DNA of 63,332 bases, from NCBI GenBank assembly GCA_002087915.1, contig LWDP01000034.1, positions 1 through 63,332 on the forward strand. The letters run 5' to 3'. Below, in pieces: positions 1 to 63,332 of this stretch (within the stretch, counting starts at the first letter, position 1; each line of letters starts with the position of its first letter). Source of the DNA: Enterospora canceri. Taxonomy: Eukaryota; Microsporidia; Enterocytozoonidae. A model generated the notes under the pieces. The model made no database searches and had not been told where the DNA came from. It worked only from the letters and a program-made list of their open reading frames with translations. Made by a program: the position numbers and the translations under genes.

Positions 1-1
1 T

Positions 2-85
2 CCAGTTGGATGCTACAACGAGCATCCGTCTCGTAGAAACTGTCACAAGAAGTCAAAGAAGCGCTACAAACAGAAGAACAAATGA
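2..85 (+). CDS. C-terminal end of an unknown basic protein (partial)
   Basis: An open frame enters from the left edge and ends at TGA 83-85. The 27 visible residues are rich in Lys, Arg, His and Cys (it ends KKRYKQKNK), which would suit a nucleic-acid-binding tail. Too little is visible to name a family. Its stop lies 12 bp from the stop of the next gene, which runs the other way; such tail-to-tail packing is normal in this window. The frame choice rests only on the lack of stops and this context. Confidence 0.4.
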   Translation, partial: PVGCYNEHPSRRNCHKKSKKRYKQKNK

Positions 86-97
86 TGACCTATTTTA

Positions 98-253
98 CTA
101 AAAACCAAAATAGAGCGTGTTATTGTCTTGTGTTTTGCTCTCGATCTTCTCTGCATCTAATTCTGAGTCTAATGCAAACTCGCTTTTACTACACAGCAAA
201 TACTCTTTGATATCATCAGAATCCATAGAAGAACAAACATCGTCTTGTTGCAT
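98..253 (-). CDS. Small acidic protein, 51 aa, unknown function
   Basis: The ORF starts with ATG immediately preceded by CCC (CACCCATG on the minus strand), the start signal shared by most genes here, and ends at TAG (98-100). The product is acidic (MQQDDVCSSMDSDD at the N-terminus) with two Cys and an aromatic C-terminus ending YFGF. No signal peptide or membrane segment is visible. It is short, so chance is possible, but the exact CCC-ATG junction and the convergent arrangement with the partial gene at the window edge favour a real gene. I do not recognise the family. Confidence 0.5.
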   Translation of the reverse strand: MQQDDVCSSMDSDDIKEYLLCSKSEFALDSELDAEKIESKTQDNNTLYFGF

Positions 254-514
254 GGGTGAAATAAACACAGATTGAATTCATTTAAAGGCGATTCATGTGT
301 GATTGTTGTTTTGATTTGTATTATGGTGTAAATCAGGTAAAATTGCTGCTTGTGTATTGATTGTATTTATTAAACGCCTAACAAATCAGTCGTAGCCTTA
401 CTTCCAATCACACGTGGTAATTTCATTAGCAACTTTCATATTCAGAATTTCTATTAGTTAGATCGATTGAACCTTAAAAAGTATTGGTGAAATTAATCAC
501 ATTTCTGTATTAGT

Positions 515-2001
515 TTATTCATCCGTTGTGTACGTGATCTCGTTTTCTATTGTGCTTATGCAGCAGCACAATCCTATAATCCTATACCACATACTTGTGA
601 ATATTCCTGGCTCATCATATGACTTAGATGACACTGTTGATTGCTGTGATGTCTCAGCAGAGTCCTGAACAGACACCTTATCAGATACATTATCAATCAC
701 CTTATTAGATTCCTTGTCAACCTCCTTGGGCGGAGAGAGGCGAACAACTTCCTGTGGTGATATTGGAGTTGATTTCAGGACGGAGGCACGAATTGGTTTA
801 TGTACCGTAGGCTGGGCTGGGCCTTGTACAACCACCCGTTCTGGTCTCTCCATAGAAATCTGAATTGCTTCCCGAATTTTCTTCTGAAAAGATTCATAAC
901 TAGCCAACAATGCCTTTGTCTCAGTAAAGATCTCTGATGCTGTCCTTTTGTGCTCCTTGGCAGCTGGATGTGGAATGGGACGGCGATAGATCGGAAGAGG
1001 ATGCTCAATTGGCTCTGGATCCAACAATTTTTGCATTGATGAGCCACTTTCGTTCTTTTCACTCTTTACCCTCACATCAACCACTTCACTTACTTGNTAG
1101 GCTGGGCTGGGCCTTGTACAACCACCCGTTCTGGTCTCTCCATAGAAATCTGAATTGCTTCCCGAATTTTCTTCTGAAAAGATTCATAACTAGCCAACAA
1201 TGCCTTTGTCTCAGTAAAGATCTCTGATGCTGTCCTTTTGTGCTCCTTGGCAGCTGGATGTGGAATGGGACGGCGATAGATCGGAAGAGGATGCTCAATT
1301 GGCTCTGGATCCAACAATTTTTGCATTGATGAGCCACTTTCGTTCTTTTCACTCTTTACCCTCACATCAACTACTTCACTTACTTGCTTAATATCGGACT
1401 TTTTCTTTTCGGCTGACATCAGCTTATTCAATGCCTTGTTTGTCTCTTCATTGATACGCGCCATCTCCTCTTTGCTCAAATCAAGAGCTGGAATTGTAAT
1501 GGTCTTATTTCCATTCAAGAATACATGAGGTGAATCCTCAAGTTTCGCATTTTGGCCATCCCAGGAGCACATGAACACTACAGGGTTCTTCTTGTTCTTC
1601 TTTTCTTCCTTCTTTGCCTGTTTGATTGCACGTGCTGCTTCTTTAGCTTCCTTAGCCTTCATTTTCTTTCTCAGCTTTCTTTCTAGCTTCTTATCAGAGA
1701 CTGGATCCTTTAGGCTGTCATCCAGAAGAATCACCTTATTGTCATTGGAGTTAGTCTTTGGTTCCTGTGTATCTGGGCTCTTCTTGTCAACTTCTTTATC
1801 AGGGCCTGTTCGATCACCAGGCGGGGCCTTTGGGTCGATCTCGCTGTTCCCATCTGCAGCTGGGACTTCGCTCGACTGGGGCCACAAGGCTGCCAGTAGT
1901 TGCACAACCGCAATTGTTATGGTGTACGCGTGGCATAGCAAGAGCGCTTCGACCAGGAGCGTAGACAAATTCCACAGAAAAGCAGTCAACAACATGAACA
2001 T
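515..2001 (-). CDS. Lineage-specific secreted or membrane protein, charged, interrupted by an assembly duplication
   Basis: The N-terminus MFMLLTAFLWNLSTLL is hydrophobic and looks like a signal peptide or anchor; ATG at 2001 or 1995 could start it. A long Lys/Glu-rich middle follows (likely coiled coil, with a KKMKAKEAKEAARAIKQAKK-like stretch around residues 115-140). The C-terminus has a short hydrophobic segment with three adjacent cysteines (RIIGLCCCIS), perhaps a palmitoylated membrane contact. The frame breaks at the n at 1097; removing one copy of the 289-bp duplicate plus the n restores one frame of about 398 residues. No recognisable domain. No CCC lies directly before the start, unlike most genes here. 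Function unknown. Confidence 0.6.
808..1386. repeat. Assembly duplication 1: two copies joined by a single n at 1097
   Basis: Bases 808-1096 recur as 1098-1386 (shift 290) with a single n between. I see one difference, C at 1082 versus T at 1372. A single n between near-identical copies is the mark of overlapping contig ends that were not merged. The mismatch could be an allelic variant. The shift is not a multiple of 3, so it breaks the gene at 515-2001. Confidence 0.9.
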
Positions 2002-2422
2002 ATAAAACAAAACAAACTTGTTTTAAACGGATCAAACAACCTGAGACAGATGACGTCATCTGGGACTGCAATTGGTGCAATTGTTGCTCTGTTTGATGAC
2101 GTAATAAGCAAGATACCAAAATATTATGTAATTTGTTTTGGATTTTTTTATTACTGGATATTCTACTATAATTGTGTTGGTAGTCTGAAATAGATCAGTT
2201 TGATCAGAAATGGATCAGATTTAGGCTTGTGTGGGTTGTTATGAAAATATACACTCTTACAAATCTTATTACAGCTAGGTTTTCCACTATGGACAAAAAC
2301 CTAAGAAAACTTTACAACTCACGCGACAAATAAGATAATGGCATTTGAGATGTATGGTGGCTCTGCAGCAGTTATCACACTAACACTTGATTCTAAAAAC
2401 ACATTCTTGAAATGCAATAAGG

Positions 2423-3400
2423 CAGGGGTGGCCAAACGTGACCAAATTGTCTATATTTTTTCTTAGGCATTTCTAGTAGGAAAAGCGCCATATGAAGCAT
2501 TTTAATCCCTGTATCACGATATTTTTTGCCATACTTTTGAACCTTACGATAATACTGTACAAAACGAAAACCTTATTTTTATCCCTAATTTTAGGCTTGA
2601 AAACAAGAAGAGTATGATTACGTTCCAAGGTGATTTTGCCACTCAATAATTCTAATGAGAACTAATTTTATTGAAAAGAACACGTGAAAACACGATCACA
2701 ACAATGATTTATGTCTTAATTGCATTTGAAAGCAATAACATGCGCGTGATCGAGAAATAGTGAAAATGATAAAGATGTGGAATCTGATGATAAGAGAGTG
2801 CCAGAGGAGGACATGGAAGTAACGCTTTAGAGATCTCTGATAATATTAACGCCTGCAATAGAAGGTGTTATTGCTGTTTCACTTTGATTTCATAGGAACC
2901 GAACAGATGGCAAAACGAACAGAACAACATGAAATAGCAGGTTGTATTTCTTGTCTGTATCAAATAAGTGAGCATACCATGCGCTTGTCTCCAAAAAATG
3001 TTATTGGGAACAAAATATGGCTATTTAGCTTATTCACTAGAATTAGAAAATATTGAAAATAAAAACAACAGCTTTATTAGAACGGGCGCAAGACGATGAA
3101 TATCATAAAACAGAGTGTTTGAAGACAAATAGAGGCAAGTTTGCTGCATTTATGATGTTTTGGGCGGAAATAAACAAACAATAACCTGGTGATTTCAGGT
3201 AATTTGACTATCTTTGATTCAAGTGCCTAAAAATCGATAAAATTCAGATAATTAGAGGAGATTTAACTATGAAGAATAAACATAAGCATAGAATGGTTGA
3301 AGTGAGATCAGCAAGAAGAATGATGGCTGAGGATAGCGATTGATAAAGATGAACAGAATTTTGGCTGTTTTCTAAGATGGCGATAAACCTCAAAATAAAT
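2423..3400. mobile_element. Decayed copy of the hAT-like element (left end kept, right end lost)
   Basis: Starts with CAGGGGTGGCCAAACGTG, the same left terminus as the element at 28979. It stays alignable with that copy, with many substitutions and small indels, through matching landmarks (GAAGCATTTTAATCCCTGTA, then AAACAGAGTGTTTGAAGAC, then TTTTCTAAGAT), until about 3400. The hairpin and right inverted terminus of the other copy are missing. No 8-bp flanking duplication can be shown because the right end is absent. A short frame at 2865-3056 inside it is not convincing as a gene. It sits at the edge of the gene-free AT-rich zone. Confidence 0.75.
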
Positions 3401-3442
3401 ATGGAATTTTGTGTCCGCTTGTTAATATTGCTGTTATAGCGT

Positions 3443-3632
3443 TGTCCACAAACTCTTGCAACAAGAATTTAAATCATTTTTGGAAATTAGTCCCTATCTG
3501 TTCAACCATCAAACCATTTGAGTTCAAATAAAAAGAAGCAGTAAAGAGCAACGTAAAAAGTGTATCCTATAGCATAATAGCCGTAAAAACGGTATACCAA
3601 GAAGTTTATGGCTGTCCACAAACTTTTGCAAC
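3443..3632 (+). repeat. 20-bp direct repeat, copies 170 bp apart
   Basis: TGTCCACAAACTCTTGCAAC (3443-3462) recurs at 3613-3632 with one difference. Both lie just beyond the point where the decayed hAT-like copy loses similarity to the complete copy. The words resemble terminal sequence of DNA transposons, but no partner end or target duplication is visible, so this is only a repeat. Confidence 0.6.
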
Positions 3633-3649
3633 GGAGCATATTTATATAT

Positions 3650-6600
3650 TCTTTATTATTAAGAAAATATGCTAGAAACAATTAATATGTGTTGTCAAAT
3701 TAAATATGTTTTACAAAACATTTCAATGTTCAACTCCTCAATAGTGAATAAGCAAACATTATAACAACCATGATCTTATTTGATGTATATGTCGTGATAA
3801 ATGCCGCCATATATAATTTAAAAAATATCTTACTAAAATATTAGTACGTAAATTGTTATATTGTGAGATAATCACCCAATTCAAATGTGCATAGTTTATT
3901 AAAAATAGTTGATATCATTATGGCTTTTTATTATATTCTAGAATGTCGATTGAATAAAAGCATGTCATTATATTATTGTTAGAAATATACCTAACAATAT
4001 ATTACAAATAATTATTTCATAAATTCCGTCTTCTCACGTAGTTTGACTAGAAATTATCGTAATAATATAAATATTTAAAGATATAAATTTAATTAGAATT
4101 TAGCACACAAGGAATGTTGTCAATAACAACAATAAAACATGCATATAAACAATAAAAACGATTTGTTTATAAAAACCCATATTACATCAATTGATTTATA
4201 ATGGCAAATGTTCAAATATGATTTCAGATTTAAACACAAATTACTACTTTGCTTATATAAAGTATTCATAAAGGGAAGATGTAACCAAATATAAACAATG
4301 TTGAATTATACCATTACTTTACAAAAAGGATTTCTTATACAGCATAACTGTTTAAACAAAAAACTAACAGAATATCATTGATTTTAACAAAGAACATCAA
4401 AAGGTTTAATACCACTGTAAAAATTGATTGTATACTAACATTAATTAATTGTTCTTCTAGAAGTATGAAGAGACCTAAACAAAAAAAAGATAACAGAAAG
4501 AGATGCGCAGATTTATATAAATAATGCGTGTATAGATTAATTTTTTATACAATAAAAAGAAAAGACAAACTCAAAAATGTAATAATTAAATGTCTAAATT
4601 TCACATATCAATGTTCAATATGATTATAAAATATTTGCATTTTAATCTTAAAATATATAGTATGCATGTTATACAATATATTAACTCTATGAAATAAATA
4701 TATATAAATTCATAGAATGTATTCAAAAAGATATATGTTTATGTAAAACACTTCGTATTGTTATATAGTTTCATCGTGTTTTATACACGCAATATATATG
4801 ATATAGCTAAAATAAAGCGTTATATCAATATAGAGATGTGTTATAATTTATTTGTTAAATAATTGTTTAAATAACTACATATATAATTTATGGGGCTATG
4901 ATAAATGATATTGTGTATTTAACGATGTCATATAAGCAAAACAATTGTTACCTTAAAATCACTATTTTAATGGTTTGATTGCTTGAATCAACAATGCTAG
5001 TTACTAAACATTTAGTTAATGATAATCACAATTTTGTACTTTTGAATCTTATATATCATTTTGTTCTTCTCAACACTTAACCCTTTCATATATACAATAT
5101 TTTAATGAAATTATAGAATCAAATAATAATTATTTAAAACATAACACTAGTTCAAAACATAACAAAATATGTTAAACTGTATTTGGTGAAAAATAGACAC
5201 TTACTTACACATAAATTTTTATAAATGACCCAATTTTCTTATTCAAAAAATAATCAATCATATTTACATATAAGATGCGAAAAACAAACTGTATTTATAA
5301 TTTAAGAGGTTTTTTGCATAACAAAGTTAACATTAGATTAGAAAATACACAACGATATAATATAATTGTTACCATAGGGCTTTATTGATTAATGATTCAG
5401 AAATAACTTTACATATGTAATAATGCTGAATTATTGGTTTTGAATGTTTTTATCAAAGAGATGAGTACAAAGACATTATTGTATGTAATTTAATAAAAAC
5501 TATCTCAGATGCCATCATTTTGATTATTCGTCTTGAGGCATTTCAACGTGGAAAGGACAAATGGTTTATAAGTAAATAATGTTTGTCAACACTACCAATT
5601 CTGCATAAATCAAGTCAGATAACCTAAAAGGAACATAGTCAGTGTAGAAAACCTGAGTATTAAAGTTTTGGGCATAGCAATTTTGTCTGAAATATTGGAG
5701 CATTGTCTTGTAAGGTATCATTATGATCAATAAAAGTATTATATCTAAGTAACTTGTCTTGTATCGAATCTCTTTATCTCTGCAATGAAGAGCCTTTTTA
5801 TTCTTAATTGAACGGTCAAGCAAAGATTAAGAAATTCTTACAGGTTCTTGAAAAGGCTTATTCAGAATATTATCGCATCTCAACTAATTAGTATATTTTA
5901 TAATTTTTATTTTGAACTTTTAGGAACTTTTTGCAACAAACTATCTACAACTAAAATTTTATATATGTTATAAGCATTTTATAAAACTAAAATTTGTAAT
6001 TGCTAATGTTCTATGTATTTGCTTTTACTATTTGTATTAATTTTTATTGAAGCATTGTTACTCTTAGGATTATATTAACCACTAGGAGTTTAATATTTTA
6101 CTCGAATAATTACAATATAACATTCTTCATAATTTTTTTAATACCACAGATCTTAAAATAAAAACGTATAATTTTCAAAAATGGTATATACACATTCTAA
6201 CTGTATATAAAGCACTTTTAAGTAACGATTATTTATTTAAACTTTATTTAACTCTAATAGATATTTTAAAACATCATTTGATTATAAATTTTAGTTAATA
6301 GATTTTTGTATTTTGAGGCATATCACAACACAATATACCCAAAATTACATTAAACATTTAATTCTCTTAGTAGGTTATAGAGAACAAAACGTTAATGTAA
6401 AAGGTTAAAATGCGAATGTTCTTATTATTTAAAATAGTAATTATATGATTATCAAACGTTGAAATAAATCTTCATGCATATTATACAATTTTTTATTTAT
6501 GTTTCATATATGTATTTTAAATCACCACGTTTACATTTTTGGATATCAAATCTGATTTAAAAATATTTTAAATCTTGATCAAAGTGAAAACCTTTTTGGT

Positions 6601-9600
6601 TCTTATCATATTATATAAGAGTATGAAAAGTTGCTTGTGCTCTTTAAAATGTGAGTTGAATTAGAAAGGATTGTTTTAAATGATAAACAACCTCACAAAC
6701 AATAGAGAATATGAGTATGAAAGTGAACACACTGGTAATGCTTTTTCCTTATCATACTATTTACAAGTATGGACTAGATCACATTATATTTTAAAATACT
6801 GGAGTATAAAATTATATAACATCCTGGATTTTTTTAACATTTACAAATAAATATCTATTTATTTGATCCATTAAACATTCTAAAATGCATAAAGTTTAGA
6901 ACTTAATAAATTTTGTGTATAGTTAATATAAGACAAATTTAATATAACACGGTTATCTGGTGCTTTAGTATTATGTGTTTAAATTGAATTTTGGTGTTAT
7001 TTAGTTGATTCGCTGTAATGTTCTTATTTGTAATAAATGTTTTGTTTTAAATAAGTTGTTTTCATTTGTATTTGATTGAAATTTATACAAATGTTGTCCT
7101 TGGTTACCAATACTTTCTTTATATTGCACTTAGCAAATTATTTATAAATTATTTAGCTTTAAAAAGCATTTGATCTGCTGTTTTATTAAGCAAATGGTAT
7201 TTAACTCGGCTACCCTATATTATTGAGTTATAATATCTTAACTCATTAAATTATCAAGTTAAATAAGAGGTGTCAAATAGTTACATTCATTAATTTAATG
7301 TACTTTGAAATAGAAACAACTAAGGTTATTTTGTTATATACACTTGCTTTATAGACAAGAACTAAAATGTTTTTATTATAGATGTTAAAAACTAAGAGCA
7401 TACTTGTGTATTTTCAAGTACCACAATTAAAATATTTATTTCTTCAATAAAAACTAAACAATCAATACGATGAAAAGTGTCGTTGTAAGTAAAAGTAAAT
7501 TCATCCGTTAAAATCAGAGGTGGTTACTGATCTTCAGCTAGCAAGTTACTTTTAAAACACCAAACTAAATAATGTATCAACTAAACATGCAAATCTTTTG
7601 TTTGTTTATAAATGTTTAAATATACAATATTTTGAAAGGTGTCACAATGGATAAAAAAACTTGTTACAATATCGATTTAGTTTGCAACCTAGTAAAATCC
7701 CGCTGATAACAAGACCAAACTATTCTTCTCTCTATTAGGTTCGTGTACAAAAACCATATAATTTGCCTAAACTACTTTCATTATCAACATATAGAATCCA
7801 CCAATTTAACTAAATCTACAACTTAAACTTTTATGTCTGTATGCTTTATGCGATTTGATTTCTTTTTATTAATGTTAAATTTATTATTATATATTTATTT
7901 AAGTTGCTTTGAAGATATATTTAAAAGAACGTTCTATATATTGTATGTGGTTGGCTATCCCTGTATGCTTATTATTTAGATGTGTTCTGTGCAACGATTT
8001 TTTGAGTAATTTAACATGGTCTTTTACTCTCTGCATCTTAAAAATGGGTAAGTTTTTAGGGAAATAAAATCCTTTTCGTTAGTAGTGAACCTAACACACA
8101 TATTACAACTATTTGTATGGAGATTAATTAAAACTGTTTTTGATGCATTTGTAAAGAATTGCATTTTGCATTATACCATTGTTATTATCAAAAATTTAAA
8201 TATGAAATCCATTATAGACATCGTTTTTCAAGAATATACGCAGACAAGATCTTACACGAAATTAATTTTGTCAAAACCATTATTATAATAAACTATGAAT
8301 ACTATTATCATAAAATACAGTCGGGTTATAATTTTCAATATCAATAGGTTTCTATTTGCAAATTAAATTTGACTATTAGCATTTATGACTATAGTGAAAA
8401 ATTCCATCCAAAATCATATTCAAAACAACTTGTGATTAATATTATTGTAATTATATAAATTATAAACTTTAGTGTAACTTGGAGACTGTTTTCTGAAAGT
8501 TTTTAATTATAAAATTGTTATCCGTTACAAGGTATCTTTAAAATTATACAACATTTTTCTAGTTACCTTACATATATAGCGAATACTATGTTGTGTTCTT
8601 ATATGAACACATAGGCTTTAAACCAAAAATATTTTAGTTTTCTTTCTTTAACTATTATGTACTCTTTTACATATAAACTGCATGTTTATATTATTATTTT
8701 AATATAGCATAGCAAATATTTAGTACACAATTTCTGATGATTATATTAAAAAAACAATATAATCATCATATAAACAATGATAAAATTGGAAGAAAATTTA
8801 TAAAAAATTATATGTGTTTGTAACTCTTAAATACAGAAATATAAACGATTTTAGATGATTTGTATGGTGTAACATAGTTATTATCATCATGTTTTAACAT
8901 CCAGTAATGTGCTGTTATTAAGATATACATTTGTTTTGCTATGATTCAAAGCATTTATTATTGAACAAATTATTAAGTAAGTATGGTTTAAACCATTTAA
9001 GGTTAATGTAAATTTCTATTTCTATTTCATTTAAATAACAAAAATATACATAGGCAGAAAAAATTAACAATGTATTTGAAATTAATTTTGTAAACATATT
9101 TATTCAGTTTAGGTCTAACCAAAAAAATCAAGTTGACTAAATATACAAAAGTTGAATAGATCTGATTCAACTTAAACACTAAAAACAAATTTTTTGATTC
9201 ATTTATTCTTTATAAGTGGTGTTCTCACTTTAATGAAAGTATGAATTTGATAAATATTATCTTATACCTTAAGAACATATCATAAAATTTCATGATAAGA
9301 GTTTTAATGTCTCATATCTGCTTTTGGGTAAGAATGTCTAAAAACATCCGTAAATTAGCTATGCTTGATCAGATTTGGTATATTACTTCATGACAATCTG
9401 TTTCACCTGTTTTTTATCCACTTAACCAAACACGGTATATAATGCAAATATTTCCATAACGGTTTTCTCAAACCCTAACAATCTAATATCATTACTGGGT
9501 TAGATGTAACACACACAGTTATATCAACACATTCCACAACCATCTTCCTTCCAATAACATACGTATCTTCTATTTTTGTTGTTCTTACTCATTCTTCTAA
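3650..9600. other. Gene-free, extremely AT-rich region
   Basis: About 6 kb is dominated by A and T (roughly four fifths by eye), with frequent stops in all frames. The longest frames (5566-5823 minus, 8085-8347 plus) are short, AT-biased and have no CCC start signal or recognisable domain. No tRNA, rRNA or tandem array was seen. The contrast with the surrounding gene density is sharp. It may be a centromere-like or decaying region; nothing here decides between these. Confidence 0.75.
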
Positions 9601-9671
9601 ATCAGGGTTATGTTATTTTATGCACAGTGTTTATTTACTATTGCTTTAAATAAATTCAAAATAAACAACCC

Positions 9672-10710
9672 ATGGTTAAGGAACTACCACCGCGCAAGCA
9701 CAACAAGATCGTAACATGGGCCGATCCGATTGCTGAGACCAGGTTGTTTGTGAAAGAACCGTCATCTGAAGACATGCGTGACATACCCGAGGACAGCGAG
9801 TATTATGCATATGATGACAGTGAGGAATATGACACAGATGACGTGTTAGAAAATGGAGGGATAAACCAGGGTTCAGGGGTGGCCCAGGTTACTAAGGAAA
9901 TTGTTCAGGAAGAAGAGGAGCAGAATATTGATCAGGAGGCAGAAGAGGCATTTAATGAGAGCAATCTTGCACTCTACTACGTGCTCATAAAAAACAGAGT
10001 TCAACTCAAAGTTCTCGAACAGAACCTTGAAGAGACTAAAGAGAGTCTCAGAACGGCACTTGTTGCACACGATGAGCTAAAAGCAGATATTGATAAGAAG
10101 AGCATGCTGCTAAAAGAGTGTACTACTGAATCAGAGAGAAACAGACTGATGTACGTGAAAGCATATGAAACAGTATCTGAACTTACGAAATATATTCAGG
10201 TGAGAGAGCTGGCCAAAGCCGAGGACAGGGTGAATCCCGGCATGTCAAATGAGCCAGTGACTCCTCCTAAGAAAAGTATGTCAGAAAGAACAAAAAAGAA
10301 GATCAAATATTACATCACAAAGGCGATTAAGAAATGTGGTACAAAACCAGTCCGTGTTACCATACATAGGCGAAATAAGGCGCCTTGTGTGCTGATGCTA
10401 ACACGAAATGAAGAAAACAANATATGAAACAGTATCTGAACTTACGAAATATATTCAGGTGAGAGAGCTGGCCAAAGCCGAGGACAGGGTGAATCCCGGC
10501 ATGTCAAATGAGCCAGTGACTCCTCCTAAGAAAAGTATGTCAGAAAGAACAAAAAAGAAGATCAAATATTACATCACAAAGGCGATTAAGAAATGTGGTA
10601 CAAAACCAGTCCGTGTTACCATACATAGGCGAAATAAGGCGCCTTGTGTGCTGATGCTAACACGAAATGAAGAAAACAAGATACAAACGCAGGTGATACA
10701 AACATGTTGA
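9672..10710 (+). CDS. Hypothetical coiled-coil protein, interrupted by an assembly duplication
   Basis: ATG is directly preceded by CCC (AACAACCCATGG). The N-terminal third is acidic with a run of Asp, Glu and Tyr (residues about 36-60, EYYAYDDSEEYDTDD). A Glu/Leu/Lys-rich helix likely to form a coiled coil follows at about residues 100-185. The C-terminus is basic (KKKIKYYITKAIKK). No signal peptide or TM segment. A single n at 10421 is followed by a repeat of the preceding 258 bases and shifts the frame; with one copy removed, the frame runs to TGA at 10708-10710, about 259 residues. Not a family I recognise; probably lineage-specific. Confidence 0.65.
10163..10679. repeat. Assembly duplication 2: copies joined by n at 10421
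   Basis: Bases 10163-10420 recur as 10422-10679 with no difference seen. The shift of 259 breaks the reading frame of the enclosing gene. Interpreted as unmerged contig overlap. Confidence 0.9.
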
Positions 10711-10852
10711 ACATATTGATCACATCCCCAAATATCCTCCAACACCTCTCTATTCCATTAAACTGTCCAGATTTATCTAAAATATTTTGATTATTACTTG
10801 AATATTTCATCCGTTTACTTAATTATACTTGCAATAATATTTTATTTACAAT

Positions 10853-11953
10853 TTATCCACAGAAGTCTCCTAAAATGCATCCAAAGTATCTTCTAAACCA
10901 CGACCTATTTTCTGGCTGTGGTACTCTCTGAGATCTATCCAAAACATTCTCTGATATTATGTTACCATCTGATGAAGTAATTACTATTTTCCTAGTCTTA
11001 TTCTCCACTGCCCATGTTTTGATATGAGTCTCTTTTGATTGTTCAACTATTTCATTCTCACCTGACATTCTTTCTGATCCAACATATGAAGATGACTCTG
11101 TATTTTGATCAATGGATTTGTTGCACCTATTCAAATCCATTGATTCCTTCACTGTTTCTGGTTTATCACCTGATACATCCCCCTTTGTATCATGTGAATC
11201 CATAACAGCCGTATTATTAATATTAAATACTTTGTCAAATTCAGTTGCCGAATATGAATTGGATTCGTGTTCTGAGACACATTTCAATTCAACTTGTTCA
11301 GGTTCCATTACATCTTCAACAGTGATTGTTTCACAGCTTTCATTGGATTTGCTACTGTCGCCCATTACAGTAACATTCTTAACAGCCGTTACGATTTCAC
11401 TAATTCCGCTACCATCAGAAATAGCAAATTGAATACTGCTACTACCGGATTCAAGAGTATCACTCTCCTTATCACTATTCTCTGCAGCTATCTCTTCTGC
11501 CAAATCACTAATATCAGTTGTTCCAAAACTATCAGAAACACCAAGGTTAATACTCAGTTGAGAATCACCAGACTCACTAACAGTACTCTCATTCATACTG
11601 CTACTAATGAGATCATTACATACATCACTGACTACCTCTCTATAGTCAGCTGATGTCAGGTGTGACTGATCTGTATCATCCCCCTGTAATTCTACTTTCA
11701 TCTCAGACTCAGTGGGTTCAATCCCAGGGGATGAACTTTTTATCCCTCCTTCTTCTGACTCATGCGCAGTAAACTCTGCATTGATACCGCTAAAGAACTC
11801 GATTAATCGTCCTACACGTCCTTTCTCACACAGACTCGGGTCATCCAAGTGCACCTCAACACTGTCACGTTCCAAACTCTCCTCACTCCTGGAATGCTCT
11901 ACCGTCTTCTTGTTCTGACTCGATGAGCTCGCTGGAATGTAACTGAAACACAT
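10853..11953 (-). CDS. Hypothetical acidic Ser-rich protein, 366 aa
   Basis: ATG follows CCCC directly (TACCCCATG), the strong local start signal. The protein is rich in Ser, Glu and Asp and low in complexity over most of its length, so it is probably disordered. Only the C-terminus is different: basic and aromatic (WFRRYFGCILGDFCG), with two cysteines that could be lipid-modified or membrane-associated. No catalytic motif, signal peptide or TM segment is seen. It is a good candidate for a lineage-specific protein; its role is unknown. It is convergent with the gene ending at 10710, 142 bp away. Confidence 0.65.
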   Translation of the reverse strand: MCFSYIPASSSSQNKKTVEHSRSEESLERDSVEVHLDDPSLCEKGRVGRLIEFFSGINAEFTAHESEEGGIKSSSPGIEPTESEMKVELQGDDTDQSHLTSADYREVVSDVCNDLISSSMNESTVSESGDSQLSINLGVSDSFGTTDISDLAEEIAAENSDKESDTLESGSSSIQFAISDGSGISEIVTAVKNVTVMGDSSKSNESCETITVEDVMEPEQVELKCVSEHESNSYSATEFDKVFNINNTAVMDSHDTKGDVSGDKPETVKESMDLNRCNKSIDQNTESSSYVGSERMSGENEIVEQSKETHIKTWAVENKTRKIVITSSDGNIISENVLDRSQRVPQPENRSWFRRYFGCILGDFCG

Positions 11954-12816
11954 GGGGTATCTTTTTCGTTTATTTATATACTACTTATCGCATAATATCA
12001 TGCATGGAGATGTTTTATGATACTATTTACCTGAAAATATTTTAATATTTGATAAGGATATTAAAAGAGTATTTAGGTGTTTGAAATATGTGTGAGTGTG
12101 TTGAATACAGTGATAATGGTGTGATATGTAGATACTTGTATACATAAAAGCATATTTGTAAAGCATTGGAAAGATAAGAATGCAACCTGTCAATATGATT
12201 TATAAGGTTGTAATGTGCTGGAAACAGCTATACATACTTAAAATAGTAGTATGATGGACTATCTAGTATTATTTCTCTCTCTATTTTCTATACGAACAAA
12301 ATTGCTATGGACCTTTTCAAAACAAACTATTTTTGCCTGATTTGGTAACGTGTGGTACAATTACGTCAGGATGTAAATAAACAACCTGTATCTATTCAAA
12401 GAGACCAACAACACCACCATATCGTTATATACTGATATTCTAGTATCCTAACTGAATTAACGAGGCACATTAGATCCTGCAATACTATCAAAATCCACCA
12501 TAAACAATCAATATTGATGTTGTACTTGTTCAAATATGTTTGAATGCGTATGATGATATATAAAGCCGCTATCCATACACCATATTGATGTATATCCTCC
12601 TAACGTGTCTATAAATGGAGCAACTTACAAACACATGATAAAATCACAATCAATAACTGATACAACTTCATTTTTATTCCCATTTCGTACCAATCAAGTT
12701 GAATATTAGCAACACTAACAGATATAGATCACTTAACACGTTAAACCAACTCAAAAAGCAGCAATCTACAACAAATCAATCTAACAACCACACATACACT
12801 CTTTCCCCATTCTCCT
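11954..12816. other. Intergenic stretch with no feature recognised
   Basis: About 860 bp of AT-rich sequence between a divergent start (11953) and the end of NOP10. I found no ORF with a CCC-ATG junction, no tRNA-like fold and no clear repeat. It is long for this genome, so an undetected RNA gene is possible. Confidence 0.5.
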
Positions 12817-12978
12817 TCATTCGTCAAATGGTGGTATCCCAAACCTCCTTTTGATCTTTATTCTGTACACACTGTTCTTGTCCTCAACACTGAACTTTGC
12901 TGGAACTGCCACGGTTGTATTCTCCTGACTCAGCGTATAAATCTTCTTTCCATTTTCATCAAGCCTGTAGTAAATCAT
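12817..12978 (-). CDS. NOP10: H/ACA snoRNP protein Nop10
   Basis: This 53-residue ORF matches Nop10, a core subunit of the box H/ACA RNP that guides pseudouridylation of rRNA in the nucleolus and supports the Cbf5 catalytic subunit. The family hallmarks are in order: YRLDENGKKIYTL at the N-terminus (family LDENGKRVYTL), then VPAKFSVEDKNSVYRIKIK (family PARFSPDDKYSRQRV), then KRRFGIPP at the C-terminus (family KKRFGLLP). Length is close to the usual 55-65 residues. CCC lies 2 nt before ATG. It sits 44 bp downstream of the EF-2 stop on the same strand. It is easy to miss because of its size. Confidence 0.9.
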   Translation of the reverse strand: MIYYRLDENGKKIYTLSQENTTVAVPAKFSVEDKNSVYRIKIKRRFGIPPFDE

Positions 12979-13022
12979 CAGGGTAAATTTTGTTTCAAAT
13001 CTATAAATCTAAATCAATCCAT

Positions 13023-15587
13023 TTATAACGTATCAAAATACGAATCAGCATCCAGCTTCGTGTTGATCTTCTTGTACTCTCGTACTTCTGCCACGGTCTT
13101 AGCCATCACCGACTCAGTTGCTTCCAAACTTCCTGGACACTCCGCATAGTGGTCGAATGAGAGAGAGAAGACGCTGAATCCCCTCGACTTCTCCCTCAGT
13201 GACTTGTTCAGCCCAAACGACGCCTGAACCGGCAAGAACGCCTTAAATGTCTTGTAGTTGTTTTCTAGTTCGAACTCGTCCACATATCCGCGTCTTTTGG
13301 TGATGACTCTCTCGCAGAGTGTTGCAAACTCCTCTGGGACTGTGACGGTGCAGAGAAACATCGGCTCATACAAAATTGGCACTGCCTTCAACACAAGTCC
13401 CCTAATGGCCTGCTCCACTGGCCTGACCATCTGGTTTGCACCCCTGTGAATTGCGTCAGAGTGCAACACCACGTCAGTGAGGTTGAATCTGCACCCTTTC
13501 ACTGGCTCCCCAATCAGGGGCCCTTCCTTCGTTCCCAGTTTCATTCCCTCGTAAATGTGGTCTTTCACCTCGTTCAGGTACTGAATTCCCTTTGAGTGGT
13601 CGACCATCATGTTCATTGGCTCCACTTCTGGTGCAAAGAACATGATCTTCTTGACCCAGTCGTCGTCGATGTTGAGCACCTCCCTGAATCGCTGATTCCT
13701 CAGCTTTGGATCCTTCACGTTGACCTGCTCTACGTTTGCAATGATCCTCTCGTCCAGTGGCTCACACGTCATGTAGATTCTGTTGTGCTTGTTCGCTGAC
13801 TTCGTCATAATCGGCTTCTCTACTTCGCCACAGAATCCCTCGTAGTACTTCACCTGTGGCTTCTCTACGGTGAATTCGCATTTTGCATAGAATTCACCCA
13901 AATCGTGCAAAATGATCTCCAAATGCAGTTCACCAGCACATGCGATGGTGGCCTGCCCCTTGTCGTTGTATTCGATGACACAAAGTGGATCAGATTTGCC
14001 CAGCTTCTCCAGTCCCTCCTTGAAGTGACTCAAATCCTGCGACCTCTTCGGTGCCACCGCCACCTTCACGACCGGACTCACCGAGAACTTCATCGTTTTG
14101 ATGTTGTATCCGTGTTTTACGGTCGTAATCGTCCCAGTCTTCTTCAGAAAGCCCTCTACTCCAACCAGTCCCACGATGTTACCGGCTGGACAGTTTGGAA
14201 TGGCAGTGGACGACCTCCCCATCATCACGCAGACCTTGGCAATGGTCTTCTGAGTCACATTCGGGTTCTTCTTGCTCTCTGGATCAGGAAGGTAGTTTGG
14301 ATTCTGAACATAAACCTTCATTCCTGGCTTAATGTTTCCAGATAGAACACGGCCAACTGCTACGAATCCATTCGATGCATCTGGCACCATTTTGGAGATG
14401 TAGATCGTGACTGGTGCATCGTCAGTTCCAACACAGTTCTTGATTGCCTGATGGGTCTCATCGCCCTGTGGCCCGGTGTAGAGGTAGTCAGCCCTGATAT
14501 TCTGGGCTGCATGTGGATTTGGCAGTTTCAGGACAATCTGCTCAAGCAGACACTCTGCTGCGGGCAGCCACGCCTTGAAGACGGCCGCAAAGAGGTTCTT
14601 TCCCTTTGGCTTTGCCTCCAAGTTCGCCTTTGAGAAGTCAATTCCAAACTGCTTCAAATACGCCTTGATTTCGCCAATCTTTCCATCAAAGCACCAGTCT
14701 TTCACCTTGTAAATTGGTCCCAGAACAAACATCTCAAATGGCGCCTTCTTCCCCTTTGGAATCTCTCCGCCCACAATCTTCTCAAACTTGTAGTCAGAAG
14801 CAAATTCGTCGTCGAAGTCGCAGTAGTGTTTCACAGACCAAAGCACCTTCGCAAACGCCTTCTCCTTGTCGAACGTGTGCGTTCCCTTGTGTTTCAGGTA
14901 GAATCTCGCAAACTTGTTTAGGGTGAATCCCCATCCCTGAAGCCCTGAGCAAAACGAGATCTCGTTCTCCTTAGGGCTGATTGACTTGATGTAGTCTCGT
15001 TCCCCAAGAATGCTCTCCATCTTGGCATTGAACATCTCAACTCGCTTCTTCAGCACCTCGTACAGCTCCCGCTCGCCGTATCCCAGCTCGAGGATCGCTC
15101 GATCCAACTTGTTCAGAACAAGGGTCGGAATTATCTTCTCGTCGATCGCCTGTCTCAGCACCGTCTCAGTCTGCACGCAGATGCCGTCGATGCTGTCGAC
15201 GACGACCAGGGCGCCGTCCGTGACACGAAGGGCGGCCGTGACCTCAGACGAGAAGTCGACGTGCCCAGGCGAGTCGATGAGGTTGATCAGAAACTCCCTT
15301 CCTTCGTAGCTCTCCTTCTTCGCATAGGCCTCCAGAATCTCCTGCTCGACGCTGAAGCTCATCGACACCGCAGTCGACTTGATCGTGATGCCTCGCTCCT
15401 GCTCGTCCTTCCTCGTGTCCATGTATCGCTCACCTTGCGCCTCCTTCGACGCAATTCGCGCCTTGATCAGGAGACAGTCCGTCAGGGTGCTCTTTCCGTG
15501 GTCAACGTGTGCGATGACTGAGATGTTTCGGATGTTCTTCGTGTTTTTCATCAGTTCGTGAATCTTTTCTGTCTGATAATCCACCAT
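13023..15587 (-). CDS. EFT1: Translation elongation factor 2
   Basis: EF-2, the cytosolic GTPase that translocates the ribosome. At 854 residues it is full length. The GTP-binding motifs are near the N-terminus: AHVDHGKSTLTD (P-loop, about residue 26), DEQERGITIKS (switch I), DSPGHVDF (G3), NKLD (G4). Domain IV carries SDAIHRGANQ, whose His is the residue converted to diphthamide; the methyltransferase DPH5 is encoded about 7 kb away. CCC lies 2 nt before ATG. Codon use is GC-richer than in the hypothetical genes, as expected for a highly expressed gene. No intron or break. Confidence 0.97.
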   Translation of the reverse strand: MVDYQTEKIHELMKNTKNIRNISVIAHVDHGKSTLTDCLLIKARIASKEAQGERYMDTRKDEQERGITIKSTAVSMSFSVEQEILEAYAKKESYEGREFLINLIDSPGHVDFSSEVTAALRVTDGALVVVDSIDGICVQTETVLRQAIDEKIIPTLVLNKLDRAILELGYGERELYEVLKKRVEMFNAKMESILGERDYIKSISPKENEISFCSGLQGWGFTLNKFARFYLKHKGTHTFDKEKAFAKVLWSVKHYCDFDDEFASDYKFEKIVGGEIPKGKKAPFEMFVLGPIYKVKDWCFDGKIGEIKAYLKQFGIDFSKANLEAKPKGKNLFAAVFKAWLPAAECLLEQIVLKLPNPHAAQNIRADYLYTGPQGDETHQAIKNCVGTDDAPVTIYISKMVPDASNGFVAVGRVLSGNIKPGMKVYVQNPNYLPDPESKKNPNVTQKTIAKVCVMMGRSSTAIPNCPAGNIVGLVGVEGFLKKTGTITTVKHGYNIKTMKFSVSPVVKVAVAPKRSQDLSHFKEGLEKLGKSDPLCVIEYNDKGQATIACAGELHLEIILHDLGEFYAKCEFTVEKPQVKYYEGFCGEVEKPIMTKSANKHNRIYMTCEPLDERIIANVEQVNVKDPKLRNQRFREVLNIDDDWVKKIMFFAPEVEPMNMMVDHSKGIQYLNEVKDHIYEGMKLGTKEGPLIGEPVKGCRFNLTDVVLHSDAIHRGANQMVRPVEQAIRGLVLKAVPILYEPMFLCTVTVPEEFATLCERVITKRRGYVDEFELENNYKTFKAFLPVQASFGLNKSLREKSRGFSVFSLSFDHYAECPGSLEATESVMAKTVAEVREYKKINTKLDADSYFDTL

Positions 15588-15782
15588 GTGGGTAAAAATT
15601 TGATAAAAATGCTAATACGACTGAATTAGTCAGACAGTGACGATAGGCACCACTGTCTTCTAACCAGTTTCTGATCAGTTTCTGATCAGTATGCCAGTTA
15701 TGAGTACTCATACCATACGATGGGTAATAATCACCAATTTTATATCACTAATCAGAGAAGAGACGCAAGTTGAACCCATTGA
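15588..15782. promoter_or_regulatory. Shared divergent promoter region of EF-2 and the HAD phosphatase
   Basis: These 195 bp separate the start codons of two divergent genes, so they must carry both promoters. They contain a short direct repeat (AGTTTCTGATC twice, about 15664-15687) and an imperfect dyad around GTGACGATAGGCACCACTGT. Each start codon has its own CCC nearby. The roles of the repeat and dyad are inferred only from position. Confidence 0.4.
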
Positions 15783-16835
15783 ATGAAGATGGGTGAGAAA
15801 GAGAGTACGAAGATGAAATCAGGTCTAACTCACCAGGAGAAGATGGCCGTGTACCACAACAGGATGCCCAAGAACTACGTTGAAATCTCTCACAGAAATT
15901 CAAAACTGCTTTTTGAATCAGAAATTGGTCAAAATGAGCCAATCTTCATCTTTGACATGGATGGAGTCGTCTACAACAGCCCTGAGCTCTTCAAGGACAC
16001 AACAGCCCGTTCCATCTCCAAATTCATCGCCCTAACCAACCGCCCTGAAGGCGACTACTGGAATTTGTTGAAGAAGTACGGTCACAGACGGACCATTTTC
16101 ACGAAGGAGCTGAATGTGACTGGACGTGAGATCTGCTGCGACCTCGAGTCGCCTGACTTCAGCAGAATGCTGAAGAAGGACGCTGCTCTGATCCACCGGT
16201 TCTCCACCATCCCCTATCGCACATTTCTGTTCACGAATGCCCTGAAGTGCAAGACGCAACAGGTTCTTGACCTGGTTGGACTCGAGGACTCCTTCCAGCG
16301 GGTATTCTGCATTGGAATGGAAGACAGTAGCACATTCATGAAGCCGAACATCGATGGATTCAGGTTCATTGAGCGGTATCTTGGGATCACCAACCCAGGT
16401 CAGATCCACTTCTTTGATGACAAGGCTGAGAACATCAAAGGAGCCAAGGATGCTGGNTTCAGCAGAATGCTGAAGAAGGACGCTGCTCTGATCCACCGGT
16501 TCTCCACCATCCCCTATCGCACATTTCTGTTCACGAATGCCCTGAAGTGCAAGACGCAACAGGTTCTTGACCTGGTTGGACTCGAGGACTCCTTCCAGCG
16601 GGTATTCTGCATTGGAATGGAAGACAGTAGCACATTCATGAAGCCGAACATCGATGGATTCAGGTTCATTGAGCGGTATCTTGGGATCACCAACCCAGGT
16701 CAGATCCACTTCTTTGATGACAAGGCTGAGAACATCAAAGGAGCCAAGGATGCTGGATGGAACGGCCATTTGGTAGCCAATGACACGATTTCACAGATTG
16801 ATGAAGCAGTGAGTAGTAGTTGTAGTAGTAATTAG
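15783..16835 (+). CDS. HAD-superfamily phosphatase, pyrimidine 5'-nucleotidase-like (SDT1/PHM8 type), with assembly duplication
   Basis: A haloacid dehalogenase-fold hydrolase using an Asp nucleophile. Motifs in order: IFIFDMDGVVY (motif I, DxD at about residues 58-60), FLFTNA (motif II Thr), MKPN (motif III Lys), HFFDDKAENI (motif IV DD). The pattern resembles yeast Sdt1, which dephosphorylates nucleoside 5'-monophosphates; the substrate here is inferred. The motif II-IV segment occurs twice because 299 bases are repeated around the n at 16457; the shift of 300 keeps the frame open, so the long ORF is misleading and the true protein is about 250 residues. CCC is 5 nt before ATG 15783; ATG 15789 is an alternative. 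The C-terminus runs into an AGT-repeat (SSSCSSN). Confidence 0.8.
   Translation: MKMGEKESTKMKSGLTHQEKMAVYHNRMPKNYVEISHRNSKLLFESEIGQNEPIFIFDMDGVVYNSPELFKDTTARSISKFIALTNRPEGDYWNLLKKYGHRRTIFTKELNVTGREICCDLESPDFSRMLKKDAALIHRFSTIPYRTFLFTNALKCKTQQVLDLVGLEDSFQRVFCIGMEDSSTFMKPNIDGFRFIERYLGITNPGQIHFFDDKAENIKGAKDAXFSRMLKKDAALIHRFSTIPYRTFLFTNALKCKTQQVLDLVGLEDSFQRVFCIGMEDSSTFMKPNIDGFRFIERYLGITNPGQIHFFDDKAENIKGAKDAGWNGHLVANDTISQIDEAVSSSCSSN
16158..16756. repeat. Assembly duplication 3: copies joined by n at 16457
   Basis: Bases 16158-16456 recur exactly as 16458-16756 (shift 300). Being in frame, it creates a false protein with a doubled phosphatase core. Confidence 0.92.
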
Positions 16836-16860
16836 TGTAGTAATTGTAGTAATTATAGTA

Positions 16861-16976
16861 GCAACCTACCACCCTAACTACCTATTATAACTACCACCCT
16901 AACTACCTACTACAACCCACCACCCTAACTACCTACTATAATACTACCACCCTAACTATCACCCTAACTATTTTCT
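16861..16976 (+). repeat. Minisatellite with about 26-bp unit containing ACCACCCTAACTACCTA
   Basis: Four to five degenerate units of roughly CTACCACCCTAACTACCTAY plus TAYAA lie between the HAD gene and the Sec13-like gene. The last unit abuts the CCC start signal of the latter. It contains CCCTAAC words like telomere sequence but not as a hexamer array. Probably a local slippage repeat. Confidence 0.7.
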
Positions 16977-17564
16977 GTTTGTTTCACCCATGTCAATGAA
17001 AACAACCGAAGTTGATTTCTCCACATTTTCTGGCCTGGACGTCGACTTCTTTGGAAAGTGCGCAGTTGCCTCATCGGCAGACGGAGTCGTGCGAATCCTG
17101 ACCGTAGCAGACGGGAGACTGTCGCAGAGGGAGGAGCTCCGTTGCCACGGTGGCCCAGTCACAGCAGCCAAATTTGCTGAAGAGGGAACTGCGATATTCA
17201 GCGCCGACTTCACCGGTCTCCTGGTCCAGTGGTCGAAGCAGGGCGGATTGTTCCAGAAGAAGTCNAACTATTTTCTGTTTGTTTCACCCATGTCAATGAA
17301 AACAACCGAAGTTGATTTCTCCACATTTTCTGGCCTGGACGTCGACTTCTTTGGAAAGTGCGCAGTTGCCTCATCGGCAGACGGAGTCGTGCGAATCCTG
17401 ACCGTAGCAGACGGGAGACTGTCGCAGAGGGAGGAGCTCCGTTGCCACGGTGGCCCAGTCACAGCAGCCAAATTTGCTGAAGAGGGAACTGCGATATTCA
17501 GCGCCGACTTCACCGGTCTCCTGGTCCAGTGGTCGAAGCAGGGCGGATTGTTCCAGAAGAAGTC
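16966..17564. repeat. Assembly duplication 4: copies joined by n at 17265
   Basis: Bases 16966-17264 recur as 17266-17564 (shift 300). The unit includes the CCC-ATG start, so the gene seems to start twice. Confidence 0.92.
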
Positions 17565-18444
17565 GGAGAGACGCGTTGCGAATGGCCCCGTCTACGACCT
17601 GGCCGTGACCACGCACATTTCGGGCGTAGTCTCCGTCTCGTGCGCCTGTGACGGTGGCAAAGTGATCAAAGTCGAGTTCACGAATGGGACTGAAACGAGG
17701 GTGGAGGAGGCCGTGGTTGGGGAGAGCAGCGTCCTCTGCGTCGACAGCAGCCTCGAGGCGGTGGTTGCGTCCGACCACGACGGCCGCGTCCACCTGATCG
17801 AGCAGGTCGGCGACTCGTTTGGCGACTCGCGTGAGATCTACGCCGCTGATTGCGAGATCACTGCTGTCAAAATGAGCAAAAAGAGCTGTTTCGATAGGAC
17901 ATTTGTGGCAGTTGGAACTGAGACAGGGGTGGTTGTGCTGGAGAAGCGAGACGGCCACTTTGTTGAAAATGGATCATTTCCGCTCTCTGGTGCCGTAGGC
18001 TCTCTCGCCTGGGCAGTAGGTGGATTCTCGCTCTCTGTCGTCTACGACTGTGATAAGTTAAAGGTGTACGAGATATCAGAAAGTGGCACATTTGAGGAGA
18101 ATGATGGGGTGGTAGTGGTAGGTAGTAATAGTANGATCTACGCCGCTGATTGCGAGATCACTGCTGTCAAAATGAGCAAAAAGAGCTGTTTCGATAGGAC
18201 ATTTGTGGCAGTTGGAACTGAGACAGGGGTGGTTGTGCTGGAGAAGCGAGACGGCCACTTTGTTGAAAATGGATCATTTCCGCTCTCTGGTGCCGTAGGC
18301 TCTCTCGCCTGGGCAGTAGGTGGATTCTCGCTCTCTGTCGTCTACGACTGTGATAAGTTAAAGGTGTACGAGATATCAGAAAGTGGCACATTTGAGGAGA
18401 ATGATGGGGTGGTAGTGGTAGGTAGTAATAGTAATAGTAGGTAG
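16990..18444 (+). CDS. SEC13: Sec13-like WD-repeat protein (COPII coat / nucleoporin), with two assembly duplications
   Basis: A divergent WD40 propeller most like Sec13, which acts in the COPII vesicle coat on the ER and in the Nup84 part of the nuclear pore. Matching segments: DVDFFGKCAVASSADGVVRI (Sec13 DYYGKRLATCSSDKTIKI), then HGGPVTAAKF (HEGPVWRVDW), then FSADFTGLLVQWSKQGG (CSYDGKVLIWKEENG). Later blades are hard to define. CCC directly precedes ATG 16990, but this start lies in the first of two copies: n at 17265 repeats the promoter and first 275 bp, giving an equivalent ATG at 17290, and n at 18134 repeats the C-terminal part. Removing both leaves about 284 residues, near the usual 290-300. 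The C-terminus ends in AGT-repeat-coded residues. Confidence 0.7.
   Translation: MSMKTTEVDFSTFSGLDVDFFGKCAVASSADGVVRILTVADGRLSQREELRCHGGPVTAAKFAEEGTAIFSADFTGLLVQWSKQGGLFQKKXNYFLFVSPMSMKTTEVDFSTFSGLDVDFFGKCAVASSADGVVRILTVADGRLSQREELRCHGGPVTAAKFAEEGTAIFSADFTGLLVQWSKQGGLFQKKSERRVANGPVYDLAVTTHISGVVSVSCACDGGKVIKVEFTNGTETRVEEAVVGESSVLCVDSSLEAVVASDHDGRVHLIEQVGDSFGDSREIYAADCEITAVKMSKKSCFDRTFVAVGTETGVVVLEKRDGHFVENGSFPLSGAVGSLAWAVGGFSLSVVYDCDKLKVYEISESGTFEENDGVVVVGSNSXIYAADCEITAVKMSKKSCFDRTFVAVGTETGVVVLEKRDGHFVENGSFPLSGAVGSLAWAVGGFSLSVVYDCDKLKVYEISESGTFEENDGVVVVGSNSNSR
17835..18433. repeat. Assembly duplication 5: copies joined by n at 18134
   Basis: Bases 17835-18133 recur as 18135-18433 (shift 300). 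The first copy ends inside the AGT/AAT microsatellite (GGTAGTAATAGTA), a plausible reason for the contig to break there. Confidence 0.92.
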
Positions 18445-18545
18445 TGGTAATAACAGTAGTATAATAGTATGGTAATAATTGTAGTATAATAACAGTAGTA
18501 TAATAATTGTAGTAATAATACTAGTTAGTGTTACTAGTTAGTACA
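18419..18545 (+). repeat. AGT/AAT-rich microsatellite crossing the stop codon
   Basis: Irregular runs of TAGTAAT, TAGTAG and TAATAAT begin inside the last codons of the Sec13-like gene and continue about 100 bp past its stop. The same kind of sequence ends the HAD gene (16807-16860). Confidence 0.7.
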
Positions 18546-18625
18546 CTACCACCACACTATATAGTGAAACTCTGGTGAAACTGTGTTTTAGATTTGTTTA
18601 ATAAAATTCCTGATATTTTTCTGGT

Positions 18626-21600
18626 ATGAATTCAGAGCACTTTATGCACATTGGACTGTGCTTGCTGCTTCTGGCACGCGCGGACAACGAGTCGGTCGCA
18701 GCTGGAAACCTGAGCACTGGTGGAACAACCGATGGCCGTGGGAACCTGATTGGGGCGAAGTCGATCTACCACGATGACGGTCGATTCCACCAGAATCTCG
18801 ATATTCTGAAGGGTGCGTTTGACAGGAGCTTCTCTGGGCAGGACGATCATGGAGCTGATCCAGCGGTTCATCCTGACGCCAGTTGAAGGAAGGACGCTGC
18901 AGGAGAACGCACAGGAGCACGGCCACCGTGAGCCACACACGCACTTCCAGGAGCATTTTGAATACGAACCATTTCCAAGCAGGGATGGGGATGGTAGTAA
19001 TGAAAATAGGGAAGAACTAACTGAAACAGGTGAGTTAGGTGAATTGGGTGAGTCAGGTAGGTCAGATGAATTGGGTGAATATGGTACTACTCATTCTACT
19101 ACCCATTCTACCACTCACAACCACCCTATACACCCCCTTGAAGAGAGTCACCGTATTCCAGCTGGATCAAACACGTCATTGAACAGTGGCCAGAAGACTG
19201 GTCCAGTTGCACCAGATGCGCCATTTACGAAGAAGGTCGATGGAAAAGAGAGACCTGGTCCAACTGAGGAAGACCACGAGAAGAAGGCAGAGCAGATGGG
19301 GAAGATGGACGAGTTCGTGACTGGAATGGGACAGGGCGCCTACGACAGGTCGATGGAGCGTGGGCTGCTTCCTGAGGAGGCTGAAGCAAACAGGGCGGCT
19401 GCTCAGTCGTACGCCAGGGCGTACGAGGAGTACAAGATGGACGGACTGAGCCCAGAGGAGGCGGACCAGAGAGCACGGTCGATATTCAAGGACATGAATT
19501 CGATAGCACCAAACGGGGCTGACTTGTTCAGTGACCTGAATACGCTTACGATCATAAACGAGTCGAGGGAGTCAGTTCCATCTGGGACACTTGGGGAGAG
19601 GTATCCAAGTGCGATGCTGGAGAGCGAGGCTGCGCATGCGAGGGACCGAGAGGTGAAGGAGGTCGAGAAGAGGAAGGACGCGGCCAACCTGGTTTCACAC
19701 GCATTGGAGCGAGACGGCGCCCTGAAGAATCGGATTCAGGAGGAGATGGCTGCGGTGGTGGAGAAGCTGAGGGCGCTGAGGCGGATGAAGGCGGACACGA
19801 TCGAGTCGCGGGTGGACTCGAACAACAACTCGCCTGGTGAGATCGAGGATCCGGCCGTGAAGGAGAGGCTGAAGACGGTGAGAGAGACGTACGGGCAGAT
19901 GGTGGCTGAGTCACAGGCGCCGCCTCGAAGGAGGAGTCTGAAGGACCTGACGATGCAGAACGAGAAGGACGAGAAGATGGCGGAGGAGAACAGGCGCGTC
20001 TACACGGAGCACGTGGAGGGGCGAAGGGCGGCAGCAGCTGCGCAGGAGCAGCGGGCGGCCGAGACGGCCGAGCGGATCGAGAAGGAGGAGGCCGTGGAGA
20101 GGGCGATTCCCGGTGGCTACGACAACGAGGCGGTGAACAGGACACTTTCTGAGTCGGCTGAGCAGAAGGCGAATGAGCAGGCTGAGGCGCAGGAGCAGAT
20201 TGACGAGGTTGTTGCGACTGCTGGAGAGACGGCCTACCAGAACGTGATGTCACTGGGTGGAAGTGTCGAGGAGGCAGAGAAGTCGCAGACCGAGGCAGCG
20301 AGGCTGAAGACCGATCAGATCAAGGAGGAGATGGATCAGAGGGTGGATGAGATCAAGGAGCAACTTGGGGAGCAGATGGATCCACAGACAGCCGAATCAA
20401 TGGCAAGGCACATTGTGACAGTTCACGAACTGAAAGAGGTGTTGAAGACGATAGAGAGGGGGGGGTCAGTTGATACTAGTAGTAATACTATTAGTAGTAA
20501 TAGTAATACTACTACCAATACTAGTAACACTACCAACATTACTAATAACGTGACTATTATCAGTGCTACGCCTGATGATGAGGGAACTGTTTCATTGGAG
20601 CATGTTGTGCTTACGCTACCACTTCCAGCAGATGCAGAGCCAACTCCACGAACAGAGGCAGACCAGCAGAACGAGGAGATCGTGGAAGAGAGGAGAGAGA
20701 CGTACAGGAATACGCGGGTTGATACGGGTGGGAAGCCATTCTACACCGGTCTACCTGAATTAGTGGGAGAAGATGGGTCTACCACAATTCTGAGTGAGGG
20801 ACTCCACAAAATAATAGTAGGAAAGGGGAGAATTGAGATGGACGAGAATACGGTGGAGCAGATGAGGAGCTTGGATCTGATGGAGAGAGATCGGCCCCAA
20901 CTGTGACAGTGGGGGAGGAGACCATTTCACTGGGAGGCCACTCAGCCAAGGTGGTTGTGACTGAGGGAGCAGCAGATCAGACGCCGTTTTCAGAGCTACG
21001 AAACTACCAGAGACCAGTGGTGAAGAAGAATGCGGAGGCATCCGACCTGGACGACAATGATCCAGTTGAGGCGGAGCTGATTGAGGCGTACAAGGAGATT
21101 GACAGGAAACAGGGCGAGGCCGAGCAGATCAGGGTGGACGTGTTCAAGAACAGGGACAACGGCAGGACCATTGTGAAGCAGGAGCCACTCTACGGGACGA
21201 CGCAGGTGCAGTCGATGGAGCAGGCGAAGAAGGAGGCGATTGGAAGAAGCAGCCTGAACGAGATTGCGACTGAGGAGAAGACGGTTGTCTTTGACATGCA
21301 GGAGCTGCCTGAGAAGAACAGCCCCGACGTGGGTGTCTTCCTGGCCGAGGCGGCGAAGTCGCTTGGGACTGCTGGGGTGGCCGAGAATAGGCCGTTTGTG
21401 CGAGTTGAGGAGAAGGGAGCCAGGGATACGCTTACGACGCATCTTCGAGTTCCAGAAACAACTGAAACAGCAATTCAGCAGGCAGTGAATAGGCAGGCAG
21501 CCTACGGAAACACGTCTAACAGGACTGAAACAGAGACAATGCGAATTGTAGGAAGACCAAGGAGTTCGAGCACGTCACAGACTACGACGACGACTCATTC

Positions 21601-22906
21601 GCCACTGAATTCGATGAATCCGGTGACTGGCGAGGTGAATAGCGAGATGGAGGCGCAGACTGGGCAGTTTAGCACGGTGAATACGATGATAGCAGACAGT
21701 CTGAGACCAGAGAGAAACGAGGCGGATAAGATCGTGAATGACCTGATGAGGTCGACGACTACGATTTCAGAGAGGACAGGGGTGCCAGTGATGGACCTGT
21801 TTGAGACGATCAGCCACATCAACACGCAGACGGTGGTGGAGCTGATTGACGGATTCAGGGAGCATAGGCCGCAGAAGCAGATCAACAGAATCATCGAGAC
21901 AATCACGACGTACATGCCACCAGCGTACAGCGAGGAGATAACGACGTACATCGTGGACAGGGCAGCAGATGCAGCAGGGGTGCCATCGCCAAATGGGCAG
22001 ATTGTGCACAAGGAGGCAGTTGGAAGGACAGCGACAGTCACAGGGCCAAATGGAGAGAAGCAGACAGTCACAGGGNCAGGGGTGCCAGTGATGGACCTGT
22101 TTGAGACGATCAGCCACATCAACACGCAGACGGTGGTGGAGCTGATTGACGGATTCAGGGAGCATAGGCCGCAGAAGCAGATCAACAGAATCATCGAGAC
22201 AATCACGACGTACATGCCACCAGCGTACAGCGAGGAGATAACGACGTACATCGTGGACAGGGCAGCAGATGCAGCAGGGGTGCCATCGCCAAATGGGCAG
22301 ATTGTGCACAAGGAGGCAGTTGGAAGGACAGCGACAGTCACAGGGCCAAATGGAGAGAAGCAGACAGTCACAGGGCCAAATGGAGAGAAGCAGACAGTCA
22401 CAGGGGAGCCAGGAACAAGTCGGATTGTACAGAAAGTGAGGACAGATGGAGTACCAACTGTCACAGCACCATCATCAGAGCCAACACCACAGTTCAATGC
22501 AACCAATCCAAGGATAATGGAGCCACAGCCATTCACACCAAATCCAAACATAAACAGGAAACCAGGAGGAAGTGGTGGTAGTAGTCCACTAGGGGGAAAT
22601 AATGGTAGTAGTCCACTAGGGGGAAATGGTAACACTAGTCCACTAGGAGGAAATAATCAGACAGGTGGAAATGGTAACAATCCACTAGGCGGAAATACTG
22701 GAAACACTGGAAACAATCAAACAAGTGGTAATCCACTAGGAGGATACAGTCCACTAGGAGGAAACAATTCCAATTCCAATTCCAACCCAACTGGATCAAA
22801 CGGTGGAAACAGTTCCAATTCCAATCCAAATACAACCACTAACAATGACAACGACAACGACAATGCTGGAAGTGGTGAAATCCCACTCAACTACCTAGCA
22901 CCATGA
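18626..22906 (+). CDS. PTP3: Polar tube protein 3-like (PTP3), split by two apparent frameshifts
   Basis: Three overlapping frames read as one long gene. Frame 1 (18626-18886) starts with a signal peptide (MHIGLCLLLLARADN). Frame 2 is open 18810-20906 and frame 3 is open 20837-22906. The middle is highly charged and helical, rich in Glu, Ala, Lys and Arg, with related segments such as AYDRSMERGLLPEEAEA and AYEEYKMDGLSPEEADQ. The tail is Gly/Asn/Pro-rich with PLGGN repeats. A secreted, charged protein of about 1,320 residues fits PTP3, the polar-tube component of the invasion apparatus (about 1,250 residues in Encephalitozoon). I recall PTP3 and EF-2 being near neighbours there; this should be verified. 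Shifts lie in 18810-18886 and 20837-20890; one in-frame 299-bp duplicate surrounds the n at 22076. The frameshifts may be sequence errors. Confidence 0.6.
21777..22375. repeat. Assembly duplication 6: copies joined by n at 22076
   Basis: Bases 21777-22075 recur as 22077-22375 (shift 300). The first copy stops inside a genuine 30-bp tandem repeat encoding TGPNGEKQTV (about 22340-22405), again a natural contig break point. Confidence 0.92.
22571..22765 (+). repeat. Coding repeats for PLGGN/GGN units in the PTP3-like C-terminus
   Basis: Six copies of CCACTAGG(G/A/C)GGA with variable Gly, Asn and Ser spacers encode PLGG motifs. Low-complexity, probably flexible C-terminus; units differ in spacing, which suggests slippage expansion. 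Confidence 0.75.
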
Positions 22907-22973
22907 TACAAAACACTCAATAAATCACTAATATAGATCAGTATAAAAGTATCCTATTTTACACCCATCTAGG

Positions 22974-23729
22974 ATGCTATTCATCATTGGAACTGGACTG
23001 AATAACGCACGTGACCTATCACTGAATGGACTGGATCGACTGAAGAAGTGCGACAAAATCTATTTGGAGTGCTACACGTGCATCCAAAGGAGTGGATCAG
23101 ACGAGTTGGAGAAGTTGATAGGCAAAGAAGTCATCAGGGCCAACAGGAGAATGGTGGAGGAGACCTCTGAAATAGTGGACGAGGCCAAGTCAAAGAGTGT
23201 CGCATTTCTGGTTGCTGGATCACCCCTCTTTGCCACAACACATGGAGACATCCTGGTACGGGCCAAGGAAGCAGGCGTGGAAACGAGGATACTCCACAAC
23301 GTGTCGATTCTCTCTGTCGTAGGCTGCTACGGGCTGTGCTCGTACAACTTTGGTCGAACTGTCTCAGTCTGCTACTTCACTGAGACCTGGAAGCCAACTT
23401 CCTTCTACGACCGCATTTTGATGAACCAGAAGAGCGGTCTCCATACGCTGTGTCTCCTGGACATCAAAACAGATGAAAACAGGTTCATGACTGCGAATGA
23501 GGCACTGGAGCAGATGGTCTACGCAGAAAGCCAGTTGAAGTACGGGATTCTGGGGGAGGAGACGAGGCTGTTTGTGGTCTGCAGGTTTGCTACTGATTCT
23601 GAGTCAGTTTACTACGACACGCTTTCGAACCTGATTGGCCGTGACTTTGGGGAGCCACTTCATTCGATCATTTTCCCAGGTGAGTTATCGGTGGTAGAAC
23701 AGGAATTTGTGGGGAAATTGAACAAGTGA
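22974..23729 (+). CDS. DPH5: Diphthine methyl ester synthase
   Basis: DPH5 is the SAM-dependent methyltransferase of diphthamide synthesis on the conserved His of EF-2, acting in the cytosol. The 251 residues span the family start to end: MLFIIGTGLNNARDLSLNG (family MLYLIGLGLGDAKDITVKG), KCDKIYLECYT, then AGSPLFATTHGD (GDPFGATTHSD), LHNVSILSVVGCYGL and ETWKPTSFYDRI. CCC lies 7 nt before ATG. The target, EF-2, is encoded about 7 kb upstream on the other strand. No interruption. Confidence 0.95.
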   Translation: MLFIIGTGLNNARDLSLNGLDRLKKCDKIYLECYTCIQRSGSDELEKLIGKEVIRANRRMVEETSEIVDEAKSKSVAFLVAGSPLFATTHGDILVRAKEAGVETRILHNVSILSVVGCYGLCSYNFGRTVSVCYFTETWKPTSFYDRILMNQKSGLHTLCLLDIKTDENRFMTANEALEQMVYAESQLKYGILGEETRLFVVCRFATDSESVYYDTLSNLIGRDFGEPLHSIIFPGELSVVEQEFVGKLNK

Positions 23730-23762
23730 ATTATTGATGGATCATTAAAGTGAGACTGTCAA

Positions 23763-26700
23763 CTACGTGTATTCTACCTCTAATTGCTCATCCATTACGT
23801 ACGCCCTGATATTCTGCCTATAAAATGCACTGAATGCATCCACGTCCATTCCAATATCAACGAATATTGCGCCCATCAGTGCCTCGAAGGTGTCACCGTA
23901 CGCCTTCTCTGACATCTGGGCCGTTCTGGTTGCCAATTTGTCAATTCCAAGTCTCTTGGTGATGTTTCCGAGACTGATATTGTTTACGTACGACTTCTTG
24001 TGGGAGTGGAGATCAATGGGTCTCCTGCATTCTGCCTTGAAGTAGCACATTTCAACCACCATCAGGTCCATCACTGAGTCACCGATGAGTTCGAGGAAGT
24101 TGAAGAAGGTCGATCCAAAGAGGCCGTTTGAGTTGCCAGAGTGGACGAGGACCTTTTCAAGGAGACCAGGGTTCGAGAAAGTGTAGTGGAACAGATCAGC
24201 AATTCGGGTGGACTGGTGATCAGTGAGGAGGCCGTGGTACGGGAAGAGGAGGAGATCGCTCTTGAACATGTTCAGGAGGTCGATGTTGATTTGTGTTCCA
24301 TCAAAGAGGCCAATTTGAAGCAGAAATGAGAGGATGCCTTGTAGGACATCCTGGTACAAATTGGTTGATTTGACGTGGAGGATGGGACTGAAAATGGGTG
24401 GATTCTGCCTGAGATTGGATCCACTTCTCTGCAGGAAGATGGCGCCTATGACCGATTCAATGACGTCAGCGTGCATTTTGTTGATCTCACTTTCGTCCTG
24501 GATGAAGAGGCCGTCGTTCAGGATGACGCGGGTGTTGAAGTTGTTGGTGACTCCAAAATAGGCCATGTATTCCTGTGACTGTTGATGGGTCTCATTTTTA
24601 TCAAGAAATGGCGCCTGAAACTCCTTCTTGGATCGATGGAGCTGGATGTAGCGGTGGATGTTGGATTCAACACATTTCTGGCTCAGAAAGGCGTTGGTGA
24701 TGGTGGAGTCCTTGAACTCAATGCACTGTTTGAAGAGGTGTTTGGAGTCAATCTCATTTTTGGGGCTGATTTGGATCTTATTCAGGAGAGTGAAGCATGT
24801 GAGCAGGAACTTGAGGACGCAGTCGCCAAGGAACTCAAGGCACTCGTAGTTTGCATCGGGCTCGCTGCTCTTGGTCAGAGCACGGAGCATGAGGGACGTG
24901 TCGTCAATTCGGACATATTTGTCCATGAAGTCTTCAACCAGGTAGACAGACTGCAGGAAGTGGAAGTTGGGGACAAAGTGGCACATTTCAGCAACAATCT
25001 CCCTGCTGATTGGCGTAATGACGACCATTTCCTTGGGAAGGAGTCTGTGGCCTGATACTCCGAAATTTGTTTGTTGATTGCTTCCATTATGCTTAATTAG
25101 GCTACTGAGTTTTGTTCCAAGAAAGAGGTGTCTTCCACGCTTGTTCATCAGTTTCACACTGAGATATCGCTGGAAGTAGTCACAGAATGTCTCCTCTTCC
25201 GATACAATCTTCGACAGGTTTCTCACGTAGTCCCTGTGGAACTCACCTGAAATTTTGGATTCTAGGCAAATATCGATTTCACTGTGCCAAACCAGAAATG
25301 TCTTCGTCTTCACGTTCCAGAGCAGATTCGTCTTCACAAACTCCTCTACGCCGTCCTCCAAACACTCTGAACCTGCCAACTGGCCATCTGGCTCCTCATT
25401 CGTGAAGAGGCCGTTTATTGTGTTTGTTACACTATCATCCTTATTTATGCTTACTGTTCTATTTGATTCTGTTACTAAACTGATTTCATCCAATCCACTC
25501 TTATTATCATCAACAGTATCATCTACTTCCTTGTAGAGTGAATCCAACATGAAGTTGTCAAATATCTGATTCACGTACTCGAAATCAACCTGATTATCTT
25601 TGATTGGAACTGCGTAGTAGTGGAACTTCTTCACGCCTTCTTCAAGGGCTGTTTGAGATGTTCCAATATCCTTAAAAAAGATGTATTGGAAGATAGTGAG
25701 TAAGTGCACTTGATCTGGATCTAGTTTGATGCTATTTGAGAGTGAAACTACGCTATTGCTTCCATTGCTACACTCTCCTTCAAAGAATCCATTCGTCAAT
25801 ATCCCAACCTGACTGTTTTTGAATGCGTAAAGCGTGTATTCCTCTGTTTTGCTACAGAATGATTCAAACATGCTGTTGAATAGTGTCGTATACTGCTGTT
25901 CTTCTGCCTTTGCCCGTGTAACCATATCCCTTCTTGACCACAACTCGTCTACGTTGATTTGCTGCTTCTTCTCAAACTGTTTAAGACTCTTTTTTCTTAG
26001 TCCTTCGTAACTGAATCGAAGGAATCCTTTTTCCTCAAGCATCTTTTCCTTGAATCCTTCAATTGCTTCGTCTATGAATTTCGTCTTGATTCGTTGGATT
26101 TGTAGGTGGTCACACGTCTTATATTGCAGTTGAAGCAGAATGTCGATCTTCTCAAAGAGTGTCTCGTTGTATTCAGTGAGAAGGAATTCAACATTTTCAG
26201 CAGATTCAAGTGGGATCTTCTTGTGCGTAGCGTAGAGTTCAGCAAGTTGCGGTTGCATGTGCTGGTTTACAATCCTGTTTTCGTAGAAGAATTGCAGTAT
26301 TTCAACAGCTGTCTGGTTTACACAGTCTTTCTTCTTGATGTGATGCTTTGACTCAAATCGCTTATCGAAGATGGATCCAACTGAGATTCGGCAGAAGTAG
26401 AAGTCAGATGCATTGAGAGGCTGGCCGTAGTAGGTGCCAGTGGTTCTGAACTCCTCCAAGTATTCAATTTGTTGGACATGAAATTCCAAGTTTCCCAGGT
26501 TCAATTTGAGTCCCTGAAGCACCTTCGTCAAAAGACCCTTGGAATAATTCATTGGGAAGAATGCACTTCCAATTCGCACTGTTTCGATTGTATCAAAATC
26601 ACATTTCAGTTGCTGTATTTTGTCTGTGATCTGCACAAACTCACCAACTACAACATCCTGGTCACTTGTCTCATCCTCAATCTGCTCTTCCAGCTGATTC

Positions 26701-27620
26701 TGAATCTCCTCTACCACCTGATCATTGCATTCCAGAAATATTGGTTTCGTGTAGTCACTGTCTTCCAGGTATCTCTTGATTTGTCGTATTAGATCAGGTC
26801 TGTTTTCCAGGAACTCGATCATCGTGTCACTTGCTACTTCACTCGTCTTGATTGAGAGCCCTTCTATTTTCAGAAGCCTGTCTTCGATATTACAGTCTTC
26901 GTCGAAGAGATAGACCTTCTGAAACTCATTCAAATCCACATTTTCGTCGTAATCCACCACAAAACACGCGTATTCATCCTTCTTCTTCACATTTCTGAAG
27001 TTGGCTACGCCCAATGCCCTGGCAAATTCAGGCGTATTCGCCAAAATGCACGTTTTCGCTTTTCCGGTGGTTTCAAGCATCTTTTTGATGAATTTGTACT
27101 TCTTACTGTTGAAATAGAGCATCAATTTGTACTTATAATAGAACGAGTTGTACGTTGGAATGACGTCATCGCTGAGTACCAGCTCTTCGTTGACTATTCT
27201 CTTCACTCGCTTCCTTTTTCCAGTCAGGCCAAATGAAACCCGTTCAATTGGCTCATATTTTATACTCGAATTCATGTATTTTTCAACCTCGCTCATATCA
27301 CCACGTGTAAGACAAACTAAGACCGTTTGAACACTCTCATTCTGTTCAAATGCTTCACTGACGTATATCAGCATCCTATCGTGCATCTCTGGATATTGAT
27401 TTATGCAGAATAGAACATCTTCTCCCATTCTCAATAAATTGAACACAATTTTCTTGTACTCATCCAACTTGAGCATCCCGGTGTACGTCTGATGGACGAA
27501 TCTGTGCACGTCGATGTAATCTACAGGCACCTTAACCGCACTGATGACCACCACATCCTCTTCATTCGTCAGCCTGTCATTTTTGTGAATGAAGCTCTCT
27601 GGAACTTTTATTATTTTCAT
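23763..27620 (-). CDS. DCL1: Dicer-like ribonuclease III
   Basis: Dicer cuts long double-stranded RNA to small RNAs for silencing. Two RNase III domains lie at the C-terminus: IIIa has CLEFLGDCVLKFLL (about residue 920) and later DVIESVIGAIFL; IIIb has FLELIGDSVMDLMV (about residue 1175) and later TFEALMGAIFVD. The acidic metal-binding residues are present in both. At about residues 415-450, ESKHHIKKKDCVNQTAVEIL resembles the Dicer dimerisation domain (DUF283). The first 400 residues lie where the helicase belongs, but I see no GKT P-loop or DExH box, so helicase activity is probably lost. No PAZ domain could be recognised. I chose ATG 27620 because CCC lies 1 nt before it; ATG 27635 is in frame upstream without such a signal. 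Length about 1,285 residues. Confidence 0.88.
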   Translation of the reverse strand: MKIIKVPESFIHKNDRLTNEEDVVVISAVKVPVDYIDVHRFVHQTYTGMLKLDEYKKIVFNLLRMGEDVLFCINQYPEMHDRMLIYVSEAFEQNESVQTVLVCLTRGDMSEVEKYMNSSIKYEPIERVSFGLTGKRKRVKRIVNEELVLSDDVIPTYNSFYYKYKLMLYFNSKKYKFIKKMLETTGKAKTCILANTPEFARALGVANFRNVKKKDEYACFVVDYDENVDLNEFQKVYLFDEDCNIEDRLLKIEGLSIKTSEVASDTMIEFLENRPDLIRQIKRYLEDSDYTKPIFLECNDQVVEEIQNQLEEQIEDETSDQDVVVGEFVQITDKIQQLKCDFDTIETVRIGSAFFPMNYSKGLLTKVLQGLKLNLGNLEFHVQQIEYLEEFRTTGTYYGQPLNASDFYFCRISVGSIFDKRFESKHHIKKKDCVNQTAVEILQFFYENRIVNQHMQPQLAELYATHKKIPLESAENVEFLLTEYNETLFEKIDILLQLQYKTCDHLQIQRIKTKFIDEAIEGFKEKMLEEKGFLRFSYEGLRKKSLKQFEKKQQINVDELWSRRDMVTRAKAEEQQYTTLFNSMFESFCSKTEEYTLYAFKNSQVGILTNGFFEGECSNGSNSVVSLSNSIKLDPDQVHLLTIFQYIFFKDIGTSQTALEEGVKKFHYYAVPIKDNQVDFEYVNQIFDNFMLDSLYKEVDDTVDDNKSGLDEISLVTESNRTVSINKDDSVTNTINGLFTNEEPDGQLAGSECLEDGVEEFVKTNLLWNVKTKTFLVWHSEIDICLESKISGEFHRDYVRNLSKIVSEEETFCDYFQRYLSVKLMNKRGRHLFLGTKLSSLIKHNGSNQQTNFGVSGHRLLPKEMVVITPISREIVAEMCHFVPNFHFLQSVYLVEDFMDKYVRIDDTSLMLRALTKSSEPDANYECLEFLGDCVLKFLLTCFTLLNKIQISPKNEIDSKHLFKQCIEFKDSTITNAFLSQKCVESNIHRYIQLHRSKKEFQAPFLDKNETHQQSQEYMAYFGVTNNFNTRVILNDGLFIQDESEINKMHADVIESVIGAIFLQRSGSNLRQNPPIFSPILHVKSTNLYQDVLQGILSFLLQIGLFDGTQINIDLLNMFKSDLLLFPYHGLLTDHQSTRIADLFHYTFSNPGLLEKVLVHSGNSNGLFGSTFFNFLELIGDSVMDLMVVEMCYFKAECRRPIDLHSHKKSYVNNISLGNITKRLGIDKLATRTAQMSEKAYGDTFEALMGAIFVDIGMDVDAFSAFYRQNIRAYVMDEQLEVEYT

Positions 27621-27705
27621 AGGGCCGTTCTTCATATGAAAAATATAACATATCTGAAGTGCTCAGATACGTTTAACGTATCACATCAGCTAATAGTGCA
27701 CCAAT

Positions 27706-28575
27706 ATGATCAAAATGAATCAAATCGTATTGAAAGGAAGTGCAATTTTAGATGCCCAGGGCAGAATGCCAGATATTCAGGAGCTAGCAGAGTATTTGAA
27801 GCAGAATAGGCTACTAGAAGGTAAGATAGAACACAGTGACCGTATTTTCAGAATATTCTGGCACATTGCTGGTGGAGAGTATGAAACAATAAGCAAAGCT
27901 GAACACGTGTACAAGGAAATAAAGAAAAAAAGAAGCAAATTGGAGACACAGCCCAATAGAATCCCAAAATACCTGATTGAAGGGAGCACAATGAAGATTA
28001 TTCAGTCAAATAAGGAAAGAAGGAAGTTCTACAGGTTAATGAAGAGAGTGGAGCGACCTGTCAGAATAGAAGAGAAAGAGTGCTACTCCACGAGTAATAC
28101 GTGTCGTATTGGGCAGATTGTGAATAACACGCGTCATTCGATGATACAGCGAATTTCAGACAGAAAGAGCGTAATAAAACTAAGAAAAAGGTGCGTAGAC
28201 AGCTTTGACTATTTTGGAAATGGGAAGCTGTTTAGTACGAAGAGGCTGAAGACGAGAGGCGTAGAATGCGATACCAGTGCCCAGTCGATCTGCGTATTCT
28301 ACGATTCACAACCTGAAAATGACACAAGGAAGGAGCAGAAGTTTGTGCTGGAGACACCAGATGCAAGCAGTGACTGCGACTGTACCAGATACACGAAACG
28401 AAACGCAAATCGAACCAGAAACATCTCCATCATCCCCAAAACATTAACAAATAGATTGGCCCGTTTTCAAAAGGGAAGCAGGGTTGATTCATGGAGACAG
28501 TTCCACGCCTTAATAAACATATTTCATAATCAGGCTGTATCAGTCCACTCGTACATGCACGATGTGCAAATGTAG
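27706..28575 (+). CDS. Hypothetical basic protein, 289 aa
   Basis: Uninterrupted frame with many Lys, Arg and Asn. The start at 27706 (or ATG 27715) has no CCC run nearby. No signal peptide, membrane segment or catalytic motif can be seen; a Cys pair with acidic neighbours (SSDCDCTR) lies near residue 225. It starts 85 bp from the Dicer start on the opposite strand, so the two probably share a promoter region. Its last 46 bp overlap the 3' end of RPB9. Function unknown; probably nuclear given the charge, but that is a guess. Confidence 0.55.
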   Translation: MIKMNQIVLKGSAILDAQGRMPDIQELAEYLKQNRLLEGKIEHSDRIFRIFWHIAGGEYETISKAEHVYKEIKKKRSKLETQPNRIPKYLIEGSTMKIIQSNKERRKFYRLMKRVERPVRIEEKECYSTSNTCRIGQIVNNTRHSMIQRISDRKSVIKLRKRCVDSFDYFGNGKLFSTKRLKTRGVECDTSAQSICVFYDSQPENDTRKEQKFVLETPDASSDCDCTRYTKRNANRTRNISIIPKTLTNRLARFQKGSRVDSWRQFHALINIFHNQAVSVHSYMHDVQM

Positions 28576-28853
28576 TGGGCGTCGAGTGCCTTTACGTCAC
28601 TCTTGCGCATGTAGCAGACACACTTGTTGTTCTCGCACTTTTCGCATATTTTATTCAGCGTAGGCAGCGTTACGTCATTTAGAAAGTACTGCATATTTTT
28701 GCTCTCACCTCTGTCCTCCTTGACGCGTTTAAATACCTCGTTTGTGCCCATATCTACGCTAGTGCCACACTTGGTGCATGCTAGGACGTACTTGCTGTTC
28801 TCATACTTTGGATATAGAATATTGTTGCACTCGTGACAGAATTGTATTGGCAT
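28530..28853 (-). CDS. RPB9: RNA polymerase II subunit RPB9
   Basis: RPB9 is a small zinc-ribbon subunit at the Pol II jaw, involved in start-site choice, fidelity and proofreading with TFIIS. The N-terminal ribbon has CHECNNILYPK and then CTKCGTSVD (family CRDCNNMLYP). The linker DVTLPTLNKICEKCENNKC matches the family DPTLPR-x-CPKC. The C-terminal ribbon ends HYICTSCMYEW (family FFVCLSCSHIF). At 107 residues it is slightly short. CCC lies 5 nt before ATG. Its 3' end overlaps the convergent gene at 27706-28575 by 46 bp. Confidence 0.93.
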   Translation of the reverse strand: MPIQFCHECNNILYPKYENSKYVLACTKCGTSVDMGTNEVFKRVKEDRGESKNMQYFLNDVTLPTLNKICEKCENNKCVCYMRKSDVKALDAHYICTSCMYEWTDTA

Positions 28854-29964
28854 AAAATGGGTATAAAAAGATGAAAATAAGAAGTTGAGTAGGTGGCACT
28901 AATTTGAGTAGATTGGTGTTTGTAGTAGCCTATTAGTCTCTATGGTGTCTTATAGGCACCATAATATATCATTTAGAGCAGGGGTGGCCAAACGTGGCCA
29001 ATTTGGCCAATTTTCCTATACTTTTTTTCTTAGGCATTACTAGTGGGAAAAGCGGCATATGAAGCATTTTAATCCCTGTATCACACAAAATTTTACCATA
29101 CGTTTGAACCTTACGACAACCCTGTACAAAACAAAAACCTTATTTTTTATCCCTACTTTTAGGCTTGAAAATAGGAAAAATAAGATTACGCTTCATTGTG
29201 ATTTTACCACTCAATAAATGCAATGAGAAGTAGTTTATTGAAAAAGAGCTTATGAAGACACGAACAAAACAACGATTCGTGTTTTAGACGCGTCTAGATT
29301 ACATGCATGAGATCGAAATAGCGAAAATGTTACAGATTTAAAATCTGAAGACAAGAGAGTGCTAGAGGAGGACATGAAAATAACGCTTTAGAAATCTCTG
29401 ATGATATTAATGCCCACAATAGAGGGCGTTATTGGTGTTTCAATTTGATTTTATAAGAACCAAACGGATGTCAAAACGAACAGAATAACACGAAATAACA
29501 GGTTGTACTTCTTGTCTGTATCAAATAAGTGAGCATATCATACGTTTGTCTCTAAAAAAGATATTATTGGCAACAAAATATGGTTATCAAGCTTATTTAC
29601 CACAATTAGAAAGTATTGAAAGTAAAAACAACAGCTATGTTAGAGAGCACAAAGACAATGAATATCTTAAAACAGAGTGTTTGAAGACAAATAAAGGCAA
29701 GTTTGTTGCATTTCTAATATTTTGGGCGAAAATAGACAAACAATAACATGGTGATTTCAGGGTAATTTGACTATCTCTGAATCAAGTGCCTAAAAATCGA
29801 TGAAATTCAGATAATTAGAGGAGATTGAACTAAGAAGAATAAACATAAGCACAGAATGGTTGAAGTGAGATCAATAAAGGGATTTATGTTTGGGAGATAG
29901 TGATTAATAAAGATGAACAGATTTTCGATTATTTTCTAAGATAGCAATTAACCTGATAAAGATG

Positions 29965-29993
29965 ATCACGACGTTTCGAAGAAACGTTGTGAT
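29965..29993. repeat. Short palindrome inside the hAT-type element
   Basis: Arms of 13 bases around a GAA loop, ATCACGACGTTTC and GAAACGTTGTGAT, pair with one G-T type mismatch. It is absent from the decayed copy, which ends before this point. Confidence 0.7.
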
Positions 29994-30008
29994 TCCTTGC
30001 GCGGAGCG

Positions 30009-30073
30009 GCAATTTTTTGAGTTGGCTCGAAGCAGGCTAGCGAAGCTGGCCGCGAGCCAACTCAAAAAATTGC
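30009..30073. repeat. Perfect 21-bp inverted repeat (hairpin) near the transposon right end
   Basis: Bases 30009-30029 (starting GCAATTTTTTGAG) are the exact inverse of 30053-30073, with a 23-base spacer. GC content is well above the surrounding element. It could be a subterminal transposase-binding region or a separate insertion. Confidence 0.85.
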
Positions 30074-30167
30074 GGAAAATTTGGCCAACGGAGCACAAAC
30101 TTTTGGCCACCCCTGATTTAGAGACATTCAATTTAAACAGGTAAAATTCTTACAAATTTTTATCCCA

Positions 30168-30782
30168 ATGTCATTTGCACAGATTATGAGAGAAATCCAC
30201 AGGAAGAAGCAGTCTGATGTCATGAAGTACATGACAAGAATAACACTGGTTGAGGCACGACAGAACGATGTGGTGCATCGTAAAGAGAAACCAGCATTTT
30301 TGGAGAGAGCAAGGAAGCTGGGCTACAAAGCCAAGAACGGATACACAATTTGGTCTGTTCGAATCAGAAAGGGAGACGCAATCAGAAACTACAACAACGG
30401 TAACACACGTGGAAAGTGTGTGAATGCTGGAATACACCAAATCAAGCCAGGTCAAAACAAGCAGGCTGAGGCTGAGCAAATTGTAGGACACAAACTCGGT
30501 GGACTACGCCTGCTGAACAGCTACGAGGTGGGCCAGGATCTGCGATACCACCACTTTGAGGTCATCATGGTCGATCCAAGCCACAATTCAATCAGAAATG
30601 ATCACAAGATCAATTGGATATGCAATGCTGTTCACAAGCATAGGGAAATGCGTGGACTTACGTCAGCAGGGCAGAAGTCAAGGGGACTGGGCCACGGCTA
30701 CAAGTTCAACAACACCAAGGGCGGATCCAGAAGGGCTGCCTGGAGAAACAGGAACACTCTTTCTCTGAAAAGATACAGGTGA
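30168..30782 (+). CDS. RPL15: Large ribosomal subunit protein eL15
   Basis: eL15 is a basic core protein of the 60S subunit. The 204-residue frame is the standard length and carries family segments: [14 protein letters not shown], [26 protein letters not shown] sequence at about residues 45-65, [22 protein letters not shown] sequence near 140, and [16 protein letters not shown] near 165. CCC lies 1 nt before ATG. No intron at the start, although ribosomal protein genes are where microsporidian introns usually occur. It lies 52 bp beyond the hAT-type element, so the insertion sits just upstream of its promoter. Confidence 0.96.
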
Positions 30783-30918
30783 TAAACTGCTTTATTTTCG
30801 GAGAATTTTTTTATTGAACCCCACTGCTCCAAATTGAGGATGTGATGATTTGCACTCTCCGTTCCTGGGTAGCACAGATGGCAAATAGAGGTTTGCGTAC
30901 ACTTTTAATAGCATTCGT

Positions 30919-31599
30919 TTAGTATTTCTTGTCGTAATTGTTTCTACTGTAATCATTTCTATTTCCTGAAGCACTTCTAGAATAGTTAGATCTGTTGTAG
31001 TCACCCTTATTGCTATTGTAGTCACCTCTATTACTGTTGTAGTCACCTCTATTACTGTTGTAGTCACCTCTGCTACCATTGTAGTCACCTCTATTGCCAT
31101 ACTCATTCCTATTGCCATAATCACTTCGTTTACCTTGATCGTGTCTGTAGTTGTCATTCTGTACGTGATTATAACTGTTCTTGTGACCGTAATCATATCT
31201 CTCATTCTTACTGTGATTCTGCTTATAGCTCCCGTATCTCTCATTTCTGTTATAATTGGTATCATCTCTTCGACCATGGTCATTCTGCCTTGTTGTCTCC
31301 TCTCTTCTTTCTAAACCAGCGTATTTGTCTGCAAATGCTCTACGATCCTTCTGCATCTCGCAGTACTTCTGCCACGTGCTCTCTGTGAAGCCGTAGTTGA
31401 AGTAGTCCGTGATATCCGCCCCTGGTTTGAGCCATGGCTTCTCATTCATTTGGTCGATGTCCACGTCAAACGCATTGGTGTCCTGCATCTGCTCAATCTG
31501 CAGCTCTCCTTCCTGCGCCTTGTCTAAAACAAGCTGTACGTCCGTGGAGTCGCTCGTTGAGGAGTCTCCAACCAGAAAATCATCCGCCTTCTGCTTCAT
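30919..31599 (-). CDS. FIP1: Pre-mRNA polyadenylation factor Fip1
   Basis: Fip1 tethers poly(A) polymerase to the cleavage and polyadenylation complex and binds the zinc-finger subunit Yth1, which is encoded at 57785. The Fip1 core is clear at about residues 53-85: [18 protein letters not shown] followed by [12 protein letters not shown] (yeast KPWRKPGADLSDYFNYGF, then NEETW). The N-terminal part is acidic and the C-terminal half is Arg/Asp/Tyr/Asn-rich with GDYNSNR repeats, probably disordered and RNA-binding. I chose ATG 31599 because CCCC lies 2 nt before it; upstream in-frame codons (to 31653) have no such signal. About 226 residues. Confidence 0.9.
30990..31095 (-). repeat. 21-bp tandem repeat coding for GDYNSNR units
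   Basis: About five near-identical 21-bp units (GTAGTCACCTCTATTACTGTT as written on the plus strand) lie in the FIP1 C-terminal region. In-frame expansion, with the last unit diverging. Confidence 0.85.
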
Positions 31600-31682
31600 C
31601 TGGGGCTCAAAATACGCAATTAAGCTTAAATGAACGAGACAAACAAATTCCAATTCTCTTCAAAATTTACTAATTTTAAACA

Positions 31683-32303
31683 TCAGAACGTGTTATTTGC
31701 CTCGTCGTAGCAGTCGTTCTTCAGGTTGTGATGCGTGTAGCTCCGCGTTATTCGCCTCTTCCGATTGATCTTACGCACAATCTCCTTGTCCTCAACAATC
31801 GACCAGAATCCGCCCTTTCCTCGTTGATTCGACTGGCGTGGATTCTTCTTGAATGCCGCATTCAGAGACAGGTTGTGTCTGATTGAGTTCTTCCAGATTG
31901 CATTGGCCCTCTTGAAGTACGGATACTCCTCCTCAATCCAGGTGTAGATCTCATTCAGGGTCATCATGTTGTTTTCTGATGAATTCAATGCCCGTAGTAT
32001 CATGTAGGCGTAGGAGTCATCTGGCTTGTCTGTCTCCTCAGTCTGGCCCCTGTAGTGGGATGGCTCTCCTGGCGTGTAGTAGCCTGTGCTGTACTGTGGC
32101 TGAGTAATGGGCTCATATGGGGTCATAAAAGTGTCAAACACTGGATTGACATATTCCTTTCGTTCTTCCTTGTCCATCAGTATCTGGCACAGTTCCATGT
32201 AGTTGTCCACGGATGGAATCTTAAATATCTCGTCAAACTGCTCATTCCTGATGCTGTTCTTTTTGTTTTCAGGTTCGTTGACGTGTTCGCAATCAAAAAA
32301 CAT
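31683..32303 (-). CDS. Forkhead-domain transcription factor
   Basis: A winged-helix forkhead domain occupies about residues 95-170: KPDDSYAYMILRAL (family KPPYSYxxLI), then TLNEIYTWIEEEYPYF, then WKNSIRHNLSLNAAF (helix 3, the DNA-recognition helix with the invariant NSIRHNLSLN) and KGGFWSIV (family GxxWxL). The N-terminus is acidic and probably an activation or regulatory region, the C-terminus basic (RKINRKRRITRSYTHH), likely a nuclear signal. CCCC lies 2 nt before ATG. At 206 residues it is a small forkhead protein; targets are unknown. Confidence 0.92.
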   Translation of the reverse strand: MFFDCEHVNEPENKKNSIRNEQFDEIFKIPSVDNYMELCQILMDKEERKEYVNPVFDTFMTPYEPITQPQYSTGYYTPGEPSHYRGQTEETDKPDDSYAYMILRALNSSENNMMTLNEIYTWIEEEYPYFKRANAIWKNSIRHNLSLNAAFKKNPRQSNQRGKGGFWSIVEDKEIVRKINRKRRITRSYTHHNLKNDCYDEANNTF

Positions 32304-32446
32304 TAGGGGTAAAATGTTTTAATATGCATAAACCATGCAAACTCACAAAATAATGAATGAAACAGGCTGACTACAGGAGAACCCAATTACCCATTTCCGC
32401 GCCTGATTCCAATCACCTGAAAATATCAGTTTTATAGACCCCTTGT

Positions 32447-34597
32447 TTATTTCGTAATTCTCTCAATGACCTTGTTCTTCTCGTTGTAGTAGATTTCTTC
32501 CTCATTTGCTAGTTCCATAATGGCCTCCTGTAGAATCTGATCATCAAGTCCCTTCAACTCCTCTTGAATCCTCTCCACCAGAATGTTCTTCTTTTTGCTT
32601 CTTTTTATCACGCCCAGAATCTCCTTCTTCAAATCCTCAATCAGCTTCGTCTTTGATTTGGAGTGGCCTGATATCACCATATCCATGTCGATCTTACCAG
32701 TTCGTGGATCCAATGCATAGAGAAGCAGACTCTCTTTAATGAGACGCACTGCTTCAATCACGTCCTGCTTTTCAACAGATCTGCTGAATCTCATTCTGGC
32801 ATGGGCTTCACCAAGACGAATGAGACTCTCAAGCTGTCTGGTTGTGGCTGTGATGGAGTTGCCGTTATCCAACTGCCTCAAATCAACATACGCCTCAGAA
32901 ATCAGCTGTTTTGATTCAGCTGTGAGACGTGGATTGATTTTCTTGGCTTCCTTAATGTACGCCTTAAGAAGTCCAATACTGATTGGTGCTGGTTTCTGAT
33001 CGCAGCAAAACAAGTCGACGATGTGTTCAGCAACGCGTCTGTCGTGCTCCTCGTCTGCCTTGTCAATCAGCAGAGCAATGACGTCGAATCTGCTGAGAAG
33101 CGTTGGTGGCAGATTCAGGTTTTCAACTATTGATTTCTTTGGATTGTATTTTGATTCAATTGGATTACACGATGCCAGAATGGAACAACGTGCATTCAGA
33201 GTGGTGATGATGCCAGCCTTGGCAATTGAGACAGTCTGCTGCTCCATCACTTCGTGAAGGACACTCTTAGTCGTATCACTCATTTTGTCAAATTCATCAA
33301 TGCAACAGACACCATTGTCACTCAAAACAAGTGCGCCTGATTCCAGGATGAATTGGCCCGAATCACCGTCTCTTGCAACTGAAGCAGTCAGTCCGACAGC
33401 AGATGAGCCACGACCTGACGTGTAGATGCCTCTGTCTGAGATTCTGTTTACGAATGAGAGCAGCTGCGACTTGGAGATTCCTGGATCACCAGCCAGAAGG
33501 ATGTTGATGTCTCCTCTGTGATTGCTGTTCTGTGTTTGCTTTGCTACGCCTCCAAACAGCTGCAACAGCACCGCTTTCTTGACATTTTCGAGTCCAAAAA
33601 TGGAAGGAGCAAACGAGGCTGTCAGAAGGTCGTAGATGTTCTCCTGCCTTGATAGCTCACCAACCTGCTCCAGAAACTCCTCATCTGGCCTCCTTTGCTC
33701 CTGTACGTGTTCCACGTTCAGCAGGTCCAGAAACACCCTAAAAGTGCTCTTTACTTTACGCATAAGTGGATTAAGCTTAACTGGGACAGCTTTCAAAACG
33801 CCAATTGCAACAATTTTGTCGCCTGGAACAAGTTTGTCGACGAGGTCGTTCTTGACGACGACTGTGATCGTCATTGGCGCCGTTCCTTCTGGAATCTTCT
33901 CAGGCAGCTCCTGTAGTCGAACAATCTGCTTATCCGTGTATTCTCCATCCAAATGCCTCATTTCAAATGAGAATCTGCTTCCACAGTCACATGAAATTGG
34001 CTCATTCACAAGGCCTTTGACTGAATCAACATTAAGCGTAATTCCACAGCTTATGCATTTGTAGCAGGCTTTCTTGATTTCTGGTATGATTCCACTCGAC
34101 CTGTTTACCATTCCAACAACACGAACGATTCTATCGATGTCTTCTGGATTCAGGTTTCGTATCACGACGTCTCCTCCAATCCCAACTGGCCTCAGTTTGA
34201 TCTGTGGCTGTTCGTCTGGCTTCCTTTCTCCATACAACTCCACCAGCGTATTCTCCAGTATCGGAATCACCTCTGTTGGATAGTTCAACAGCTGCTCCTT
34301 CAGTTTCTCATAATTTTCATCCAACTCGTTACAGTCCAATTCCATCACAAACTCCTTCGTTAACTCCATTTCTTCTAGTTGATTTATGCATCTTTGATTA
34401 CTTCGAATGAATTCCTTAAACTGTTCTGCTGTTTCCTGGATGTTGATTGTCGTGCCCCAAATCACTTTGACTCTCTCTGAATCTCCCTGTGTGTTGTACG
34501 GAGTGGATGTATCCAGATGTGATGGTGTCATGGTGAGTTGTAAATCCTGGCTTGCTTCGTCAAACGTGAATGCCTCTGAATTAGGATAATCTGTCAT
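32447..34597 (-). CDS. MCM4: DNA replication licensing factor MCM4
   Basis: MCM4 is one of the six ATPase subunits of the MCM2-7 replicative helicase in the nucleus. N-terminal VIWGTTINIQETAEQF matches the MCM4-specific VIWGTDVNV region. A zinc-binding set (CYKCISCG, then CDCGSRF) lies near residues 180-210. The AAA core has Walker A GDPGISKSQLL, then IYTSGRGSSAVGLTASV (MCM4-like), Walker B CCIDEFDKM, and the arginine finger LLSRFDVI. At 716 residues it is shorter than yeast MCM4, mainly at the N-terminus, where the regulatory tail is nearly gone. CCC lies 3 nt before ATG. The GINS subunit PSF3 is also in this window. Confidence 0.93.
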   Translation of the reverse strand: MTDYPNSEAFTFDEASQDLQLTMTPSHLDTSTPYNTQGDSERVKVIWGTTINIQETAEQFKEFIRSNQRCINQLEEMELTKEFVMELDCNELDENYEKLKEQLLNYPTEVIPILENTLVELYGERKPDEQPQIKLRPVGIGGDVVIRNLNPEDIDRIVRVVGMVNRSSGIIPEIKKACYKCISCGITLNVDSVKGLVNEPISCDCGSRFSFEMRHLDGEYTDKQIVRLQELPEKIPEGTAPMTITVVVKNDLVDKLVPGDKIVAIGVLKAVPVKLNPLMRKVKSTFRVFLDLLNVEHVQEQRRPDEEFLEQVGELSRQENIYDLLTASFAPSIFGLENVKKAVLLQLFGGVAKQTQNSNHRGDINILLAGDPGISKSQLLSFVNRISDRGIYTSGRGSSAVGLTASVARDGDSGQFILESGALVLSDNGVCCIDEFDKMSDTTKSVLHEVMEQQTVSIAKAGIITTLNARCSILASCNPIESKYNPKKSIVENLNLPPTLLSRFDVIALLIDKADEEHDRRVAEHIVDLFCCDQKPAPISIGLLKAYIKEAKKINPRLTAESKQLISEAYVDLRQLDNGNSITATTRQLESLIRLGEAHARMRFSRSVEKQDVIEAVRLIKESLLLYALDPRTGKIDMDMVISGHSKSKTKLIEDLKKEILGVIKRSKKKNILVERIQEELKGLDDQILQEAIMELANEEEIYYNEKNKVIERITK

Positions 34598-34642
34598 TTA
34601 GGGCTGAATAAAAATGTAAAAGTTTCCTACTGCTTTACCTCA

Positions 34643-35440
34643 CTAAAATGTCTGGTGTGACTCCTCTGCCACGTCCTTGAAGACGACTTCACCATCGTAA
34701 TCCACTCCAATCTGCTTCTTTCCGTCTCTAATCTCCCTGTAGATCACCGATACAAAGTCCCAATTCACCACTTTGAAGAAGTCGTAGACGTACGCCTTTC
34801 TCTGTGACTTATGCTTCAGGTAGTAGGCATGCTTCCACACATCCATGCATAGCAGTGGCTTATACGCCTTAGAATACATCATTGGACTCTCCTGGTTCTT
34901 GGTCATCACCAAAACCAGTGTTGGTTCAATCTTCTTAGTTACGTCAACAACTGCCCCTGTAATTGTTCCTGTTTCATAGCCGTATTCAGCAGAGACCTCC
35001 TCATCAACGAGACAGAGCCAAATCCAGCCAGATCCAACCACACTCAACGCCTTTGTTGCAAAGAGATCAATCAAATTGGAGAGTGTCTTGTACTGCTTCT
35101 CAATCATTTTCAACAGTGATGGATCAATCAGTTCTTCAGCCTTCTTCTTGCTTGGTGGAAGCATCATCTTGAAGTAGAGACTGTGGTTGTAGTGGCCACC
35201 ACACATCAGCAGCAACAACTTGTAGTCTGCCTGATTAAACTGTGCCTTGAGTTTTGTGATTTCTTCAATCACCTCATGGAGGTCTTTTCCCTGGTTCACT
35301 TTCTCAAGGATGGTGTTTGTTCCTGCAACGTAACCAGCGTGATGCTTCAGGTGATGTGTTTCCATGGTCTCCGTATCGATGTACGGTTCCAATGCGTTGT
35401 ACTTGTAGATGAGTTCAGCAAGTTTGTATGGCTTGGACAT
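34643..35440 (-). CDS. SOD: Mn/Fe superoxide dismutase
   Basis: Converts superoxide to hydrogen peroxide and oxygen. The four metal ligands are in the expected contexts: His in METHHLKHHAGYV, His in GGHYNHSLYF, and Asp and His in CMDVWKHAYYL. SGWIWLCL matches the family SGWxWL. The 265 residues exceed the usual 200-220, with an insertion between SGWIWL and the Asp ligand and a longer tail. No mitochondrial presequence, in keeping with a cytosolic enzyme in an organism with mitosomes. I chose ATG 35440, where CCCC lies 1 nt upstream; the frame extends to 35530 without a signal. The metal cannot be decided from sequence alone. Confidence 0.93.
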   Translation of the reverse strand: MSKPYKLAELIYKYNALEPYIDTETMETHHLKHHAGYVAGTNTILEKVNQGKDLHEVIEEITKLKAQFNQADYKLLLLMCGGHYNHSLYFKMMLPPSKKKAEELIDPSLLKMIEKQYKTLSNLIDLFATKALSVVGSGWIWLCLVDEEVSAEYGYETGTITGAVVDVTKKIEPTLVLVMTKNQESPMMYSKAYKPLLCMDVWKHAYYLKHKSQRKAYVYDFFKVVNWDFVSVIYREIRDGKKQIGVDYDGEVVFKDVAEESHQTF

Positions 35441-35589
35441 TGGGGTGAAAAGAATCAGGTAAATCAACGATTTGTGTAATAAATATATTATTGAGTCAAA
35501 TCTGAATATTGGAGTATTAAACTGAATCATATTCCTGTACTAAACAATATATCTTCACTAAACACTCCTATGAATTTATTGATGATATA

Positions 35590-36123
35590 TTATTCAGTAG
35601 TCAATTTTTCAACAAGCTTTTGATGATTCCTGAAGAGGAAGGAGACGTTGTACGTGAAACCCATCGAGTGGCTGAGCTCCTTGAACACAGCGTGCCCGTC
35701 TTGCATGTCTGGCACCTCCTCAAGCCAGATTCCCAGTTTATTGAACGTTTTTCTTGCATCAACTCTTATGCCATTGACCTTCACATTCCTGAATTTGTTA
35801 GTCAGAAAATAGAAAAGCAGATTCTCAAAGATATAAGTCGATTTCCTGTCATTCTTCACGCTCAGAATGTATGAACAGCCGTTGATGTTGCTTTTGTCCT
35901 CCCACTGCGGCTCCACCCCATTCCTAAACACGTTCAGACAGTATTTCTCTGTCTTGTTTTCTTCAATTACCAAATCAAACTGCTTTAGTCTCGCCATAAA
36001 CCACTTCATCTCCTCTGCGGTGCTGATCGTACACACCTTTTCGAAACTGTTTTCGTAGGCGCAGCTTGTTGGATCGATCTTCAGATTTGCAGCAGTAACG
36101 ACAAACTCATCTTCCAACTTCAT
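35590..36123 (-). CDS. Translation initiation factor eIF4E-like cap-binding protein
   Basis: Cap-binding fold of 177 residues. FRNGVEPQWEDKSNINGCS matches the eIF4E core (FKDGIEPMWEDEKNKRGGR), giving the second cap-stacking Trp and the Glu that contacts the guanine. KLGIWLEE matches the later Trp near the 7-methyl group. At the place of the first cap-stacking Trp (human W56), an ungapped alignment from the TAEEMKW segment puts Tyr (CAYENSF), as in the eIF4E-homologous repressor 4EHP. So it may be an ordinary factor with a substitution or a 4EHP-like form. CCCC lies 5 nt before ATG. Confidence 0.85.
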   Translation of the reverse strand: MKLEDEFVVTAANLKIDPTSCAYENSFEKVCTISTAEEMKWFMARLKQFDLVIEENKTEKYCLNVFRNGVEPQWEDKSNINGCSYILSVKNDRKSTYIFENLLFYFLTNKFRNVKVNGIRVDARKTFNKLGIWLEEVPDMQDGHAVFKELSHSMGFTYNVSFLFRNHQKLVEKLTTE

Positions 36124-36308
36124 TTTATGGGGTAAAAGTTTTGAATTGAAACAATAAAACTGATTTGGTGATAATAATCACAGGCAGGTGTCTAGTACTC
36201 ATTAGGCAGTGAAAATGGTATTAAATATCTCTATATCCAGTAATTTGAAAAATGTGATTGATTTATTGAATAGTCTTCCTTAAGTAATATTATTTGTTTT
36301 GCAACTGT

Positions 36309-36998
36309 ATGTTGCTATTTGTTATCATTGGAATTGCTTTGGCTCATTTAAGAAGAGATGAGCCAAGAGGAAACCCACTGTACTTCAGGAATACGGTCAA
36401 AAAGAGTATTTCATGTACCAGGTGTGTTCCAAAGATATGCAATTTGGACACGAATAACTTGGATACAATAGTATTGGACTTGGATCACACTCTTGTACAC
36501 AGTGTGAGACATAGAGACATGATGGATGCATGCGAGTGCCCTAAAGTGCAGAATATACAGGTAACTGATACTCGTATCATTTTTATTAGACCAATGGCAG
36601 TAGCATTTCTAAAGGAATTGAGGAGATTGAACCTGAATATCATTCTATTCACTCTGGGAAGTGATGAATACGTGAGTCAAGTACTGGATAGTGCAAATAT
36701 AAGAGATTTCTTCAGCAGAATTTACACCAGAAGACAGGCATTCAGGTTCAATACACAATATTGTATAAAATGCATCAAAGACTGTGATATTTTGGGGGAT
36801 ATCGGGGATTACCTGATTGTAGATGACAATTTGGCGTATTTTGGTAACCAAAATGAGTCTGTAATGAAGATGAAGAGATTCAGCATGTACAATACAGAAG
36901 ATTGCGACCTAATGGCTGCATTGGCCGTCATAAATGACATCAAAAGTGGCAAAATATCCAAAAGAGAGGGACTGAGACTGTTCAATGGTAGAAACTAA
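36309..36998 (+). CDS. NIF/FCP1-family phosphatase with N-terminal hydrophobic segment
   Basis: A Mg-dependent Ser/Thr phosphatase of the FCP1/SCP (NLI-interacting factor) family. The signature VLDLDHTLVHS (DxDxT) lies at about residue 55, and IILFTLGSDEYVSQVLD and LIVDDN follow as expected for the later HAD motifs. The N-terminus MLLFVIIGIALAHL is hydrophobic and may anchor the protein in the ER or nuclear membrane, as in the Nem1/Dullard lipin phosphatases, or it may be secreted. No BRCT domain, so it is not FCP1 itself. Start ATG 36309 is the first ATG in frame; no CCC upstream. Its stop abuts the GlnRS stop with zero spacing. Confidence 0.82.
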   Translation: MLLFVIIGIALAHLRRDEPRGNPLYFRNTVKKSISCTRCVPKICNLDTNNLDTIVLDLDHTLVHSVRHRDMMDACECPKVQNIQVTDTRIIFIRPMAVAFLKELRRLNLNIILFTLGSDEYVSQVLDSANIRDFFSRIYTRRQAFRFNTQYCIKCIKDCDILGDIGDYLIVDDNLAYFGNQNESVMKMKRFSMYNTEDCDLMAALAVINDIKSGKISKREGLRLFNGRN

Positions 36999-39074
36999 TC
37001 AATGACTTTTATTCAACTCCAAAGTCAGATTTAGAACAATCTTTGTCTCCTTTGGTTTCATGACACTGTCTGGATCGACACAGAAGTAGCCGATTCTGAT
37101 GAACTGGAACTTGTCTTCGACGTGCGACTTCATCACGGAGTTATCGACGAATCCGTCTACCACTCGCAGTGATCCATCCAAATCGGCATCCTTCATAAAT
37201 CCAGCATCAATTGGATTAAATGACTTGAATAGTGGTCCATACATTCTGAGTTCAACCTTGTTGCTCAAATCAGGTAACCACTGCACAAACTTCTTTGGCT
37301 TCAATTCCTCAATTGGAAGCAACTCGCACCTGATTCCGTCTGACTCCTTTCCCGTGTACTTCAACACGCCCAAATTGACCAGGCCCATTGGATTTGTGGG
37401 CGTGAGCCTGTGAAAGTCCTCGTCTTCCGACTCCTTGAAGTCGTCTCTGCTGATGTAAACCACCTTGTTTACGTCGTACTCCTCTCCTGCTATTGTTCCC
37501 TTCACTCTTTTATTAATGTGCACCTTCAATGGATCAATTAGACAAAATGCCCTTGGAGCAGTTGCAAAGAGCTTCCTGGCCACGAAGCTCTCGAGAATCT
37601 TCACATCGACGATCGTCTCTGAGAACGTGATTCCAACAGACTGAGTGAACTCGTTGATGGCTGCTGCTGGAAATCCCCTTCTTCTCATTCCCTTGATCGT
37701 AAACAGCCTTGGATCATCCCATCCAACCCCTTGTTCCACAATTTTAGACAGTTTCCTTTTGCTTAGCACCGTATTGGACACGTTGAGTCTGCTGAACTCC
37801 CATTGCACTGGTTCGTACATCTCCAACTCCTGTAGAAGCCAATGGTACGGCTCCTGTCTCGTATAGAACTCACGAGAGCAGAATGAGTGTGTTACGTCTT
37901 CAAGTGAGTCACAGACACACAACGCAAACTCATAGGACGGATAGACGATGTAGTTTCTCTTCTTTCTGTCGTGTACCATGTCTATGATTCGTGCTCCTAT
38001 CAAATCCAGCATTAGCGGATTCTTTGAATCGAGTGGCATTTTGAACCTGAACACGGCCTCGCCGTCTCTGAACTGGCCCCTGAGCATCTTCTCGAAATTC
38101 ATCGCATTCTCCTCAATGGAGCAGTTTCGGTACGGGCTCAGAATCGTTGGATCCGCGTTCCCTGCGTCTCTCTCAGCCTGGTAGTTCTGTCTTCTGGTTC
38201 TGATGTCATCCACTGTGCAGAAACAGACGTAGCCCCTGTCTTTCTGAATGAGCTTACGACACATGTCGAACATCGCCTCAAAGTGGTCGCTAGACGCAGT
38301 GATCTTGTACGGTTTGAATCCAAGCCACTTCACGTCCTCGATGATTCCGTCGTACAGCTCATCTGCCTCGTTCTTCGGATTCGTGTCGTCAAATCTCAGG
38401 TACGTTATTCCATCGTACTTATTGGCGTACTCAAATGACAAGTTGAGTGCCTTAGCGTGGCCAATGTGCAGGCATCCATTTGGTTCTGGTGGGAATCTCG
38501 TAACCACCTTTCCTTCTGTTCTCTTCAAGTGCGCCTTCATTATCTCTTCATTCGCCTGCTTATTTTCCCCAGCCTGGTGCAACGTGGCCACCAGTCCCTC
38601 GTCCAGCCAGCTCTTTTCGTACTTTCTAAGTGGCAAGTCAGTGCCATACTCCTTGATTTCGTCCAGGAAGATTCTTGTATCAAATCTGGGATACTTCTTC
38701 TTCAATTCCCTCTTTATGTCCACTTTTGACATCTCCTTCTCCTTCAGTCGTCTTATGAAGCTTCTTATCTCATTCTCATCGTAAGTGTGTCCCTTGCACC
38801 ACTCAATGATCTCTTCCTTCGTCTTATTCTTCAACTCGTAGACACCCTTTAAAAGAGAGTCATTTTTCACTACGCCTGTTTCAATCACATCAGAAATTGT
38901 TTTCAGGTCTGTTCCCTTTGGTGCTGTACAGGCCAATGAGTACTGCATTTTGGTGAATGTGTTGCCAGATGCTATCACTGATTCGATGTTCTTCTTCAAC
39001 GCCGGCTTGCTATCGATTTCTTCGATCTTTTCTTTGCTTATCGAAATGCCCTGTAACTTCTCAGCCAATGTCAT
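36999..39074 (-). CDS. GLN4: Glutaminyl-tRNA synthetase
   Basis: A class I synthetase that charges tRNA-Gln. [19 protein letters not shown] (HIGH motif, about residues 193-211) and [15 protein letters not shown] are typical of the GluRS/GlnRS group. [11 protein letters not shown] (KMSKS-like) with the VxSKRKL form indicates GlnRS, as does the eukaryotic two-domain layout: an N-terminal helical part of about 180 residues and a C-terminal beta-barrel anticodon-binding region. At 691 residues it is near full length. CCCC directly precedes ATG. A tRNA-Gln(CUG) gene lies 188 bp upstream in the divergent direction. Confidence 0.93.
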
Positions 39075-39262
39075 GGGGTGATAAAATAAATTTTTATTTG
39101 AGTTGGATTAATTAACAAATAGCTGATATTATTGAGATTTACACTGATTTATTGAAATGGATGTCTGTATGTGCAGTATATAAGTAGAACTGGTTGCTAT
39201 AACGTGTTGCACGTGATTACCTGCAATGTTTCAGTACATATTTCCGTGGATATTCCTCTTTA

Positions 39263-39334
39263 GGTTCTATGGTGTAATGGTTAGCATATAGGTCTCTGAA
39301 TCCTGTGATCTGAGTTCAATTCTCAGTAGGACCA
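39263..39334 (+). tRNA. tRNA-Gln (anticodon CUG)
   Basis: A 72-nt sequence folds as a cloverleaf. The acceptor GGTTCTA pairs with TAGGACC (one G-T), with discriminator A. The D arm contains GTGTAATGGTTAGCAT. The anticodon arm has loop CTCTGAA with anticodon CTG and a T-T mismatch at pair 31-39. The T arm is CTGAG-TTCAATT-CTCAG. The overall sequence resembles yeast tRNA-Gln. No intron. The A box (GTGTAATGG) and B box (GAGTTCAATTC) are the internal Pol III promoter. Confidence 0.93.
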
Positions 39335-39336
39335 TA

Positions 39337-39343
39337 TTTTTTT
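39337..39343 (+). terminator. RNA polymerase III terminator of tRNA-Gln
   Basis: A run of seven T on the plus strand, 3 nt after the tRNA end. Confidence 0.8.
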
Positions 39344-39361
39344 GATTTTATTACCCTTATC

Positions 39362-40153
39362 ATGTTACTGATAATGTTGAACTACGCGTTTACAGCCAAA
39401 TCACTTGAGGAGTGTCAAGATGAGAGTCAAGTGGCTGAATCTACCAGAAGAAGGCAACTGCCTGATTCAATTCCAGAGGAAACTGAAATTCAGGTTCAAG
39501 TGGAAGACTGCAGACAGAGACTCATTCAACTGCATGAGGAAGTCAAGCACAGTAATGAACCAGGACCATCAGTCAGAATCAAGAAAGGAATTCGCCTGAA
39601 CAGATTCATTCATGATGGAGGAAACCAAACTTATTTAAAAATCAATAAGGGTAGAAGAAGCATATTGGAATCAACTGATGAAGACCAGTCTAAAAGACAA
39701 GTGCAGTTTGCAGATAGGAGCGATCCGAATCCAAACATGTTTGTGGTGGAGAAAGTAGTGAGACTTGAATCAATTGAGGTGGATAGCTGCCTGAATATAA
39801 GCACTGCCCGTTTAACGCATCTTAAACTCGAGAATCTCAAGTACAAGTGCAAGTCAAACAGAAAACACGAGTTTATTTTTACCACAAAGCTGATTTCCGG
39901 AAATAACGAGAAAGTGGAGGTGACCTTGTCCTACCACCAGAATGAAATTCTTCATATAGCAACCAAATCAGCCATTCTACAAAGAAACAACACCAGGTTC
40001 AAATTAACTGTAATTGGTGATTTCGCTGATGGAAACACGTTGACAATTGAAGTTGTTGACAATAAGACCATTAAGAGGGGCTCTGTATTGACTTATTCAT
40101 TTTCGGATGATAAATTCCATGCAGACACCATTGTACATGATTTAAGAAGTTAA
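39362..40153 (+). CDS. Secreted lineage-specific protein A, shares a C-terminal domain with the next gene
   Basis: Starts with a short hydrophobic leader (MLLIMLNYAFTAKS), probably a signal peptide, with CCC 5 nt before ATG. A charged middle follows (RRRQLPDSIPEETE). The C-terminal ~110 residues look beta-rich, ending RFKLTVIGDFADGNTLTIEV. That segment lines up with HVIKLKGPFKDGDEFLFHL in the next gene, sharing the pattern hydrophobic-x-G-x-F-x-DG. The two are probably tandem paralogs that diverged strongly outside this domain. No known family recognised; spore wall or secreted host-interacting protein are both possible. Confidence 0.65.
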   Translation: MLLIMLNYAFTAKSLEECQDESQVAESTRRRQLPDSIPEETEIQVQVEDCRQRLIQLHEEVKHSNEPGPSVRIKKGIRLNRFIHDGGNQTYLKINKGRRSILESTDEDQSKRQVQFADRSDPNPNMFVVEKVVRLESIEVDSCLNISTARLTHLKLENLKYKCKSNRKHEFIFTTKLISGNNEKVEVTLSYHQNEILHIATKSAILQRNNTRFKLTVIGDFADGNTLTIEVVDNKTIKRGSVLTYSFSDDKFHADTIVHDLRS

Positions 40154-40205
40154 ATTGAATTTTCAATAGTTCACGGAATCAATCACGTTTTTAGTCTACC
40201 CTTGG

Positions 40206-41468
40206 ATGATTGTTGTATCTTATTTGATATTTGGTTTCTGCTATCAGATCAGTGGAGTAGATGTGTCAGGTGATAGGACGTTGGTGCTTCAGCTTGTTGG
40301 ATTGCCAGGAATAACTGAATTCTACAACAAAATGAAGGTGATCAGATCAGAAGATGAGTTCTATGAAATTGAAAGAAAGTTGTGCAGAATCACGGTGAAG
40401 AAGGTGATGGAATCTGATTTGTTGAATGCTTTTGCTAAGGATGTGATCATAACGGATGGTTTCAACAAAAGAGCAGTTTGGGCAACAAAAATGTTCAGAG
40501 GAACCATTTCACGTTATCGAGGTCGTTCAATACCACGGGAAGTGAGGAACCTGAAGGAAATGAAGAAAGAGCTGATGAGATTCACTCATTTAGCTCTAAT
40601 GGAGTGTAAAAATATGATGGACTGTGGCACCACCGATTATTCAGGTACAATACGTGAATTCATCATATTTGAAAATGACCTAATTCAAATGGTAAACAGG
40701 TGCAATTTATCAGATAATTCAAGCAGCAATGCCACCAGTTTGGATACACTGAAATTGGGTGAACTTGACCAATATTCCACTATCAACTACAAGCAAGAAT
40801 TCCATAGAACAAGGGTGGATTTGATTACAGGCAACTTGTTTCAAAATAACCTATCTCCAATAAAAGAGCCTACAACAGAACCAATAAGACGACATGATAC
40901 CATTTCAAGCAGTAATCATTCAACAGTTGTGGACCATAGGCAGAGTATGAGAGCACTCAATTCGTATGAATTGGATTTTAAGAATTACCTGAAATCAAGA
41001 GAGACGATGCACATGAATGGTGTCCCAGAGAGTATACGGAGATGGAGACAGTTTGAAATAAGCTGCAGTTCCACTAAATTCGTGAGACAGAGGAATGAAC
41101 ACTATCCGAACTACACCATTTATCCACTGAGAGTCAAGTACGATAATGGCAGTTTTAAGGTCAAAATAAAGTTCAACAACAAATTCAAGCAGGATACAGC
41201 TCTGGTTGTCTGGACTGAAGCCATAATCAACAAAGAGAAGCAGAGGATCTTTCTAGGCAAATTTGAGTTGGGCAAGAAGTTTAGGAAGCACGTTATCAAA
41301 CTCAAGGGGCCGTTTAAGGACGGCGATGAATTTTTATTTCATTTGATCAATAAGCAGAAAACGCGGATGAGTCCAGAAGTATCAGTCTGCTACTCAGAGT
41401 TGTTGGTGGATCAATCAGGTTCACCAATTTGCAGCCCCAAGAATCATGCAACAAACAATGGCCAATGA
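40206..41468 (+). CDS. Secreted lineage-specific protein B, paralog of the preceding gene in its C-terminus
   Basis: A 420-residue frame with N-terminal MIVVSYLIFGFCYQISG (signal peptide or anchor); CCC is 4 nt before ATG. A helical N-terminal region (residues about 40-150, many Lys, Arg, Met) is followed by a Ser/Asn-rich linker and a C-terminal beta-rich domain (residues about 300-400), including FRKHVIKLKGPFKDGDEF, which resembles the end of the upstream gene. The last 23 bp overlap the start of the Sec5-like gene, whose CCCC signal lies inside this coding region. Function unknown. Confidence 0.65.
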   Translation: MIVVSYLIFGFCYQISGVDVSGDRTLVLQLVGLPGITEFYNKMKVIRSEDEFYEIERKLCRITVKKVMESDLLNAFAKDVIITDGFNKRAVWATKMFRGTISRYRGRSIPREVRNLKEMKKELMRFTHLALMECKNMMDCGTTDYSGTIREFIIFENDLIQMVNRCNLSDNSSSNATSLDTLKLGELDQYSTINYKQEFHRTRVDLITGNLFQNNLSPIKEPTTEPIRRHDTISSSNHSTVVDHRQSMRALNSYELDFKNYLKSRETMHMNGVPESIRRWRQFEISCSSTKFVRQRNEHYPNYTIYPLRVKYDNGSFKVKIKFNNKFKQDTALVVWTEAIINKEKQRIFLGKFELGKKFRKHVIKLKGPFKDGDEFLFHLINKQKTRMSPEVSVCYSELLVDQSGSPICSPKNHATNNGQ

Positions 41469-43332
41469 GGAGGATGAGACGTACAGTATGATCAATAAAG
41501 AGTATGCTGAGAGCAATTTGTATGAGCTATCAGAGGCACTTACGATACTATCAAAGTCAATATCAAAGACATCGCAAGAAAACAAGGAGCTGATTTCAAG
41601 CCATTTCTCCAAGTTCGTGGAGTGCAGAGCCACGCTTGAGGACATCTACGATGACGTAAAGGCGAAGAACCTGAACAGGAAGCTGACTGGTGAAATAGAG
41701 AAGGTCATTGGGATGCTCTTGAAGAAGTACGAGGCACTTTCAATAAGAATCAGGGAGGATATCAGGCAGGAGACATTCAATAACAGGAGATTGTACTACG
41801 AGAACGAATTCGTTGACATTTTCACGTTGAAGGCGAATTTGAGCAAAAACCTGAACAACTTCGAGAACTTTGTGAATCTCTACAAGAGGGCACAGAAGAT
41901 ATACGAGCCGTACAAGAAGTCGCAGTTTCTCACCAAAAAGATCGAAGACGTGCAGCCTGAGATCAACATCTTCTTGGAAAACGTCTATTCGTACATCAGC
42001 AGCGAGAGACTCAACTTCGAGGAGTCATGCTACTATTTCGACCTATACTTCGACGTGTCACAGGAGAAGTCTGATAGGAAGATAATGAACACGCTTCTTG
42101 TCACGTTCAAGGAGTGTACGTACATCTACGATGACATGGAGAACGTAGATGGCTACTTGAACTACCTTGAAATGAGTCTACTCAAATTCATTGGGTACGT
42201 TGACGACGACCTGAAGAAGAACGGAATTGAACACTACTTCAAGAGCATAGCACAAGCTGTGAAGACAACTGCGGCAGCAAAGACGGCATTCAAGAGAGCA
42301 GTCAAAGTCAGTGAGGTGCTTGAAGTCTCCCCAGCTGTTACTGCTCATTTTAAGGTTAAAATGAGTGAAGCAAAGGCAGACGCATTTTTCAACTTGTTAA
42401 AGAACGGAGATGAAGACGGAGAGGACGAGGAGAAGAATGCGGCCGTATTTGAGTATTTTGTGACTGAAGAAGAGACGGCATCTGCCACCGTAAACAGGCT
42501 ACTTGAGAAGTCGACCAGAATATTTGTGTCGTACAAGGAGATCATCAAAGAGAACGAGCTGTCCAACATCCAGGACATTCTGATAGATCACATCAAGGCA
42601 TCTGTTGAGGAGCAGAGCTTTGGAACCTACGACTTCTTCAGGCTTCAAATTACGGATGTACGAAAGTGCCTTGGAAGCAGAAAGTCGCCTAAAAACAGGA
42701 TACTCGACCGATTTCTACGAGANGTATTTGAGTATTTTGTGACTGAAGAAGAGACGGCATCTGCCACCGTAAACAGGCTACTTGAGAAGTCGACCAGAAT
42801 ATTTGTGTCGTACAAGGAGATCATCAAAGAGAACGAGCTGTCCAACATCCAGGACATTCTGATAGATCACATCAAGGCATCTGTTGAGGAGCAGAGCTTT
42901 GGAACCTACGACTTCTTCAGGCTTCAAATTACGGATGTACGAAAGTGCCTTGGAAGCAGAAAGTCGCCTAAAAACAGGATACTCGACCGATTTCTACGAG
43001 AGAAGCGCGAGAAGACGGTGCTACGCCTGAGCAACGAGCTTGAGAAGATGATTGAGAAGACCGTGGTCAACGCAAAAAGTGGTGAAGACAAAACAAACAA
43101 AGTTGTTGCTGTGTTTATGCACATTCTACACCTGTTGGACAAGACATCGAAGGAGAGTCTGAAGGACATTCTGTTTGAAGCCAAACAGCAGATAATGAAC
43201 GACCAGGTCACATTCTACTTCCTACACAAATTCATCAGAATGCGTGAACCAGACTTAGACAAGGCCAATCGTGAGGTAGCCACCAGAATCCACGACCAGT
43301 TCAAGTGCCTTAAGGATGAAATTTATCAGTGA
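41446..43332 (+). CDS. SEC5: Exocyst subunit Sec5-like, with assembly duplications
   Basis: Helical-rod protein most like Sec5 (EXOC2) of the exocyst, which tethers secretory vesicles at the plasma membrane. The match is in the N-terminal region at about residues 48-150: ISSHFSKFVECRATLEDIYDD (family DNFDRFVNAKDTIDxVY) and LSKNLNNFENFVNLYKRAQ (family LPSNIERxIxxGDYxxVVxxYKRAK). The rest is poorly conserved and helical. The start is inside the upstream gene, with CCCC 8 nt before ATG. Two single-n duplications (n at 42723 in frame, n at 43351 after the first stop) inflate it; the last part is repeated to 43632. The true protein is about 535 residues, short for Sec5. Confidence 0.65.
   Translation: MQQTMANEEDETYSMINKEYAESNLYELSEALTILSKSISKTSQENKELISSHFSKFVECRATLEDIYDDVKAKNLNRKLTGEIEKVIGMLLKKYEALSIRIREDIRQETFNNRRLYYENEFVDIFTLKANLSKNLNNFENFVNLYKRAQKIYEPYKKSQFLTKKIEDVQPEINIFLENVYSYISSERLNFEESCYYFDLYFDVSQEKSDRKIMNTLLVTFKECTYIYDDMENVDGYLNYLEMSLLKFIGYVDDDLKKNGIEHYFKSIAQAVKTTAAAKTAFKRAVKVSEVLEVSPAVTAHFKVKMSEAKADAFFNLLKNGDEDGEDEEKNAAVFEYFVTEEETASATVNRLLEKSTRIFVSYKEIIKENELSNIQDILIDHIKASVEEQSFGTYDFFRLQITDVRKCLGSRKSPKNRILDRFLRXVFEYFVTEEETASATVNRLLEKSTRIFVSYKEIIKENELSNIQDILIDHIKASVEEQSFGTYDFFRLQITDVRKCLGSRKSPKNRILDRFLREKREKTVLRLSNELEKMIEKTVVNAKSGEDKTNKVVAVFMHILHLLDKTSKESLKDILFEAKQQIMNDQVTFYFLHKFIRMREPDLDKANREVATRIHDQFKCLKDEIYQ
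42445..43001. repeat. Assembly duplication 7: copies joined by n at 42723
   Basis: Bases 42445-42722 recur as 42724-43001 (shift 279, a multiple of 3), so the Sec5-like frame stays open through a false internal repeat. Confidence 0.92.
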
Positions 43333-43650
43333 TAAATAGTCAAAACAAAANTTGAGAAGACCGTGGTCAACGCAAAAAGTGGTGAAGACAAAACAAACAA
43401 AGTTGTTGCTGTGTTTATGCACATTCTACACCTGTTGGACAAGACATCGAAGGAGAGTCTGAAGGACATTCTGTTTGAAGCCAAACAGCAGATAATGAAC
43501 GACCAGGTCACATTCTACTTCCTACACAAATTCATCAGAATGCGTGAACCAGACTTAGACAAGGCCAATCGTGAGGTAGCCACCAGAATCCACGACCAGT
43601 TCAAGTGCCTTAAGGATGAAATTTATCAGTGATAAATAGTCAAAACAAAA
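43052..43650. repeat. Assembly duplication 8: copies joined by n at 43351
   Basis: Bases 43052-43350 recur as 43352-43650 (shift 300), including the Sec5-like stop codon. The frame at 43363-43632 is therefore a second copy of the gene's C-terminus, not another gene. Confidence 0.92.
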
Positions 43651-43677
43651 TGATGTTGTTTATGGTCAAAACAACCC

Positions 43678-44194
43678 ATGCAACTTCGAGAGCAGACTAA
43701 GACAGGAATATACGGCGTATCTGTCCTAATTCAGGTCATCATCAGTGCACGTACGTCACTGTACATGACCAATGAGGCAGAAATGGTCTGGGACTTCTAC
43801 GACCCAATCACCCTCACAATCATAGTCACTGGTCTCTTTGTGAACCTCTCTATCGGCATCTTTGGCCTCTTCAATGTCATGGGATTCAACAACTTCCTGA
43901 CCAAGAACCAGCCCAACCTGATTGGCGTCTACCAGCGCATCAAGGCCGCTAGCAATTCTCACGTTTTCAAACTGCCTGATTATGACATTTGTGAATGTGA
44001 TGGCACTGCTTGATGTCCCAATCACGAAGCTGAATGAGGAGTTCGTCTACTGGCTCAGTGCCGTCTTCCTCTCCCAGATTCTGGTTCTCTTCACCTCCTG
44101 GCTGACGCATCCTGATTTCAACAACTCCAAGTTCAGGAGATTCAAGAACAAAGTGGTAGCGAATAGAAAGAGGGGAAGCATCATTCACGTATAG
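43678..44194 (+). CDS. Four-TM membrane protein, broken by an apparent frameshift
   Basis: CCC directly precedes ATG 43678. Two overlapping frames together encode four hydrophobic segments: YGVSVLIQVIISA and TLTIIVTGLFVNLSIGIFG in frame one, then ILTFSNCLIMTFVNVMALL and YWLSAVFLSQILVLFTSWL in the second frame. Frame one runs to 44013 and becomes polar after about 43945, while the second frame (from about 43922) turns hydrophobic just there. A single indel near 43925-43950 would join them into about 170 residues with a basic cytosolic tail (RRFKNKVVANRKRG). It may be a sequence error or a true pseudogene. Family not recognised. Confidence 0.6.
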
Positions 44195-44229
44195 TGTACT
44201 GTATATAATGGTGGATGGTTTATGTAACA

Positions 44230-44346
44230 GTTGCGGCCATATCCTCAGATGAGCTCCGGTACCCATCTGAACACCGAAGATAAGCCTGTGCGAGCCCATG
44301 CCAGTACTGAGTTGAGAGATCACTCGGGAACGCTGGGTGCTGCAAT
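44230..44346 (+). rRNA. 5S ribosomal RNA
   Basis: About 117 nt beginning GTTGCGGCCATATC and ending GGTGCTGCAAT, with both termini matching eukaryotic 5S rRNA and pairing as helix I. The internal promoter region AGTTGAGAGATCACTCGGGAA-like segment is in place, with GATAAGCC as the A-box part. TTTTT at 44346-44350 is the Pol III terminator. It lies singly among protein genes, not in an rDNA array. Confidence 0.93.
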
Positions 44347-44350
44347 TTTT
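44346..44350 (+). terminator. RNA polymerase III terminator of 5S rRNA
   Basis: Run of five T directly after the 5S 3' end; 19 nt further on the AAA ATPase start codon begins. Confidence 0.75.
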
Positions 44351-44369
44351 GCACCTGCTGATCCCAGAA

Positions 44370-45590
44370 ATGCCATTCAACTCACTCAGAAGAATCAACA
44401 AGGAGAGCAACAAGGTGGAATCGACATTCAATCACCAGCTACCAGTGACCAACATGGATGCCATGGCAGATTGTGCTGATATTGCAGTAAATGAGGCAGC
44501 TAAGAACAACGATCTCATTCCATTTATTCTTGATAACTTTGGAGTAGGAAAAGAGGTGTCACTGAGTGAGATTGAGAGACTCCTAAGCAAGTACAAGGGA
44601 GTTGACTGTGATTTGGTTGATAGGAAGCAGCCTATCAACACCACTGGCTTCCAAACAGCATCAGGGTGTACAATCAGCAACTCACAGCCTAAGGAGAATC
44701 AGCCCAAGGATGCACTCAGAGAACGAATACTCTCTGAGATTGTTGAAACCAACTTGAATGTCACCTGGGATGACATTGTTGGTCTCTCTGACGTCAAACA
44801 GGCCATAAATGAGATGGTTCTGTGGCCACTGATGCGCCCTGACATCTTCACTGGTCTCCGAAACCCACCAAGGGGGCTGCTTCTCTTTGGTCCCCCTGGG
44901 ACTGGGAAGACGATGATTGGAAGGTGCATTGCTTCCCAGGTCAAAGCGACCTTCTTCAGCATCTCAGCCTCGTCATTGACGAGCAAATGGGCTGGAGAAG
45001 GAGAGCGAATGGTGAGGACTCTCTTTGAAATGGCACGAGAAATGGCACCGTCGATCATCTTCGTTGATGAAATCGACTCGCTGCTTTCACAGCGAACTGA
45101 AAACGAGAACGAGGGAAGCAGAAGAATCAAAACTGAATTTCTGGTCCAATTTGACGGAACCAAAACAGATGGAACTGAGCGCATTCTGCTGGTTGGAGCC
45201 ACAAACAGACCACATGAGATCGACGATGCCGCAAGAAGGCGCCTTGTGAAGCGAATCTACGTCCCACTTCCCTGTGCTGGTGCAAGGGGGCAGCTGATTT
45301 CCAAGCTGGTTGGTGGATACGCGAATGAGTTGAGTGGCCACGAGGCTGAGCTGGTTGAGCTGACTGTGGGCTACTCTGGTTCAGACATCTTCAGCCTGTG
45401 CAGGGAGGCGTGTTTGGAGCCACTTCGAGAAATCGGCGACATTTCCGATTTCAGGGCGGAATGCGCCAGACCCATCGGAATCAGCGACTTCGCCAAGGCA
45501 GCCAGGGCCATCAGAAAAAGTGTCTCAGAAAGTGACCTGGATTTGTACAGCAAATTCAACAGTGAATTTGGTGCTGTTGGTAAAGGGTAG
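44370..45590 (+). CDS. FIGL1: Fidgetin-like AAA ATPase (meiotic clade)
   Basis: An AAA ATPase of the katanin/spastin/fidgetin/Vps4 group. VTWDDIVGLSDVK, MRPDIFTGLRNPPRG, Walker A LLFGPPGTGKTMIG, FFSISASSLTSKWAGEGE, Walker B IIFVDEIDSLLSQR, SRRIKTEFLVQFDG and ATNRPHEIDDAARRRLVKR follow in order and are closest to fidgetin-like 1. No MIT domain is seen, which argues against Vps4 and spastin. Fidgetins sever microtubules or remodel Rad51 filaments; which applies here is not known. I chose ATG 44370, with CCC 4 nt upstream; the frame extends back to 44337 inside 5S rRNA. 406 residues. Convergent with RPB2, 1 bp between stops. Confidence 0.92.
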   Translation: MPFNSLRRINKESNKVESTFNHQLPVTNMDAMADCADIAVNEAAKNNDLIPFILDNFGVGKEVSLSEIERLLSKYKGVDCDLVDRKQPINTTGFQTASGCTISNSQPKENQPKDALRERILSEIVETNLNVTWDDIVGLSDVKQAINEMVLWPLMRPDIFTGLRNPPRGLLLFGPPGTGKTMIGRCIASQVKATFFSISASSLTSKWAGEGERMVRTLFEMAREMAPSIIFVDEIDSLLSQRTENENEGSRRIKTEFLVQFDGTKTDGTERILLVGATNRPHEIDDAARRRLVKRIYVPLPCAGARGQLISKLVGGYANELSGHEAELVELTVGYSGSDIFSLCREACLEPLREIGDISDFRAECARPIGISDFAKAARAIRKSVSESDLDLYSKFNSEFGAVGKG

Positions 45591-45591
45591 T

Positions 45592-48500
45592 TCACTCCTC
45601 CGTCTTGATTCTTGTTACGATATTCATCCCCTGCAATTCCTGTAGCAGCAGCTTGAAGGCGTAGGGTATTTCAATTCTGCTGATTGTGCTGTTTTCACAG
45701 CCAGTGCATGCGTCATTGCACATCAGGCCGCATTCGTCACAAACAGAGCACTGATACGAATCAGACACGTCCATGAGACGCTCCTTCAGAAAGGCAGATG
45801 CACCGTGGGAGATGATGCAGTCTCTTTCCATCTCCCCAAATCGCAGACCACCGTCTCGCGATCTGCCTTCGACTGGCTGCCTTGTCATCACCTGCAGTGG
45901 CCCACGTGCCCTGGCGTGGATCTTGTCTTCCACCATGTGCTTCAGTCTCTGGTAGTAGGTTGGGCCAATGAATATCTGGCTTCGTAGCTTGTAGCCAGTT
46001 GCACCACAATGCATCACCTCAAATCCACGTTTCTGGTAGCCAAACTTCCCCAGTGCCTCAGAAATCCCATTGATTTCATCAAGGCTGTTTTTACGTGAAT
46101 CATCGCCAGATGCGCCCTTGAATGGGGTTGCGTCTCCTTCAACTCCGCTTAGAGCAGAGACCTTCCCCAACAGACACTCGAGCAGGTGACCAATTGTCAT
46201 TCTGCTTGGAATTGCATGCGGGTTGATGATGATGTCAGGAATCAGCCCATCTGCCGTAAATGGCATGTTCTCCTGTCGTAGGGTGATTCCAACCACCCCC
46301 TTCTGGGCGTGTCTACTTGCGAACTTGTCTCCCATCTGCGGTATTCGGACACTTCTCACCTTGATCTTCGTGAATTTGTACCCTTCTTTTGTTGATAAAA
46401 TGACCTTATCAACTGCTCCCTTTTCAGCCTTACGAATGAGCGTACTGGTGTCCTTGAACTGGTAGAATGGGCTTCCTGGAACAGACTTCTCTGCATCCAG
46501 AACAGGAGTCACCTTCCCAATGATTGGATCATCCCCAGTCACCTGTGTCCCAGGAAACACGATTCCGTCTGGGCCAAGGGCGTCGTAGCTCTCCCGCCTT
46601 GGCCTGAACACGGTCTCTGGATCTGGCTTCAAAATTGTCTCATTCACCCCGGCGTATTTCATCTTCTCCTGATCCGCATACGTCCTGTACAGAAATGACC
46701 TAAATAGGCCACGATCAATTGCAGACTGGTTCATGATGATTGAGTCCTCCTGGTTGTAGCCAGAGTAGCATGCAATTGCAACAATGCAGTTTTGACCAGC
46801 TGGTAGCTCCTTGAATTTGAGATATTCCATTGATCTGGTGGAGACGAGTGGCTTCTGGGGGTAGAAGAGGATGTTTGAGAGCGTGTCCATGCGATTGAAG
46901 AAGTTTGTTGCGTAGATTCCCATTGCCTGTTTTCCCATGGCCGATTGATACGTGTTTCTTGGTGACGGATTGTGGGTTGGAAATGGAATCACAGACGCAG
47001 TGATTCCGAGAATCATTGCTGGGTGGATTTCACAATGCGTGTACGCCACTGATTCAGGCGACTGCCTGAGATCGTGCAGATCCATCGCAATCAGCGACGT
47101 CTCCTCCTCGGCCACGTCCAGCAGCTCCACCTTCCCAGTTCGAATCAGGTCGTCCCACTTTCTACGGATGTTTTGCAGGTCGAGGACGTCCTCCCTGGTC
47201 ACAAGCAGCTCGTTTCCCTCGACGATGAAGAGCGGCCTACACGGTCGCCCTGCGTCCGAGTTGAAGACGATCTCGTCCTCTTTGATGTTGAAGACGATCG
47301 AGATCTCTGGGTCGATGTCACCGCGTCTCCTTAGCCCCCTGATTTCACTGACAATTTTGGTTGGATTCCTGGTCACGCCAATCCATGCTCCATTCACCAG
47401 CACCCGTGTTCCAACTGCGTCTGCAACCTCCTCAAGTCGCTCCACGCCCTGCTCCTCCAGAATCTCCACAAGCTGCTCCGATGATCGACCAACTGAAATG
47501 TACGACATCAGCGACAGATTCTTCACCAGGCCACAGGCCTGGCCCTCGGGCGTCTCGGTCGGGCAGACCATTCCCCAGTGCGTGTTGTGGAGCTGTCGTG
47601 GGGCCGACAGCTTCCCCTCTTTTTCAATGGGCGTGTTTACGCGACGAAGGTGGCTGAGGGTGCTCAGGAAGTTGTAGCGGTTCAGAACCTGGGCCACGCC
47701 GGCCCTGGTTGCCATTGCCCTGGCCTGCTCTCCCCAGTTTCCAGTCGCCAGGGCGTATTTGAATCCGTTTGTGATGATGCTGCTTTTCAGCCCCACGGCC
47801 AGGTTGAATTCACGTCCGCCTTCTACGCACTTTTGAAGGTGTTTTGCCGTCTCATTCGTCAGTTTCCTGAAAAGCACCTTGAACAGCCCAGCAAGCAGTG
47901 GCCCAGACAGGTCCATCCTCTTTTTCCCGTAGTGGTCTCTGTCGTCGACCTCCCTCTTTTTCAGGGCCACTGCGAGTGTTTTGTTGATCACGTAGCCCAG
48001 AAAGTGCGCCTTCTTCGTCTCGCAGAATTCGTGGGTTTCGACGTGGGGGAAGAATTCACGGGCGAGGAGGCCACGGGCGAATTCAACTCGTTTTGATCGC
48101 ACCGATCCAACAGGCGCAGATCTACGGCCGATGAAATCGAGGGCACTCTCCTGGTTTGCGAGGGTGCTTGCTTCCTCGAGCGAATTTAACACGAATTCGT
48201 TCAATTCGTCCTCTTCGTGCTGGACGTGTTGGATGATTTCTTTGTCGGAGTTGAATCCAAGGGCCCTGAAGATCACGAAAACAGGAATGTCCTGTTTGAC
48301 GCCATTCAGGGAAGCCCTGATTACGCGAGGATTCTTGAGAGTTTTGATTGAAAATGGAGACGGAAGACGAGAGCCCTTTTCAGGGACAGAACGGATTTCA
48401 GCGTAGTGCGTGTAGGGCGCAGGCTGACTCTTTTTGAAGACGTGGACCGTGTTGGATGCCATTCGCTCCTGGGCCACAATCACTTTCTCACCGCCTGTGA

Positions 48501-49038
48501 TGATGAAGTAACCGCCTTGGTCGTAGGGACACTCTCCAAGGTTGATCGTGCTCTTCTCATTCAGATCACTTAGGGCGCAATATTTTGATTTGACCATGAT
48601 TGGAAGTTGGCCCAGTGGGACACGGATGGCTTTCGAATGCTCGATGTCTCGTCCATCAACGTGGTAGCTTTTGCTGATGTCGATGTAGACATTGGCGGCG
48701 TACGTCAGGTCACGAAGACGCGCCTCATTCGGGTAGATGTCTTTGGTGGAGCCATCACTCTCGGTGTAGACAGGTGGAGCCACGACGCTGATTTGACCAA
48801 AATGTAGGCGCATTTCACGTTGGGTTGTGTTTCCAGCAGTGGGCGTGCTCTTCACAGAAATCACAGAATTTTCATCCATAATTTCCTGCATTTTGACTTC
48901 AACAAACTGATTGAACGAGTCGAGTTGCTGTCGCACGAGTCCCTTCTGCTCAAAGAATGACGTGATTACAGCCCAGTTGTTCTCCTCGTTGCCGAGAATA
49001 TCTTCCTTGTTCGACTTCTGAACGTCTTCAACTCTCAT
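45592..49038 (-). CDS. RPB2: RNA polymerase II second-largest subunit
   Basis: RPB2 forms one half of the Pol II active-site cleft. NNWAVITSFFEQKGLVRQQ and LDSFNQFVE at the N-terminus match RPB2, not the Pol I or III homologs. Further signatures: PYDQGGYFIITGGEKVIVAQ, ETPEGQACGLVKNL, NSDAGRPCRPLF, GYNQEDSIIMN, RIPQMGDKFASRHAQKG, the active-site-adjacent GLIPDIIINPHAIPSRMTIG, and a C-terminal zinc site (CSVCDECG with later CTGC). At 1,148 residues it is slightly shorter than yeast RPB2 (1,224). CCC lies 4 nt before ATG. RPB9 is also in the window. Confidence 0.96.
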   Translation of the reverse strand: MRVEDVQKSNKEDILGNEENNWAVITSFFEQKGLVRQQLDSFNQFVEVKMQEIMDENSVISVKSTPTAGNTTQREMRLHFGQISVVAPPVYTESDGSTKDIYPNEARLRDLTYAANVYIDISKSYHVDGRDIEHSKAIRVPLGQLPIMVKSKYCALSDLNEKSTINLGECPYDQGGYFIITGGEKVIVAQERMASNTVHVFKKSQPAPYTHYAEIRSVPEKGSRLPSPFSIKTLKNPRVIRASLNGVKQDIPVFVIFRALGFNSDKEIIQHVQHEEDELNEFVLNSLEEASTLANQESALDFIGRRSAPVGSVRSKRVEFARGLLAREFFPHVETHEFCETKKAHFLGYVINKTLAVALKKREVDDRDHYGKKRMDLSGPLLAGLFKVLFRKLTNETAKHLQKCVEGGREFNLAVGLKSSIITNGFKYALATGNWGEQARAMATRAGVAQVLNRYNFLSTLSHLRRVNTPIEKEGKLSAPRQLHNTHWGMVCPTETPEGQACGLVKNLSLMSYISVGRSSEQLVEILEEQGVERLEEVADAVGTRVLVNGAWIGVTRNPTKIVSEIRGLRRRGDIDPEISIVFNIKEDEIVFNSDAGRPCRPLFIVEGNELLVTREDVLDLQNIRRKWDDLIRTGKVELLDVAEEETSLIAMDLHDLRQSPESVAYTHCEIHPAMILGITASVIPFPTHNPSPRNTYQSAMGKQAMGIYATNFFNRMDTLSNILFYPQKPLVSTRSMEYLKFKELPAGQNCIVAIACYSGYNQEDSIIMNQSAIDRGLFRSFLYRTYADQEKMKYAGVNETILKPDPETVFRPRRESYDALGPDGIVFPGTQVTGDDPIIGKVTPVLDAEKSVPGSPFYQFKDTSTLIRKAEKGAVDKVILSTKEGYKFTKIKVRSVRIPQMGDKFASRHAQKGVVGITLRQENMPFTADGLIPDIIINPHAIPSRMTIGHLLECLLGKVSALSGVEGDATPFKGASGDDSRKNSLDEINGISEALGKFGYQKRGFEVMHCGATGYKLRSQIFIGPTYYQRLKHMVEDKIHARARGPLQVMTRQPVEGRSRDGGLRFGEMERDCIISHGASAFLKERLMDVSDSYQCSVCDECGLMCNDACTGCENSTISRIEIPYAFKLLLQELQGMNIVTRIKTEE

Positions 49039-49165
49039 AGATGGGCATAAAAATAAGATTGTTTAAAAATGATTTAAGCTTAAATGTATTTTGTTTGTTG
49101 TAGTTTATGCGTATTTGATATTGTGTGGTGAAATTTGTGACTGAATTTCAGGGTAGACCCATATA

Positions 49166-49672
49166 ATGACAGAAATAAAGAACACGAGTATGGCTTACTA
49201 CAACATAGACAACTTCATGGAAGATGAGCAGGTGGCCAGTGTCGTATTCAGTGAGGATATCATGGGCACTAAGCTGTATAAGGTAGTTAAGAAAAACAAG
49301 AAGACAGAAATGCACATTTTTGCAGTGAGGTTTCTAATTGAGAATGAATTCTGCAAAATACACAGGAGCGAAGAGGATATTGGTGAATTCTCTAGGTTAA
49401 AGAACGATTTGGATGCACAGGCTGATATTGTGGATCTGAAAAATGAGATATTCTATGCATTTATTACGGCACAGAAAAGTGATAGCGAAAACAGCAGTGA
49501 ATTTTTGAGCAGCACTTTTTTGAAGAGAATGGGCCGTTTTGCAAAGTTGCTCGTCAAAGAAAACTTTGGTGAGAACGAGATATCGCACTTGAGCTACGAG
49601 GAGCGCAAAATCATTATTCAGGCACGAAAGGCCTACCAGGCGCACGTCAAATATGAAGTAAACATACTATGA
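49166..49672 (+). CDS. PSF3: GINS complex subunit Psf3-like
   Basis: GINS joins MCM2-7 and Cdc45 to form the active replicative helicase. The family start YYDIDxxxxDxxxxxxxF is seen as AYYNIDNFMEDEQVASVVF at residues 10-28, followed by an aligned hydrophobic stretch (MHIFAVRFLIENEF, matching the Psf3 LPLWLAxxL region) and a helical C-terminal part (SSTFLKRMGRFAKL). The 168 residues are a little short for Psf3. CCC is 5 nt before ATG 49166; ATG 49190, giving MAYYNID, is an alternative. It is divergent from RPB2, 127 bp apart. Confidence 0.78.
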   Translation: MTEIKNTSMAYYNIDNFMEDEQVASVVFSEDIMGTKLYKVVKKNKKTEMHIFAVRFLIENEFCKIHRSEEDIGEFSRLKNDLDAQADIVDLKNEIFYAFITAQKSDSENSSEFLSSTFLKRMGRFAKLLVKENFGENEISHLSYEERKIIIQARKAYQAHVKYEVNIL

Positions 49673-49689
49673 CTTAAATAATCAATCTA

Positions 49690-50364
49690 CTATCGTATGA
49701 AAAAGAAGTAGATCAAAATCAGCATGATAAATGCGATGATGCCATACGTCTTGTATTTCTCATATTTCTCCTTGTTTTTCATTTCTCGTACTTTCTTTGA
49801 CATGAATTCCGACTCAAATCGCAGATTCTCTGCCATTGATTTCAGGTTATTGATGTTCTGACCCCTATAAATCAAATTGTCGAGGTTCTCAACCAAGGAC
49901 GAGTGTGTCGATTCCAACACTTCATTTGTGTTGATCATACGCACATTCTTGTTATGTTCATCTGAAATTGCCTGGATTTTCTCATCATTCTGGTAGCATG
50001 AGACATTTATGCTCTGTATTTGTATTAATTTGCTTTGAACTGATTCGTTTAGCTTTCCAATGTATGCCGTTAGTGTTTTACTGGTGCTTTTTGTGTCTGT
50101 AATGACTGCTACGCACAAATTGTGTTCGAATGCGTCTATTGTACCAATGTAGAACGTAAATCTTCCACTTTCAGACTCCTTGGAATACGTTTTGTTTGAC
50201 TGCAATACACTTAAGTTGTCAGGATGAAGAGCCTTGGCAATTAGATGCTTCATTTCTGTTAGAATGTCATAGTCTTCTTGTAGAAATACACCCTGTGTTG
50301 AGAAGCTGCCTGTGAGAATCTTTTTGTTGTTTATGTTAAGAAGCTGTGTGTAGAGAACGGCCAT
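49690..50364 (-). CDS. Longin-type R-SNARE (Sec22/VAMP-like)
   Basis: A SNARE with an N-terminal longin-like domain (about residues 1-110), an R-SNARE helix and a C-terminal membrane anchor. The SNARE helix contains ENLDNLIYRGQNINNLKSMA, with the zero-layer Arg (YRG) and heptad hydrophobics. The tail YGIIAFIMLILIYFFFIR is the anchor. It drives membrane fusion in the ER-Golgi or later secretory route; the short juxtamembrane linker is a little more like Sec22 than VAMP7, but assignment is uncertain. CCCC lies 2 nt before ATG 50364; the frame extends to 50382 without a signal. Convergent with PSF3, 17 bp apart. Confidence 0.82.
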   Translation of the reverse strand: MAVLYTQLLNINNKKILTGSFSTQGVFLQEDYDILTEMKHLIAKALHPDNLSVLQSNKTYSKESESGRFTFYIGTIDAFEHNLCVAVITDTKSTSKTLTAYIGKLNESVQSKLIQIQSINVSCYQNDEKIQAISDEHNKNVRMINTNEVLESTHSSLVENLDNLIYRGQNINNLKSMAENLRFESEFMSKKVREMKNKEKYEKYKTYGIIAFIMLILIYFFFIR

Positions 50365-50382
50365 TTGGGGTAAAAAGACCAC

Positions 50383-50754
50383 TGGAAAAGTGTAAGGAAT
50401 TTGGAAGGTGTTTTTTGGTGAATAATTGCTGAATGATGGTTATTGAAGTACCAATAACGTTTCTACATTAATATTCCAATATTTACTGCTTGTAATATGT
50501 CAAAATACCATCAGATATATCTGGCTATTTCATGGTTTCCTTACAATTCTGCTTTCTATAGAACACAAACAATAATCAGCATTTTCAAATGATAACAAAC
50601 AAATGATTGAGGCTGTCCAATACTAAATATGCAATAAAGCACTGTAGTAGCCAGGGATCACATCTATAGTGCACATTGCAATAGTAGACACAAACAAATT
50701 ATTTGTTTTCCAATTAAGCTTAATTCTTTTATAATAATAAACCTGATTTCATGC
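50383..50754. other. Intergenic region, nothing recognised
   Basis: About 370 bp between the divergent starts of the R-SNARE and the Mei2-type RRM gene; AT-rich, no ORF with a start signal, tRNA fold or repeat was found. It probably holds the two promoters. Confidence 0.5.
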
Positions 50755-51645
50755 ATGAAGAACCAAAAAATTGATGAGAACGAGCACATCAAAAAGGAGA
50801 TCAAGGACCTGATTGAGCGGAGTATACCAACTAATAGGCCACGTAGGGAATCAGGCATCAACCACCCGTACTCATTTCCGAATTATTTGGAGCAAACAAA
50901 CTTCAAGCCCAAATACCACGGAAATGAAGTGCACTACCAGGAAGGGAACAAGGAGAACATCTCGTGCGGGCGGAAACTGTTTCAAAAGCCCACGTCACTG
51001 AAGTTCTTCAGAAATGAGTACGGCTCCCTTCGGAAGAGCCCAGGCGGATTCAAGCACAACACATTTCACAATAACCGTAGCTTTGCCTATACAGTTCCAA
51101 AAAACTATATCACGAACAAGTTTAGCGGCACGACGTTCCTCAAGAGACCTCATGGAGAGAACTTCTACGAGGCAGCTCAGTATCCAGTTCGCTGCGAGGA
51201 ATACGATAAGCGGATTCTGGTACCTGGCAGCAACGAGAAGCTGCGAGACAAGCGCACCACCGTGATGATCAAGAACATCCCCAATAAAGTCAACAACAAG
51301 GAGATCAAGGAGATCCTAGACCGATACGTCTTTGGTAAATACAACTTCCTATACCTGCGAATTGATTTCGAGAACCACTGCAACGTGGGATACGCATTCA
51401 TCAACTTCGAGAGGCCCGAGCACGTGATTGAGTTCTACAGGAAGTTCCAGGGCTACGTCTGGGACAAGCGCATCTACAGAACCAACAAGATCGTCCATTT
51501 GGCGTATGCGTCGATTCAGGGGATCGAGGCACTGAAGAACAAGTTCAAGGTCTCCTCTGTGATGTGCGCTGATCCCGATTTCAGGCCCAAAATGTACCAC
51601 ACGTCTGGAACAGAGGTTGGGGAGGAAAAGGAGTTCTTTGAATAG
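50755..51645 (+). CDS. Mei2-type RNA-binding protein (RRM_2)
   Basis: The C-terminal RNA-recognition motif is of the Mei2 class at about residues 165-265: RTTVMIKNIPNKVNN (RNP2), YNFLYLRIDFENHCNVGYAF then INFERPEHVIEFY (RNP1 region) and IVHLAYASIQGIEAL, the family-typical end. Fission-yeast Mei2 and its relatives bind RNA to promote meiosis; only the RRM is conserved here, so the role is open (meiosis or sporogony regulation is possible). The N-terminal 160 residues are basic and low in complexity. First ATG in frame used; no CCC before it. Confidence 0.87.
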   Translation: MKNQKIDENEHIKKEIKDLIERSIPTNRPRRESGINHPYSFPNYLEQTNFKPKYHGNEVHYQEGNKENISCGRKLFQKPTSLKFFRNEYGSLRKSPGGFKHNTFHNNRSFAYTVPKNYITNKFSGTTFLKRPHGENFYEAAQYPVRCEEYDKRILVPGSNEKLRDKRTTVMIKNIPNKVNNKEIKEILDRYVFGKYNFLYLRIDFENHCNVGYAFINFERPEHVIEFYRKFQGYVWDKRIYRTNKIVHLAYASIQGIEALKNKFKVSSVMCADPDFRPKMYHTSGTEVGEEKEFFE

Positions 51646-51675
51646 CGCATCACCTGTAAATAAATTAAGCGACAG

Positions 51676-52014
51676 TCACTGGCTGAAATAGTTCACCATT
51701 TCGTCGCAGGCAGGGTGGTTTATCAGGTATTTGGACTGGTTGATTGCTATTTCAGCACAGCCTGGTTTTGGACTGCTAAATTGAGTCCGATTGAAATAGA
51801 GCTTGTTTGGCTTGCTTCTGTTGTAGAAGATCCCCTTTACGACATTCTCTCGTGTTTTATACAAATATATCAGTCCTACGCCGTATGGATCCATTTTGTT
51901 GATTTTGTCCATCTTCTGCACTTTCAATACGTCTGATACGTAGAGAAGCTCCATATATTTGTCATCCTCCGTCTTTAGAAACTCATTTACCACTTTGATT
52001 TGTCTCGCATTCAT
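51676..52014 (-). CDS. Hypothetical protein, 112 aa
   Basis: CCC lies 3 nt before ATG. Small, mixed-charge protein without signal peptide or TM segment (MNARQIKVVNEFLKTEDD at the N-terminus). Its start codon lies inside the end of the upstream same-strand gene (overlap 51983-52014). The gene is convergent with the Mei2-type gene, 30 bp apart. Family not recognised. Confidence 0.6.
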   Translation of the reverse strand: MNARQIKVVNEFLKTEDDKYMELLYVSDVLKVQKMDKINKMDPYGVGLIYLYKTRENVVKGIFYNRSKPNKLYFNRTQFSSPKPGCAEIAINQSKYLINHPACDEMVNYFSQ

Positions 52015-52462
52015 TCTGGGTTAAAAACAAATCAGAATCAACTTGGTCAGGCAATTGCACCGTAAGGTCATTGACTGATATTCTGCTCCAAACAACCTTC
52101 TTTATCTTTGGATTCACCTCTTTATTGTTCAGGAATCTGTTGATGAATGCTTTTACTATTCCGGATTTGCTTCTTAGGTATCCATATTCCATCAGAAAAG
52201 TGTCATATTCATTATCATTCATGTTTTTCACACTGTATAAATATATCAGCACTGTCATAAGGCAGTAATTTAGATCATTGATGTCATTTGTATACAAAAA
52301 CATTTGATATTTCATATTTTTGAAGAGCAGCACTTTCAGTTTTGCCAGGAGATTGGGCATGTCATCGGAGTATTGGTCAAATAGATACTCAATTGCTGAG
52401 TCAAGTTCACACTCATTCTCTGCTATTTTCAGTAGTTTTTGCAACTCAAAATCAATCAGCAT
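51983..52462 (-). CDS. Hypothetical helical protein, 159 aa
   Basis: The open frame extends to 52771, but the part beyond 52462 is antisense to a clear phosphatase gene. ATG 52462 (MLIDFELQKLLKIAENE) has CCC 3 nt upstream, so I place the start there. The product is predicted helical and Leu/Asn/Asp-rich, without signal peptide or catalytic motif. It overlaps the next gene on the same strand by 32 bp and lies 31 bp from a divergent start. Family not recognised. Confidence 0.6.
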   Translation of the reverse strand: MLIDFELQKLLKIAENECELDSAIEYLFDQYSDDMPNLLAKLKVLLFKNMKYQMFLYTNDINDLNYCLMTVLIYLYSVKNMNDNEYDTFLMEYGYLRSKSGIVKAFINRFLNNKEVNPKIKKVVWSRISVNDLTVQLPDQVDSDLFLTQNECETNQSGK

Positions 52463-52493
52463 TCTGGGCAAAATTGTTTGTTTGAAGCCCGTG
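52463..52493. promoter_or_regulatory. 31-bp divergent intergenic region with CCC on both strands
   Basis: The whole gap between two opposed start codons is 31 bp. It contains CTGGGC near the minus-strand ATG (CCC 3 nt before it) and GCCCGTG before the plus-strand ATG (CCC 3 nt before it). Both basal promoters must overlap each other or reach into the opposite gene. Confidence 0.65.
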
Positions 52494-53291
52494 ATGACAT
52501 ACAAACTGTTTGTTGTAACTTGGAACTGTGGAGATGTACCTGAAATCGATTTGGATGTATTATTGAATGGAATTGGGACTGATGGAGCTGATATTGTGGT
52601 GCTGAATTTACAGGAAGCAAATAGGTTCAAAATGAATACAAGAGAAGCAACAAAAGTGGTAAAAATGGGACAAATAATCACAATAATAATTAGCAAAATA
52701 AGCAGGGAGATCACAGTACACAAATTGGGATTGGGATTCTTTGGATACACGAATAAGGGATGCATATTCACAGAAATAGGTGATTTGGTGATGTGTAATA
52801 TTCATTTATCACCTGATGAAGAGAATGTTTTGATGAGGGAGAATCAACTCAAAGATATTTTGGAATCAGTGAACTCGGCTTGTGATAAAATTGTCCTGGC
52901 TGGTGACTTCAACTTCAGAAGCAACTTTGATGAAAGTAGAAATTTGATGAAAATGAACACGATCAAATTGAAAGAGGGAACCATTGACTTTGATGTCACG
53001 TATAAATACACTAAGGGAAGCAACCACATTGACAAAAGTAGGAAATCAGCATATTGCGATAGAATATTCACTAGTGAAATAATTGATATTAATCAATATG
53101 GATCAAAACAGGATGAAAACATATCAGATCACAAACCTGTTTATTTGGTAGGAAGAGTTAATGAGATTAGCGAAGGAAACAAGAATATGGTTGATATTGG
53201 AGCATCTAACAAAATAATCGCAAAAGTGTACGAAAACAAGTACATCGCAATTTGTGTAGTCGTTGCGGTGATGTTGTTTCTAGCTAAATGA
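52494..53291 (+). CDS. Inositol-polyphosphate 5-phosphatase-like protein with C-terminal membrane anchor
   Basis: Endonuclease/phosphatase-fold protein of the 5-phosphatase group, which removes the 5-phosphate of phosphoinositides. Motifs in order: FVVTWNCGDVPE (TWN), VVLNLQEAN (QE, metal-binding Glu), LAGDFNFRSNF (family GDLNYR), KSAYCDRIF (family PAWCDRI) and SDHKPVYL (SDHxPV). All catalytic motifs appear intact. YIAICVVVAVMLFLAK at the very C-terminus is a tail anchor, suggesting an ER or Golgi membrane enzyme, like tail-anchored relatives elsewhere. CCC is 3 nt before ATG 52494; the longer frame to 52320 is antisense to a neighbouring gene. 265 residues. Confidence 0.88.
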   Translation: MTYKLFVVTWNCGDVPEIDLDVLLNGIGTDGADIVVLNLQEANRFKMNTREATKVVKMGQIITIIISKISREITVHKLGLGFFGYTNKGCIFTEIGDLVMCNIHLSPDEENVLMRENQLKDILESVNSACDKIVLAGDFNFRSNFDESRNLMKMNTIKLKEGTIDFDVTYKYTKGSNHIDKSRKSAYCDRIFTSEIIDINQYGSKQDENISDHKPVYLVGRVNEISEGNKNMVDIGASNKIIAKVYENKYIAICVVVAVMLFLAK

Positions 53292-53294
53292 TAT

Positions 53295-53873
53295 TCATTT
53301 ACATATTTTACTATAGTTTTTTCGTCGATTGCTTTTTGATATTCCCAGTCCAACATACCCCTTGATGCATTGTACTGCGATCTCATGCTCTGGGTCTGTC
53401 AGGTCCACTGGTAAATTGCACGTGTTTTTAATTATTGTTTCGAAAATTGATTCCTTTTTGACGTTACTGCATCGAATATTGAAATTGATTTTGAACGAAC
53501 CTGATGCAATCTTACTACATTCCTTGTTGATGTATTTTCCAATAGAATTGTATAGGAATGCTAGCCGTTTGGTTGTTTTGTATGTGCCAGGTGGCTCATT
53601 TTCATCCTTGTTGAATTCAGCGTAGTCTTTCAGGTGATAAATCCTATCGAGAAAATCAATTCGACAAATGAACCTGAAAGTGTGATCAAAGACAATTCTA
53701 CTGATGGGGACGTCCTCAGTGAGCAATAGCAGTATACAACAGGTGTGTCTTTCAAGTTCAATCAGGTAGTTCTTTCTTACACCGATTTGTCTGACGATTA
53801 GGTCATTTAATTCGGTTAAAGCAGCATTTTCACGCTTTGTTCGAGTAGTAATGAAGAGACCATTTCTGTACAT
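53295..53873 (-). CDS. Hypothetical protein, 192 aa
   Basis: Uninterrupted frame with ATG at 53873 preceded by only CC. Mixed hydrophobic and charged composition (MYRNGLFITTRTKRENAAL at the start, CCILLLLTEDVPISRIV in the middle), resembling a soluble alpha/beta protein. Six cysteines without a metal-binding spacing I recognise. It is convergent with the 5-phosphatase gene, 3 bp between stops. Family not recognised. Confidence 0.55.
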   Translation of the reverse strand: MYRNGLFITTRTKRENAALTELNDLIVRQIGVRKNYLIELERHTCCILLLLTEDVPISRIVFDHTFRFICRIDFLDRIYHLKDYAEFNKDENEPPGTYKTTKRLAFLYNSIGKYINKECSKIASGSFKINFNIRCSNVKKESIFETIIKNTCNLPVDLTDPEHEIAVQCIKGYVGLGISKSNRRKNYSKICK

Positions 53874-54025
53874 GGATTAGAAATAAACAGTAATAAAAAG
53901 CAGTATCAAAAATACAATAGGAAAATCAATAAGAATACATAGAGAAGTTATTGGACAAATAGTAGGTGGACACTATAAAACAGTTGCACATATTGAAAAA
54001 TCAATTCCTGAAGCCTAAAAATAGT

Positions 54026-54793
54026 TTACTTTCTGTTGAATCTAGAGACCAGCTTCTTTAAATTGTCCAATTGATCTGAATTCTGTGCTAGATTATCTCC
54101 ATCACAGAGTATTTTATCAAATATTTTGGCAAAATGCGGGTTATTCAACAGCAAAAAGACACCCAGGCTTATTCCATCGGGTGTTCTAAAAAGATCCTTG
54201 TAGAATGTGATGTCTTCGGTGTAGACGGTGATAACGGGCTTTGTTTCGATGACTACGTCCAAAAATTGGAAGAACTCATTGCTTCGGCCCATATGCTGTA
54301 ATTTCTGGTTTAAGTTCCTAATAAAAGTAGTTCTGCTGAAAAGCCTAACTAAAAAGTAATTAAAGATGTTCTCTGTGTGTATACAAGCATCATATATGTC
54401 ACGCAATACACACATGTAATCCAAATAGTCCATATTCACACACATATCGAACAGCTCAAATTCAAGTTCCTTCTGGGTTTCGTTATCAATCTCAATATTC
54501 TTTATGATGCTGAGCGTATCATAAATCTGCATATGTTGCATTTTCTCGTGCAATTCTGGTGACAACTCACAGCATACTGCTTCACGTTGATCCTTTTTGC
54601 TTCTCTTTGTTTGTTTACCAAAATACTTTTTGATTTCTTGCTTCTCAAAATTCTCTCTAAGTTCAACTTTTTCACCTTTCAACAGCTTGTTGTAGTCTAT
54701 ACTACTCTTAGATATGTTTTTGACAATAAAATTGCTCACAAACAGCTTTTCTTTGAGTGACATGATGTCGTATTTCGTTTGTTTTCTTTGCAT
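54026..54793 (-). CDS. Hypothetical helical protein, 255 aa
   Basis: Open frame without internal breaks; the first ATG 54793 has no CCC near it, and ATG 54763 (MSLKEKLFVSNF) is an alternative. The N-terminal 90 residues are Lys/Glu-rich (KKYFGKQTKRSKKDQREA), the remainder helical with many Phe, Leu and Asp (FFQFLDVVIETKPVI). No known motif, no signal peptide. It could be a nuclear or RNP protein, but that is only based on charge. Confidence 0.55.
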   Translation of the reverse strand: MQRKQTKYDIMSLKEKLFVSNFIVKNISKSSIDYNKLLKGEKVELRENFEKQEIKKYFGKQTKRSKKDQREAVCCELSPELHEKMQHMQIYDTLSIIKNIEIDNETQKELEFELFDMCVNMDYLDYMCVLRDIYDACIHTENIFNYFLVRLFSRTTFIRNLNQKLQHMGRSNEFFQFLDVVIETKPVITVYTEDITFYKDLFRTPDGISLGVFLLLNNPHFAKIFDKILCDGDNLAQNSDQLDNLKKLVSRFNRK

Positions 54794-54922
54794 GAACTTC
54801 AGGATTCAAAAATTTACGAATTTTATTATCGGACCAGACAGGCCACTAGCTACCGAATTGTGTCATAACTGCATGTATTTAGCACTATAAACACACCCAT
54901 ACAAATACATGTATGCATCCCT

Positions 54923-55189
54923 TTATTTACAACAAAAGAAGGAAGAAATACACCCACCATTCTCCAGTTCGTATTTCTCGTGATCATATGCACGTTCCAA
55001 TGCAACAAGATTGTCATTGCAAGCCTCTGTTTCAGCTTTGAACTCCTTAGAATTCACTTCCTGTAATACATTATTCCTTACCACATAGTATTTATTGGCT
55101 TCAGTATCAAATTTACACCGTTTTACAACAATTTCACTCTTAACTCCCTTCTTATTTGGTTGTTCATTTTGGTCTTCATTGGGTTTCAT
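54923..55189 (-). CDS. Small hypothetical protein with Cys-rich C-terminus, 88 aa
   Basis: CCC lies 4 nt before ATG. Polar and charged, with a Cys-containing hydrophobic end (GGCISSFFCCK) that could be lipid-modified. Similar short Cys-rich hydrophobic ends occur in the unknown genes at 515-2001 and 10853-11953. No family recognised. Intergenic to UTP14: 159 bp, divergent. Confidence 0.6.
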   Translation of the reverse strand: MKPNEDQNEQPNKKGVKSEIVVKRCKFDTEANKYYVVRNNVLQEVNSKEFKAETEACNDNLVALERAYDHEKYELENGGCISSFFCCK

Positions 55190-55348
55190 TTAAGGGACCT
55201 AAAAAGGATTGTTCTAAAGACTATTGTTGCATTAATAATTGCATAAATATATTCGTCTGATATCAACAATTTCATTCTCATATAGATCTTAATTACGGAT
55301 ACACCTAAACCAGCAAGATTTGAAAATTTTAGTAGCCCAAAACACCCT

Positions 55349-56230
55349 ATGAATGTAGATAGAGAAATTAAACTAGAAGAGATGATAGATCACGATTCTG
55401 AGGAGACAAACAATGCATACGAAGTATTCAAAGAGGATCTAAATGAATTAGTCTCTCAAAAAGAAGATAGAAAGAAGAAAACATCCAACTTCTTCAGTAA
55501 ACCAGTACAATCTAAAGAAGCTGATAAAATTAACAAAATACTCAATAGAACAGTTCAGAACAACGAGAAGATGTTAGAAAAGAAATTGAAAGTAGAATTT
55601 GACAAGAAGATGCAGCGAATGAATAAAATTAAAAGCAAGTGTTACAGGAAAAAATTGAAAAAGACAGAAAGTATTAAGATAAAGGATGAGATATATGAAG
55701 AAATCAGCGATATTGTTGAAGAAGTAGAAAACGATGAAATTATCCAGATGAATCCTAAGCTATTTGTGGAACCATGCGACTTTGAACTAGATGAAACAAA
55801 TGGATACCAGAATGATCAGAATAAACTGAAAATGGCCGATTTGTTTGATGCAACTGAATCAGATAGCAGCAACAGCTTCGCTAAAGAAAGAGAAGATGTC
55901 ATGCGAGAAGATGCACCGTGCATAAATGAAATGATATTACCTGGATTTGATGGTGAATGGGCAGGTGAAGGAATTGAGACTATTAAGAACAAGCAGAATA
56001 CCATCCGAACTACTAAAGAAGGAATTGCAGTGCAAGATAGGACTGATTTCACAAAGAGAAATGTGATAGTAAACGAAAACATAAAATTCAACCCAAAATA
56101 CGATGTGGATCTTCCACAAGGATATACGGCAAACATGTATGAGAAGAAGATGAAGATGTGTGTGAACAAATCGAGCAAACCAAATAATGGCGTAGTTGGA
56201 GATGAATTAGAAATAAAGAAGTTGAAGTAA
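55349..56230 (+). CDS. UTP14: U3 snoRNP (SSU processome) protein Utp14
   Basis: Utp14 acts in the nucleolus in 18S rRNA processing and activates the helicase Dhr1. The family landmarks are NKIKSKCYRKKLKK (residues about 90-105, family KIKSKxYRK), LPGFDGEWAGEGIE (about 195-210, family LPGWGSWxGxG) and RNVIVNENIKFNPKYDVDLPQ near the end (family NVIINEKxxKKxxKYxxxxLPxP). It is very short (293 residues against about 900 in yeast), keeping mainly the conserved C-terminal signatures. CCC lies 1 nt before ATG. Confidence 0.88.
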   Translation: MNVDREIKLEEMIDHDSEETNNAYEVFKEDLNELVSQKEDRKKKTSNFFSKPVQSKEADKINKILNRTVQNNEKMLEKKLKVEFDKKMQRMNKIKSKCYRKKLKKTESIKIKDEIYEEISDIVEEVENDEIIQMNPKLFVEPCDFELDETNGYQNDQNKLKMADLFDATESDSSNSFAKEREDVMREDAPCINEMILPGFDGEWAGEGIETIKNKQNTIRTTKEGIAVQDRTDFTKRNVIVNENIKFNPKYDVDLPQGYTANMYEKKMKMCVNKSSKPNNGVVGDELEIKKLK

Positions 56231-56269
56231 TTTGTCAGGGTATTTTTAAAAATCCTTTACTCCTTAAAA

Positions 56270-57754
56270 ATGAAACTTACAAAATCAAAAATATCTTCTG
56301 TGTTCAAGAAGGCGTTTAAACATCATAAAAAGAAACCGAAAGTGACTGGATTACAATATGATGCATCACAGCCACTTAGACAGAACACACCTAACTCCGA
56401 GAGTGACAAAATATACAACCAGGATCTTGCACTATTTGTGAATCGAGTCAATACAATATTCACGCTTTCATACAACAAGAGACTCAAAGGAGAGAATGGC
56501 CTAGAAATACTCTACGAAATGAGGAGACTCTGTTCGGGTAGAAGTGATGGGGAAATATTAGAGGTATTGAACGAGGTTCATTTTAACAGATATTTTACAT
56601 TTAAAGAGGAAAAGAGAGCATTCAAAGAAATAAACAGCGATGAGAATGAAGAAAAGATGCTGATTTACAGAGAAATGGAAGAAATCGAAACAGAAGAGAA
56701 GAGCAGTGAGGACTCATCACTAAAATCACCTGAGACATTCACAGCAAAAAGTTGCAGTCAAACACTGGAGTTGCTGGAAAAATTCACCAAGAAAGCATCA
56801 GATGAATTCAATGATGAAAACGCGTTTAATATAGATCAACTGAATGACTTAATTGATAAATCAAATGAAATCAGACAGAATAGACCAGTAACAACTAAAA
56901 AAGAATTAGCAGATACCAATATAACACAAACAGTTGTAAAAATACCATCAACAGAGGCAGATGTAGATATTAAAATCAGCCCATCTGATCAGGAACCAGA
57001 ACCAATATCAGAAGATAGCACAAGCACAAATATAGATGAAGAGACTGAATCAGAGAATAACAAGGTGGAGCCCGCTGCTTCGAACTGTGATGTGACATAT
57101 CAGAATATTGAGAGCAATAAAAATGGGAGTATTAAAAGCACAGAAGCACAACATGTGGTCAAAGCAGTAAGAAGGCGATCTTTCTTCATCCAAATCATAT
57201 TGGCATTTGTATATTTCATAAAGAGCATTCTGAGCTGTGCATGTATTTGCAAGCCAAAACGAATGAACTTTGAAAAGAATGAGACAAGCAGAATCAATAC
57301 CATCAGGGCACTGGAATGCATGGCCAAACAAATAGAACAGTGCAATTTCAAAATATCAAAGTCAATTATCAGTAAGAAACTACAAGAGGCATTTTATATC
57401 AGAGAAATCAAACAATTCAGGTTCTATCAAATCGAGATACTTTTTGCTACAGCAATGAAAATAGTGAAAGAAGATGAATATTTTGATAGAGAGATGCTAT
57501 TTGATATTAATACCACTGCACTAATTGATACAAATGAAGCCAAACAGCTTGTAGAGGAAACCAAAAATGGTAAAATACTTATAGAACTAGCCAAAATAGT
57601 TGATGGAGCCCAAAACAATAATTCAATATCATTAAGAGAATTCAAATTCATTAGAGATAGAATACAGCAATCAATATTCAAAGAGGTTGCTGGAAATGAT
57701 ATCAGGTGTGATCACGCATTGGATGAAATTGTCTATTGTATCAAACTGGGCTAA
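56270..57754 (+). CDS. Lineage-specific membrane-associated protein, 494 aa
   Basis: Basic N-terminus (MKLTKSKISSVFKKAFKHHKKKP), an acidic Ser-rich centre with EEKSSEDSS-like stretches, then a hydrophobic segment FFIQIILAFVYFIKSILSC that ends in a Cys cluster (SCACICKPK). This looks like a membrane anchor or re-entrant hairpin with possible palmitoylation. The last ~150 residues are helical. No known domain. The start has no CCC run (ACTCCTTAAAAATG), though TCC is near. It follows UTP14 by 39 bp on the same strand. Confidence 0.6.
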   Translation: MKLTKSKISSVFKKAFKHHKKKPKVTGLQYDASQPLRQNTPNSESDKIYNQDLALFVNRVNTIFTLSYNKRLKGENGLEILYEMRRLCSGRSDGEILEVLNEVHFNRYFTFKEEKRAFKEINSDENEEKMLIYREMEEIETEEKSSEDSSLKSPETFTAKSCSQTLELLEKFTKKASDEFNDENAFNIDQLNDLIDKSNEIRQNRPVTTKKELADTNITQTVVKIPSTEADVDIKISPSDQEPEPISEDSTSTNIDEETESENNKVEPAASNCDVTYQNIESNKNGSIKSTEAQHVVKAVRRRSFFIQIILAFVYFIKSILSCACICKPKRMNFEKNETSRINTIRALECMAKQIEQCNFKISKSIISKKLQEAFYIREIKQFRFYQIEILFATAMKIVKEDEYFDREMLFDINTTALIDTNEAKQLVEETKNGKILIELAKIVDGAQNNNSISLREFKFIRDRIQQSIFKEVAGNDIRCDHALDEIVYCIKLG

Positions 57755-57784
57755 CTTGAAATAAATCAATTTCTGATACCCCAA

Positions 57785-58342
57785 ATGAAGAAATATTACA
57801 CAAATTACTCCAACAAACTCACTGAGCGAAATTACAGATTTAAATTTGATCCATTCATAGAAAGAGAGCTAAAACTTAGTGAGACAGCAGCAGTCTACTG
57901 TCCGGAATATCAACGAGGCAGATGTAGGGGAAACTGCAACCTGCTTCACATCAAGCTGTCTACGGCAGTGGTCTGTAAACACTGGCTACGAGGAATGTGT
58001 AAGAAGAATGAGAGATGCGACTATCTCCACGAATACATTCTAAGGAAGATGCCTGAGTGTTTCTTCTTCAACGTGTATGGCGTATGCAACAATAACGAAT
58101 GTATGTTTCTACACGTGAAGCCTGAGTCAAAAGCACGAGTCTGCGTCTGGTACACAAAGGGGTGCTGCAAAAATGGACCACAATGCAAGAACAAACACAT
58201 TCGAAAGAGTCTCTGTTGGGACTATTTCAATGGTTTCTGTCCAGCTGGGCCAAATTGCAAGCTGGGCCACCCCAACTTCGATTTGGAATACGTGGAGGTG
58301 GAAGATAAGGACATCATCACAAAGCCATTGGCAAAGGGGTGA
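57785..58342 (+). CDS. YTH1: CPSF30/Yth1, zinc-finger cleavage and polyadenylation subunit
   Basis: Yth1 recognises pre-mRNA near the poly(A) signal and binds Fip1, which is also encoded here. Five CCCH zinc fingers fill the protein: CPEYQRGRCRGNCNLLH, CKHWLRGMCKKNERCDYLH, CFFFNVYGVCNNNECMFLH, CVWYTKGCCKNGPQCKNKH and CWDYFNGFCPAGPNCKLGH. Order, spacing and length (185 residues) fit yeast Yth1. CCCC lies 2 nt before ATG. No zinc knuckle follows, as in yeast. Confidence 0.95.
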   Translation: MKKYYTNYSNKLTERNYRFKFDPFIERELKLSETAAVYCPEYQRGRCRGNCNLLHIKLSTAVVCKHWLRGMCKKNERCDYLHEYILRKMPECFFFNVYGVCNNNECMFLHVKPESKARVCVWYTKGCCKNGPQCKNKHIRKSLCWDYFNGFCPAGPNCKLGHPNFDLEYVEVEDKDIITKPLAKG

Positions 58343-58403
58343 ATAGACACTTATTTACGCAAATTGCTCCATGTTAAATACTCATTTTATTCAGTCTGAA
58401 TAT

Positions 58404-59171
58404 TCATATGGCAGTTTCTGTTATACTTTTGCTGTCTCCAAACAACCATCTGAAGAAAAATATGATAAGGATGATCAATACTAGTGCAACCACAATCAAT
58501 GTGATGACCATTCTCCTTGTGATCCTACCGTAGTCTTTTATACTTAACACCGATGCATCCGTCTTCTTCATCTTGAACTCTGCTATCATAGTGACAGTAT
58601 CATTTCCTTTTACTTTATAGACCACAAATACGTGTTTCTTTCCTGATGAACCATCAGGAAATGCAGCCTTTCCAATTTCAAAGCAGTTAAAAATTGCCTT
58701 TAACTTACCACATCCATCCTTAATGTATTTTGGCAAATCTGTTCCTTTACACAGCTTTTCCCGTGTGAATTCATCTATGAAATCTCTATATTCAATCGGA
58801 AGTGCCATATTTGACAATTCTCGCATGAGATCTTTGAAGTCTTCATTTTCTTTCTTAATTTCTTTAGTCTCCTCAATGAGATTGTTGTATGACTCTCTTT
58901 CTTCCAGAAATTTGATGAAATCTTCTTTGCATCCAATTGATTGCCCTGGGGTTGATGCTGGTTTTGGGTAGTTGTCTGCTTTTAAATTCCCTGCTACATG
59001 AATTGATACTGTTCCCCCGGCATCGTTTAATTCCAGGCCAACAACCTCCACGTAACTCGAAAGTGTCACATCACTGCATGCAAGTGCCTTTTTATCTGCA
59101 CTAGCATCTTTAATACTGTAAAAGTCTTCGATGTATTTGGTGCTGATTTTAATTAGATGCAATAGGAGCAT
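58404..59171 (-). CDS. Single-TM membrane protein, paralog of the gene at 61489 (copy 1)
   Basis: 255 residues, CCC 4 nt before ATG. Short hydrophobic start (MLLLHLIKIST), a long soluble region with a helical EETKEIKKENEDFKDL segment (about residues 98-115), then a TM segment near residues 222-243 (VITLIVVALVLIILIIFFF) and a short tail (FGDSKSITETAI). Equal in length to the gene at 61489 and roughly 70-75 percent identical by eye, with differences concentrated at about residues 33-45 and 205-240. Segments such as CKGTDLPKYIKDGCGKL and FEIGKAAFPDGSSG are conserved. No known family; a young duplicated lineage-specific gene. Confidence 0.7.
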   Translation of the reverse strand: MLLLHLIKISTKYIEDFYSIKDASADKKALACSDVTLSSYVEVVGLELNDAGGTVSIHVAGNLKADNYPKPASTPGQSIGCKEDFIKFLEERESYNNLIEETKEIKKENEDFKDLMRELSNMALPIEYRDFIDEFTREKLCKGTDLPKYIKDGCGKLKAIFNCFEIGKAAFPDGSSGKKHVFVVYKVKGNDTVTMIAEFKMKKTDASVLSIKDYGRITRRMVITLIVVALVLIILIIFFFRWLFGDSKSITETAI

Positions 59172-59894
59172 TTAAGGGTCAAAAAAGATTAATTTATCTA
59201 TAGTCCGATTAAAAAGATTATGTTTTACAAATATAATATGTTATTTAGGGTAAATCAATGTGAGTTCAAGTTTACATTACCCGGAATAACCTTACTATTG
59301 CTTCATTGTTTTTGTCTGTATATCTTTGAGTAGTCATTCTTTCGATGGGTGAAAATCCAACAAATAATTTAATCCTTGACCTGGATCAAAATTTAACCGG
59401 ATTCTTGACTTAACCATAGTTGTTAAGGTTAACGGTTGTTTCCTCCATGACGTGCAAACCATTAGGTATTGTTGTTTTTGACATCTCTTCAGGAACCTTA
59501 AAATTAATAACTTTAAATTTGATCTTTCTTTAGCTTTAGTGGTTAATTGATGTTCACTCATTCACATGTCCTCACTGAATATAGTGTGATAAGCGTGTTG
59601 AATTATAACATCTATATTATCGCTACAAACCGCATCATAACTTAGTTTTCCAGTAAGATAGACCTTACTAAGAACATTTTAACTTAGATATGTTCTTGAC
59701 TAAATTTATTAAGTCACAATTCAGCACAAACTATTGTTTTATACTTCATGAATACGATATAAATGATGTAGAGATAACACGTTAAAAGTTTCCTAAAGAT
59801 ACTTTTTGTATAACGGTGCATATAATAAAGTATTAGCAAATTGACTAAAATTTCGAAACTATCCATGTTTGACCAGAACTGTGCTATTCCTCAT
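59172..59894. other. Intergenic region, nothing recognised
   Basis: About 720 bp, AT-rich, with only a short frame (59334-59561 minus) lacking a CCC start signal. No tRNA, repeat or similarity to the hAT-type element was seen. Confidence 0.5.
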
Positions 59895-61136
59895 CTAATT
59901 CTTTTTAAACAAATTACCCAAGTACACCTTATCGACCATCTTCAACATCAAAAACTCCTCGATTTTGTCATCTTCTAAGGTTTTCAGGTTTTCCAATACA
60001 TTGCTGTTCTGATCTATTTCTGATTCAAAATGTTCGCATAGCTTTTTTACAAATCCAAACAGGTGGCTTTGAATAGGTTTCTTGCGTAGATTATCCAATG
60101 TGTGCATGTAGAGATGTTCTATCATTTTGTCAATAAATAGGGTTTCGTTCACTTTTATCTCGCGTAGTCTCTTGTAACTAAGTCTTCCAAACACCTTAAA
60201 CAAACTCGTTAACAAAAACGAGTTGTTTTCATTTTCAAATGCTAACTTTGCTAGATTATTCATGAATTCCAATGATACCACATTTGCATTGACACAATTG
60301 ACAAATTCGTGTGCGAATATTCTCAGGTAATACTGCTCATATAGTTCAACATCAGTTATTTTGTATCCTATCATCAGATTAACATATGATCCTTGTATCC
60401 CTGAGTAAGTGTAGATGAATTTGATTATTTTGTACAGGTTGGTTATGTCGTTAGCGGCGACATCAAACACATCATAGTCATTGTTATCATGGCTTTTGGT
60501 AGCTTGATCTTTTAGCTTCACATATTGATCAATGAATAATGCTCTTCTTTTGTTTAAAAATGTGTGTAGTATACCTTCATCGTATTCTCCCCTTTCTTCA
60601 ATCTGATCTATCATTGCTGTTAATAGGTCATTGGTGAATTTGAAAATTGTCAAATTGATTCGTTTGAGGTTCTTTAGAATAATTTTGCTGCATGTTTGGA
60701 GTACAATTCTATGTATTGTGTAGTTATTAATGTTGATGACTTCAAATCCATCTAACTTTATCAACAGTGCATTTAGTGCAGTATTGATTGTTGTTTTATC
60801 AGCTTTTCTGTTACAGTAGTGCAAAATTGTTTTTGTGTAATTTCTTACAAATAGCTCTTCTGGGTTTTCTGTAAGGATGTTTTCGTATTGATTAATTAGT
60901 GTAGTATTTGGCTGAGATTCATCGGTTGAATTGATTAGGTTGATGAATTTGGTTATGTTGAATTGGTCTGCAAAGATGTCGTTTCCTGTAAAGTATTCTG
61001 TAACCAAATCAATGTCTGAAAGGCGAGGATAGTTCACTATTAGGAAATCCATATGGTCAATGTAGAATGACAGTGTCTCTGGCTCATTCAATTCATAGAG
61101 TGTAAAATCTCTGAGGAGTTTGTTTCTGAATATCAT
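59895..61136 (-). CDS. Hypothetical alpha-helical protein, 413 aa
   Basis: CCCC lies 4 nt before ATG 61136. The protein is rich in Leu, Ile, Asn and Phe and predicted helical throughout, like HEAT- or TPR-type scaffolds (for example NNLAKLAFENENNSFLL and LTSLFKVFGRLSY), though no family signature is visible. No signal peptide or TM segment. It lies between the two TM paralogs, all on the same strand. AT-rich codon use like the other unknown genes. Function unknown. Confidence 0.65.
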   Translation of the reverse strand: MIFRNKLLRDFTLYELNEPETLSFYIDHMDFLIVNYPRLSDIDLVTEYFTGNDIFADQFNITKFINLINSTDESQPNTTLINQYENILTENPEELFVRNYTKTILHYCNRKADKTTINTALNALLIKLDGFEVININNYTIHRIVLQTCSKIILKNLKRINLTIFKFTNDLLTAMIDQIEERGEYDEGILHTFLNKRRALFIDQYVKLKDQATKSHDNNDYDVFDVAANDITNLYKIIKFIYTYSGIQGSYVNLMIGYKITDVELYEQYYLRIFAHEFVNCVNANVVSLEFMNNLAKLAFENENNSFLLTSLFKVFGRLSYKRLREIKVNETLFIDKMIEHLYMHTLDNLRKKPIQSHLFGFVKKLCEHFESEIDQNSNVLENLKTLEDDKIEEFLMLKMVDKVYLGNLFKKN

Positions 61137-61488
61137 TCAAGGGGTAATCAAGAGTTTTAGGTAGATATGAATGTTGTTCAACGTTATATCGTCATCTTTT
61201 TGACTAGTGATGGTAATTTAATAGCATTAGCTACGTGCTAAAGCACAAAGATGCATAGCTGATTGAAATCAAAGGTAGCTTCACAGGTTTTTAGAAGCAG
61301 AATGGGCTTAGGGTTTCTCTCCAGTCGCAGCAATAAGAGTGGACAAGTTCAAATTGGATTACAACAAAATGCTTCAGATCAATTACCTTACAAATTCGAA
61401 GAAGAAATAAAAATACACCAGCGTCTGACCCATTTAACACAGTTATGTATCACAAAGTACATTATTGCATGTTAGATGCTCGTAGTAT
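61137..61488. other. Intergenic region between an unknown gene and the second TM paralog
   Basis: About 350 bp. A 70-codon frame on the plus strand (61263-61475) has no start signal and overlaps sequence resembling the region downstream of the paralog at 58404, so I do not call it a gene. Confidence 0.45.
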
Positions 61489-62256
61489 TCATATTACAGC
61501 CTCTGTTATATTCTTACCGTCTCCAAACAAGAACCTAAAGAAGATTATGAGCGCGATAAACAATATTAAGCCACCCAAAATACCAACAATGATCAGTCTC
61601 CTTGAAGTATAGGTGTGGTCTTTTGTACTGAACACAGATGCCGTATGAGTCCCCATCTTGAACTCTGTTATCGTTGTGACAGTATCATTTCCTTTTACTT
61701 TATAGACTATAAATATGAATTTCCTTCCTGATGAACCATTAGGAAATGCAGCCTTTCCAATTTCAAAGCAGTCAAACATTGCCTTTAACTTCCCACACTT
61801 CTCTTTGACGTATTTTGACAAATCTGTTCCCTTACACGGCTTTTCCCTTGTAAATCCATCTATGAAATTTCTATAATCAATCGGTAATTCCATATTTGTC
61901 AATTCGTGCAAGAGATCTTTAAAGTCCTCATTTTCTTTCTTGATTTGTTTCGTCTCTTCAATAAGATTGTTGTATGACTCTTTTTCTTCCAGAAATTTGA
62001 TGAAGTCTTCCTTGCATCCAATTGATAAATGCATGGTCGTTGTTGGTTTTAGGTAGTTGTTTTCTTTTAAATTCCCTGCTACATGAATTGATACTGTTCC
62101 TTCAGCATCGTTTAATTCCAGGCCATCAACCTTCACGTAACGCGATTCTGACATAAACGTGCATGCAAGTGCCTTTTTATCTGCACTAACATCTTTAATA
62201 CTGTAAAAGTCTTCAATAAAGTTGGTACTGATTTTGATTAGGTGTAATAGGAGCAT
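61489..62256 (-). CDS. Single-TM membrane protein, paralog of the gene at 58404 (copy 2)
   Basis: 255 residues, CCCC 4 nt before ATG. Same architecture as its paralog: short hydrophobic N-terminus, soluble region, TM segment (IIVGILGGLILFIALIIFF) and the tail FGDGKNITEAVI. Cysteines and the KAAFPNGSSGRK region are shared, while the region before the TM (FKMGTHTASVFSTKDHTY) is more diverged. No disabling change, so both copies look intact. Whether the N-terminus is a signal peptide (luminal soluble region) or the protein is tail-anchored (cytosolic region) cannot be decided by eye. Confidence 0.7.
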   Translation of the reverse strand: MLLLHLIKISTNFIEDFYSIKDVSADKKALACTFMSESRYVKVDGLELNDAEGTVSIHVAGNLKENNYLKPTTTMHLSIGCKEDFIKFLEEKESYNNLIEETKQIKKENEDFKDLLHELTNMELPIDYRNFIDGFTREKPCKGTDLSKYVKEKCGKLKAMFDCFEIGKAAFPNGSSGRKFIFIVYKVKGNDTVTTITEFKMGTHTASVFSTKDHTYTSRRLIIVGILGGLILFIALIIFFRFLFGDGKNITEAVI

Positions 62257-62504
62257 TTCAGGGGCTAGAACTAATGAGTATTACATATCAATAAGAAGGG
62301 AGTAATTTTGCAAATAGGAGCATGCAATCATTTCGTAAGAAAACAGTGTTTTGGTAAGTCATTTAACGTCTTGTCTGTGTTTGTTGGATGAACAAAATGA
62401 TATCAGTAATAATGTCAAACATATCATTGTAACTGTAAAAAAAGGACAAACTGAACCCTTATTACGAACAAATTTTTTTAGTATTGCTTCCTAACACAAT
62501 CTAT

Positions 62505-63332
62505 TTACTTTAGTTTGCAACAGACACTTTTTGCTAGCTCTTTATATTCTGAGCTACCTTCATCAACCAGAATGAGGTTCAAACAGTCGATAATCCACTT
62601 TTCCCTTTCATCTATGTGCGTCAGTGCCCATTTCACCATCCCATTCCTTTTTTCTTTAGTCAATTTCGCACCTTTCTTTTCCATGTTCCTTACCAGCCAT
62701 TTTAGTACCAGCCTTGTTGTAAAACACTTCTTTTTACTCAAAGATCTGTCATCCTCTAACAAATTGTACTCTGTTTCCTGTATTTTGATGAAGTTGTGTT
62801 GAAATAGAACTGGTTCAGAAAGCGTAAAACCAGTTACCTTGTTGTAGGTGAATGTTTCTGCCTGCTTTTTAGTCAAACTCAAATTGTGTTCGTCGTTCAC
62901 TATGCATCCTAATTGCTTCTTTATGTACGAATTAGCTACGTCGTACTCTTTGTCTAGAAATGTCAATTTCCCCAGGTATTCTGTTTCATTTGCTATATTT
63001 GCATAATTCCTATTGAAATCGCCCTCCATCTTGCATTCTATACTATTGAATTCGCATGTAATTGGTTCTGCTATTTTCACATCTTCTCTCAATGCAAATA
63101 TGCTTGAATACTCATTCGATGCCAATGCATTCATTGCCTCCATCGCATACAGATTCACTGCTGTTTCATCTTCAAGCTTACACCTACGTAGTGCTTCATA
63201 TGCGTCCTTCATCTTCCCCATGAAATACAAACACTGTGATTTCAACAAATTCACCCTTTCCCCATTCTGTTTCCTGAGTATTTTCAATGCTCTATCAAAT
63301 TTTTTCAGTTTGTAGAAGCAATACGCCTTTTC
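62505..63332 (-). CDS. SRP72: Signal recognition particle subunit SRP72 (partial, N-terminus outside window)
   Basis: SRP72 with SRP68 binds the SRP RNA S domain and helps deliver nascent secretory proteins to the ER. The frame is open to the right edge; its first visible residues EKAYCFYKLKKFDRALK match the SRP72 TPR start (EKAYCxYRLNRxxxALK), followed by LKSQCLYFMGKMKDAYEAL (family LYGQVLYRLERYDEC), AVNLYAMEAMNAL (family TNLSAVxAA) and, near 115, a further TPR-like helix pair. About 275 residues are visible. The C-terminus is shortened; no clear basic RNA-binding region is visible. Codon use is AT-rich. Confidence 0.82.
   Translation of the reverse strand, partial: EKAYCFYKLKKFDRALKILRKQNGERVNLLKSQCLYFMGKMKDAYEALRRCKLEDETAVNLYAMEAMNALASNEYSSIFALREDVKIAEPITCEFNSIECKMEGDFNRNYANIANETEYLGKLTFLDKEYDVANSYIKKQLGCIVNDEHNLSLTKKQAETFTYNKVTGFTLSEPVLFQHNFIKIQETEYNLLEDDRSLSKKKCFTTRLVLKWLVRNMEKKGAKLTKEKRNGMVKWALTHIDEREKWIIDCLNLILVDEGSSEYKELAKSVCCKLK

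Follow-up and report, generated by a model that had tools for sequence, protein, structure and literature searches.

A probable non-autonomous hAT transposon with Buster-like target choice between RPB9 and RPL15 in a microsporidian genome

Structure and position of the element

Here, we describe a complete element of 1,137 bp located between RPB9 and RPL15 in a 63,332-bp stretch of microsporidian DNA (the window, which is contig C30 of a 2,242,678-bp assembly of 75 contigs). Most probably (about 0.86), it represents a hAT DNA transposon of the non-autonomous kind, with target choice of the Buster type, that was moved in trans. The assignment to hAT is made from the ends, the length of the duplication and the target pattern, since the genome yielded no transposase between such ends. 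The features of the interval are as follows.

28530..28853, minus strand: RPB9, 107 aa (PF02150, E 1.3e-7)
28971..28978, unstranded: left target-site duplication (TSD) ATTTAGAG (sequence scan)
28979..30115, plus strand: putative non-autonomous hAT-type element, 1,137 bp, without a detected coding frame (sequence)
28979..28992, plus strand: 5' terminal inverted repeat (TIR) CAGGGGTGGCCAAA (sequence)
30102..30115, minus strand: 3' TIR, exact inverted copy of CAGGGGTGGCCAAA (sequence)
30116..30123, unstranded: right TSD ATTTAGAG (sequence scan)
30168..30782, plus strand: RPL15 (eL15), 204 aa (PF00827, E 4e-74)

The TIR is perfect at 14 of 14 positions and can be extended imperfectly to about 42 bp. 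The distance from the element to the start of RPL15 (30168) is 52 bp, and to that of RPB9 (28853, minus strand) 125 bp. The initial annotation had placed a complete element of this length, with these TIRs and 8-bp flanks, between the two genes and 52 bp ahead of RPL15; the coordinates proved exact, the structure was confirmed, and both genes are confirmed by Pfam. The eL15 protein is 82% identical to those of Ecytonucleospora hepatopenaei (Enterocytozoonidae) and Nucleospora cyclopteri and 81-86% identical to five further proteins (all at E <=1e-60), and its best matches among solved structures are 7qep, 6zu5 and 6rm3, which we take to be microsporidian ribosomes.

When the whole window was scanned for inverted repeats spanning 100-6000 bp with identical flanking 8-mers, the element was the sole match at TIR lengths of 10, 12 and 14 bp, and one additional match appeared at 8 bp, versus a shuffle mean of 0.13. 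Thirty dinucleotide shuffles of the window yielded no such structure at 10 bp, which rules out a chance origin of the TIRs and TSD. A transposase hidden within the element could also be ruled out, since none of the listed ORFs of at least 100 aa overlaps it, all six frames contain many stops, and the variable sites of the family carry no signal of codon phase (75/63/83). Likewise, the protein of another hAT family of this genome, hAT-2 (see below), gave no match on C30 when used as a query. The non-autonomous hAT type without a transposase, as originally proposed, is borne out by the structure, the absence of an ORF and the copies elsewhere.

The TIR of hAT elements typically starts with CAG, and CAGGGGTGGCCAAA is short and starts in this way; the 8-bp TSD of hAT elements is perfect both here (ATTTAGAG) and in a copy on C13 (CACTAGGG). 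With 1,137 bp, a 14-bp TIR and an 8-bp TSD, the element also falls within the limits given for MITEs in PMC4405373 (<1500 bp, TIR 5-60 bp, TSD 2-20 bp).

The family and its target sites

A genome search with the window element returned at least 26 matching pieces, self included. Exact CAGGGGTGGCCAAA occurs at seven sites genome-wide and the reversed control at none; one of the seven, on C75, seems to have been duplicated by the assembly on the two sides of an N, so six sites are independent. The initial annotation had called for a search for these termini and had named a lack of other copies as evidence against it; the termini recur, and further copies exist. The main pieces of the family show 71-91% BLAST identity to the window element, and two 38-bp 3' ends are 100% identical. 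The family counts are lower bounds, because no more than 12 first-look candidates were scored; the family is low-copy in the 2.24-Mb genome.

Pairing of ends in the window and 16 loci (17 sources), with no more than four mismatches allowed in the ends and one in the flanks, gave exactly two complete elements, namely the window copy and the C13 copy, which has 1,030 bp, CACTAGGG on both sides and ends that differ from each other at 3 of 14 bases. As for the others, the C75 copy runs off its contig at the 5' end, C12 has a 5' end, the C29 copy is split up by other repeats, the C37 copy is diverged, and C47 carries a diverged 3' end. An additional copy and an empty site lie in the window itself.

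2285..2292, plus strand: paralogous empty site CACTATGG, counterpart of the C13 insertion site CACTAGGG
2423..3390, plus strand: second copy, W2423, with a complete 5' end next to the flank CAATAAGG and no 3' end, 83% BLAST identity

This second copy is followed, from about 3381, by part of a different repeat that looks Tc1-like by eye, and the region 2120-9671 of the window is repeat-bearing, with few genes and no listed ORF of at least 100 aa.

The C13 flanks with the element removed align to window 2166-2421 with a score of 140, the highest score among 200 single-base shuffles being 60. At the position where the second window copy (2423) begins, an element is lacking on C13. Consequently, the single CACTATGG in the window and the empty counterpart of 2423 on C13 point to two independent insertions into paralogous DNA. 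The flanks of the C29 copy are both readable and unlike (GACTAGAA vs. TAATACAT), so this copy shows no duplication. A viral-contig search with eL15 for the RPB9-RPL15 interval of a relative gave one distant locus, 31% identical and unusable.

Several candidates were rejected as further copies. The old relic on C36, C52, C66 and C8 is borne by a segmental duplication: the four loci also have the sequence around the relic in common, and apparently go back to a single old insertion that was duplicated rather than to independent ones. The second 3' end on C75 was judged an assembly artefact, since the sequence repeats exactly on either side of a single N, and C29 was discarded as a full-length autonomous copy, because five other repeats, all found again elsewhere in the genome, account for its extra length. 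One of these five (in C29:10176-13547, L027) is about 1.46 kb long with inverted ends CTCCGTTGCAAAAGTTTGTGGACAGCC, which by eye we take to be Tc1-like. The relic also lies upstream of three copies of a gene family of unknown function (366 aa), on C52, C66 and C8, within segmental duplications about 94-96% identical; the window copy of this gene (10853-11953, minus strand) has no relic. Apparent assembly joins, in which exact or near-exact repeats flank a single N, were seen at window 808-1386 (N at 1097), at C75 711-1710 and at about 1345 of L063. In addition, the same 280-bp repeat end lies 16-20 bp from the starts of C2, C8, C41 and C60, so repeats limit the assembly.

Strings within two mismatches of the TIR number 26 genome-wide, versus three for the reversed control. 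Eleven belong to the family by alignment (the seven exact ones and those on C12, C29:13534, C37 and C47), by eye, those on C64 and C14 resemble coding sequence, and those on C31, C6:27248, C53 and C8:2967 could not be paired with a second end and a duplication within the examined stretch; the rest comprise five instances of the recurring CAGGGGTGGCCCAG, three of CTGGGATGGCCAAA and one string at C34:15012. Among the five longest copies, the K2P distance is 0.104-0.181 (10 pairs) and the gap-free pairwise identity 84.2-90.4%, with BLAST identities to the window copy of 83-88%. Only one of the 10 pairs reaches 90%, and the MITE family criterion in PMC4405373 is at least three members at 90% similarity.

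Nine flanking octamers of the family could be read.

Window element: ATTTAGAG, seen on both sides
C13: CACTAGGG, seen on both sides
Second window copy (2423): CAATAAGG, one-sided
C12: GATTAGAC, one-sided
C75: TGTTAGAT, one-sided
C29, two ends: GACTAGAA and TAATACAT, one-sided each
C37: ATATAGAT, one-sided
C47: TGTTGGAT, one-sided

The pattern nTnnnnAn, which is linked to the Ac group of hAT and had been put forward for this insertion, is found in two of the nine flanks; it does not describe the family, although ATTTAGAG fits. By comparison, TA occupies octamer positions 4-5 (nnnTAnnn) in eight of the nine, seven of the nine octamers being one-sided (binomial P 1.3e-9 at the window TA frequency of 0.059), and the exception is the most diverged flank, that of C47. 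The pattern was seen in the flanks first and compared afterwards with the published Buster target consensus, which is also nnnTAnnn (PMC3517528). On target choice, eight of the nine flanks would thus conform to the Buster group of hAT.

RPL15 promoter and 3' hairpin region

According to PMC2803860, the start of microsporidian genes is immediately preceded by a CCC-like motif; in ribosomal genes, an AAATTT-like signal lies upstream of this motif. Both are found ahead of RPL15.

30154..30166, plus strand: promoter signals of RPL15, namely AAATTT (30154-30159) and CCC (30164-30166), motifs as in PMC2803860

These signals begin 30 bp past the right duplication, and RPB9 likewise retains its CCC. 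Among 29 gene starts picked from the 70 listed ORFs of the window, CCC or GGG occurs within the last 15 bp in 22, versus 2 of 29 at -50 to -36. The insertion leaves the known promoter signals in place and is therefore likely to have little effect on RPL15. The suggestion that it had altered this promoter is thus unsupported, AAATTT (30154) and CCC (30164) being intact beyond the insertion. The insertion appears to spare the known signals, and effects through other upstream elements are possible.

The 3' part of the element contains two subterminal palindromes.

29964..29994, plus strand: subterminal palindrome 1, folding into a stem of 14 pairs; shared with C13 and C75
30009..30073, plus strand: subterminal palindrome 2, which forms a long hairpin; shared with C75 and lacking at the 3' ends of C13, C29, C37 and C47

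The fold of window 29930-30115 has -79.9 kcal/mol, compared with a shuffle mean of -46.4 (z -8.4). In the last 190 bp the window and C75 copies differ at 3 positions, where about 20 would be expected from the core rate of 99/945 (P 1.5e-6, for a stretch picked after looking). The ends may have been kept by selection for mobility, and the core may have drifted before these insertions. The long hairpin is present in two of the six readable 3' ends (window and C75); since C13 has a perfect duplication without it, movement probably did not require the hairpin, unless C13 lost it later.

Two Rfam matches, mir-49 and STnc350, are both far below their gathering scores and were taken as chance. In the same window, a 1,290-aa protein (23763-27635, minus strand) has two RNase III stretches and only RNase III Pfam families at E <=0.01, and we read it as Dicer-like. 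A Piwi protein was found on C57 by the same kind of profile search as used for the hAT Pfam models, and the two proteins together make an RNAi pathway likely. A 3' hairpin transcribed from the RPB9-RPL15 region could then feed the Dicer-like enzyme of the same contig, a proposal to which we give hardly any credence; if it were true, the element would supply its own silencing RNA and be tolerated beside an essential gene.

Source of the transposase and significance

Searches of the genome with PF05699, PF14291 and PF14372 gave no match, but the controls were silent too, so absence is not shown by them. PF04937 (DUF659), which we take to be a domain of hAT transposases, gave two matches below the cut-off, on C56 and C55. 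The hAT-2 element on C55 (C55:3482-5484, L064 948-2950) has 2,003 bp, the TIR TAGGGCAACCC, an 8-bp duplication ATATACAC that fits both nnnTAnnn and nTnnnnAn, and a DUF659-related frame of 458 codons with one in-frame TAG. Its C-terminal part matches PF05699 weakly (E 0.13) and contains STSVEVERSFSM, by eye what we regard as a hAT-like motif. The C56 copy (C56:12622-13809), directly behind a reading frame, has one TGA at a position other than that of the C55 stop, and a piece on C51 (C51:1-1244), cut by the contig start, holds the C-terminal 265 codons with no stop. Further copies or fragments are found on C54, C34, C75, C7 and C24, several at contig ends, and among the other matches the six longest have 94-99% identity. 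Comparison of the frame with the PDB gave eight matches, none credible (best E 0.027). Its protein relatives at E <=1e-5 number 22, at most 28% identical, and the six that are named are all from arthropods.

In the genome, the hAT-2 protein has 18 matches on seven contigs (C1, C7, C35, C51, C55, C56 and C75), mostly relics or fragments, including diverged hAT transposase-like loci at C1:1735-6144, C35:5809-6859 and C7:27604-27849 that are 25-55% identical to hAT-2. Judging from these sequences, hAT transposases have been present in the genome. Among the seven contigs, only C75 bears an end of the window family (<=2 mismatches), about 46 kb from its hAT-2 fragment; C34, with a hAT-2 fragment, has one near-TIR string with two mismatches. 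No transposase was found between CAGGGGTGGCCAAA-type ends in the assembly, which may lack part of the genome, the ends of the C1, C35 and C7 loci lying outside the coverage. The expectation that a hAT transposase exists elsewhere in the genome thus holds for homologues, none of which was found with matching ends.

The insertion would have arisen by cut and paste. A hAT transposase from another element, acting in trans, would bind the CAGGGGTGGCCAAA ends, the element would be cut out of its donor site and joined to a target cut with an 8-bp stagger around a central TA (ATTTAGAG) in the RPB9-RPL15 interval, and gap repair would yield the 8-bp duplication.

Could the young hAT-2 family (C55 and others) have mobilised the element despite its different ends? 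It is a hAT family of the same genome with an 8-bp duplication, its close copies indicate that a hAT transposase was recently present, and the C51 piece has no stop. However, hAT-2 differs from the window element in its transposase frame and its ends; TAGGGCAACCC and the outer 60 bp of the window element give alignments of only 5-8 bases. The two families also differ in divergence, which is much less in hAT-2 than in the five copies of the window family (K2P 0.10-0.18), and we consider such mobilisation very improbable. The mover might instead belong to another superfamily with 8-bp duplications (Merlin or P type), the element merely resembling hAT, since such duplications occur in both hAT-like and Merlin-like microsporidian MITEs (PMC4405373), and the searches here gave no cognate transposase. 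The same source gives TIRs of 24-34 bp for Merlin-like and 5-18 bp for hAT-like MITEs, and the perfect TIR here has 14 bp. Moreover, the TA-centred target matches Buster, and the genome contains homologues of hAT transposases, as found by searches that covered hAT, not Merlin or P. A Merlin or P origin is accordingly rated very improbable.

A different kind of explanation is that the insertion was kept for its effect on RPL15 or RPB9 expression, as an upstream element, an insulator or a source of hairpins. Its closeness to the RPL15 start and the conserved 190 bp facing this gene, part of which folds strongly, would agree with this; but the same 3' block occurs in C75, elsewhere in the genome, so that a need of the family itself explains the conservation, and the CCC motif is retained in both genes. 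Selection for expression is, in our estimation, highly improbable, and a non-autonomous hAT transposon with Buster-type target choice is preferred.

hAT MITEs are already known in microsporidia: Nosema bombycis has 8 families with 309 elements and N. antheraeae one family with 8 elements (PMC4405373), and the present family is an added member of this ordinary type. The hAT share of the N. bombycis genome is given as 6.45% (PMC3614468), and diverged hAT-like sequences are described in Trachipleistophora hominis and N. ceranae (PMC3486916). Like the Nosema Nbh families of PMC4405373, the element is microsporidian and non-autonomous, with an 8-bp TSD and a TIR within 5-18 bp, and some of the Nosema insertions are also near genes. 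In contrast to Nbh4, with its 112 intact copies and identical groups in that report, copies here are few and none near-identical, the TIR letters lying outside this comparison. In addition, an autonomous hAT with a TIR similar to that of Nbh4 is reported in N. bombycis (PMC4405373), whereas the present searches revealed no autonomous element that shares the ends of the window family. The closest likeness in target choice that we compared is Mar, a Buster-type hAT MITE of Drosophila without coding capacity, which shares the nnnTAnnn target and whose TIR, CAG(G/A)GGTAGGC, resembles CAGGGGTGGCCAAA (PMC3517528), a likeness from the ends with internal sequence outside the comparison. Unlike the window element, Mar is an insect element of 610 bp with 11-bp TIRs and 74 TIR-bearing copies (PMC3517528). 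Among the open-licence papers listed by our searches, we found no report of Buster-type elements in microsporidia.

The element and its copies would represent one more hAT family, Buster-like in target choice, in a microsporidian in or near the Enterocytozoonidae, and, given the several hAT transposase homologues in the genome, cross-mobilisation is testable. The insertion also provides a clean marker beside an essential gene, and a case in which the known promoter signals of a ribosomal gene survive a transposon 30 bp away.
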